Positions 1 to 32,796 of a stretch of 32,796 nucleotides of DNA are shown here, one piece after another. Numbering within the stretch: position 1 is the first letter of the stretch; each line of letters starts with the position of its first letter. Location: assembly GCA_902766695.1 (NCBI GenBank), contig CACXEY010000162.1:1-32796 (forward strand), given 5' to 3'. The notes beneath the pieces are model-generated. The model had not been told where the DNA came from and searched no databases. It saw only the letters and a list, made by a program, of their open reading frames with translations. Made by a program: the position numbers and the translations under genes. This stretch comes from an uncultured bacterium (lineage in GTDB: Bacteria > Verrucomicrobiota > Kiritimatiellia > CAIQIC01 > Lenti-01).

Positions 1-2328
<2,328 letters not shown>

Positions 2329-2349
2329 GCGCCCATCCAAGCCCCGAAA

Positions 2350-2391
2350 CACCGGCGGCGACCCCATCCCAGGGGCCGCCGTCGGCGTTTT
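2350..2391 (+). terminator. Rho-independent terminator after nifJ
   Basis: A 16-base arm at 2350-2365 pairs with 2372-2387 across a 6-base loop, with two A-C mismatches and one G-T pair. Four T residues follow at 2388-2391. It begins 22 bases after the PFOR stop codon. Confidence 0.75.
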
Positions 2392-2803
2392 GATGCGTCA
2401 GGGGAATGGAAGGGTCAGAAATACCAGAGTTACAGTAACCCAGTTGCCTGTCTCTGGCGCATCATCAGCCAGGTCTTGCCCCACGATGGAAAACTGACGA
2501 GCATCTTCGTCACGAACTTCTTCGTCAGTTGCCCCGCAAACTCGCCGAACGAAATGTCGCCAACCCGCCGACCTTCTTCGCGACCTCCCCACCTTCGGGC
2601 TCTGCTTTGAAACCCTCTGACGGCACCGTCCGCCACTACCGCGACAAGAGCGGCCTTGGAAGCTCGGGCAGTCAGTCTGGGCCATGTGAGTTTTGCAGTT
2701 GCGGTCGGGCTTTCAGCCCTTTTCGGATTGACCCAACTTGTCTCTCCCTTATCATGAAGCCAGTCTCCGTGAATGGAATTCATTTCGAAAAGCAGATGAC
2801 GAC
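2392..2803. other. Intergenic stretch without a recognisable gene
   Basis: About 410 bases between the nifJ terminator and the small ORF at 2804. Base composition is less GC-rich than the neighbouring genes. Short open frames exist on both strands (for example on the minus strand over 2430-2879), but none has a Shine-Dalgarno site, a recognisable domain or the codon pattern of the flanking genes. It may be a decayed gene or mobile-element remnant; the sequence alone does not show which. Confidence 0.5.
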
Positions 2804-3016
2804 ATGATTCCCTGTACTGATTTTTTGTCTTGGCTGGAAAAGGTCGGCGACGGTTGTTTCGCCGACGTTTCCGATTCACTCTTGAAAAGCCTCTGCGCCT
2901 GTCTGACCGACATCCGCCCCGGATTCTGCGTCAGCGCCGCCAATGAAGGCGGTGCCGTTGTCCTTTACCTTCACTACTTCGAGGCTTTCTGCCGGAAAAA
3001 CCGGGCCTCCGCCTGA
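2804..3016 (+). CDS. Small ORF (70 aa) directly before the YidC/glycerophosphotransferase fusion
   Basis: Not recognised. The 70 residues start MIPCTDFLSWLEK. There is no clear signal peptide or membrane segment, and four cysteines are spread along the chain (residues 4, 20, 32, 34) with a further two near 44 and 63. There is no Shine-Dalgarno site before the ATG. The stop TGA lies three bases before the ATG of the next gene and is in the same frame, so translation could be coupled, or this could be an upstream extension cut off by a stop. Composition is less GC-rich than the fusion gene that follows. A chance ORF cannot be excluded. Confidence 0.35.
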   Translation: MIPCTDFLSWLEKVGDGCFADVSDSLLKSLCACLTDIRPGFCVSAANEGGAVVLYLHYFEAFCRKNRASA

Positions 3017-3019
3017 CCC

Positions 3020-4912
3020 ATGACCGCCATCGTCCATTTCTTCGCCCTCCTCATGGAGGCCTGCCACCGACTGGTCCCGAACAACTGGGCGGACATCGTC
3101 CTGTTCACCCTCCTGACGAAGGTCCTCCAGTATCCCGTCTCCCTGTGGTGCCAGGCCCACGCGCTCAAGATGGTCTCGCTCCTGCCCCGGACCATCCGCC
3201 TCAAACTCGACCACTACGGCGACAACGACGCCATCGGCGAAAAAACAGCCGAGCTCTACAAGCAGGAAGGCTACCATCCCCTCCTGTCCCTCGTTCCCCT
3301 CGCCATCCAGATCGTCATCCTAATCGCCTTCGTCCGCGTCATCGGCGACATGGCCTCCGCCCCCGGCGCCGGCGCCGTCGGCCTCGTGCCCGCCAACGAC
3401 GGCGGGCTCGCCTGGCTCATGCCCCTTGCCGCCGGACTGTCCGCGTGGTTGCTCGGCCTGGCCCAGAACCGCATCAACCCCCTCCAGCGCGAACAAGGCA
3501 AGGCCGCCCAGTGGACCACCAACGGCATCTCCATCGCCATCTCCCTCTTCCTCGGCGCATTCGTCGGCCTCGGCGTCGGCCTCTACTGGGTCTGCAGCAA
3601 CCTCTTTTCCATCCTCGTCCAGTTCGCCTGCAACTGGAACATGCCGCCCACCCGCCGCGTCGACTACCCCGCCCTCCGCGCCGCCCAAGCCGAACTGGCC
3701 AAATTCGAGGCCGGGCTCCGGGCCAAGGCCGCCGTCTCCCTCGAGGACCGCAAGCGCGAGAAGCGCGACTGGAAGCGCTTCTTCTCCGTCGCCAACAAGC
3801 ACGTCGTCTTCTATTCCGAAGGCGGCGGCTACTACCGTTACCTCCAGAGCGTCGTCGAATGGCTCCTCGACCACTCCAACGCCACCGTCCACTACGTCAC
3901 CAACGACCCCAAGGACGCCGTCTTCGCCCTCGCCGAATCCCGGCCCAAACTCCGCGCCTACTACATCGGCCCCGTCCGCATCATCCCCCTCATGATGAAG
4001 ATGGACGCCGACATGGTCGTCATGACCACCCCCGACCTCGGCACCTACCAGATCAAGCGCTCCTACGTCCGCAAGGACGTCGAATACGTCTACCTCGACC
4101 ACGCCCCCGCCTCCGTCCACATGACCTACCGCAAGGGGGCTTTCGACCACTTCGACACCATCTTCGCCAACGGGCGGAACCAGATCGACGAACACCGCGC
4201 CACCGAGCGCCTCTACGGCCTCAAGCCCAAGACCCTCGTCCCCACCGGCTACCCCTTCTTCGACATCCTCTTCCGCGACGCCCCCGCGCCCAGCGCCCCG
4301 GTCCCCAAGCCCGCCGAAGCCCCCCTCCTCGTCCTCGTCGCCCCCTCCCACCAGCCCGGCAACATCCTCGAAGAACCGCTCGACGCCCTTCTCGCCGTCC
4401 TCCGCGGCCCCGGACGCGAAATCCACCTCCGCCCGCACCCCCAGTACACCCGCCGCTCCCCCGCCAAGATGCAGGCCATCGCCGCCAAGTACGCCGACGC
4501 CCCTGACATCGTCGTCGAACTCGACTTCGCCGCGCCCTTCCCCGTCCGCGACGCCGACCTCCTCGTCACCGACTGGTCCGGTATCGCCTACGAGTACGCC
4601 TTCACGACCCGCCGCCCGGTCCTCTTCGTCAACACCCCCATGAAGGTCGTCAACCCCGAGTGGGAAAAGATCGGCCTGCCGCCCGTCAACATCACCTTCC
4701 GCGACCAGGTCGGCGTCTCCGTCGCACCCTCCGACCTCTCCCGCGTTCCCGCAATCCTCGACGACTTCCTCGCCCATCCCGCCCAATTCGCCGAGCGCAT
4801 CGACAAGACCCTCCGCGACAACTTCTTCAACCCCGGCCGCGCGGGCGAAGCCGCGGGCCGCTACATCCTCCAATCCCTCATCACCCGCCAAAAGGCAAAG
4901 AAAGGAAACTGA
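3020..4912 (+). CDS. Fusion protein: YidC/Oxa1-like membrane domain + CDP-glycerol glycerophosphotransferase-like domain
   Basis: 630 residues. Residues about 1-215 look like a YidC/Oxa1 insertase core: a first hydrophobic segment (NNWADIVLFTLLTKVLQYPV), a charged cytoplasmic hairpin ending in YKQEGYHPLLSLVPLAIQI as in YidC, then several more membrane segments. A charged linker at about 225-258 leads to a cytoplasmic domain of the teichoic-acid type glycerophosphotransferases (TagB/TagF, Pfam Glyphos_transf). Matching motifs are the LDHAPAS block with His361 (family: HGxxxK region), RPHP with His473, and TDWSGIAYEYAF at 517-528 (family: TDYSSxxFDY). The known family transfers glycerophosphate or ribitol-phosphate from a CDP donor to surface polymers. 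A joint role of the two halves is inference. The next gene starts two bases after its stop. There is no Shine-Dalgarno site at this ATG. Alternatively the N-terminus is only a membrane anchor. Confidence 0.85.
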   Translation: MTAIVHFFALLMEACHRLVPNNWADIVLFTLLTKVLQYPVSLWCQAHALKMVSLLPRTIRLKLDHYGDNDAIGEKTAELYKQEGYHPLLSLVPLAIQIVILIAFVRVIGDMASAPGAGAVGLVPANDGGLAWLMPLAAGLSAWLLGLAQNRINPLQREQGKAAQWTTNGISIAISLFLGAFVGLGVGLYWVCSNLFSILVQFACNWNMPPTRRVDYPALRAAQAELAKFEAGLRAKAAVSLEDRKREKRDWKRFFSVANKHVVFYSEGGGYYRYLQSVVEWLLDHSNATVHYVTNDPKDAVFALAESRPKLRAYYIGPVRIIPLMMKMDADMVVMTTPDLGTYQIKRSYVRKDVEYVYLDHAPASVHMTYRKGAFDHFDTIFANGRNQIDEHRATERLYGLKPKTLVPTGYPFFDILFRDAPAPSAPVPKPAEAPLLVLVAPSHQPGNILEEPLDALLAVLRGPGREIHLRPHPQYTRRSPAKMQAIAAKYADAPDIVVELDFAAPFPVRDADLLVTDWSGIAYEYAFTTRRPVLFVNTPMKVVNPEWEKIGLPPVNITFRDQVGVSVAPSDLSRVPAILDDFLAHPAQFAERIDKTLRDNFFNPGRAGEAAGRYILQSLITRQKAKKGN

Positions 4913-4914
4913 CC

Positions 4915-5100
4915 ATGCCCCTCGCCTACATCGACCCTTCCGTCATGTCCTACACCGTGCAGGCCATCGCCGGCGTCGCCATCGCCCTCGGCGTCGTCTT
5001 CGGCGTCGTCTGGCGCAAGATCAAGAAAGGCGCCAACAAAGCCCTCGGCCGCGACGAAAATGCCGGCAAGGAAGTCGAAGACGACATCGCCGAAAAATAG
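4915..5100 (+). CDS. Small membrane protein (61 aa) paired with the fusion gene
   Basis: Begins MPLAYIDPSVMSYTVQAIAG and has one membrane segment at about residues 14-34, followed by a basic stretch (WRKIKKGANK) and an acidic tail. The AYIDPxxxSY opening resembles small proteins I have seen next to LTA-synthase-like or sulfatase-like genes; I know of no assigned function. AAAGGAA at 4901-4907 is a good ribosome binding site, lying inside the end of the upstream gene, whose TGA ends at 4912. The two genes are therefore almost certainly one operon. It converges with the sulfatase-like gene, whose stop is only 17 bases away. Confidence 0.8.
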   Translation: MPLAYIDPSVMSYTVQAIAGVAIALGVVFGVVWRKIKKGANKALGRDENAGKEVEDDIAEK

Positions 5101-5117
5101 GCCGCTCCGAGTGCAGT

Positions 5118-7682
5118 TCAATTTGATTTTTGCTCGTATTCGAGCATCAATCTTCTGATTTGGGCTTTGAATCCGGATGGTGCTAGGTGCTCGCCGACAA
5201 GACGCACCATCCCATCGGAATCCGGCAGGATGCCGTTGAGTTGTATTTCGAAATTGCCGTTGGCCGCGGACAATGCCGTTTTGCGTCCCGGGTTGCCCTC
5301 CTGCCGCAAAATTGCAAAAACCGCCCCGTTCCCTTTTTCCCCTCCATCAGAGGGCGACCACATGTAAAAACTGATACTGGCGGTATATCTCTTTGACGGA
5401 TCCGGAACCCTGAACGCGATTTTCATCTTCTGGTCCTCCGGCCACCAAGTGGGATAAGGATGGATCGGCAAATGGGAAAACAAGATATTCTCTGTTTCGC
5501 TAGCACTCGGTTTGCTCATGTCCAGATCGTAGGCATGGGAAATTGTTAACGGGCGCAATTCGTCCGGCCGGGGAACGGCCAGCATCCCGATTTCTTCCCG
5601 AACGCTACCGTCCACCGCCACAAGCAAATCCGTTCTCCTGGATCCGCTTGTGCGCCGGAAACGCCGTTCTCCGGAAACCAGCAACTGCCGGATATCCCCA
5701 TCGGTCAGTTCACGGTGAGCTGCATCCTCCAATACGGCAGAAATCCGGGCATGGGACGTGGGGAGCGGACAGGTTTCGAAATCATGCGAACTTCCCGCCG
5801 GTTTGATCCACAGAAATGGCCGGGCCAACCCCGGCAAGCCTTCTTGGCTTCCCCCAATTCGGTTTCCGTGGTCGGCCAAAACCAAAATCAACGACTGGTC
5901 GTAAATGTGTTTGCTTCTGTATGCCTCCATCAACGCCGCCAATTCCCTTAGCACGAAAACACCCATTTCGGCATGGCCTTTGAAAGAATCGTCTTTGGTC
6001 GGCAAAAGATTCCCGTGCCGGTCGCGCATGACTGGTTCGTGCACGCCATCGGTATGGACGAAGAGGAATGATTTTCCATTCCCGGAATCGACAGGGGCAT
6101 TGGCCAGTTTAGGGTAGAGGTCCCACTCCCGAGCGAAATCGTCTTGCTGCATCCGTCCGAGTTCCAAGATTGTCCCATAGCGATACTTGGCGCAGAACGG
6201 CAACCAACGGAATCGGTCTGTTTCCTGGATGCTCCACCCCATGCCCGTCGATCCGGCAAGACCGAGCACCCCGGTTCGTCCTTCAACAGGGGAATCTTCG
6301 CCTCTGTTCCGGTTGGTGTAACCATAACCAAGTGCACTGGTCCCGGCATACACGGAAAAACCTTCGTCCAACAAGTCCTTCAATGCCGATTCGGAGGAAT
6401 AAACGGAGGCAAAATAATCGGCCATGCCCGAAGCCTTCTCCAAATACTTCCCGGTGAAAATGTTGGCTACAGCATACAGACTCGATGGGGCCGCCCCAAC
6501 GTTGTCCGCATATTCCGTAAACCCGCGGAACTTCTCTCTCAATTCTGCTCCCGCCTCTGGGGCTTGGATGATGGCGTGCGCCTGTTCCCTCTCGAGAGAG
6601 TCAATGACAAAGACCAGCACGTTCCGGTTGGTCGAGTAGGTGACGCTGCGGATGACGGTTTCTACGGAGACGAAGTCATGGACGAGCAGCCTGGAGGTGT
6701 CGGCTTTTTTCTCATGGTTCACGTCGAACATGGAAGCGGCCGTCATGAGCATCAGACAAGTGGACACGAGACCGTAGTGGCGTTTGAGGAGAGGATGCAG
6801 GAGCGCGAACGAAACAAACACTCCCGCCCACGCCGCTGCATCCCACATCGCGCGCGTCCGGTTCTGGAAGAACCACCAGTCGCCGTTGAGGTCGGGCAAC
6901 CCCGTCGAGAGGATTCCCGACTCCAGGTACACGCACACGGCAAAGGCCAGAACCGCTCCCAGCACCCACCGTCCGAAGCAACGCCCCAGAAGACCGATGG
7001 CGACGGCGCAAATGGCAAACGTCCAGGCAAACCGTACCGCAAGGGCCCCCGCCAGCGCACCGAAGGTGAACGGATAGGCCGATTGGTTGGCCCAATACGA
7101 CTGGATGGGCAAGGCGACCTGCATCAATGCGGCCAGCGCCAGCGCCACCAAGCATACCGAAGACCATAGCGTTTTCCATTTTTCCTCGCGGTGGTGTTTG
7201 GCGAAAAGCCACGACAGTCCAAGCAAAAAGGCCTCCAATACAATCAGACCAATGGCACCGCTGCGTGATGCGAAGCCTATGCCGTCGAATCGTGGATTTG
7301 CGAAGTGCCAGCCATTTTCCATGTCTTCGGTTGGGGTCAGATTGGTTCCAGCCTTGCCCAGGCGAAACAGTTTCCACTTCTGCAAATCGATTCGTCCGAT
7401 GGCTTCCGGTCCTGTCCCCGGGAGCAGGCGGAAGGCCAAGTCCTTCCAAGTCATGCCTGCCCGCAGGTAGAAGCGCCATACGGTGCCTTCGCTCCAAGCC
7501 CCATAGGCCTCTCCTTGCAGGACCATTCCGTCCGTCACGATGGCAACCGGATTGGGGGCATTGCCACGCCACTGGATTTTCACCTGGTCCGGCATCCAAC
7601 CGAGGGCGATCCAGAAGAGAGGAACGAGGGCGAATAGGTTTACAATCAAAAAATTTCGACAGGTTCTCATAGGTGGATTCAT
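5118..7682 (-). CDS. Membrane-bound sulfatase / LTA-synthase-like enzyme (alkaline phosphatase superfamily)
   Basis: 854 residues from the ATG chosen at 7682; an in-frame ATG at 7670 is equally possible and neither has a Shine-Dalgarno site. Several membrane segments fill the first 320 residues. An extracytoplasmic sulfatase-type domain follows: metal-site FVIDS with Asp361, nucleophile candidate NIFTGKY with Thr410, HTDGVHEP, and ADHGNR with Asp604-His605. The Asp-to-Thr spacing of about 50 resembles LtaS. A further C-terminal domain of about 200 residues is not recognised. Related enzymes move phosphoglycerol or phosphoethanolamine onto lipids or glycans, or remove sulfate. Next to a glycerophosphotransferase-like gene, a phosphoglycerol role is attractive but inferred. 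Composition is clearly less GC-rich than its neighbours, suggesting separate acquisition. Confidence 0.85.
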   Translation of the reverse strand: MNPPMRTCRNFLIVNLFALVPLFWIALGWMPDQVKIQWRGNAPNPVAIVTDGMVLQGEAYGAWSEGTVWRFYLRAGMTWKDLAFRLLPGTGPEAIGRIDLQKWKLFRLGKAGTNLTPTEDMENGWHFANPRFDGIGFASRSGAIGLIVLEAFLLGLSWLFAKHHREEKWKTLWSSVCLVALALAALMQVALPIQSYWANQSAYPFTFGALAGALAVRFAWTFAICAVAIGLLGRCFGRWVLGAVLAFAVCVYLESGILSTGLPDLNGDWWFFQNRTRAMWDAAAWAGVFVSFALLHPLLKRHYGLVSTCLMLMTAASMFDVNHEKKADTSRLLVHDFVSVETVIRSVTYSTNRNVLVFVIDSLEREQAHAIIQAPEAGAELREKFRGFTEYADNVGAAPSSLYAVANIFTGKYLEKASGMADYFASVYSSESALKDLLDEGFSVYAGTSALGYGYTNRNRGEDSPVEGRTGVLGLAGSTGMGWSIQETDRFRWLPFCAKYRYGTILELGRMQQDDFAREWDLYPKLANAPVDSGNGKSFLFVHTDGVHEPVMRDRHGNLLPTKDDSFKGHAEMGVFVLRELAALMEAYRSKHIYDQSLILVLADHGNRIGGSQEGLPGLARPFLWIKPAGSSHDFETCPLPTSHARISAVLEDAAHRELTDGDIRQLLVSGERRFRRTSGSRRTDLLVAVDGSVREEIGMLAVPRPDELRPLTISHAYDLDMSKPSASETENILFSHLPIHPYPTWWPEDQKMKIAFRVPDPSKRYTASISFYMWSPSDGGEKGNGAVFAILRQEGNPGRKTALSAANGNFEIQLNGILPDSDGMVRLVGEHLAPSGFKAQIRRLMLEYEQKSN

Positions 7683-7920
7683 CAGCAAATGTAAAACAAC
7701 ATCCCGGAAGTAGAAAGCAAGTTCGGTTTTGTGTGGACATCTCGGCGGGGCCCAAGCAAGACGGGGATGCTGGTCCGTTTGGCCGATTGCTACCGCTCCC
7801 CCCGCAAATCCCGCGCCAGCAGCCTGGAGGTACTCGACGAGATGCGGAACATCCGCTGGATCGAGCATTCGGACCGGCGCCAGGCGGGAAGGGGGGAGTT
7901 CCGGCGCGCGGCGGCGGAGG
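7683..7920. other. Intergenic region between the sulfatase-like gene and the GT26 gene
   Basis: 238 bases. The half next to 7683 is AT-richer and may hold the promoter of the minus-strand sulfatase-like gene; TACATT on the minus strand at about 7694-7689 could be a -10 box, but I see no matching -35 box. The rest is GC-rich with no coherent gene and no convincing terminator for the glycosyltransferase operon. Confidence 0.4.
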
Positions 7921-8694
7921 TCAGCGGCCCCAGCCGAGGAGGGTGGCGAAGGCGATCCAGGCGAGCTTGAGGAGGCCTTTGGCGTAGCGGCGCCAGAGGC
8001 GGCGGGGTTCCTTGTAGATGCGGTAGACCCATTCGAGACCGGATTGCCTCATCCAGACGGGGGCGCGGGGGACGTAGCCGGCCAGGAAGTTGAAGGAGGC
8101 GCCGACGCCCAGCACGACGCCGGCATTGAGGAGGTGCGAATGGCGCGATATCCACAGTTCCTGCTTGGGATGGCTCATGGCCAGGAAGAGGATGTCGGGC
8201 TTGGCGGCGTTGATGTGGGCGATGAGATCGGTCTGGTCGGCGGCCAGGTCGATCATGGCGGAGTTGAGGCCGGCGATGCGGATGGCCGGGGCGTCCTTGC
8301 GCAGGTTCGCGAAGGCTTCGGCGAGGACGACGTCGAGGCTGCCCAGGACGTAGATGCTCAGGCGTTCTTCGGCGCAGCGGGCGCAGATCTTCGGGACCAT
8401 GTCGGAGCCGGTGACGCGTCCGGGCAGGGGCTTGCGCAGGAGCTTGGAGAGCCAGACGATGGGCATGCCGTCGGCGGTGACGAGGTCGGCCCGCTGGAGG
8501 TAGTCCCAGAGTTCGGGGTTGCCCCGGAAGGGCCAGAGGCGGATGGCGTTGGTCATGAAGTCGACGTTCATGGTGGCCACGCGCTTGGGCGGGCGGTTGT
8601 GTTCCTTTGCCCAGCCGACGATGCGGTCGATGGCCTCGGCTTCGGTCATCCGGGAGAAGGAGATGTGGAACATGCGGACGCGGGAATCGCTCAT
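7921..8694 (-). CDS. WecG/TagA/CpsF family glycosyltransferase (GT26)
   Basis: 257 residues, the usual family length. These cytoplasmic, membrane-associated enzymes add the second sugar (N-acetylmannosamine or its uronic acid in characterised members) to an undecaprenyl-diphosphate-linked sugar. Family blocks visible in order: TMNVDF, LVTADGMPIVW with the Thr-Ala-Asp-Gly core, GSDMVP, HPKQELWISRH, GVGASFNFLAG, and GLEWVYRIYKEPRRLWRRY near the C-terminus. The usual D in GVGxxFDFLAG is N here; that position varies in the family. Its ATG overlaps the stop of the upstream glycosyltransferase (ATGA), so the two are translationally coupled. GGAG lies nine bases before the ATG. The sugar specificity cannot be read from the sequence. 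Confidence 0.93.
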   Translation of the reverse strand: MSDSRVRMFHISFSRMTEAEAIDRIVGWAKEHNRPPKRVATMNVDFMTNAIRLWPFRGNPELWDYLQRADLVTADGMPIVWLSKLLRKPLPGRVTGSDMVPKICARCAEERLSIYVLGSLDVVLAEAFANLRKDAPAIRIAGLNSAMIDLAADQTDLIAHINAAKPDILFLAMSHPKQELWISRHSHLLNAGVVLGVGASFNFLAGYVPRAPVWMRQSGLEWVYRIYKEPRRLWRRYAKGLLKLAWIAFATLLGWGR

Positions 8695-9800
8695 GGCGCG
8701 GTCTCCGGGACGGTCTGGAGGAGGTGGACCATGGCCTTGGCATGGGCGGGCCAGGAGAAGACGGCGGCGCGGTCGAGGCCGCGGCGGATGCGGGCGGCGC
8801 GGGCGGCGGGGGACTCGGTCAGGAGGCGCCGCAGGGCGTCGGCGATGCCGGCGGGGGATTCGGGGTCGAAGGTCTCGGCGGCGCCGCCGGCGACTTCGGC
8901 GAGGGCGCCGTTGGCGGAGCAGGCGCAGGGGATGCCGCGGGACATGGCTTCCGCGAGGGAGATGCCGAAGCCTTCGAAGAGGCTCGGGAAGACGTAGAAG
9001 GCGGTGGACCGCCAGAGGTTTTCCATCGGGGGGCCGGGTTCGACGAAGCCGGTGAAGCGGATGAGCCCGGCGTGGGGGGATGCGGCGGCGGCGGCGCGGA
9101 CGACGCCGGCGTCTTTCCAGTCGGAGCCGGCGAGGACGAGGGGATGCCGTTCGGCCAGTTCGCGCGGGAGCATGCCGTAGGCTTTGATGAGGCGGACGTG
9201 ATTCTTGCCGGGGTGTTCGATGCGGGAGATGTAGAGGAGGTCGCGCGCGGCGGGGTCGGGGGCCCATCCGGGCGGGGGGACGGGGAAGCCTTCGTGGAGA
9301 ACGGTGACGTCGCCTTCGCGGCAGCCCCAGTGGCGGACCATGTCGTCGCGGGTGGAAGCGGAGACGGCGACGAGGCGTGTGGCGCGCCGGGCGTAGTGCG
9401 GGAGGACGTGCGCGAGGTAGAACATGCGGGAGGGGGAGTACTTGCCGGGGATGCGGAAGTTGGCGAGGTCGTGGACGACGGCGGCGGTCGGGAGGGGATA
9501 GGAGGCGCAGACGCGGCGGTTGGCGGCGCAGACGACCATGGCGTCGTGGTCGCGGCGGAGGGCGCGGAGTTTCCGCGGGAGGCAATAGAGGTGCCAGAGC
9601 ATGCTCAGGACGGGTTTCCGCGTCCAGCGGGGGGCGCGGAGGACGGGGAGTCCGGCGGCTTCGGGGATGTCGGCGCCGGGTTCGCAGAGGATGGTGAGGG
9701 CATGGCCCTGGCGGCGGAGTTCGGAGAGGAGTCCGCGGGTGTAGGCGGAGATGCCGCTCTTCCCGCCGTCCCAGGGGATGCAATCGAGGAGGATCCTCAT
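8691..9800 (-). CDS. GT4-type glycosyltransferase (group 1)
   Basis: 369 residues with the two Rossmann-like halves of the GT-B fold. The N-terminal half has a glycine-rich loop (DGGKSGISAYTRGL). The C-terminal half has the family's LLYISRIEHPGKNH, FTGFV, and the nucleotide-sugar binding EX7E region at FPSLFEGFGISLAEAMSRG. It probably acts in the cytoplasm on an exopolysaccharide or O-antigen repeat unit. The start at 9800 is chosen because its ATG overlaps the TGA of the preceding hybrid kinase (ATGA) and because MRILLDCIPWDGG is a natural beginning for this family. Coupling on both sides puts kinase, this gene and the GT26 gene on one mRNA. Confidence 0.93.
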   Translation of the reverse strand: MRILLDCIPWDGGKSGISAYTRGLLSELRRQGHALTILCEPGADIPEAAGLPVLRAPRWTRKPVLSMLWHLYCLPRKLRALRRDHDAMVVCAANRRVCASYPLPTAAVVHDLANFRIPGKYSPSRMFYLAHVLPHYARRATRLVAVSASTRDDMVRHWGCREGDVTVLHEGFPVPPPGWAPDPAARDLLYISRIEHPGKNHVRLIKAYGMLPRELAERHPLVLAGSDWKDAGVVRAAAAASPHAGLIRFTGFVEPGPPMENLWRSTAFYVFPSLFEGFGISLAEAMSRGIPCACSANGALAEVAGGAAETFDPESPAGIADALRRLLTESPAARAARIRRGLDRAAVFSWPAHAKAMVHLLQTVPETAP

Positions 9801-12800
9801 CGGGAGGCGAGCTCCGCGAAGAGGTCCGCGAGCTTGGCGCCCGTGACCGGCTTGGCGAGGACCTTCGCGAAATGGCGCGTGTCGTGCGTCGATTCGACTT
9901 CGACGTCGGCGGTGATGGCGACCAGGGGGATCGCCGCGAGCCGCGCGTCGCGCTGCATTTCCTCGGAGAACTGCTGGCCGTCCATTTCGGGCATCCACAT
10001 GTCGGTGAGCACGATGTCCGGCGTCCAGTCCGCCAGCGCTTCCAGGGCCTTGACGCCGTTTTCCGCGTAGCGGATTTCGCCGACGCCCAGCTTGCCGAGG
10101 TGGATGCCGAGGACCTTGCGGTTGATCGCGATGTCGTCGACCACCAGCACCGACTGCGGGATGCCGCGCGCCTTCGCGGGGGCGGCGGGCGGCGCCACCG
10201 GGACCGGCGCGGGGGCTTCGCCGCCGGCGGTCTCCAGTCCGGGGATCTCGATGGTGAACGTGGTGCCGTGCCCGAGGCGGCTCTGGACGGACACCGTGCC
10301 GCCCGCGCTGTCCACCAGCCGCTTGACGATGGGGAGCCCGAGCCCGGTGCCTTTGTTGCCGGCGGCCTGGTCGTGCATGCGCGAGGAGATGTCCTGCACG
10401 AAGGGGTCGAATAGCTTGGACATCTTCTCGTCGGAGATGCCGCATCCGGTGTCGCCCACCTCGATGTGGAGCAGCCCGCCCGCCGCCTGCCACCCGTACT
10501 GCACGGAAATCTTCCCGTCCCGGGTGAACTTCGCGGAGTTGCCGACGAGGTTGATGAGGATCTGGCGGAAGCCCTGGCGCGAGAGGCGGAGGGGCGGAAT
10601 CTCCCCCTCGCTCGTCTGGTGGACGGTCAACCCCACGCCGTTGCGCTCCAGCAGCTGGCCGAAGATCGCCGGCAGTTCGCCCGCCAGTTCGGGGACGTTG
10701 CACGTCCCGGCGCGCATGTTCATCGCGCCGGTTTCGAGCTTGGAGAGGTCGAGGATGTCGTTGATCAGGTCGAGCAGCGCGGTGGCGCTGGAGAGGATGC
10801 CCTGCACCCACTCGCGGCGCTTGGCCTCGACCCCGCCTTCCTGGGAGAGGAACTCGGCGAAGCCGATGACGGCGTTGAGCGGCGTGCGCAGCTCGTGGGA
10901 CATCATGGCGAGGAAGCGGGACTTGGCCATGGCGAGCTCGTGCGCCTGGTGGGCGGACGCCTGGGCGAGCTGCGCCTGCCGCTTGAGCAGGACGATGAGC
11001 GAAACCGCGTACACCAGCAGCAGCGCCCCGAACACCACCGCCGCGCTCGTCGCGTACTCCTTGAGCTGCTCGTCGGTCAGCCCGAAGAACGTCCGCTCGG
11101 CGAGCCGCCCCGCCGCCGCGGCCATGAACATCTCCTGCCACTGCTGCGAGGGGATGCTTTCCATGGTCTTGCGCAGGATGCCGGTGAGCTCGTTGGGCGT
11201 GGAGGCGTGGGTGAACATCACGAACTCGGTGCGGAAGTCCTCGGCCCCGTAGAGTTCGCTGCAACTCTGCGGCACGGGCAGCGAGAAGACGTCCAGCGCC
11301 CCGTACGCCGACGCGTCCGGCCGCTCCGGGTAGGGGATCCAGAAATCCGTGTCCCCGCGCATGAACTTCGCCTCGGCCGTCTGGATGCCGGTCTGCGGAG
11401 CGACCTCGAACTTGAGCCCCGTGTGGCGCGCGAGCTCCTCCAGCAGCGCCTTGGGCAGGCCCATGGGACGGCCCTTTTCGTCGCGCACGGGGAAGGGCCA
11501 CGGCGAGAAATCGATCACGATCGGCGCCGGGTCCTCCATGCGGCGTTCGAGCCATTCGGACTCCTGGAACGTCAGCTCGCTCATGTCGCTGTGGGCGCCG
11601 TAGTGCTTCTCGCTGATGAGGCGCATGTACTTCGGCGCGTCGTCGCACACCACGTCCAGCGCCTCCTCCAGGTCGCGGAACAGCTCCGGCTTGCCGTTCG
11701 CGCACACCAGGTACATCGGGTGCGACGCGTAGAGCCGCAACGCCCGCTCCCCGTCCAGCTCCTGCATCTCGATGTTGACGCACCCGTCCACCTCGCCCGA
11801 GAAGTACGCGTCCAGCAGCTCCCGGTTCGACGTGAACTCCCGCAGCTCCACCTCGTAGTGCCGCTCCTCCACGCGCTGCTTCACCCGCTGCGCGCTGAGG
11901 GACCCCGCCAGCAGGCCGATCTTCATCCCCTTCCACGTCTCCGGCCGCCCCGCCTGGTAGGGGCTGCCCGGGCGCGCCCAGAGGTAGATCCGGAGCATCC
12001 CGATCGGCGTGTGCGGGAACTCCATCGCCGCGCCGCGCGCCGGACTGAACCCCAGCCCGCCCACCAGGTCCAGGCGACCGGCCTTCACGTCGCCGACGCT
12101 CTGGTCGTAGTCGCCGTACACGTAGTCCGGCGTCCAGTGCGTGATGGCGCAGAGCGACCGGATCCAGTCCTCGATCAGCCCCGACCGCGCCCCGTCCGGC
12201 GACACATTGAACAAATCGCCGCGGCTGTAGGCCGCGATGCGCACGCGCTTCGCGGGCCGCTGGATGCCCAGCAGCTCCTCGCGCCAGTCGTCATAGCACT
12301 CGATGTTGTCGATGTACCACTCCCGGTAGGCCGCCGAGAGCCGCGCCATCAGTTCCGGGCGGTCCTTGCGCACGGCGAAATACACGTTGCGCATCCCGAT
12401 GGGCACGATTTCCTCGAGCCCCTCCGGACGCTTCCCGTACGGCGTGTAGAGGAACAGCGCATCCGCCTCCCCGGCCTTGAGCGCCTCGACCGCGCCCGCG
12501 CTCGTCGGGTACTCCACGTATTCCGGCTCCAGGTTCGCGTGGGCGAAATACCCCTCCCGGTCGGGGTTCATCCCCTGGGACACCGGCGAATAGGCGACCT
12601 TCATGCGCGGCCAGTCGGTGATCTTCATCGAAAGCATGAGCTCGGCCCGGTCGGGCGTCGCGTACAGCGCATAATGCATCCGGCCGAGCGGCTGGCGCGG
12701 GAAATCGTAATCCTCGAGGAGCTTCGGCGTGCGGAACGCCGAGCACACCACCTCCGCGTTCGAGACCACGAGCATCCCCTCCCCGTCGAACTCCGCCCTC

Positions 12801-13036
12801 ACCGGCTCCAGCCCGGCCCGTTGGAAAACCTCCCCCATGACCCTCCGGCAGAACTCCACGTCCGGCGCCGCCCACACGTCGACCTCCGAATTCCGCTCGC
12901 AGTCCGCCACCGACACCGTCTCGGCGCGCACCGCCCCCGCCGCCGCCCAGAGCGCCAGAAGCGCCACCGCGGCCGCACCCCGCAGTCCCCCCCGCGTCGT
13001 CCTTCCGGTCCCGGCACCTCTCCAATGACTGTTCAT
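9797..13036 (-). CDS. Hybrid sensor histidine kinase with periplasmic binding-protein-like sensor domains (copy 1)
   Basis: 1,079 residues. A signal peptide (about 1-39, ending AVRAET) is followed by about 620 periplasmic residues that look like three binding-protein-type (SBP_bac_3-like) modules, beginning roughly at 40, 265 and 505; the third looks short. One membrane helix lies at about 672-695. The cytoplasmic part has a HisKA domain with HELRTPLNAVIGFAEFL (phosphorylated His714), an ATPase domain (NLVGNSAKFT, DTGCGIS, GTGLGLPIVKRL) and a C-terminal receiver domain (LTDMWMPEMDG with Asp1012; Lys in LAKPV). No DNA-binding output or separate response regulator is visible nearby. It is a tandem paralogue of the gene at 13670-16960, with the same domain order and long shared stretches. 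It has its own promoter and is coupled to two glycosyltransferases. Confidence 0.93.
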   Translation of the reverse strand: MNSHWRGAGTGRTTRGGLRGAAAVALLALWAAAGAVRAETVSVADCERNSEVDVWAAPDVEFCRRVMGEVFQRAGLEPVRAEFDGEGMLVVSNAEVVCSAFRTPKLLEDYDFPRQPLGRMHYALYATPDRAELMLSMKITDWPRMKVAYSPVSQGMNPDREGYFAHANLEPEYVEYPTSAGAVEALKAGEADALFLYTPYGKRPEGLEEIVPIGMRNVYFAVRKDRPELMARLSAAYREWYIDNIECYDDWREELLGIQRPAKRVRIAAYSRGDLFNVSPDGARSGLIEDWIRSLCAITHWTPDYVYGDYDQSVGDVKAGRLDLVGGLGFSPARGAAMEFPHTPIGMLRIYLWARPGSPYQAGRPETWKGMKIGLLAGSLSAQRVKQRVEERHYEVELREFTSNRELLDAYFSGEVDGCVNIEMQELDGERALRLYASHPMYLVCANGKPELFRDLEEALDVVCDDAPKYMRLISEKHYGAHSDMSELTFQESEWLERRMEDPAPIVIDFSPWPFPVRDEKGRPMGLPKALLEELARHTGLKFEVAPQTGIQTAEAKFMRGDTDFWIPYPERPDASAYGALDVFSLPVPQSCSELYGAEDFRTEFVMFTHASTPNELTGILRKTMESIPSQQWQEMFMAAAAGRLAERTFFGLTDEQLKEYATSAAVVFGALLLVYAVSLIVLLKRQAQLAQASAHQAHELAMAKSRFLAMMSHELRTPLNAVIGFAEFLSQEGGVEAKRREWVQGILSSATALLDLINDILDLSKLETGAMNMRAGTCNVPELAGELPAIFGQLLERNGVGLTVHQTSEGEIPPLRLSRQGFRQILINLVGNSAKFTRDGKISVQYGWQAAGGLLHIEVGDTGCGISDEKMSKLFDPFVQDISSRMHDQAAGNKGTGLGLPIVKRLVDSAGGTVSVQSRLGHGTTFTIEIPGLETAGGEAPAPVPVAPPAAPAKARGIPQSVLVVDDIAINRKVLGIHLGKLGVGEIRYAENGVKALEALADWTPDIVLTDMWMPEMDGQQFSEEMQRDARLAAIPLVAITADVEVESTHDTRHFAKVLAKPVTGAKLADLFAELASR

Positions 13037-13058
13037 CGTGTAGTCTCTTTCGGTAAAA

Positions 13059-13094
13059 CGCGGTTTTTATAGCCCTTTTTCCCTGCCCCGGCAA
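13059..13094 (-). promoter_or_regulatory. Sigma70-like promoter of hybrid kinase copy 1
   Basis: On the minus strand TTGCCG (13094-13089) and TATAAA (13071-13066) are 17 bases apart. Transcription would start near 13059, giving a leader of about 23 bases containing a weak GAAAGAGA ribosome binding site. Confidence 0.55.
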
Positions 13095-13120
13095 GCTCCG
13101 ATCGCGTCCCTTTTCCCGCC

Positions 13121-13189
13121 GCGGACGCGCGGAAGCGCGTCCCTCCCCATGGAGAGCGCAACGGGAGGGACGCGCTTCCGCGCGTCCGC
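13121..13189. repeat. 27-bp perfect inverted repeat (two head-to-head hairpin units)
   Basis: Bases 13121-13147 are the exact reverse complement of 13163-13189, with a 15-base spacer. Each arm is itself a small hairpin: an 8-bp stem GGACGCGC / GCGCGTCC around a TTCC loop, preceded by GGGAGG. It resembles a REP/BIME-like extragenic element and shares its skeleton with the units at 13205 and 13345. Confidence 0.85.
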
Positions 13190-13204
13190 AAACGTGCAAA
13201 GCCG

Positions 13205-13232
13205 GGTAGGGCGGCGAGTCCCCTCGCCGCCG
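13205..13232 (+). repeat. REP-like hairpin unit, stem variant 2
   Basis: GGTAGGG leads into the stem GGCGGCGAG (13210-13218), loop TCCC and stem CTCGCCGCC (13223-13231). The overall layout is the same as in the neighbouring units, but both stem arms differ together. Confidence 0.7.
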
Positions 13233-13344
13233 GAAACCGGAACGTGCAAGCAAATGTCGTTGGTGATGCGGATGCCATTCAGCCGGAACGCGGGGCAACA
13301 TGCGTCCGCACATTCCCGGCGCCGTCCTTCGGCATGACGGCCAC

Positions 13345-13372
13345 CGGCGGGCAGGGACTGCCCGCCCTACCC
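13345..13372 (-). repeat. REP-like hairpin unit, stem variant 3
   Basis: On the minus strand GGTAGGG leads into the stem GGCGGGCAG, loop TCC and stem CTGCCCGCC (13366-13346). Same skeleton as the unit at 13205, opposite orientation, with compensated stem changes. Confidence 0.7.
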
Positions 13373-13529
13373 ATTCTTGCACATGGGAAATCGCAAGGTT
13401 TTCACCTGACAACTCCATTCATCGACGGCCGCGCGCCGTACTCCCCCCGCCGCCCTTTTCCTTCCGCTCCGCATTCGCAATCCACAAGCCGTCTTCCCCT
13501 TCCATTCAAATTCCCGGCGGGCCAAAATA

Positions 13530-13631
13530 TTTTCCAATCATTGGAAAACCGCCGCAAATTTTTTCCAATCATTGGAAAATTCCGCCGATTTTTTCCAACC
13601 ATTGGAAAAAACTTTTCCAATCATTGGAAAA
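13530..13631. repeat. Four-copy array of a 19-bp palindrome (probable operator cluster)
   Basis: TTTTCCAATCATTGGAAAA is present at 13530-13548, 13561-13579 and 13613-13631, and with one change (AACC for AATC) at 13591-13609. Start-to-start distances are 31, 30 and 22 bases, close to 3, 3 and 2 turns of the DNA helix. Each copy is a near-perfect dyad with a single central base, too tight for an RNA hairpin loop but typical of a dimeric DNA-binding protein site. It lies between the two paralogous kinase genes, about 500 bp upstream of copy 1 and 39 bp beyond the stop of copy 2. No other copy was noticed in the window. Confidence 0.75.
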
Positions 13632-13669
13632 CTCCGCGAGCCGCCGCCGGCTTCGGGATGGGGGCAGCC

Positions 13670-16600
13670 TCACCCTGCCAGGTCGCGGAACAGCGACTGC
13701 AGGCGGTGCGTCGTGACGGGCTTCGGGAGGATTTTCGCGAACCGCTTCACGCTGTGGGTGTTCTCGACCTCCACGTCGGCCGTGATGCCCACCAGCGGCA
13801 CCTTCGCCAGGCGCGGGTCGGCGGCCATCGCTTCGGCGAGCTGCTGGCCGTCCATTTCCGGCATCCACATGTCCGTGAGCACCAGGTCGGGCGTCCAGGA
13901 CTTCATTTCCGCGAGCGCCTTCACGCCGTTTTCGGCGAAGCGCACGTCCTTGACGCCGAGGTTCCAGAGATGGATGCCGAGGACCTTGCGGTTGACCGAG
14001 ATGTCGTCCACCACCAGCACCGCGCCCGGCGCCTTCACCTCGCCGGCGGCCGGCGCGCCCGCGGCCGGGCCGGCGGCCCCTACGGCCCCCGCCTCCGCTT
14101 CCGCCTGCTCCCCGGAGGGCTCCGCCACGCACAGCGACGGCAGCACCACCGTGAATTCCGTCCCCTTGCCGAGTTCGCTCTTGACCGAGATCGTCCCGCT
14201 GGCCGCCTCCACGAGCCGCTTCACGATGGGCAGTCCGAGGCCGGTGCCCTTCGTCTTCGCGTCCGCGCCCTCCATCCGCGACTGGATGTCCTGCACGAAC
14301 GGATCGAAGATCCGGTCCAGCTTTTCCTGCGAAATCCCGCATCCCGTGTCCCGCACGACCACGCGCAGGGTTCCCACCGCCGCCGACTCCGGTTTCCAGC
14401 CGTATTCCACCGTGATGGCCCCCTCCTTCGTGAACTTCGCGGCGTTCCCCACCAGGTTCAGCAGCACCTGGCGGAACCCCTGCCGCGAGAGCACGACCTC
14501 GGGCACCTCGCAATCCCCCGTCCGGTGGACCACGAGCTTGACCCCGACGCTCTCCGTCCGGTAGCCGAAGATCGACGGCAGTTCGCCCATCACCTTCGCC
14601 ACCGGGCACGTGCCCACGCGCATGCGCATCGCCCCGGTCTCCAGCTTCGAGAGGTCGAGCACGTCGTTGATCAGGTCCAGCAGGGCGGTCGCGCTCGCGA
14701 TGATGCCCTGGACGAACTCCTTGCGCTGCGTCTTCGGCAGGTTCCCGCGCGCGAGGAACTCGGCGAAGCCGATGACGGCGTTCAGCGGCGTCCGCAGCTC
14801 GTGGGACATCATCGCGAGGAAGCGGGTCTTGGCCTGGGCGGAATCCTCGGCGCGCTCGGCGGCGGCTTCCGCGCGCTGGGCGTGGCGCTTGAGCATCACC
14901 AGCATCACCGACCCGTAGAGCGTGACGAGCGCGAAAATCCCCAGCGCCGCCAGCGTCCCGTACTTCGCCAGCTCATCGTCCGTGAGCCCGAGGAAGTGCC
15001 GTTCCGCGTTCAGCTCCGCCAGATCCTCCAGCATCATTTCCTGGAGATTCTCGATGGAAATCGCCTCGAACCCCTTGCGCAGGATGGACACCAGCGCGTC
15101 CGGCGTCCCCGGCTGCGCGAGCAGCACGAATTCCGCCTGCCGGTCCGCCGCCCCGTACGCCTCCGCGCAGTGCTCCGGCACCGGGAACGAGAACACCCGC
15201 ACCGCCTCGTACTCCTCCGGGTCCAGCGGATACGGCGCCCAGAGCTGGGTCTCCCCGCGCAGGAACTTCGCCTCCGCCGTCCGCGCCTCCGACTGCACCG
15301 CCTGGGCGAGCGGCAGTCCCGTCCGGCGCGACAGCTTCTTGAGCAGCGCCGAGGGGAACCCCACCGGCGAGCCGTGTTCGTCCTTCATCGGGAACGGCCA
15401 CGGCGAGAAATCGACCACGACCGGCAGCGGATTCTTCAGCCGCCGCTCCAGCCACTGCGTCTCCGCGGCGCTCAGGTCGCCCATTCCGCCGCGCGCCCCG
15501 TAGTGGCGCTCTGCGATCAGGCGCATGTAGCGCGGGTGGTCGTCGCAGATCGCGTCGATCGTCCGCTCCAGCTCGGCGAAGCGCTCCGGGCGGCTGCGCG
15601 GGCAGACGAAATACATCTGGTAGGCGTCGCAGAGCCGCAGCGTGCGCCCCTCGGCCAGCTCCCGCATTCCCAGGTTCACGCACGCGTCGATGGCGCCCTC
15701 GGCGTAGGCCGCCATCATGTCCTGCTCCCGCTCGAACTCCACCACGTCGATGTCCAGGCCGCTCTCCTGCACCCGTTCCTGCATCCGGCGCCCGCTGTTG
15801 GTCCCCGCCAGCACCCCCACCTTCATTCCGCCCCAGGTCTCCGGATGGCCGGCCTTGTAGGGGGTGTTCCGGCGGGTCCACAGGTACACGCGCCCCATCC
15901 CGCACGCCGAGTGCGGATACAGGAACTCCTCCCGCCGCTCCGGCGTGACGGTCACGCCGCCCATCAGGTCCAGCCGCCCGTTCCGCACGTCCTCCAGGGA
16001 CTGCTCGAAGGACCCGTACACGTAGTCGGGCGTCCAGTGCGCCACGTCGCAGAGCGCCCGGAGCCAGTCCTCCAGCCGCCCGCTCCGCTTGCCGTCCGGC
16101 GAGAGGCGGAAGAGGTCCGCGCGCTCGTAGGCGGCGATCCGCACCCGGTTTTCCGGGGTCGGGATGCCCAGCAGCTCCTCCCGCCAGCGGTCGTAGCGGT
16201 CGATGTGGTCGATGTACCACTCCCGGTAGGCCGCCGAGAGCCGCTCCAGCAGCTCCGGGCGGTCCTTGCGCACCGCGAAATACACGTTGCGGGTTCCGAT
16301 CGGCACGATTTCCGCGAGGCCTTCCGGGCGCTTTCCGTGGGGGGTGTAGAGGAACAGCGCATCCACCTCCCCGGCCTTCAGCGCCTCGACCGCCCCCGCG
16401 CTCGTCGGGTACTCCACGTATTGCGGGTTCATCCCCGCGCGTTCGAAATAGCGCAGGCGGTCCCCGTTGCCGCGCTGCCCCTGCGACACCGGCGAATACG
16501 CCACCCGCGGACGCATCCCCTCCGGCAGCTTCGCCCCGAACAGCTTCGACGCCCGCTTCTGCGTCATGTACACCCCGTAATGCATCCGCCCCATCGGCTG

Positions 16601-16960
16601 CTGCGGGAAATCGTAGTCCTCCAGCAGCTTCTCCGTCCGGAACGCCGAGCAGACCACCTCCGCGTTCGAGACCACGAGCATCCCGTCCGCGTCGAACTCC
16701 GCCCGCACCGGCTCCACCCCGGCCAGGGCGAACACCTCGTCCATGACCCGGCGGCAGAACTGCACGTCCGCCGCCGCCCAGTAATCCACCGCCGAATCCC
16801 GCTCGCAGTCCGCCACCGCCACCGTCTCCGCGCGAGCCGGGAGGCCCGCCGTCCAGGGCAGCGGCAGGAGCAGCAGCAGCGGCAGCAAGCGCCGCGCCGC
16901 GGGAAAACGTCGCGCCGGCCGTGCCATTCCGCGCGTCCGTTCGGGATCCGTTCCGGTCAT
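13670..16960 (-). CDS. Hybrid sensor histidine kinase with periplasmic binding-protein-like sensor domains (copy 2)
   Basis: 1,096 residues with the same plan as copy 1: signal peptide (about 12-43, ending LPARAET), a long periplasmic part with three binding-protein-like modules, one membrane helix near 675-697, a coiled stretch rich in Ala/Glu/Arg, HisKA with HELRTPLNAVIGFAEFL (His720), ATPase domain (NLVGNAAKFT, DTGCGIS, GTGLGLPIVKRL) and a receiver domain (LTDMWMPEMDG, Asp1030; KPV). Shared blocks with copy 1 include VVSNAEVVCSAFRT, VEYPTSAGAVEALKAGE and FSPWPFP, so they arose by tandem duplication and then diverged in the sensor. The start at 16960 has AAGG about 10 bases upstream; an internal ATG at 16927 would also keep the signal peptide. 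It follows the STAS gene by 28 bases. Confidence 0.93.
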   Translation of the reverse strand: MTGTDPERTRGMARPARRFPAARRLLPLLLLLPLPWTAGLPARAETVAVADCERDSAVDYWAAADVQFCRRVMDEVFALAGVEPVRAEFDADGMLVVSNAEVVCSAFRTEKLLEDYDFPQQPMGRMHYGVYMTQKRASKLFGAKLPEGMRPRVAYSPVSQGQRGNGDRLRYFERAGMNPQYVEYPTSAGAVEALKAGEVDALFLYTPHGKRPEGLAEIVPIGTRNVYFAVRKDRPELLERLSAAYREWYIDHIDRYDRWREELLGIPTPENRVRIAAYERADLFRLSPDGKRSGRLEDWLRALCDVAHWTPDYVYGSFEQSLEDVRNGRLDLMGGVTVTPERREEFLYPHSACGMGRVYLWTRRNTPYKAGHPETWGGMKVGVLAGTNSGRRMQERVQESGLDIDVVEFEREQDMMAAYAEGAIDACVNLGMRELAEGRTLRLCDAYQMYFVCPRSRPERFAELERTIDAICDDHPRYMRLIAERHYGARGGMGDLSAAETQWLERRLKNPLPVVVDFSPWPFPMKDEHGSPVGFPSALLKKLSRRTGLPLAQAVQSEARTAEAKFLRGETQLWAPYPLDPEEYEAVRVFSFPVPEHCAEAYGAADRQAEFVLLAQPGTPDALVSILRKGFEAISIENLQEMMLEDLAELNAERHFLGLTDDELAKYGTLAALGIFALVTLYGSVMLVMLKRHAQRAEAAAERAEDSAQAKTRFLAMMSHELRTPLNAVIGFAEFLARGNLPKTQRKEFVQGIIASATALLDLINDVLDLSKLETGAMRMRVGTCPVAKVMGELPSIFGYRTESVGVKLVVHRTGDCEVPEVVLSRQGFRQVLLNLVGNAAKFTKEGAITVEYGWKPESAAVGTLRVVVRDTGCGISQEKLDRIFDPFVQDIQSRMEGADAKTKGTGLGLPIVKRLVEAASGTISVKSELGKGTEFTVVLPSLCVAEPSGEQAEAEAGAVGAAGPAAGAPAAGEVKAPGAVLVVDDISVNRKVLGIHLWNLGVKDVRFAENGVKALAEMKSWTPDLVLTDMWMPEMDGQQLAEAMAADPRLAKVPLVGITADVEVENTHSVKRFAKILPKPVTTHRLQSLFRDLAG

Positions 16961-16988
16961 CGTCCGCCTTCTTCCGGGGAGCGGGACC

Positions 16989-17315
16989 TCACGCGGGGAA
17001 CGCGTCCTCCGGCTTGTCCACGATCTGGAACACGCGGTTGACCTTCGTGATCTCGAAGACGAGCCGCGGTCCCTCCTGGAGCCCGGCCAGCACCACGTGC
17101 CCGCCGTGGGCCTTCGCCTTCTGCAGCACCTGCACGAGGACCCCGATGCCGCTCGAATCGATGTGGACCATCCGCCCCAGATCGAACACGACGTTCATCC
17201 CGTCGCGCATCTTGGCAATGATCTCGTCGCGGGCCGAAGGCGCGACGGCCGCCACGAAGCGACCGTCGATCGCCACGTCCAGCCTGTTACCGTTTTCCGT
17301 GATCGTCCACGCCAT
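16989..17315 (-). CDS. STAS-domain anti-sigma factor antagonist-like protein
   Basis: 108 residues, a single STAS domain of the SpoIIAA/RsbV type. The phosphorylation loop HIDSSGIGVLVQVLQKAK is intact, with Ser55 in the place of the regulatory serine. Proteins of this family bind an anti-sigma kinase or a larger signalling protein when unphosphorylated. The start at 17315 is supported by AAAGGAA in its leader. No RsbW-type kinase, PP2C phosphatase or sigma factor is visible in the window. The gene is followed after 28 bases by hybrid kinase copy 2, so the two probably work together; a link from the histidine kinase to partner switching is inference. Confidence 0.93.
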   Translation of the reverse strand: MAWTITENGNRLDVAIDGRFVAAVAPSARDEIIAKMRDGMNVVFDLGRMVHIDSSGIGVLVQVLQKAKAHGGHVVLAGLQEGPRLVFEITKVNRVFQIVDKPEDAFPA

Positions 17316-17694
17316 GGCCTGTTCCTTTCGTTCTTTTCCGTGAATCCCGTCCTTTCTACACCATTCCCCGCCCGGATGCACTCCAAAAACGTCCGCCCCG
17401 CCGCCCGCCATCCGCGCAAGACTTTGGAAACACGGAAAATCTCGTTGTTTTCCCCTGTTTTTTCCCCCACATCCCCTTCCATGAACAGCACCGTCCATAC
17501 AACCCTCCGCCGCGGGCCGTTGCAGGGACATCCCGGCGGGGCCCGCCCGCAATGGCGTGGACCATGCGCCCCTTGCGCGGAGGGTGTTGGCCATGGACCA
17601 TGAAAAAGCCTCTGAACGGATGCAGCGCGCCGGAGCGTGATGCGCGCCGGCAGCTTTCCGGGTGCGTTCCCCCCGCTCCGTGTCCCCCACCCCG
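17316..17694. other. 379-bp intergenic region upstream of the STAS gene
   Basis: No gene is supported. It should contain the promoter of the STAS-kinase operon, but I find no -35/-10 pair at the 17-bp spacing seen elsewhere. It has an AT-rich island at about 17420-17470 with the arms GGAAAA (17434-17439) and TTTTCC (17448-17453), and a direct repeat TGGACCATG at 17558-17566 and 17594-17602. Confidence 0.5.
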
Positions 17695-18618
17695 TCAGCG
17701 GCGTCCCGAGAGCACGACGCCCAGCAGCGTCAGCAGCGCCCCCGCCGCCCCAACGGCCGTCAGGCGTTCGCCGAGGAGCAGCCACGCGAACAGCACCGTC
17801 ACGGCCGGGATCATGTAGATGCCCACGGTCGCCCGCACCGTCCCCAGACGCTCGCAGGCCGCGTTCCACGCCGCGAAGCACGCCGCGCTCGCCAGGATGC
17901 CGAGGAATCCCAGGTGCAGCCAGTTGGACACCGACGAAAACCGCGCCGCGTTCACGGCCGCCCCCAGGTCGATGCCGCACGACACCGCCGCCGCCGCGTC
18001 CGGCCGAAGCAACCCGTACGCCACCGGCAGCGCCATCGCGGCCAGCGCCCAGAAGAACACCCGCCGGATCGCCGCCAGCGGCGGATAGCCCTTCGCGTTG
18101 ATCCGCGTCACCAGCACCGAATACACCGCCCAGCTCGCCGACGCCCCCAGCGCGCACAAATCGCCCGCCGGACGGAACCCGAAACTCTCCACCCCGTCCA
18201 GCGACACCATCGCCACCCCCGCCATCGCGATCGCGAATCCCGCCGCGAACCGCCATGTCAGCACCTTCTCCCCCAGCAGCGCCTGCGTCGCCAGCGCCGT
18301 CAGCATCGGGCACGCCGAGACGATGATGCTGACGTTCGACGCGTTGGTCCAGTGGATCGCGAGATTCTCCGCGAACTGGTACACCGTCGCCCCCGACAAC
18401 CCCGCCAGCGCGAACACGGCCTCGTCCCGCGCCGGGACCCCGCGCAACCGCCGCGGACACATCGCCCACAGCACCGCGTACGCCATCGCGAACCGAACCA
18501 CCAGGATCTCCAGCGCCGAAAACCCCGCCAGCAGCAGCGCCTTCGTGTCCACGAACGTCACGCCCCAGACCAAGATGGTCGGGACCGCGATCGCCAAGCC
18601 TGTCCACGTCCTTTTCAC
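17695..18618 (-). CDS. EamA/DMT-family transporter
   Basis: 307 residues with about ten membrane helices in two halves of five, the EamA (DUF6) repeat layout. Blocks typical of the family are PTILVWGVTFVDTK at the start, VVRFAMAYAVLW, SIIVSACPMLTALATQALLGE at the end of the first half, and IPAVTVLFAWLLLGERLTAVG at the end of the second. It sits in the inner membrane and probably exports or takes up a small metabolite; the substrate is unknown. The start is a GTG at 18618 with no Shine-Dalgarno site. The deacetylase-like gene ends 52 bases upstream on the same strand, so they may be cotranscribed. Confidence 0.9.
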   Translation of the reverse strand: MKRTWTGLAIAVPTILVWGVTFVDTKALLLAGFSALEILVVRFAMAYAVLWAMCPRRLRGVPARDEAVFALAGLSGATVYQFAENLAIHWTNASNVSIIVSACPMLTALATQALLGEKVLTWRFAAGFAIAMAGVAMVSLDGVESFGFRPAGDLCALGASASWAVYSVLVTRINAKGYPPLAAIRRVFFWALAAMALPVAYGLLRPDAAAAVSCGIDLGAAVNAARFSSVSNWLHLGFLGILASAACFAAWNAACERLGTVRATVGIYMIPAVTVLFAWLLLGERLTAVGAAGALLTLLGVVLSGRR

Positions 18619-18670
18619 GCCGCCGGATTCCGCCGCGCCCCCGCCGGACGGTTCCCTCCCGGCCCCGTCC

Positions 18671-19663
18671 TCACACCTTGGACAGCGGAACCCAGCCGGT
18701 ACGCCGGCGGAACATGCGCGAAAGCGTCGGCGAACTCGCCGTGCGCATGCGGCGCCCCAGCTCGCGCACCGTCTCCCCTCCCTGCATCCGGATGCGGCAG
18801 ACCGCGAACGGGCGCGTCGTCGGGTCGTTCGGACCGCGCTGGAACGACAGCGCCGCCTCGAATCCCGACAGCGCCGCCATCTCCACCGCCACCTCGTCGA
18901 ACTCCCCCCACGGCCACGCCAGCACGCGCGACGGCTGCCCCGTGAGTTCCTCCAGACGCTCCCGGCACAGCAGGAACTCGTTCAGGCAGAACTCGATCCG
19001 TTCCTCCGTCCGGCGCCGCACCAGCGGGCGGTCGAACATGCCGTCGCCGACGGGCCAGAAGCCGTCGTGCGCGTAGGCGGAGCCGGTGGGATAGACGGGG
19101 CCTTCCTCCTGCGCGTCGGCGTCGAGGCCGTGCAGCGGGTCGGCCTCCGACTTCGGGCGCCGGTCGCTCGCGCGGTCGGAGACGAAGCACGCCTGGCGGG
19201 TGTGGGTCCCCGCGACGAGTTCGTGCCCCTGTTCCTCGGTGAGGATCCGCAGCTCGAAGCGGTTCATGAAGCCGGAGGGATCGTTGCGTTCCGCCGCCAG
19301 GGCCCACGCGTCGCGCGACATCGGCAGGGACCGCAGGTCCGCGCCTTCCGTGGTCGAGTCGGGGCGGCAGGGACCGTCGTGCAGGAACGCGGTCACGCAC
19401 GTGAACGCGGCGCTCAGGCCGAACTCGCGCAGGAGGGGGGCGGCGTAGACCCAGTGGTCGAGGAAGGCGTCCTCGAAGGTGATCGCATAGGCCTTCTCCG
19501 GGATGCCGCCGCGGCCCTTGACGTAATCGATCGCGCGGGAGAGGGGGACGCACTGCCAGCCGCGGTCGCGCAGCCATTCCAGCTGCGTGCGGAACTCGGC
19601 GGGGGGGATGCCGCAGACGGGGGAGATGTTCCGGTACGAGAGAATCGGGATGCTGGCTTTCAT
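18671..19663 (-). CDS. Polysaccharide deacetylase-like (NodB homology) protein with altered catalytic motifs
   Basis: 330 residues. The opening SIPILSYRNI matches the family's PILxYHxI, with R in place of the His. Motif 1, normally TFDDG, reads TFEDA (Glu64-Asp65). Motif 2, normally SHTxxHxxL, reads GTHTRQACF and lacks the second histidine. A later block LAWPWGEFDEVAVEMAALSGFEAALSF matches the family's YPxGxxD region. The fold is therefore probably right, but two metal ligands or catalytic residues are changed, so deacetylase activity is doubtful; it could bind glycans or have another activity. The start at 19663 is the natural N-terminus and sits seven bases after a -10 box, so the message is probably leaderless. 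Divergent from the symporter gene. Confidence 0.82.
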   Translation of the reverse strand: MKASIPILSYRNISPVCGIPPAEFRTQLEWLRDRGWQCVPLSRAIDYVKGRGGIPEKAYAITFEDAFLDHWVYAAPLLREFGLSAAFTCVTAFLHDGPCRPDSTTEGADLRSLPMSRDAWALAAERNDPSGFMNRFELRILTEEQGHELVAGTHTRQACFVSDRASDRRPKSEADPLHGLDADAQEEGPVYPTGSAYAHDGFWPVGDGMFDRPLVRRRTEERIEFCLNEFLLCRERLEELTGQPSRVLAWPWGEFDEVAVEMAALSGFEAALSFQRGPNDPTTRPFAVCRIRMQGGETVRELGRRMRTASSPTLSRMFRRRTGWVPLSKV

Positions 19664-19670
19664 GCGCGCC

Positions 19671-19699
19671 ACTCTAGGCGAACGCCCCGCCGATGTACA
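19671..19699 (-). promoter_or_regulatory. Promoter of the deacetylase-like gene, leaderless layout
   Basis: On the minus strand TGTACA (19699-19694), 17 bases, TAGAGT (19676-19671), then seven bases to the ATG at 19663. No Shine-Dalgarno site fits, as expected if transcription starts at or next to the ATG. Confidence 0.5.
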
Positions 19700-19773
19700 G
19701 CCCCGATTCCGCCCCGCCGCGGATGGGACCTTCCATCCCCGGCACCCGCCTCCCGCCCGCCCCTCCCACATTT

Positions 19774-19787
19774 GAGATTATGGAAAA
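19774..19787 (+). promoter_or_regulatory. GAGATTAYRGAAAA motif, copy 1 (GAGATTATGGAAAA)
   Basis: It lies inside the 253-bp region between the divergent deacetylase-like and symporter genes. The same 14-base pattern recurs at 24576 (also a divergent promoter region) and, inverted, at 25397. It is a possible regulator site or dispersed element. Confidence 0.45.
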
Positions 19788-19916
19788 TATGTCGGTTTCC
19801 CGTGCTTTTGCCCCCCTTCCTCCCACCATGAACGACAGGCCTTCTTCCCGCCGCTTTTTCCGTGGCGCGCCGCCGCCGCCGTGGTACAAGGGACCCGTGA
19901 AAGGAACCCGCCCGCC

Positions 19917-21386
19917 ATGACCCCGCTCAACACCGCCGTCCTCGCCGCCTACCTCCTCGCGATGCTCGCGATCGGCTTCGCCTTCGCCGGCCGCCAGAAG
20001 ACGACGGAGGATTATTTCCTCGCCGGCCGCCGCATGCCGTGGTGGGCGGCGGGCATGAGCATGTACGCGTCGCTGACGAGCGCGGTGACGTTCATGGCCC
20101 TGCCCGGCACGGCCTACCGCGAGAACATCGCGTTCATCGTGGTCGGCTTCGCGAGCGTGGCGGTGGCGCCGGTCCTGGTGCGGCTGATCTATCCGGCCTA
20201 CATCCGCCTGCACGCGACGACGTCGTACGAGTACCTCGAAGCCCGCTTCGGCCCCGGCGCCCGCCGCACGGCCGCGGCGCTCTTCCTGCTGGCGCGGATC
20301 GGCTGGCTGGGGCTGGTGGTCTACGCGCCGGCGCTGGCGCTCTCGGTGGCGACGGGTCTGCCGCAGTGGGCGTGCATCCTGGCGATGGGGGTGCTGGCGA
20401 CGGCGTACACGGTGCTCGGCGGCATGGTGGCGGTGATCTGGACGGACGTGGTGCAGTTCGTGCTGATGGTGGGCGGCATCGCGTGGCTGGCGGCGGCGCT
20501 GTCGGCGCGGGCGCCGGGCGGGGCGGCGGGGATCCTGTCCTTCGCGCGCGACCACGGCCACCTGCACGTGGCGGACTGGCACCTCTCGCTGACGGCGATG
20601 AGCGGCTGGGTGGTCGGCGCGGGATACTTCTTCCAGCTGATGCAGGACTACGGGACCGACCAGACGACGGTCCAGCGGATGATGTCGATCTCGACCCCGC
20701 GCGGCGTGGCGAAGGCGCTGTGCTTCAACGCGGGGGTGGACTTCGTGGTGATCGGGCTGCTGCTGTTCCTGGGGCTGGGCCTCTACGCGGTGCAGGCGGC
20801 GGACCCGGCGCTGCTGCCGGCGGACCTGGCGGGCGACCGGCTGCTGCCGGCGTTCATCGTGCGGGCGCTGCCGGACGGCGTGTCGGGGCTGCTGGTGGCG
20901 GCGCTCTTCGCGGCGGCGATGTCGAGCATGGACTCGGGGATCAGCTGCGTCTCGACGGTGGTGATCCACGACTTCCTCCGTCCGCTGCACCTCGCACCGC
21001 GCGGCGAAGCCGCCGAACTGCGCCTCGCGCGGGTGCTGGTGCTGGTTCTGGGGGCGGCGGCGACGGCGGTGGCGTTCTGGGCGGCGCGCTTCGAGCAGCT
21101 GATCGAAGCGTACACGCAGGTAGTGAGCCTGTTCAACGCGCCGGTGCTGGGGCTGTTCCTGCTGGGGATGCTGACGGAGCGGGCGACGTTCCCGGGCGGC
21201 CTCGCGGGGGCGGTCGTGGCGATCGCGGCGACGCAGTGGCTCTCGACGACGCCGGTCCACTGGGCGTGGCGCTTCCCCTTCTCGCTGGCGGTGACCTTCG
21301 CGGCCGGCTACGCCGCCTCCTGCCTGCTTCCGCGGCCGCGGCGGCACGGTGCGGAAAACACCCCATCGGACGGCCCGTCCCGGTAA
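19917..21386 (+). CDS. Sodium/solute symporter (SSS family)
   Basis: 489 residues with about 13 membrane helices. Family signatures are YFLAGRRMPWWAAGMSMYASLTSAVTF near the N-terminus, the substrate-path block GGMVAVIWTDVVQFVLMVGG around residues 162-181, and AALFAAAMSSMDSGISCVSTVV in helix 8-9, which carries the Ser residues of the Na2 sodium site in the LeuT-fold transporters. It imports a solute with sodium across the inner membrane; candidates in the family include sialic acids, sugars, amino acids and pantothenate, and the sequence does not decide between them. The start at 19917 has AAAGGA about 12 bases upstream. Its stop is 19 bases from the convergent lpxB stop. Confidence 0.92.
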   Translation: MTPLNTAVLAAYLLAMLAIGFAFAGRQKTTEDYFLAGRRMPWWAAGMSMYASLTSAVTFMALPGTAYRENIAFIVVGFASVAVAPVLVRLIYPAYIRLHATTSYEYLEARFGPGARRTAAALFLLARIGWLGLVVYAPALALSVATGLPQWACILAMGVLATAYTVLGGMVAVIWTDVVQFVLMVGGIAWLAAALSARAPGGAAGILSFARDHGHLHVADWHLSLTAMSGWVVGAGYFFQLMQDYGTDQTTVQRMMSISTPRGVAKALCFNAGVDFVVIGLLLFLGLGLYAVQAADPALLPADLAGDRLLPAFIVRALPDGVSGLLVAALFAAAMSSMDSGISCVSTVVIHDFLRPLHLAPRGEAAELRLARVLVLVLGAAATAVAFWAARFEQLIEAYTQVVSLFNAPVLGLFLLGMLTERATFPGGLAGAVVAIAATQWLSTTPVHWAWRFPFSLAVTFAAGYAASCLLPRPRRHGAENTPSDGPSR

Positions 21387-21405
21387 AAACGGGGCCGGGG
21401 AAAAG

Positions 21406-22569
21406 CTACGGTTGCGGGGCCCGCCGCGCGAGTTCGGCGGCGACGGTTTCGCCGGGACCGCAGGCGGGGTCGCCTTCGAGGGAGGCCGCGACGGCGCGGA
21501 GGCCGTTGAGCTGCTCGGTTCGGGCGGGACCGTCGTCGAGAAGCGGCGCCAGCGCGTCGGCCATGGCGTCGGGGCGGGCGTCGTGCTGGATGAACTCCGG
21601 GCACAGGGTGCGGCCGGCTATCAGGTTGACCATGCCGAGCCATTTCACCCGCACGAGCATCCGGCCGATCCAGTAGGTCAGCCATGCGGCACGGTAGACG
21701 ACGATCATCGGGCAGCCGAGGAGCGCGGTCTCGACGGTGGCCGTGCCGGAGCACACCATCGCGGCGCGGGCGGTGCGGCAGACGTCGCGCATGGTACCGA
21801 CGGCGACGCCGAACGCGGCGCGGTCGCCCGCGGGAAGGGCGTCGAGCTGGTGGCGGATGAGCGCGGCGGTTTCGTCGTTGCTCGCGGCGACGGCGAACAC
21901 GGTGTCCGGCCGGCGGCGGCGCAGTTCCAGCGCGGCGGCGATCTGCGCGGGCAGAATGCGCCGGATTTCCATGCGCCGGCTTCCGGGCAGGATCGCGACG
22001 CGGCAGGCGTCCTCCCCGCCCGGCCACGGAAGCGGCGCCGGCGCGGAGAGCAGGGTGCGCTTGACGGATTCGACGAGCGGGTGCCCCACGAACACGGTAC
22101 GCAGCCCCGTGCCCTCGAACACCGCCGTCTCGAACGGGAAAATCACCATCAGCAGGTCGATGATCTGCGCCATCTTGGGGATGCGCCCGCGGTTCCATGC
22201 CCAGACCTGCGGGGAGATGTAGTAGAAGACGGGAATCTTCATCGCGTGCGCTTCCCGCGCGAGGCGGAGGTTGAAGCCGGGATAGTCCACCAGCAGCAGC
22301 GCGTCGGGGCGGTGCAGGCGGAGCTCGTCCTTCATGCGCTTGAAGACGCGCCGGAAGAACCCGATCCGCGCCAGCACTTCCCACAGCCCCAGCACCGCCA
22401 TCACGCGCGAATCGACGAGGATCCTAACCCCCTCGCGCCGCATCGCCGCGCCGCCGATGCCCCAGAGCTCCACGCCCGGACGCGCCTTCCGCAGGTCGCG
22501 CACCAGCCGCGCCGCGTGCTGGTCGCCGGACTCCTCCCCCGCCACGATCATGAGCTTTTCGGGCTGCAT
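21406..22569 (-). CDS. lpxB: Lipid-A-disaccharide synthase
   Basis: 387 residues, normal length for LpxB (GT19). It joins UDP-2,3-diacylglucosamine to lipid X to make the lipid A disaccharide at the inner face of the inner membrane. Visible family motifs: GEESGDQHAA near the N-terminus, GIGGAAM, LVDYPGFNLRLA, FYYISPQVWAWNRGRI, FPFE, FVGHPLVE, LPGSRRMEI, and CSGTATVETALLG with the conserved SGTATLE-type loop. It is the last gene of the lpxI - oxidoreductase - lpxB block and follows the oxidoreductase after 10 bases. It shows that the organism builds lipid A. Confidence 0.97.
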   Translation of the reverse strand: MQPEKLMIVAGEESGDQHAARLVRDLRKARPGVELWGIGGAAMRREGVRILVDSRVMAVLGLWEVLARIGFFRRVFKRMKDELRLHRPDALLLVDYPGFNLRLAREAHAMKIPVFYYISPQVWAWNRGRIPKMAQIIDLLMVIFPFETAVFEGTGLRTVFVGHPLVESVKRTLLSAPAPLPWPGGEDACRVAILPGSRRMEIRRILPAQIAAALELRRRRPDTVFAVAASNDETAALIRHQLDALPAGDRAAFGVAVGTMRDVCRTARAAMVCSGTATVETALLGCPMIVVYRAAWLTYWIGRMLVRVKWLGMVNLIAGRTLCPEFIQHDARPDAMADALAPLLDDGPARTEQLNGLRAVAASLEGDPACGPGETVAAELARRAPQP

Positions 22570-22579
22570 GGGGGGAGCG

Positions 22580-23539
22580 TCAGGTCTGGCCGTTCTGGCG
22601 GATGCTCTTGACGATGGCGACGGCCAGCTTGAGGGCTTCCGCCGCGTGTTCGCCGTCCACCACCGGCTCGGACCGGTTGCGCACGCAGTCGGCGAAGGAC
22701 CGCAGCTCCAGCGCCAGCGGCTCGCCCTTGTGGATGGGGATGTCCTTCTTTTCGATGCCGAGGAGTTTCTTGCGGAGGATCTTGCCGGTCTGCTCCTGGT
22801 AGTCGAGCGAGACGTACGCGTCGGGCAGGAACATGCGGATCTTGCGCTGCTTCTCCATGCTGATGCGGCTGGCGGTGACGTTGGCGACGCAGCCGTTCTC
22901 GAAGCGGAGGCGGACGTTCGCGATGTCCTCGCTCTTACTCAGGATCGGTACGCCGACGGCCCGGATGTCCACCACCTTGGACTGGACGAGGTGCAGGATG
23001 ATTTCGAGGTCGTGGATCATCAGGTCGAGGATGACGCTCACCTCGGTCCCGCGCGGCAGCAGACCGAAGCGCGGCGGCGGGTACGGCGCGATGCGCAGCG
23101 CCTCGACGTACAGCGGCTTCGCCTTCGCCGGGTTCACCACGCTCAGCACCGGATTGAACCGCTCGACGTGCCCGACCTGCAAAATGACCCCCTTCTGCTG
23201 CGCCAGGTGCACCAGCTCCTCCGCTTCCTGCGTGGTGGCGGCGATGGGCTTCTCGACGAGCACGTGCTTGCCCTTGGCGATGGCCATGCCGGCCACCAGG
23301 CGGTGCTTGTCGGTGGGGACCACGATGCTCAGCGCCTCGGTCGCGTCCGCCAGCTCCTCCGCGGTGCGGAAGGCTTTCGTGTGGTAGCGCTCCGCGATCT
23401 CCTGCGCGCGCTTGCGGTCGGCGTCGAACACGCCCACCAGCTCCACGTCCGGCATCTCCGAATAAATCCGCGCGTGCCACTGCCCCAGGCTCCCCACGCC
23501 CAGCACGCCCGCCTTGATCTTCCGCTGTTCAGCCGCCAT
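22580..23539 (-). CDS. Gfo/Idh/MocA-family oxidoreductase
   Basis: 319 residues. An N-terminal Rossmann domain has the dinucleotide loop GVLGVGSLGQWHARIY. The family's EKP motif (LVEKPIAAT) carries the usual catalytic lysine, and HVERFNP begins the C-terminal alpha/beta domain. Members oxidise or reduce sugars or their nucleotide derivatives with NAD(P). Placed between lpxI and lpxB it probably acts on a lipid A sugar precursor. GnnA, which makes the 3-keto precursor of diamino-lipid A, belongs to this family, but its partner aminotransferase GnnB is not in the window, so that role is unproven. The start at 23539 has the strong site AAAGGAG a few bases upstream. Confidence 0.9.
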   Translation of the reverse strand: MAAEQRKIKAGVLGVGSLGQWHARIYSEMPDVELVGVFDADRKRAQEIAERYHTKAFRTAEELADATEALSIVVPTDKHRLVAGMAIAKGKHVLVEKPIAATTQEAEELVHLAQQKGVILQVGHVERFNPVLSVVNPAKAKPLYVEALRIAPYPPPRFGLLPRGTEVSVILDLMIHDLEIILHLVQSKVVDIRAVGVPILSKSEDIANVRLRFENGCVANVTASRISMEKQRKIRMFLPDAYVSLDYQEQTGKILRKKLLGIEKKDIPIHKGEPLALELRSFADCVRNRSEPVVDGEHAAEALKLAVAIVKSIRQNGQT

Positions 23540-23569
23540 GTTTCTTCTCCTTTCAAACAAAATCCATCA

Positions 23570-23645
23570 GACAATTTCTGACAATTTCTGACAATTCTTT
23601 CCAAGAAAATTGTCGGAATTGTTGGATGCAATTGTCGGAATTGTC
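23570..23645. repeat. Inverted cluster of GACAATT repeats between lpxI and the oxidoreductase
   Basis: GACAATT occurs at 23570, 23580 and 23590 (exact 10-base period). Its complement AATTGTC occurs at 23608, 23630 and 23639, with a variant AATTGTT at 23617. The arms face each other around the short centre CTTTCCAAGAA, so the transcript could fold. It ends two bases before the lpxI stop codon. Confidence 0.75.
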
Positions 23646-23647
23646 GC

Positions 23648-24517
23648 TCATTTCTTTTCCCCCTCCCCCGCCGCCGCTTCCGCCTCCGCGTCGATGGCCA
23701 CGAACGCGAGCCCCATCTTTCCCGCCAGCTTCTCCAGCTCCTCGCGGTCGAGCAGGATGCTCCGCTTCGCCTCGACCGCCAGGCACGAAATGCCGGCCTT
23801 CTTCAGGTTCTTGAACGTGCGCGTCCCGATGATCGGGATGTCGAACCGCATGTCGTGCCCCCGCTTCGCGACCTTGACCACCACCGCGCCCGGGCCGCCG
23901 AGCCGCCCCGCGCGCCGTATCGTCTCGTCCGTCCCCTCGAATCCCTCCACCGCCAGGATCGTCCCGTCCTTGACCACCACCGTCTGGCCGATTTCCAGCC
24001 CGCTGGTGACCTTCGCCACCCGCGCGCCGAGACGGATGTCGGCCCGCTCCCGTTGGTCCGGGTCGCGCCCCGCGATGCGCCCCGCGGGCGGCATCTCCGT
24101 TTCCATGAAGCAGTACGCCGGCAGCAGCTCCGCCCCGATCTTCCGGAACTCGTCCGCCACCGCGCCAAAGATCGTGTGCGCGTTCTTCTTGGGCAGCGAC
24201 CGCAGGATGCCGAACGCCATCGCGTCCAGCCGCAGGCTGAAGAGCCGCGTCGGCTTGATCTGCCCCGCCATGACCAGCTTCGTCACCCCGCGCCCTTGGA
24301 TGGCGTCCAGCGTCGCCCGCAGCTGCCCGAGCCGCAGCCACACCGTCTCGTCCGCATAGTGCTCAATCCGCCACGACGTCTCCCCCCGGAACGCGAACGC
24401 CACCACGCGCCTGACCCCCTGCGCATGGGCCGACCGCGCCAACTGCCACGGGTACGTCCCGCGCCCGGCAATCACGCCCAGCGTCTCCGGCATCTCGATG
24501 GAGAATGTTTCGCTCAT
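23648..24517 (-). CDS. lpxI: UDP-2,3-diacylglucosamine pyrophosphatase LpxI
   Basis: 289 residues, the length of LpxI (formerly DUF1009), the LpxH-independent enzyme that cleaves UDP-2,3-diacylglucosamine to lipid X and UMP. Matching blocks are LGVIAGRGTYPWQLARSA at the N-terminus, KLVMAGQIKPTRL, ILAVEGFEGTDETIRRAG, and the C-terminal KRGHDMRFDIPIIGTRTFKNLKKAG, whose acidic and basic residues are the family's active-site region. The tail EAEAAAGEGEKK is probably disordered. The start at 24517 is preferred because a -10 box ends exactly seven bases upstream; an in-frame ATG at 24526 overlaps that box. LpxI feeds LpxB, two genes downstream. Confidence 0.95.
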   Translation of the reverse strand: MSETFSIEMPETLGVIAGRGTYPWQLARSAHAQGVRRVVAFAFRGETSWRIEHYADETVWLRLGQLRATLDAIQGRGVTKLVMAGQIKPTRLFSLRLDAMAFGILRSLPKKNAHTIFGAVADEFRKIGAELLPAYCFMETEMPPAGRIAGRDPDQRERADIRLGARVAKVTSGLEIGQTVVVKDGTILAVEGFEGTDETIRRAGRLGGPGAVVVKVAKRGHDMRFDIPIIGTRTFKNLKKAGISCLAVEAKRSILLDREELEKLAGKMGLAFVAIDAEAEAAAGEGEKK

Positions 24518-24524
24518 CCCCTCC

Positions 24525-24553
24525 ATCCTACCCGCCCGCCCCCCTCCCCGCAA
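24525..24553 (-). promoter_or_regulatory. lpxI promoter, leaderless layout
   Basis: On the minus strand TTGCGG (24553-24548), 17 bases, TAGGAT (24530-24525), then seven bases to the ATG at 24517. Transcription should begin at or within a base or two of the ATG. Confidence 0.6.
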
Positions 24554-24575
24554 GCCCCTTGTCTCCCCATCCAGC

Positions 24576-24589
24576 GAGATTACAGAAAA
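24576..24589 (+). promoter_or_regulatory. GAGATTAYRGAAAA motif, copy 2 (GAGATTACAGAAAA)
   Basis: It lies in the 111-bp divergent region between lpxI and the gene at 24629, exactly between their two -35 boxes (24548-24553 and 24593-24598). This is a good position for a regulator acting on both. Confidence 0.5.
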
Positions 24590-24592
24590 CAC

Positions 24593-24621
24593 TTGACTCC
24601 CGCCCTTCCGTCCCCCATCCT
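24593..24621 (+). promoter_or_regulatory. Promoter of the hypothetical gene at 24629, leaderless layout
   Basis: TTGACT (24593-24598), 17 bases, then CATCCT (24616-24621), a poor -10 match, then seven bases to the ATG at 24629. It repeats the geometry of the lpxI promoter on the other strand. There is no Shine-Dalgarno site. Confidence 0.4.
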
Positions 24622-24628
24622 CCCGCCC

Positions 24629-25573
24629 ATGAAAAAATCCCTTCTCCACGCCCTGGACTCCACCGGCCGCGCCTTCGCGGCCACCACCCGCGCCGTCGAA
24701 AACACCGGCTACGGCGGCCGCTTCGTCGCCCGCAACCTCACCCCCTGGCTCCTCGCGCTGACCCCGGCGGTATTCGCCGCCTACGCGCTCACCGAAGTCG
24801 GCCAATGGGTTTTCGACGAACTCGCCCGCCGACAGCGCCTCCGCGAGCCGCATCCCGACTCCCCCTCCCTGCGCGGCACGCCCTCCCCCGAAGACATCGC
24901 GGAGCCCTGGAACGCCAAGCCCCGCACGCTCCCCGCGTGCCTGCGCCTCGGTTCGCGCCTGGCCGACCTCGATCCCACGCTCGACCGCTCCCTCGTCCGC
25001 GAAGACCTCCCCAACGGCAAGTCCGTCATCCGCGCGCGCAAAGGCGGCACGAAAGGCTGGCTGGAGGACCGGCGCGTCGCCGTCGGCTATTCCACCGTCA
25101 TGCGCTACAAGAAGCTCGTCCAGCGCCTCCGCCAGGTCCTGGCCATCGACGACCGCCTCCCGCTGGAGTGGCTCCTCGACGGCGCGCCCGCCGGAACGGC
25201 GCTCCCCGCCGGACTCGACGCTCCCTTCGCGGCCGCGCGGCGGCGCCTGGCGAAAATCCTCCGCGAGAACCCGACCCAGGCCGCCCTCTCGCGCTTCGTG
25301 GAAGCGAAGCTGGGCATCGTCCGGCTCGTCGCGGTCCGGAAAATCCATCCCCTGCGGCGCCGGGGGGCGGTCGCGAAAGCGCGGAAAACGGACGGTTTTT
25401 CCGTAATCTCGCACGACCGGCGGGTGAACGTCTCCCCGGAGCGGGTGGAAGCGACGAAGGGGGTTCTCGCGCGCCTGCTGTCCGCTCCGGACCTGGGCGG
25501 GAAGGCGCTGGAACTCCGTAACCGGGTGGCCGCGTGGCTCGCCGGGCTGGCCGCGGACGGGGCGGCGCCCTGA
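24629..25573 (+). CDS. Hypothetical protein with one membrane segment
   Basis: 314 residues; no family recognised. It starts MKKSLLHALDSTGRAFAATT and has a hydrophobic stretch at about 37-60 (TPWLLALTPAVFAAYALTEV) that probably anchors it. The remaining 250 residues are cytoplasmic-looking and rich in Arg, Leu and Ala. The middle part, with GYSTVMRYKKLVQRLRQVL and RLPLEWLLDG, looks helical and is the best query for a search. The DNA encoding TDGFSVISHD near residues 254-263 contains an inverted copy of the GAGATTAYRGAAAA motif that also lies just before the gene. The start is supported only by the leaderless promoter layout. It is divergent from lpxI; no function is proposed. Confidence 0.75.
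   Translation: MKKSLLHALDSTGRAFAATTRAVENTGYGGRFVARNLTPWLLALTPAVFAAYALTEVGQWVFDELARRQRLREPHPDSPSLRGTPSPEDIAEPWNAKPRTLPACLRLGSRLADLDPTLDRSLVREDLPNGKSVIRARKGGTKGWLEDRRVAVGYSTVMRYKKLVQRLRQVLAIDDRLPLEWLLDGAPAGTALPAGLDAPFAAARRRLAKILRENPTQAALSRFVEAKLGIVRLVAVRKIHPLRRRGAVAKARKTDGFSVISHDRRVNVSPERVEATKGVLARLLSAPDLGGKALELRNRVAAWLAGLAADGAAP
25397..25410 (-). promoter_or_regulatory. GAGATTAYRGAAAA motif, copy 3, inside a coding region
   Basis: Reads GAGATTACGGAAAA on the minus strand, within the 3' part of the gene at 24629-25573. With a leading C it matches copy 2 in 14 of 15 bases. Its place in a coding region argues for a dispersed sequence element or chance rather than a promoter. Confidence 0.35.
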
Positions 25574-25586
25574 CGGCCACAATGGT

Positions 25587-25615
25587 TTGCGTGCCGGGGC
25601 GGAAGGTGCTATAGA
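25587..25615 (+). promoter_or_regulatory. Promoter of the amidohydrolase gene
   Basis: TTGCGT (25587-25592), 17 bases, TATAGA (25610-25615). The ATG follows ten bases later, so the leader is at most a few bases and no Shine-Dalgarno site can be used. Confidence 0.5.
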
Positions 25616-25625
25616 GCGGCGCGCC

Positions 25626-26456
25626 ATGACGATCATCGACTTCCACACCCACGCCTTCGCGGACGCCCTCGCCGGGCGCGCGCTGGCCAAGCTCGCCGCC
25701 AACAGCGGACTCGGCCACGCGTTGGACGGCACCGTCGGCGCCCTGCGCGCCTCGATGCGCCGGGCGGGCATCGCCCGGTCGGTGGTCTGCCCCATCGCGA
25801 CGCGCCCGCACCACTACGCGGGAATCCGCGACTGGGCCCGCGAAGTGCGCGCGTCGGCGCCGGAGCTGGAGATGCTGGTGTCGGTGCATCCCGACGACCC
25901 GCAGGCGGCGGCGCATCTGGAGGAAGCGGCGGCGGACGGCTTCAAGGGCGTCAAGTTCCACCCCTACTACCAGGGCTTTTCGGTGGACGAGCCGCGCATG
26001 CGCCCCCTCTACGTAAAGATTCGCGACCTGAACCTGATGGTGGTGGTCCACTGCGGCTTCGACATCGCGTACCCGCACGACCGCTGGTGCAATCCGGCGA
26101 AGATCGCGCGCCTGGCGGAGGACTTTCCCGGCCTGAAGCTGGTCGCGACGCACTTCGGCGGCTGGATGGACTGGGAGGAGTCGGCGCGCACGCTGCTGGG
26201 GCGGCCGATCTGGCTGGATGCGTCGATGGCGTCGCCCTTCCTGCCGCCGGAGCGCGTGCGGGAGATGGCGCTGGCGCATCCGGCGGAGTACCTGCTGTTC
26301 GGGACGGACAGCCCGTGGACCGACCAGTCGGCGGAGGTGGCCTTCTGGAAAAGCCTGGACCTCGGCGACGGCTTCCTGCGCGGGTTCTTCGGCGGCAACG
26401 CGGAGCGCCTCCTCGCCTCGGCGGGGCAAACCGCTGGATGCGGCCCAATCCGTTGA
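25626..26456 (+). CDS. Amidohydrolase-family metal-dependent hydrolase (Amidohydro_2 type)
   Basis: 276 residues with the TIM-barrel metal-site pattern of the family: HxH at residues 7-9 (IDFHTHAF), KGVKFHPYYQGF, VVVHCGF, KLVATHFGG with a third histidine, and the metal-binding aspartate in LLFGTDSPWTDQ near the C-terminus. Related proteins include decarboxylases of the ACMSD group and various hydrolases; the substrate cannot be read here. The order of motifs and lack of a signal peptide suggest a cytoplasmic enzyme. Its TGA overlaps the -35 box of the thrS promoter. It is not obviously linked in function to thrS. Confidence 0.88.
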   Translation: MTIIDFHTHAFADALAGRALAKLAANSGLGHALDGTVGALRASMRRAGIARSVVCPIATRPHHYAGIRDWAREVRASAPELEMLVSVHPDDPQAAAHLEEAAADGFKGVKFHPYYQGFSVDEPRMRPLYVKIRDLNLMVVVHCGFDIAYPHDRWCNPAKIARLAEDFPGLKLVATHFGGWMDWEESARTLLGRPIWLDASMASPFLPPERVREMALAHPAEYLLFGTDSPWTDQSAEVAFWKSLDLGDGFLRGFFGGNAERLLASAGQTAGCGPIR

Positions 26457-26481
26457 CTTTGCGGGGGGAGGGGAGTAGAGT
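26453..26481 (+). promoter_or_regulatory. thrS promoter
   Basis: TTGACT (26453-26458), 17 bases, TAGAGT (26476-26481). The -35 box overlaps the stop codon of the amidohydrolase gene. The leader to the ATG at 26521 is about 33 bases and has no clear Shine-Dalgarno site. Confidence 0.65.
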
Positions 26482-26520
26482 GCGCGGACGTTCAACCCCA
26501 AGAGAAACGGTTTCCATAAA

Positions 26521-28263
26521 ATGAATCCAAACGACATCGCCCTTTCCACCGTCCGGCACAGCGCGGCGCACATCATGGCGGCCGCGGTGCGGCATCTCTG
26601 GCCGGACACCCGCTTCGACATCGGCCCCGCCACCGACGAGGGATTCTACTACGATTTCGACCTCTCCCACCGCCTTACCGAAGAGGATTTCCCCGCCATC
26701 GAGGCCGAAATGGCCAAGATCATCGCGGAGAACGTACCCTTCGTGCGCGAGGAGAAGACCCGCGAGGAGGTCATGGAACTGATGCGCTCCCGCGGCCAGT
26801 CCTACAAGCTCGAACGCCTCGCCGACATCCCCGAGGGCGAGACGATCACGCTCTACCACAGCGGCGACTTCACCGACCTCTGCGTCGTCCCGCACGTCGC
26901 GGCCGCCGCCGAGATCAAGGCGTTCAAGATCCTCTCCGTCGCCGGCTCCTACTTCCGCGGCGACGAGAAGAACAAGATGCTCCAGCGCCTCTACGGCACC
27001 GCCTTCCTCTCCCAGGAGGATCTCGACGCGTACCTGAAGATGCGCGAGGAGGCGAAGGCCCGCGACCACCGCGTGCTGGGCCGCGAGCTCGACCTGTTCC
27101 ACCTCGACCCCGAGGACCCGGGGCAGATTTTCTGGCATCCGAAGGGGTGGACCATCTACATCGAGCTCCAGGACTACATGCGCCGGAAGCTGGTCGCCGA
27201 CGGCTACCAGGAGGTCAACACCCCGGCCATCATGCCCCGCAGCCTCTGGGAGCGCAGCGGCCACTGGGAGCACTACCAGGCCAACATGTTCATCACGGAG
27301 AGCGAAAAGCGCATCTTCGCCGTCAAGCCCATGAACTGCCCCGGCGCGCTCGAAATCTTCAAGAGCCGCACCCGCAGCTACAAGGACCTGCCGCTGCGGC
27401 TGGCGGAATTCGGCCACTGCGTCCGCAACGAGCCCAGCGGGACCCTCCACGGCATCATGCGCGTCCGCGGCTTCGTCCAGGACGACGCCCACATCCTCTG
27501 CACGGAGGAACAGATCGAGGCCGAGGTCGCCAAGTTCTGCCGCCTCCTGGTGGGCGTGTACAAGGATTTCGGGTTCGACAAGAACCTGCTGGTGAAGCTC
27601 AGCACCATGCCCGCCGACCACGTCGGCGACGAAGCCACCTGGCGCCACGCCGAAGAGGCCCTCGCCGCCGCCTGCAAGGCCACCGGCATGGACTACGTCA
27701 TCCAGGAGGGCGAAGGGGCCTTCTACGGGCCCAAGCTCGAGTTCACCCTCATCGACGCCCTGAACCGCCCCTGGCAGTGCGGGACCATCCAGCTCGACTA
27801 CCAGCTGCCCAGCGAAGGCCGCCTCAACGCCGTCTACACGGGGCCCGACGGGCAGAAGCACCACCCCGTCATGCTGCACCGCGCCGTGCTGGGCTCCCTG
27901 GAGCGCTTCATCGGCATCCTCATCGAGCAGTACGCCGGGGCCTTCCCGCTCTGGCTCGCGCCCGTGCAGGTCGAGCTCATCCCCGTCAACGACAAGGCCC
28001 TGCCGGCCGTCGAGAAGGTCGCCGACGTCCTGCGCGCCCGCGGCTTCCGCGTCCACGTCGACTCCCGCAGCGACAAGATGGGCGCCAAGATCCGCGACGC
28101 CCGCCTCCAGAAGATCCCCTACATGCTCGTCATGGGCGCGCGCGAAGCCGAATCCGGCACCGTCTCCGTCCGCTCCCGCGCCGAAGGCGACATCGGCGCC
28201 ATGCCCCTCAACGCCTTCATCGCCAAACTCGACGCCGAGTGCGCCGTCAAACACGGCGCCTGA
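26521..28263 (+). CDS. thrS: Threonine-tRNA ligase without TGS domain
   Basis: 580 residues against about 640 in E. coli. The sequence starts directly in the editing domain, so the N-terminal TGS domain (about 60 residues) is missing; the upstream promoter at 26453-26481 leaves no room for it. The editing site is present: HSAAH at residues 13-17 and DLCVVPH near 119-125 (family DLCxGPH, the R/G positions being V-V here). The class II catalytic core carries motif 2 (RNEPSGTLHGIMRVRGFVQDDAHI) and the zinc ligands Cys in MNCPG, His in DDAHI and His in MLHRAVLGS. The anticodon-binding domain occupies the last 100 residues. It charges tRNA-Thr and probably clears mischarged Ser. Confidence 0.97.
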   Translation: MNPNDIALSTVRHSAAHIMAAAVRHLWPDTRFDIGPATDEGFYYDFDLSHRLTEEDFPAIEAEMAKIIAENVPFVREEKTREEVMELMRSRGQSYKLERLADIPEGETITLYHSGDFTDLCVVPHVAAAAEIKAFKILSVAGSYFRGDEKNKMLQRLYGTAFLSQEDLDAYLKMREEAKARDHRVLGRELDLFHLDPEDPGQIFWHPKGWTIYIELQDYMRRKLVADGYQEVNTPAIMPRSLWERSGHWEHYQANMFITESEKRIFAVKPMNCPGALEIFKSRTRSYKDLPLRLAEFGHCVRNEPSGTLHGIMRVRGFVQDDAHILCTEEQIEAEVAKFCRLLVGVYKDFGFDKNLLVKLSTMPADHVGDEATWRHAEEALAAACKATGMDYVIQEGEGAFYGPKLEFTLIDALNRPWQCGTIQLDYQLPSEGRLNAVYTGPDGQKHHPVMLHRAVLGSLERFIGILIEQYAGAFPLWLAPVQVELIPVNDKALPAVEKVADVLRARGFRVHVDSRSDKMGAKIRDARLQKIPYMLVMGAREAESGTVSVRSRAEGDIGAMPLNAFIAKLDAECAVKHGA

Positions 28264-28272
28264 CGCCGCGCG

Positions 28273-28376
28273 AGTGACAAGTGAATAGTGACAAGTGACA
28301 AACTGCGGATTCTTCAAATTTCAAATCCCGAACCAATCCACCGCATCTTTTCACTTGTCACTTGTCACTTTTCACT
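28273..28376. repeat. Inverted heptad-repeat hairpin between thrS and infC
   Basis: The left arm 28273-28300 is four heptads: AGTGACA, AGTGAAT, AGTGACA, AGTGACA. The right arm 28349-28376, read on the minus strand, is AGTGAAA, AGTGACA, AGTGACA, AGTGAAA. Both arms are exactly 28 bases and pair with four mismatches across a 48-base loop. It may end thrS transcription or act on infC; there is no long T run after it apart from short TTTT stretches. Confidence 0.8.
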
Positions 28377-28453
28377 TTTCCCTCACCTCCGATTTCGCTA
28401 AAAACCACTGACAAACAACAACCCCCCAAAAACGGAACAACCGAAAAAGGAAT

Positions 28454-29047
28454 ATGCCCCTCCCTCCTCCCAACCAAAAGCCGGACCCGCGCAACGCCAA
28501 CACCCCGCGCATGAACCAGCGCATCCGCGTCCCCGAGGTACGCCTCGTCGGGCCGACGGGCGAAGCGCTGGGGATCGTCCCCACGCCCGTCGCGCAGGCC
28601 AAGGCGCGCGACGCCGGCCTCGACCTCGTCGAGATCTCCCCGACCGCGCGGCCGCCCGTGTGCAAGATCATGGACTACGGCAAATTCCGCTACGAACAGG
28701 GCAAGAAGGCCAAGCAGAACCGCCGCAACGCGGCGGCGACGCGGGTGAAGGAAGTGCAATTCCATCCCAGCGTGGGCGACGCCGACTACGCCGTCAAGCT
28801 GCGCAAGCTCAAGGACTTCCTCTCCGAAGGCTCGCGCGTGAAGGTGGCCCTGTTCTTCCGCGGCCGCGAAAACGCCCACAAGGAACTGGGCTTCGACCTG
28901 ATGAACCGCGTCCTGGCGGACGCCAGCGACATCGGCGTCGTCGAGCAGGCCCCCAAACTCCTCGGCCGCAACATCCAGATGACCCTGATGCCCAAGCCCA
29001 AGGCCCGCCAGGGCGGCGCCCCCAAACCCGCCGCGCCCGCGCCCTGA
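28454..29047 (+). CDS. infC: Translation initiation factor IF-3
   Basis: 197 residues. The N-terminal domain begins at RMNQRIRVPEVRLVGPTGE, followed by the linker helix FRYEQGKKAKQNRRNAAATRVKEVQFHPSVGDADYAVKL (shown in part) and the C-terminal domain with GSRVKVALFFRGRENAHKELG, the usual IF-3 landmarks. A tail of about 15 residues rich in Pro, Ala and Lys is extra. IF-3 binds the 30S subunit and checks start-codon pairing. The ATG at 28454 has AAAAAGG five bases or fewer upstream, which is tight; an in-frame ATG at 28511 would give the shorter classical N-terminus. The usual partners rpmI and rplT do not follow; the next gene is a tRNA. Confidence 0.96.
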   Translation: MPLPPPNQKPDPRNANTPRMNQRIRVPEVRLVGPTGEALGIVPTPVAQAKARDAGLDLVEISPTARPPVCKIMDYGKFRYEQGKKAKQNRRNAAATRVKEVQFHPSVGDADYAVKLRKLKDFLSEGSRVKVALFFRGRENAHKELGFDLMNRVLADASDIGVVEQAPKLLGRNIQMTLMPKPKARQGGAPKPAAPAP

Positions 29048-29139
29048 GTCGCACCATCCCGCGCGTCGGCGGGTTGTCGTGCCGTCGACGCCCCGTTTCC
29101 TCCGCGTCCCGAAAAACACGTCTGCGGCGAAAAAAGAAC

Positions 29140-29168
29140 TTGCGGGCGGATGCGCGGTGGCTTATGGT
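29140..29168 (+). promoter_or_regulatory. Promoter of the tRNA-Ser gene
   Basis: TTGCGG (29140-29145), 17 bases, TATGGT (29163-29168). The start point would be near 29175, about 15 bases before the tRNA. It probably also drives codB, since only 33 bases separate tRNA and codB. Confidence 0.6.
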
Positions 29169-29189
29169 ATGAGTTCCAAACCCGATAGC

Positions 29190-29283
29190 GGAGAGATGGC
29201 TGAGTGGCCGAAGGCAACGGTTTGCTAAACCGTCGTACTGGCTTAAACCGGTACCGAGGGTTCGAATCCCTCTCTCTCCGCCA
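29190..29283 (+). tRNA. tRNA-Ser (anticodon GCU)
   Basis: The acceptor stem GGAGAGA (29190-29196) pairs with TCTCTCC (29273-29279). The anticodon GCT is at 29224-29226 in a TTTGCTAAA loop. There is a long variable arm as expected for serine, the T loop GGTTCGAATCC, discriminator G at 29280 and an encoded CCA at 29281-29283. Six T residues follow. Confidence 0.97.
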
Positions 29284-29316
29284 TTTTTTGTCCACACACG
29301 ACAACGGAGGAACGCC

Positions 29317-30564
29317 ATGAGCGAGCCACAACACAACGACACCGACTACGCCTTCTCGGCCGTACCCGCCAGCGAGCGCAAGGGCTTCTGGTCCATGCTC
29401 CTGATCCTGCTCGGGTTCACCTTCTTCTCCGCCAGCATGTGGACCGGCGCGGAACTGGCCGCAGGACTGAACCTCAACGGCTTCCTGCTCGCGGTCGCCA
29501 TCGGCGGCGCCATCCTCGGCGCCTACACCGGCGCGCTCGGCTACATCGGCGCGAAGACCGGCCTCAACTTCGACCTCCTCTGCCACCGCGCCTTCGGTCC
29601 CAAGGGCTCGTATCTGCCGTCGGCCATGATCTCCCTCACGCAGATCGGCTGGACCGGCGTCGGCTTCGCCATGTTCGCCTATCCCATCCAGCAGAAGTTC
29701 CTGCCCGGCGCCGGCCCCGCCGCGCTCTGGGGCATGGTCATCGCCATCGGCGTCGCCACCACCCTTTCGACCTACTACGGCGTCAAGGGGCTCGAAATCG
29801 TCTCGTGGATCTCCGTCCCGCTCATCACGGTCCTCGGCTGCTACGCGATGGGCAAATCCATCATCGACGGCGGCGGCATGCAGGCCATCTTCGCCAAGAG
29901 CGCCGGCAACCTCTCCCTGCTGGCGGCGGTGGGCATGGTCATCGGCTCGTTCGTGTCGGGGGGCACCGCGACGCCGAACTTCGTGCGGTTCGCGCGGCCG
30001 AACGCGGCCATCTGGACGACGGTCATCGCCTTCTTCCTCGGCAACACGCTGATGTTCTTCTTCGGCGGCGTCGCGGGCGCCTTCACGGGCGAGAAGGACA
30101 TCTTCTTCGTGATGGCGGCGATGGGGCTGATGATTCCGGCCATCCTGGTGCTGGGCGCGAACATCTGGACGACGAACGACGTCGCCCTCTACACCGGCTC
30201 GCTCGGCCTCTCGAACCTGACCAAGGCCCCGAAGCGCCCGATGGTGCTGGTGGCGGGCGCGCTGGCGACGGTGTTCGCCCTGTGGCTCTACAACCACTTC
30301 TGCGACTGGCTGACCATCCTCAACGCCACGCTCCCGCCCGTCGGCGCCATCCTGGTCCTCGACTACTTCCGCCACAAGGACCGCTATGCCGAGAACGGTT
30401 CCGCGGGCCGCCAGGTCAACTGGGGCAGCGTGGTGGGCGTCATCGGCGGCGCCACGGCCGGCAACCTGGTGCACTGGGGCATCCCGGCCATCACCGCAAT
30501 GGCCATCGCCGCCGTCTGCTACCTCGCCACCGACATCCTCCTCCCCGCCCGCAAGGCCGCCTGA
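29317..30564 (+). CDS. codB: Cytosine permease-like transporter (NCS1 family)
   Basis: 415 residues, close to E. coli CodB (419). About twelve membrane helices; landmarks are the N-terminal FTFFSASMWTGAELAAGL, the helix 3 block GYIGAKTGLNFDLLCHRAFGPKGSYLPS, TQIGWTGVGFAMFAYP, the GTATPNFVRFARP loop and NIWTTNDVALYTGSLGLSN. NCS1 proteins of this branch import cytosine or related nucleobases with a cation. No cytosine deaminase (codA) is next to it here, so a different base or purine cannot be excluded. The start at 29317 is fixed by GGAGG at 29306-29310. It lies 33 bases after tRNA-Ser without room for its own promoter. Confidence 0.92.
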   Translation: MSEPQHNDTDYAFSAVPASERKGFWSMLLILLGFTFFSASMWTGAELAAGLNLNGFLLAVAIGGAILGAYTGALGYIGAKTGLNFDLLCHRAFGPKGSYLPSAMISLTQIGWTGVGFAMFAYPIQQKFLPGAGPAALWGMVIAIGVATTLSTYYGVKGLEIVSWISVPLITVLGCYAMGKSIIDGGGMQAIFAKSAGNLSLLAAVGMVIGSFVSGGTATPNFVRFARPNAAIWTTVIAFFLGNTLMFFFGGVAGAFTGEKDIFFVMAAMGLMIPAILVLGANIWTTNDVALYTGSLGLSNLTKAPKRPMVLVAGALATVFALWLYNHFCDWLTILNATLPPVGAILVLDYFRHKDRYAENGSAGRQVNWGSVVGVIGGATAGNLVHWGIPAITAMAIAAVCYLATDILLPARKAA

Positions 30565-30591
30565 TTTCCCGGCCAAACCCGTAAAATCCGA

Positions 30592-30620
30592 GCGCCCCTC
30601 CCGTCGACCGGAAGGGGCGC
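30592..30620. terminator. Stem-loop between convergent codB and the HTH-EIIA gene
   Basis: GCGCCCCT (30592-30599) pairs with AGGGGCGC (30613-30620) around a 13-base loop. No T run follows on either strand, so it is a candidate shared terminator only. Confidence 0.4.
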
Positions 30621-30647
30621 ATCGCATTGAAGGGGGATCGGCAGTTG

Positions 30648-31391
30648 TCAGCGGCGGGAAACGCCCGGCGAGGGAGGGGCGGCGAGCAGTTCGGTCTCGC
30701 TCGCGAGGAGGATGCGGTGGAGTTCCTTGGGATCGTCGGTCTCGCGCATTTCCATGAGGAGGCTCGTCCGGTGGCACATCATGCACAGGCGCGCGAGGAC
30801 GTGCAGGTGGATGCGGTCGTCCTGGCAGCACACCAGGAAGAAGATGTCCGTCGTGGAGCGGTCGGGCGACCCGAACGGGATCTGCGCGATGGTCTTGCCG
30901 ACGACGATGAACGAGTCGAAGAACATGTACGGCTCGTGCACCCGCGGATGCAGCAGCGCGAGCCCGCCGGAGAGCGCCGTCGAGCACAGCTTTTCGCGCT
31001 CGGTCAGGCTGTCGAGGAGTTCCTTGCGGTCGCCCACGAGTTCGGTGGAATCGGCCAGGGTCGCCATCTCGTCGAGTACCGACGCCTTGGTCCGGCACGC
31101 CAGCGCGGGGGCGATCCATTCCGGGCGCACGAGGGACGGCATGATCGGCTCGTCCGCGGACACTTCGCGGCGGGCGGAACCGCTGCGGCGGTGGAAGGCT
31201 TCCAGGCGCTGGTCGTCGAGATGCAGGACGCGGTCGGACGCCCATTCGTCGATGTCGTGGTGACGGAAGTGCAGGTGGCCGCCCTGGCGCAGGCAGGGAA
31301 TTTCGCCTCGGCGGGCAAGTTCCTCCAGCGCCTTCTCCTGCATGCTGAGGTATTCGGCGGCTTCGGCGAGGTTGAACACGCGGAAAGGCAT
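30648..31391 (-). CDS. Excisionase-type HTH fused to fructose-type PTS EIIA domain
   Basis: 247 residues. Residues 1-55 form a MerR/excisionase-like DNA-binding domain (FNLAEAAEYLSMQEKALEEL, then a HLHFRHHDIDEWA wing). Residues about 90-240 match the PtsN/EIIA-Fru domain, with the phosphorylatable histidine at His148 in SGGLALLHPR. Chlamydiae carry a comparable HTH plus EIIA protein, so this layout fits the PVC group. It is probably a regulator whose DNA binding or partner binding depends on phosphorylation by HPr or PtsP; no other PTS gene is in the window. The start at 31391 has AAGGAG, which is formed in part by the stop codon TAA of the upstream gene 12 bases before, so the two genes are one operon. 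Confidence 0.88.
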   Translation of the reverse strand: MPFRVFNLAEAAEYLSMQEKALEELARRGEIPCLRQGGHLHFRHHDIDEWASDRVLHLDDQRLEAFHRRSGSARREVSADEPIMPSLVRPEWIAPALACRTKASVLDEMATLADSTELVGDRKELLDSLTEREKLCSTALSGGLALLHPRVHEPYMFFDSFIVVGKTIAQIPFGSPDRSTTDIFFLVCCQDDRIHLHVLARLCMMCHRTSLLMEMRETDDPKELHRILLASETELLAAPPSPGVSRR

Positions 31392-31403
31392 GGCGGCGGC
31401 TCC

Positions 31404-31787
31404 TTACAGCTTGAGAAGGCCCGTGACGTAGCAGAACAGCAGCAGGACGCACGCCGCGAGGAGGCCCGCGGTGGACTTCGGGAAGGGGGAGCCGTCCGTG
31501 CGGCGGCGCAGGAGCTTCGACGCCATCGCCGCACCGCCCGCCAGCAGCGTCGCCAGCAGGACCAGCGAGAAGAAGAGGTGGTTCTTCCAGAGCGTGTCCA
31601 TCGGCCCCGCGCCGGGCGACCCCGAGCCGTGCGCCGCGCTCTTGCCCACCAGCGGCAGGATCATGCAAAGGAACAAAAACAGCAACCCGAAGACGATCGA
31701 CAGGACGTTGCCGGTACGCGGCGAAGCCAGGCGCGCGAGGAACGCGTCGCGGAAGGAGGGAGTCGGGCTGGAAGGGGGCTGTTTCAT
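31404..31787 (-). CDS. Small membrane protein of unknown function
   Basis: 127 residues from the ATG at 31787 (MKQPPSSPTPSF); an ATG at 31799 would add four residues. There are three membrane helices: about residues 28-48 (LSIVFGLLFLFLCMILPLVG), 72-94 and 105-125, with a Gly/Ser-rich loop after the first. It ends at the membrane, with two residues after the last helix. No family is recognised. No good Shine-Dalgarno site is seen; TTGAAA on the minus strand at about 31829-31824 could be a -35 box. It is cotranscribed with the HTH-EIIA regulator, so it may be a membrane partner of that system. Confidence 0.75.
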   Translation of the reverse strand: MKQPPSSPTPSFRDAFLARLASPRTGNVLSIVFGLLFLFLCMILPLVGKSAAHGSGSPGAGPMDTLWKNHLFFSLVLLATLLAGGAAMASKLLRRRTDGSPFPKSTAGLLAACVLLLFCYVTGLLKL

Positions 31788-31866
31788 GCTGCCGGGCATT
31801 GTTCCCACAACCGGCGCGCGGTTTCAAGCAAAAGCGGCGGGGAAATGCGGGAGGGCGGGAGGGCAT

Positions 31867-31945
31867 GACTTGGCGACTTTCGACTTGGGGAGAGCCTGTG
31901 GAGCCCTTCGGGCCAACCAAGTCGCAAGTCGCAAGTCGCCAAGTC
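31867..31945. repeat. Inverted heptad-repeat hairpin upstream of the AsmA-like gene
   Basis: The right arm 31919-31945 is AAGTCGC, AAGTCGC, AAGTCGCC, AAGTC. The left arm 31867-31887 is its complement in 20 of 21 positions (GACTTGGCGACTT, one mismatch, CGACTTG). The 31-base loop holds a small GCCC-TTC-GGGC hairpin. Same design as the element at 28273-28376, with a different heptad. Confidence 0.8.
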
Positions 31946-31970
31946 CCCCGCCCGCCGCTTCGTTTTCGGT

Positions 31971-31999
31971 TTGCGTTCGGGAGGGGGGAACCGTAGGAT
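31971..31999 (+). promoter_or_regulatory. Promoter of the AsmA-like gene
   Basis: TTGCGT (31971-31976), 17 bases, TAGGAT (31994-31999). The start point near 32006 gives a leader of about 23 bases carrying the ribosome binding site AAAGGA at 32013-32018. Confidence 0.6.
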
Positions 32000-32028
32000 G
32001 GCGCGCGAACCGAAAGGAAACAATTGCA

Positions 32029-32796
32029 ATGAAGACATTTCTGAAAATCGTGCTGGGACTGGTGATCGTGCTGGCGGTGCTGCTGGGGGCCGCGCTCTTC
32101 TCCATGGATTTCGTGCTGCCGAAGGCGTTCAACGCGGCCGTTCCCCCGGTGCTCGGCGTCGATGCGTCGATGGATGGCGCCACGGTCCGGCTGTGGCGCG
32201 GGTTCGTTTCGCTGCGCGGCCTGCACATCGGCAATCCCGAGGGATACAAGACGGACGGCATCTTCGATCTCGGCGAGGCCACCGTGGACCTCGACATGGA
32301 ATCGCTCGCGTCCGACACGATCGTCATCGACCGCATCCTCGTCAACGGCGCCGAAATCACGTACGAACAGGGCCTCCTCGGCAGCAACCTCGGCGCGCTG
32401 CTCGACAACCTCTCGAAGGAAGCCGAGGAAGAGAAGGAAGAGGAGAAAGCCGAGAAAGAGGACGGCGAAAAGCCCTCCAAGAAGGTCATCATCCGCCAGC
32501 TCGACGTCGAAGGAACCCGCCTGAACGTCGCCATGACCGCGATGATGGGCGCGGCGGTTCCCGTCCCCCTGCCTCCCATCCACATGACGGGCATCGGCGA
32601 GGAATCCGGCGGTGCCTCCCCCATCGAGGCCGTGCAGGCCGTCATCGGCGGCATCTTCCAGGCCGTCAAGGCCGCGGTCTCCGGGGCGGGCGACCTGCTG
32701 GCCGGCGCGGCGGGTGCCGTCGCGGACGGCGCGAAGACCACGGTCGGCGCGGTCGCCGACGGTACGGTCGCGACGGTCGGCGCGGTCGCCGACGGC
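32029..32796 (+). CDS. AsmA-like outer-membrane biogenesis protein, 3'-truncated by the window end
   Basis: 256 codons are visible and the frame runs off the window. An N-terminal membrane segment (residues 3-24, FLKIVLGLVIVLAVLLGAAL) is followed by the AsmA/DUF748-type pattern: VDASMDGATVRLWRGFVSLRG, IGNPEGYKTDGIFDLGEATVDLD and a block SDTIVIDRILVNGAEITYEQ. Such proteins sit in the inner membrane, face the periplasm and are linked to lipid transport or outer-membrane assembly. An acidic/lysine-rich stretch at about 131-150 (EEEKEEEKAEKEDGEK) and a repetitive Ala/Gly/Val tail with GAVADG units are unusual inserts. The start at 32029 is supported by AAAGGA and by the promoter upstream. Confidence 0.85.
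   Translation, partial: MKTFLKIVLGLVIVLAVLLGAALFSMDFVLPKAFNAAVPPVLGVDASMDGATVRLWRGFVSLRGLHIGNPEGYKTDGIFDLGEATVDLDMESLASDTIVIDRILVNGAEITYEQGLLGSNLGALLDNLSKEAEEEKEEEKAEKEDGEKPSKKVIIRQLDVEGTRLNVAMTAMMGAAVPVPLPPIHMTGIGEESGGASPIEAVQAVIGGIFQAVKAAVSGAGDLLAGAAGAVADGAKTTVGAVADGTVATVGAVADG

Follow-up and report, generated by a model that had tools for sequence, protein, structure and literature searches.

Why four near-identical palindromes stand in a row between two kinase genes of the same domain composition is the question raised by this locus. In the window, by which we mean the whole stretch of 32,796 nucleotides analysed, kinase copy 2 (13670-16960) and kinase copy 1 (9797-13036), both on the reverse strand, encode hybrid kinases with receiver domains (SBP_bac_3, HisKA, HATPase_c and Response_reg in each), and the array is separated by 38 bp from the stop codon of copy 2, on its downstream side, and by about 494 bp from the predicted start of copy 1 (13036), on its upstream side. 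Read on the forward strand, TTTTCCAATCATTGGAAAA occurs exactly at 13530-13548 (unit 1), 13561-13579 (unit 2) and 13613-13631 (unit 4), while the third unit in order (13591-13609), TTTTCCAACCATTGGAAAA, is a single-base variant with the centre ACCAT. The starts follow each other at 31, 30 and 22 bp, which confirms the positions and spacings given in a preliminary description of three exact palindromes and one with a single change. The units are separated by a 12-nt linker of the '31' type (CCGCCGCAAATT, 13549-13560), which is lost in the sister species G001, an 11-nt linker of the '30' type (TTCCGCCGATT, 13580-13590) and the 3-nt linker AAC of the '22' type (13610-13612). Each unit is a near-perfect palindrome of 8 bp, 3 nt and 8 bp, of which only TTTTCCA-N5-TGGAAAA is nearly constant across relatives. 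A scan of the window found no further copy outside 13530-13631, and 100 dinucleotide shuffles gave 0 matches.

The palindrome is abundant in the genome from which the window derives (G000; Kiritimatiellae, rumen; 3.04 Mb in 318 contigs), where 411 forward sites with at most two mismatches are found against 0 for the reversed control, and where a 116-bp query retrieves 109 matching pieces. The genome-wide count and gene positions that the preliminary description had proposed as a check thus come to about 410 sites, grouped in roughly 100 arrays and in every gene context. Random scatter, coding regions included, with no spacing preference had been named there as the pattern that would speak against a functional array; the sites are indeed scattered and partly coding, but their spacing preference is extreme. 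In the 73 clusters parsed from the window and 60 fetched stretches of G000, mostly of 4-6 units each, the intervals between sites are 22 bp (103 times), 30 bp (64 times) and 31 bp (64 times), with about 16 others. The order is stereotyped as ATCAT -31- ATCAT -30- ACCAT -22- ATCAT, plus added ACCAT-22-ATCAT pairs; the ACCAT-centre variant usually occupies the place that it has as unit 3 of the window, whose array is the plain four-unit form of this genome-wide grammar. Distances from TCRTT to TCRTT are mostly 31, 52 and 83 bp, corresponding to 2.95, 4.95 and 7.9 helical turns, and the linkers are variable yet loosely patterned. At eight loci (L037, L053, L058, L070, L074, L075, L081, L086) the array, mostly of four units, is followed by a common motif like GGCGAGCYAGCRGATTGTGCAAAACCCC and often preceded by GAAAATT.

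With respect to gene context, gene calls by a model trained on the clear genes of the window place 37 of the G000 clusters between co-directional, 13 between divergent and 7 between convergent genes, with 3 of 71 inside and 3 of 71 partly inside genes and 8 at stretch ends. The arrays hold no consistent position relative to promoters in G000; of the 35 co-directional arrays, 18 follow the upstream stop codon by no more than 60 bp and 7 precede the downstream start by no more than that distance. In family f20, 20 of 42 arrays fall within reading frames. Several arrays are translated in frame near the amino terminus of the gene product, often immediately ahead of a stretch that resembles a signal peptide by eye. 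At such gene starts (L035, L044, L046, L062, L076, L204, L202, L206, L172) the start codon is located upstream of or inside a palindrome, and the sequence after the array appears signal-peptide-like, prepilin-like or HypE-like (L206), again by eye. Clustering of the ORFs near arrays in 14 genomes yielded no convincing gene recurring across families, and a conserved target gene was dropped as a candidate. A gene resembling DUF2851 by eye carries, in the same coding region in G102, G104, G105 and G108 (L286, L296, L270, L285), palindrome pairs that vary from species to species, the 32-bp spacing being retained in two of them.

A survey of 346 genomes of the class for the 19-mer, allowing up to one mismatch, detected it in 66, with counts up to about 400 and a control of 0. 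The occurrence is patchy, as most genomes of the class are without sites and the range within one genus extends from 0 to more than 70. Seven families display helical spacings, of 31-33 bp, of 22 and 31 bp, or of 22/31/42/52/62/82/94/105 bp. Families f3 and f4 use 31 or 31/32 bp, G048 (f12) 32/33 bp, and G286 (f28) and G292 (f29) 31 bp, while G007 of genus g4 combines the 22- and 31-bp spacings of the window with a different centre, TTTTCCACTCATTGGAAAA, such that the geometry was kept while the sequence changed. The four species of f20 have the widest repertoire (22, 30-32, 40-42, 52, 59-63, 75, 82, 92-95, 105, 115 and 125 bp). After clustering of related loci, 55 f20 spacings give a Rayleigh R of 0.85 at 10.5 bp, with loci chosen for having a site and the spacing to the neighbour standing outside that choice. 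The 30 spacings outside 30-32 bp still give R 0.78, with a best period of 10.40 bp, and 0 of 20,000 uniform draws were equally good. Linkers of equal length are 0.29-0.38 identical as compared to 0.25-0.27 by composition, and spacing is therefore quantised near 10.5 bp independently of linker sequence, as is characteristic of a cooperative array. Nearly unrelated linkers together with whole-turn spacings are explained by assembly on one face of the DNA and not by copying of one element. The earlier suggestion that one protein has its sites on one DNA face is, as far as a sequence comparison of seven families can speak, supported.

Cumulatively, we give odds of roughly two to one to the reading that the four palindromes form a group of sites bound by a single cooperative DNA-binding protein acting genome-wide, and not the operator of a single operon. 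The putative protein is probably a dimer with 7-bp half-sites, which would read TTTTCCA and TGGAAAA over a 5-bp centre; dimers on adjacent palindromes, offset by two or three helical turns, would lie on one side of the double helix and touch one another. The approximately 100 arrays per genome with no fixed relation to promoters could then be high-affinity loading or anchoring points, and the bound protein a chromosome-structuring (nucleoid-type) protein or a global regulator, while in the genus of the window recombination may also shuffle the arrays as mosaic repeats. Judged from the sequences, the occurrence of arrays in all gene contexts, their presence inside genes in f20 and the lack of recurring target genes favour a chromosome-wide or global role over a local one. 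Several observations count against the proposed protein: the patchy distribution would not be expected of an essential nucleoid protein, the excess near stop codons (18 of 35) with the fixed unit order is BIME-like, and phasing is absent from G091 (f19), where the sample is small (seven). A broader proposal, which we put forward tentatively, is that Kiritimatiellae possess a chromosome-organising protein that assembles on phased arrays spread over the chromosome, with the arrays being tolerated even inside genes, spreading like mosaic repeats and marking synteny breakpoints.

The sister species G001, the sheep-rumen Kiritimatiellae MAG RGIG6649, whose orthologues are on average 93% (mostly 95-99%) identical to those of G000, shares the fixed unit grammar and permits the constraint on the arrays to be assessed. 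Where one alignment spans a G000 array, G001 has an array at the same place in 10 of 10 cases, sometimes with one extra 31-bp unit. Other G000 arrays are located where synteny is lost, or the array is missing beside the same flank in G001. Breakpoints of this kind coincide with arrays at L054/L092, L056/L094, L043/L104, L085/L110, L059 and L087; as G000 and G001 are both drafts, assembly error may account for part of these differences. For six orthologous arrays that have homologous sequence on either side (L032, L035, L042, L057, L047, L079), changed positions amount to 6/434 in arms, 3/155 in centres, 17/176 in linkers and 24/720 in flanks. The arms are thus slowest, while linkers change faster than flanks and still keep their length, length changes being exclusively 31-bp indels. 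Among the arm pairs of 312 G000 sites, 75 changes are one-sided and none is compensatory; 93 sites of other genera contain three compensatory cases. The absence of compensatory arm changes in G000 indicates that the constraint is on the duplex sequence and not on a hairpin: a hairpin function would permit such changes and a sequence-reading protein would not. Ectopic gene conversion could alternatively cause the likeness of the arms.

At the window locus itself, the comparison of the intergenic region that the preliminary description had proposed shows one palindrome and a half retained in G001. A deletion with its junction at CCATT has removed roughly window positions 13424-13600, and unit 4 is the sole complete unit, its centre and outer base being altered there. 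At this G001 locus (L144, 5754-9787), kinase copy 1 has its full length (1079/1079 amino acids, 96.9%), while copy 2 is broken and persists only as a C-terminal fragment of 91 amino acids and a 29-amino-acid piece. A full-length copy 1 in a species that has lost most of the array means that copy 1 does not in general need the window array.

A dimer assembling on phased sites is not the sole reading of this pattern. The arrays might descend from a (formerly) mobile palindromic mosaic repeat of the REP/BIME, REPIN or Rickettsia palindromic element kind, devoid of host function, the spacing of which would be inherited from the copied unit. The arrays of the window's genus do behave like mosaic interspersed repeats, as whole units are gained and lost and arrays coincide with synteny breakpoints or are absent beside the same flank in G001. 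High copy number, the unit grammar fixed in G000 and G001, in-frame arrays inside genes and the patchy occurrence in the class fit the same explanation. On the other hand, the nearly unrelated linkers and whole-turn spacings of the other families are unlike copying, no GTAG head is present and no clean pair of filled and empty sites was found. Nor does the Y1 transposase PF01797 follow the distribution of the palindrome: G007 has sites and 0 matches and genera g3 and g5 have many matches and 0 sites, some of these genomes being incomplete, and matches in G000 and G001 are weak. This distribution speaks against a RAYT-borne REP. We regard a mobile repeat with no host function as unlikely, though deserving of some weight.

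Considerably less probable are RNA hairpins acting as transcription terminators or as stabilisers of mRNA 3' ends, at this locus for kinase copy 2. Such a role would agree with the location of the array 38 bp past the stop codon, with the strong RNA fold (z -7.5) and with the 18 of 35 co-directional arrays close behind an upstream stop codon. Good folding is, however, expected of any palindrome, helical spacing is meaningless in RNA, 13 arrays lie between divergent genes and 20 of 42 f20 arrays inside reading frames, and in G000 compensatory changes are 0 against 75 one-sided ones. A search of Rfam families gave no match above the curated threshold, only chance-like matches below it. As the conserved property, a hairpin or terminator was rejected on the absence of compensatory changes in G000/G001.

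The preliminary description had proposed that the array could control kinase copy 1 together with its glycosyltransferases. The intergenic position upstream of copy 1 and palindromes sharing one DNA face would fit such an operator, but it is already strongly disfavoured and left with a very small chance, as about 100 arrays lie across the genome in all gene contexts, the families share no recurring target gene and most of the window array is deleted in G001, the species on which a local operator was rejected.

A putative binding-site grammar in units of the helical repeat extends over several families of a little-studied class, with up to hundreds of occurrences per genome, and the putative protein could be fished with one oligonucleotide. 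Such a protein would reveal a new system of nucleoid organisation or global regulation, or else a host factor that preserves the form of an interspersed repeat family, the latter being a long-standing question for BIME-like repeats. An origin from viruses, phages or plasmids was rejected, as the paired-site pattern has 0 occurrences in IMG/VR, the single 19-mer occurs in 2 viral contigs and phages and plasmids gave 0. In the literature on palindromic repeats in Kiritimatiellae, searched mostly outside subscription journals, no paper describing the arrays was found.

Among known systems, the sites of Noc and SlmA are tens to hundreds of short palindromes within and between genes that are bound by dimers, and the arrays resemble them in being dispersed short palindromes in and between genes; to our knowledge, arrays phased at two and three turns are not the rule for either protein. 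Multi-site operators with helical phasing have dimers that bind cooperatively along one face of the DNA, whole turns apart, whereas here about 100 arrays per genome take no consistent position relative to promoters. Rickettsia palindromic elements are single elements of about 100-150 bp located mostly in frame within protein genes (PMC10969869). Translation of palindromic repeats in frame inside genes is common to both, but the present arrays fall outside that class, being 19-bp units in phased multi-unit arrays that are mainly intergenic in G000.

REP/BIME repeats and REPINs are short, mostly intergenic palindromes that number more than 100 in a genome and are grouped with few linker lengths (PMC2817692, PMC3116915). 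The arrays share with them the more than 100 palindromes per genome, composite structures and regular spacing, as well as a unit number that varies by site. A classical REP doublet/REPIN is actually present in the window at 13193-13419. This dispersed repeat, distinct from the arrays, measures about 227 bp, has more than 30 copies in G001 (identity about 77-94%) and consists of two inward palindromes with outward GTAG heads, GTAGGGCGGCGAGTCCCCTCGCCGCC and GTAGGGCGGGCAGTCCCTGCCCGCC; repeats of this type are often found near TTTTCCA arrays. Next to it, at 13121-13189, a perfect 27-bp inverted repeat with a 15-nt loop is likewise repeated through the G001 genome. In contrast to the GTAG-headed doublet beside them, the arrays are headless, as their flanks are without a 5' GTAG (or GTGG/TGTG). 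In nearly all of them, centres and linkers show the units to run head-to-tail, whereas those of BIMEs alternate, and the arrays are further set apart by helical quantisation, by unrelated linkers and by the same palindrome recurring over several families.

Follow-up and report, generated by a model that had tools for sequence, protein, structure and literature searches.

Between thrS and infC, the genome of an uncultured member of the Kiritimatiellia carries two inverted arrays of seven-base repeats, which raises the question of whether the hairpin that they can form is itself the object to be explained or one arrangement of something smaller. In the window (the entire 32,796-nt stretch of DNA analysed here), thrS, encoding threonyl-tRNA synthetase (26521–28263, forward strand; Pfam tRNA-synt_2b, HGTP_anticodon and tRNA_SAD), is followed by infC, encoding translation initiation factor IF-3 (28454–29047, forward strand; Pfam IF3_N and IF3_C), so that the arrays lie in the gap between the stop of thrS (28263) and the start of infC (28454). 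Direct reading confirms the four heptads, 28 bases in all, that the original prediction assigned to each arm (28273–28300 and 28349–28376). The left arm, AGTGACA AGTGAAT AGTGACA AGTGACA, runs into a decayed tail, AACTGCGG, and makes up with it a forward-strand unit at 28273–28308 (E 6.7e-8 with our sequence model R1). Beyond a 30-nt spacer, the hairpin loop (28309–28338), which has diverged in a sister species, a second unit faces the first on the reverse strand (28339–28376; E 2.2e-11), with its tail CACCGCATCT at 28339–28348 followed by the four heptads of the right arm, AGTGAAA AGTGACA AGTGACA AGTGAAA in reverse complement. A decayed fifth heptad, AGGGAAA, can be read outside this second unit (28377–28383, reverse strand). 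Together, the two tail-to-tail units take up more than half of the thrS–infC gap.

The hairpin is real, and it is neither a chance fold nor a standard terminator. Its 36-nt arms, 32 nt apart, are 83% complementary, and positions 28265–28390 fold as RNA with -40.5 kcal/mol on the forward strand (z -7.0) and -51.8 kcal/mol on the reverse strand (z -6.7), better than 200 of 200 shuffles. A scan of 28100–28600, allowing loops of 3–8 only, returned no U-tract terminator, and neither arm is followed by a run of five T, in line with the predicted unlikeness to a normal terminator; in an Rfam search of the window, a tRNA alone exceeded the gathering score, with no match to the hairpin.

A polar 38-nt unit of four heptads and a tail

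Read side by side, the arrays resolve into a polar 38-nt unit in which four heptads are followed by the tail AG(A/TT)TGCGGTG, and we conclude with high confidence that this unit, not the hairpin, is the basic object, the thrS–infC element being one tail-to-tail pair of it. The unit is not itself palindromic on direct reading, and the heptads of a lone array (91 nt, L175) pair weakly. Genome-wide searches with R1, in which 150 candidates were scored per genome, put the number of units at no fewer than 116 for this genome (G000) and no fewer than 113 for the sister species (G001), both of them lower bounds, and the unit is present throughout both of these searched species of the genus; the placement statistics given below refer to 940 kb of the former and 722 kb of the latter. 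The main heptad types are AGTGACA, AGTGAAA, AGTGACG and AGAGACG, with the AG and G positions invariant within the heptads and the tail, and none of these types contains a G-run, so that a G-quadruplex is impossible for these units. Length is nearly fixed: exactly four heptads are present in 103 of the 131 scorable units, as counted past the model on both sides, R1 itself having been built on four-heptad units.

The predicted period of 7 is prominent in both species. The 940-kb sample of G000 holds 25 strict period-7 arrays compared with 0–5 for each of the other periods between 4 and 15, a ratio inflated by the choice of 20 of its stretches for contigs with AGTGACA arrays, and the 722 kb of G001, mostly stretches picked for carrying units, holds 56 such arrays as against 2, 19, 10 and 9 for periods 6, 8, 9 and 10. 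Genome-wide in G000, the pattern AGTGACAAGTGACA (at most one mismatch) has 95 matches and its reversed control 4. In G019, a member of the same order, a reversed control pattern has 25 matches, probably arrays of another AGTGADM-type heptad.

The heptads of one array tend to agree with each other and with their tail. Most arrays (75 of 103) carry one and the same base, A or G, at position 7 of all their heptads; heptad likeness is 0.90 inside one array versus 0.82 between arrays; and the tail type goes with the heptad type, AT with A and TT with G (p 1e-6). Uniformity within arrays, like the longer arrays of distant members of the phylum (G258), would suit an ordinary simple-sequence repeat, made and erased by heptamer slippage alone. 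A nearly constant copy number, a fixed unique tail behind the array that is linked to it in type, and the dispersal of a family that is not locally born all speak against slippage, which we hold to be an improbable explanation.

The original prediction had also joined the thrS–infC pair in one class with the element at 31867–31945. The similarity of layout, observed in both, stands, but the sequence is not shared: the second element (GACTTGGCGACTTTCGACTTG ... CAAGTCGCAAGTCGCAAGTCGCCAAGTC) is a member of a separate heptad family, AAGTCGC, which has no GCGGTG tail and, in the examples read, forms true hairpins, often by gene ends and of up to -69.6 kcal/mol. The pattern of this family (CAAGTCGCAAGTCGCAAGTCGCCAAGTC plus its complement) has 21 matches in G000, 24 in G001 and none in the other 54 genomes searched, and is thus genus-specific among these relatives.

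Other repeats are found in the same genomes. At 13525–13637, the near-palindrome TTTTCCAATNATTGGAAAA occurs in four copies at 22–31 nt spacing; with 191 exact copies in G000, 193 in G001, 76 in G019 and 27 in G022, and absent from most of the family, it is a separate abundant dispersed palindrome. At 23567–23646, a decamer array (TCTGACAATT) precedes two copies of AATTGTCGGAATTGT, a sequence with 12 matches in the sampled G000 and one in G001. Conversely, GGTGGGGCGAGCTCTCCGAGCGAGCC (L176, L039 and G001 generally), with 57 matches in the sampled G001 versus 4 in the larger G000 sample, is a lineage-specific expansion.

Placement relative to genes and to other units

A crude home-made gene caller, based on codon usage with thrS and infC as seeds, places 105 of 113 units between genes, against a non-coding share of about 26% in the sampled parts of the two genomes. 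The units are oriented towards genes by their heptad end, which has a gene within 50 nt in 54 of 100 cases as against 7 of 90 for the tail end (p 2e-12); the median distance to a gene 3' end or 5' end is 24 or 85 nt from the heptad end and 269 or 428 nt from the tail end. Such strict polarity to gene boundaries, a count mostly of four despite varying heptad sequence, and the invariant AG and G of heptads and tail might be expected of an array of binding sites for a repeat-recognising DNA or RNA protein that needs four sites to function. No candidate protein came to light, however, the sister species switch heptad sequence at the same site, and units are absent from most of the family; we regard a binding array as unlikely.

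About 15 predicted genes end within a unit. Since every AGTGA heptad supplies a TGA, a period of 7 could close all three frames near gene ends, and 70 of the 103 four-heptad units do so on the heptad strand, almost none on the other. Nevertheless, AGAGACG heptads have no stop, a frame stays open in the remaining 33 units, the AAGTCGC family contains no stops and many units are placed 5' of genes on the antisense strand, which makes an all-frame translation stop a very improbable role.

The majority of units stand alone. Among neighbours within 400 nt of each other, 15 pairs are in the +- arrangement, none in -+, 8 in ++ and 10 in --; in other words, facing units meet tail to tail and never head to head, and inverted doublets are over-represented. 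Spacers of paired units measure 27–283 nt, with the thrS–infC pair at the short end. Further pairs elsewhere in the genome, anticipated by the original prediction, therefore exist, but its view of the mirror pair as the basic design is not supported, since most copies stand alone and paired arms resemble each other no more than shuffled ones do. A GC-rich palindrome arm adjoins about half of the units (58 of 123), and larger unit clusters are mosaics of several palindromes. In both species, an AAA_14/DUF4143 ATPase gene sits amid clusters of units and GC palindromes (L176:1–5113, contig 90 of G001, and L038:10082–11980); in G001, a YhcG-type nuclease gene adjoins it, and the two are possibly cassette-like neighbours.

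Is pairing, then, what selection maintains? The pair could be a functional RNA hairpin that terminates or attenuates the thrS–infC transcript or stabilises its 3' end, selection keeping the two arms complementary. The sister species, whose IF-3 protein is 100% identical and whose DNA is 96% identical through this region, has the same inverted pair in the same place, with both arms mostly G-type as opposed to A-type in G000; this joint switch, after which the sequence still folds with -54.3 kcal/mol (z -4.6), speaks for an RNA role, as does the avoidance of divergent gene pairs by units (6 of 85 versus 113 of 655, p 0.017). Over the small sample of 13 pairs, however, partner arms were 0.842 identical compared with 0.833 for shuffled partners (P 0.34) and gained nothing in duplex stability (P 0.29). 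Partner arms match no better than shuffled ones, and pairing is therefore not evidently the selected property; with neither identity nor duplex energy significant, we reject maintenance of the hairpin by arm covariation. Given, in addition, that most units are unpaired and that the U-tract of a terminator was not found, a selected RNA hairpin seems rather unlikely to us. The hairpin is probably not the main point of the element, and it may have a local role at thrS–infC.

Inverted doublets also recall REPINs, which are abundant, intergenic and hairpin-capable (Bertels and Rainey, 2011; PMC3116915), features that the 38-nt unit shares at more than 100 copies, and G000 and G001 both contain matches to the Y1 domain of RAYT, the transposase that moves REPINs. 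Unlike REPINs, the unit is not palindromic and is mostly single, its singles are not clearly more decayed than doublets (p 0.09), and no associated RAYT was found: in 12 loci with Y1-domain genes, including both of those of G000 and two of the four of G001, no unit lies around the gene. With no unit near the Y1 genes of these 12 loci, we reject a RAYT/REPIN origin, which is extremely improbable.

Site retention and heptad switching between sister species

The comparison of G000 with G001 bears on how units change. At orthologous unit sites, flanks are mostly 96%–99% identical, and at several of these sites, that between thrS and infC included, an array stays in place although its heptads have switched type together, so that the predicted change of heptad sequence within a constant design is seen between these species. 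At one site (L034/L175), AGTGACA x4 has AGTGACG x4 as its counterpart and both species have the same tail; at another (L049/L186), heptads and tail have switched together; and at three (L035, L117 and L045:17580) the heptads are identical. As the comparison involves two species without an outgroup, these differences are described here without a direction of change. Of about 12 sites compared, a single one is a candidate empty site (L184/L112): G001 has a unit there and G000 has none, with no clear sign of the target-site duplication that a transposon with terminal inverted repeats (MITE) would leave. Recent movement is therefore rare.

Independent point mutations that hit one position in all four heptads while the surroundings stay conserved are very unlikely, and copying, from another unit or from the facing arm, is the simplest inference. 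We give about an even chance to the explanation that the unit is a dispersed, non-autonomous, non-coding repeat whose copies stay uniform because units copy one another, its mechanism being deduced from sequence comparison, and we have moderate confidence in the copying mechanism. Units would spread and be overwritten by copies from other units, through ectopic gene conversion or template switching, both between dispersed copies and between facing arms; such copying could hold arrays at four uniform heptads while the heptad sequence changes, and the linkage of heptad and tail types is expected if whole units are copied. The transcribed hairpin is probably a by-product, with at most a modest effect as an attenuator or in 3'-end stabilisation, and any host function of the units is probably slight. 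Several observations weigh on the other side: no enzyme is tied to the units, the rarity of recent movement sits uneasily with spread, gene conversion is read from sequence switching and not seen directly, the G001 array AGTGAAA AGGGAAA AGAGAAA AGCGAAA (L045/L177) has no obvious donor, and the count of four could also be held by selection for factor binding.

Distribution and relation to known heptad arrays

No unit occurs in 13 of the family's 17 genomes. The named carriers are four rumen Kiritimatiellae MAGs. Two partial MAGs from other genera have 14–17 units each, but over 0.8–2.3 kb their unit contigs are partly 97%–99% (L147 and L149 of G002) or about 88% (L151 of G003) identical to G000/G001, which may reflect misbinning or a recent transfer; the tailed unit may thus be limited to a single genus. 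Across the phylum, AGTGAMD x4 arrays are patchy (12 of 289 genomes). In G143, which belongs to a different family within the class, the model has 87 matches, most of those listed ending at position 30–31. The AGTGAMR arrays of G143, G187 and G258, all from the same phylum, resemble the unit in their same or similar heptads and many copies and differ from it in having no GCGG tail; G258 and the contig L217 also have longer arrays, unlike the 38-nt unit. L217 (1–7349), phage-like by a terminase-like ORF read from its translation, carries five AGTGAA(A/G/T) arrays of 3–7 copies, several directly 3' of stop codons or before starts. A phage origin of the unit was rejected: of three IMG/VR matches, L217 has no tail after its arrays and the other two comprise two heptads only.

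The unit belongs with dispersed heptamer arrays, a known but unexplained kind of element. In Beggiatoaceae, TAACTGA direct repeats form more than 100 sets of 2–6 copies and one indirect repeat, for the most part immediately 5' of start codons (MacGregor, 2015; PMC4679880), and are likewise low-copy heptad arrays between genes; unlike for the 38-nt unit, the abstract of that study mentions neither a tail nor a rule of tail-to-tail pairing. Of the described cases, the nearest is that of the Xanthomonas GGGAATC heptamers which, with the GGGGA(C/T)T heptamers, make up the heptameric repeats of Xanthomonas and Nostoc, dispersed arrays with a preference for four units; the GGGAATC arrays are 89%–93% intergenic, include 70–75 convergent pairs, follow a strand rule near genes and mostly keep their sites between species, with sequence variation, and their count of four has been tied to G-quadruplex formation (Rehm et al., 2015; PMC4692102). 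Dispersed and mostly intergenic heptads, the four-copy preference, strand polarity to the nearest gene, convergent pairs and site retention are common to both systems. The 38-nt unit differs in the lack of G-tracts, the conserved GCGGTG tail, far less length variation and heptad-type switching. A tail shared with Xanthomonas was rejected, one Xanthomonas plasmid with GGGAATC x4 having no GCGGTG.

What is new here is the same layout without G-tracts, combined with a fixed tail and type switching. Because count, placement, strand rule and convergent pairs recur without G-tracts, the G-quadruplex explanation becomes testable, and a G-tract-free family points to a common cause behind such arrays, a long-standing question. 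Taken further, gene-facing four-heptad arrays might be one general kind of element across unrelated bacteria whose heptads are likewise unrelated, written or rewritten in blocks by a dedicated copying mechanism that counts to four, with the G-quadruplex account for Xanthomonas wrong or incomplete; we put this forward as a speculative and unlikely proposition. Two close species in which sites are kept and heptads switched offer a natural experiment on the concerted evolution of short repeats.
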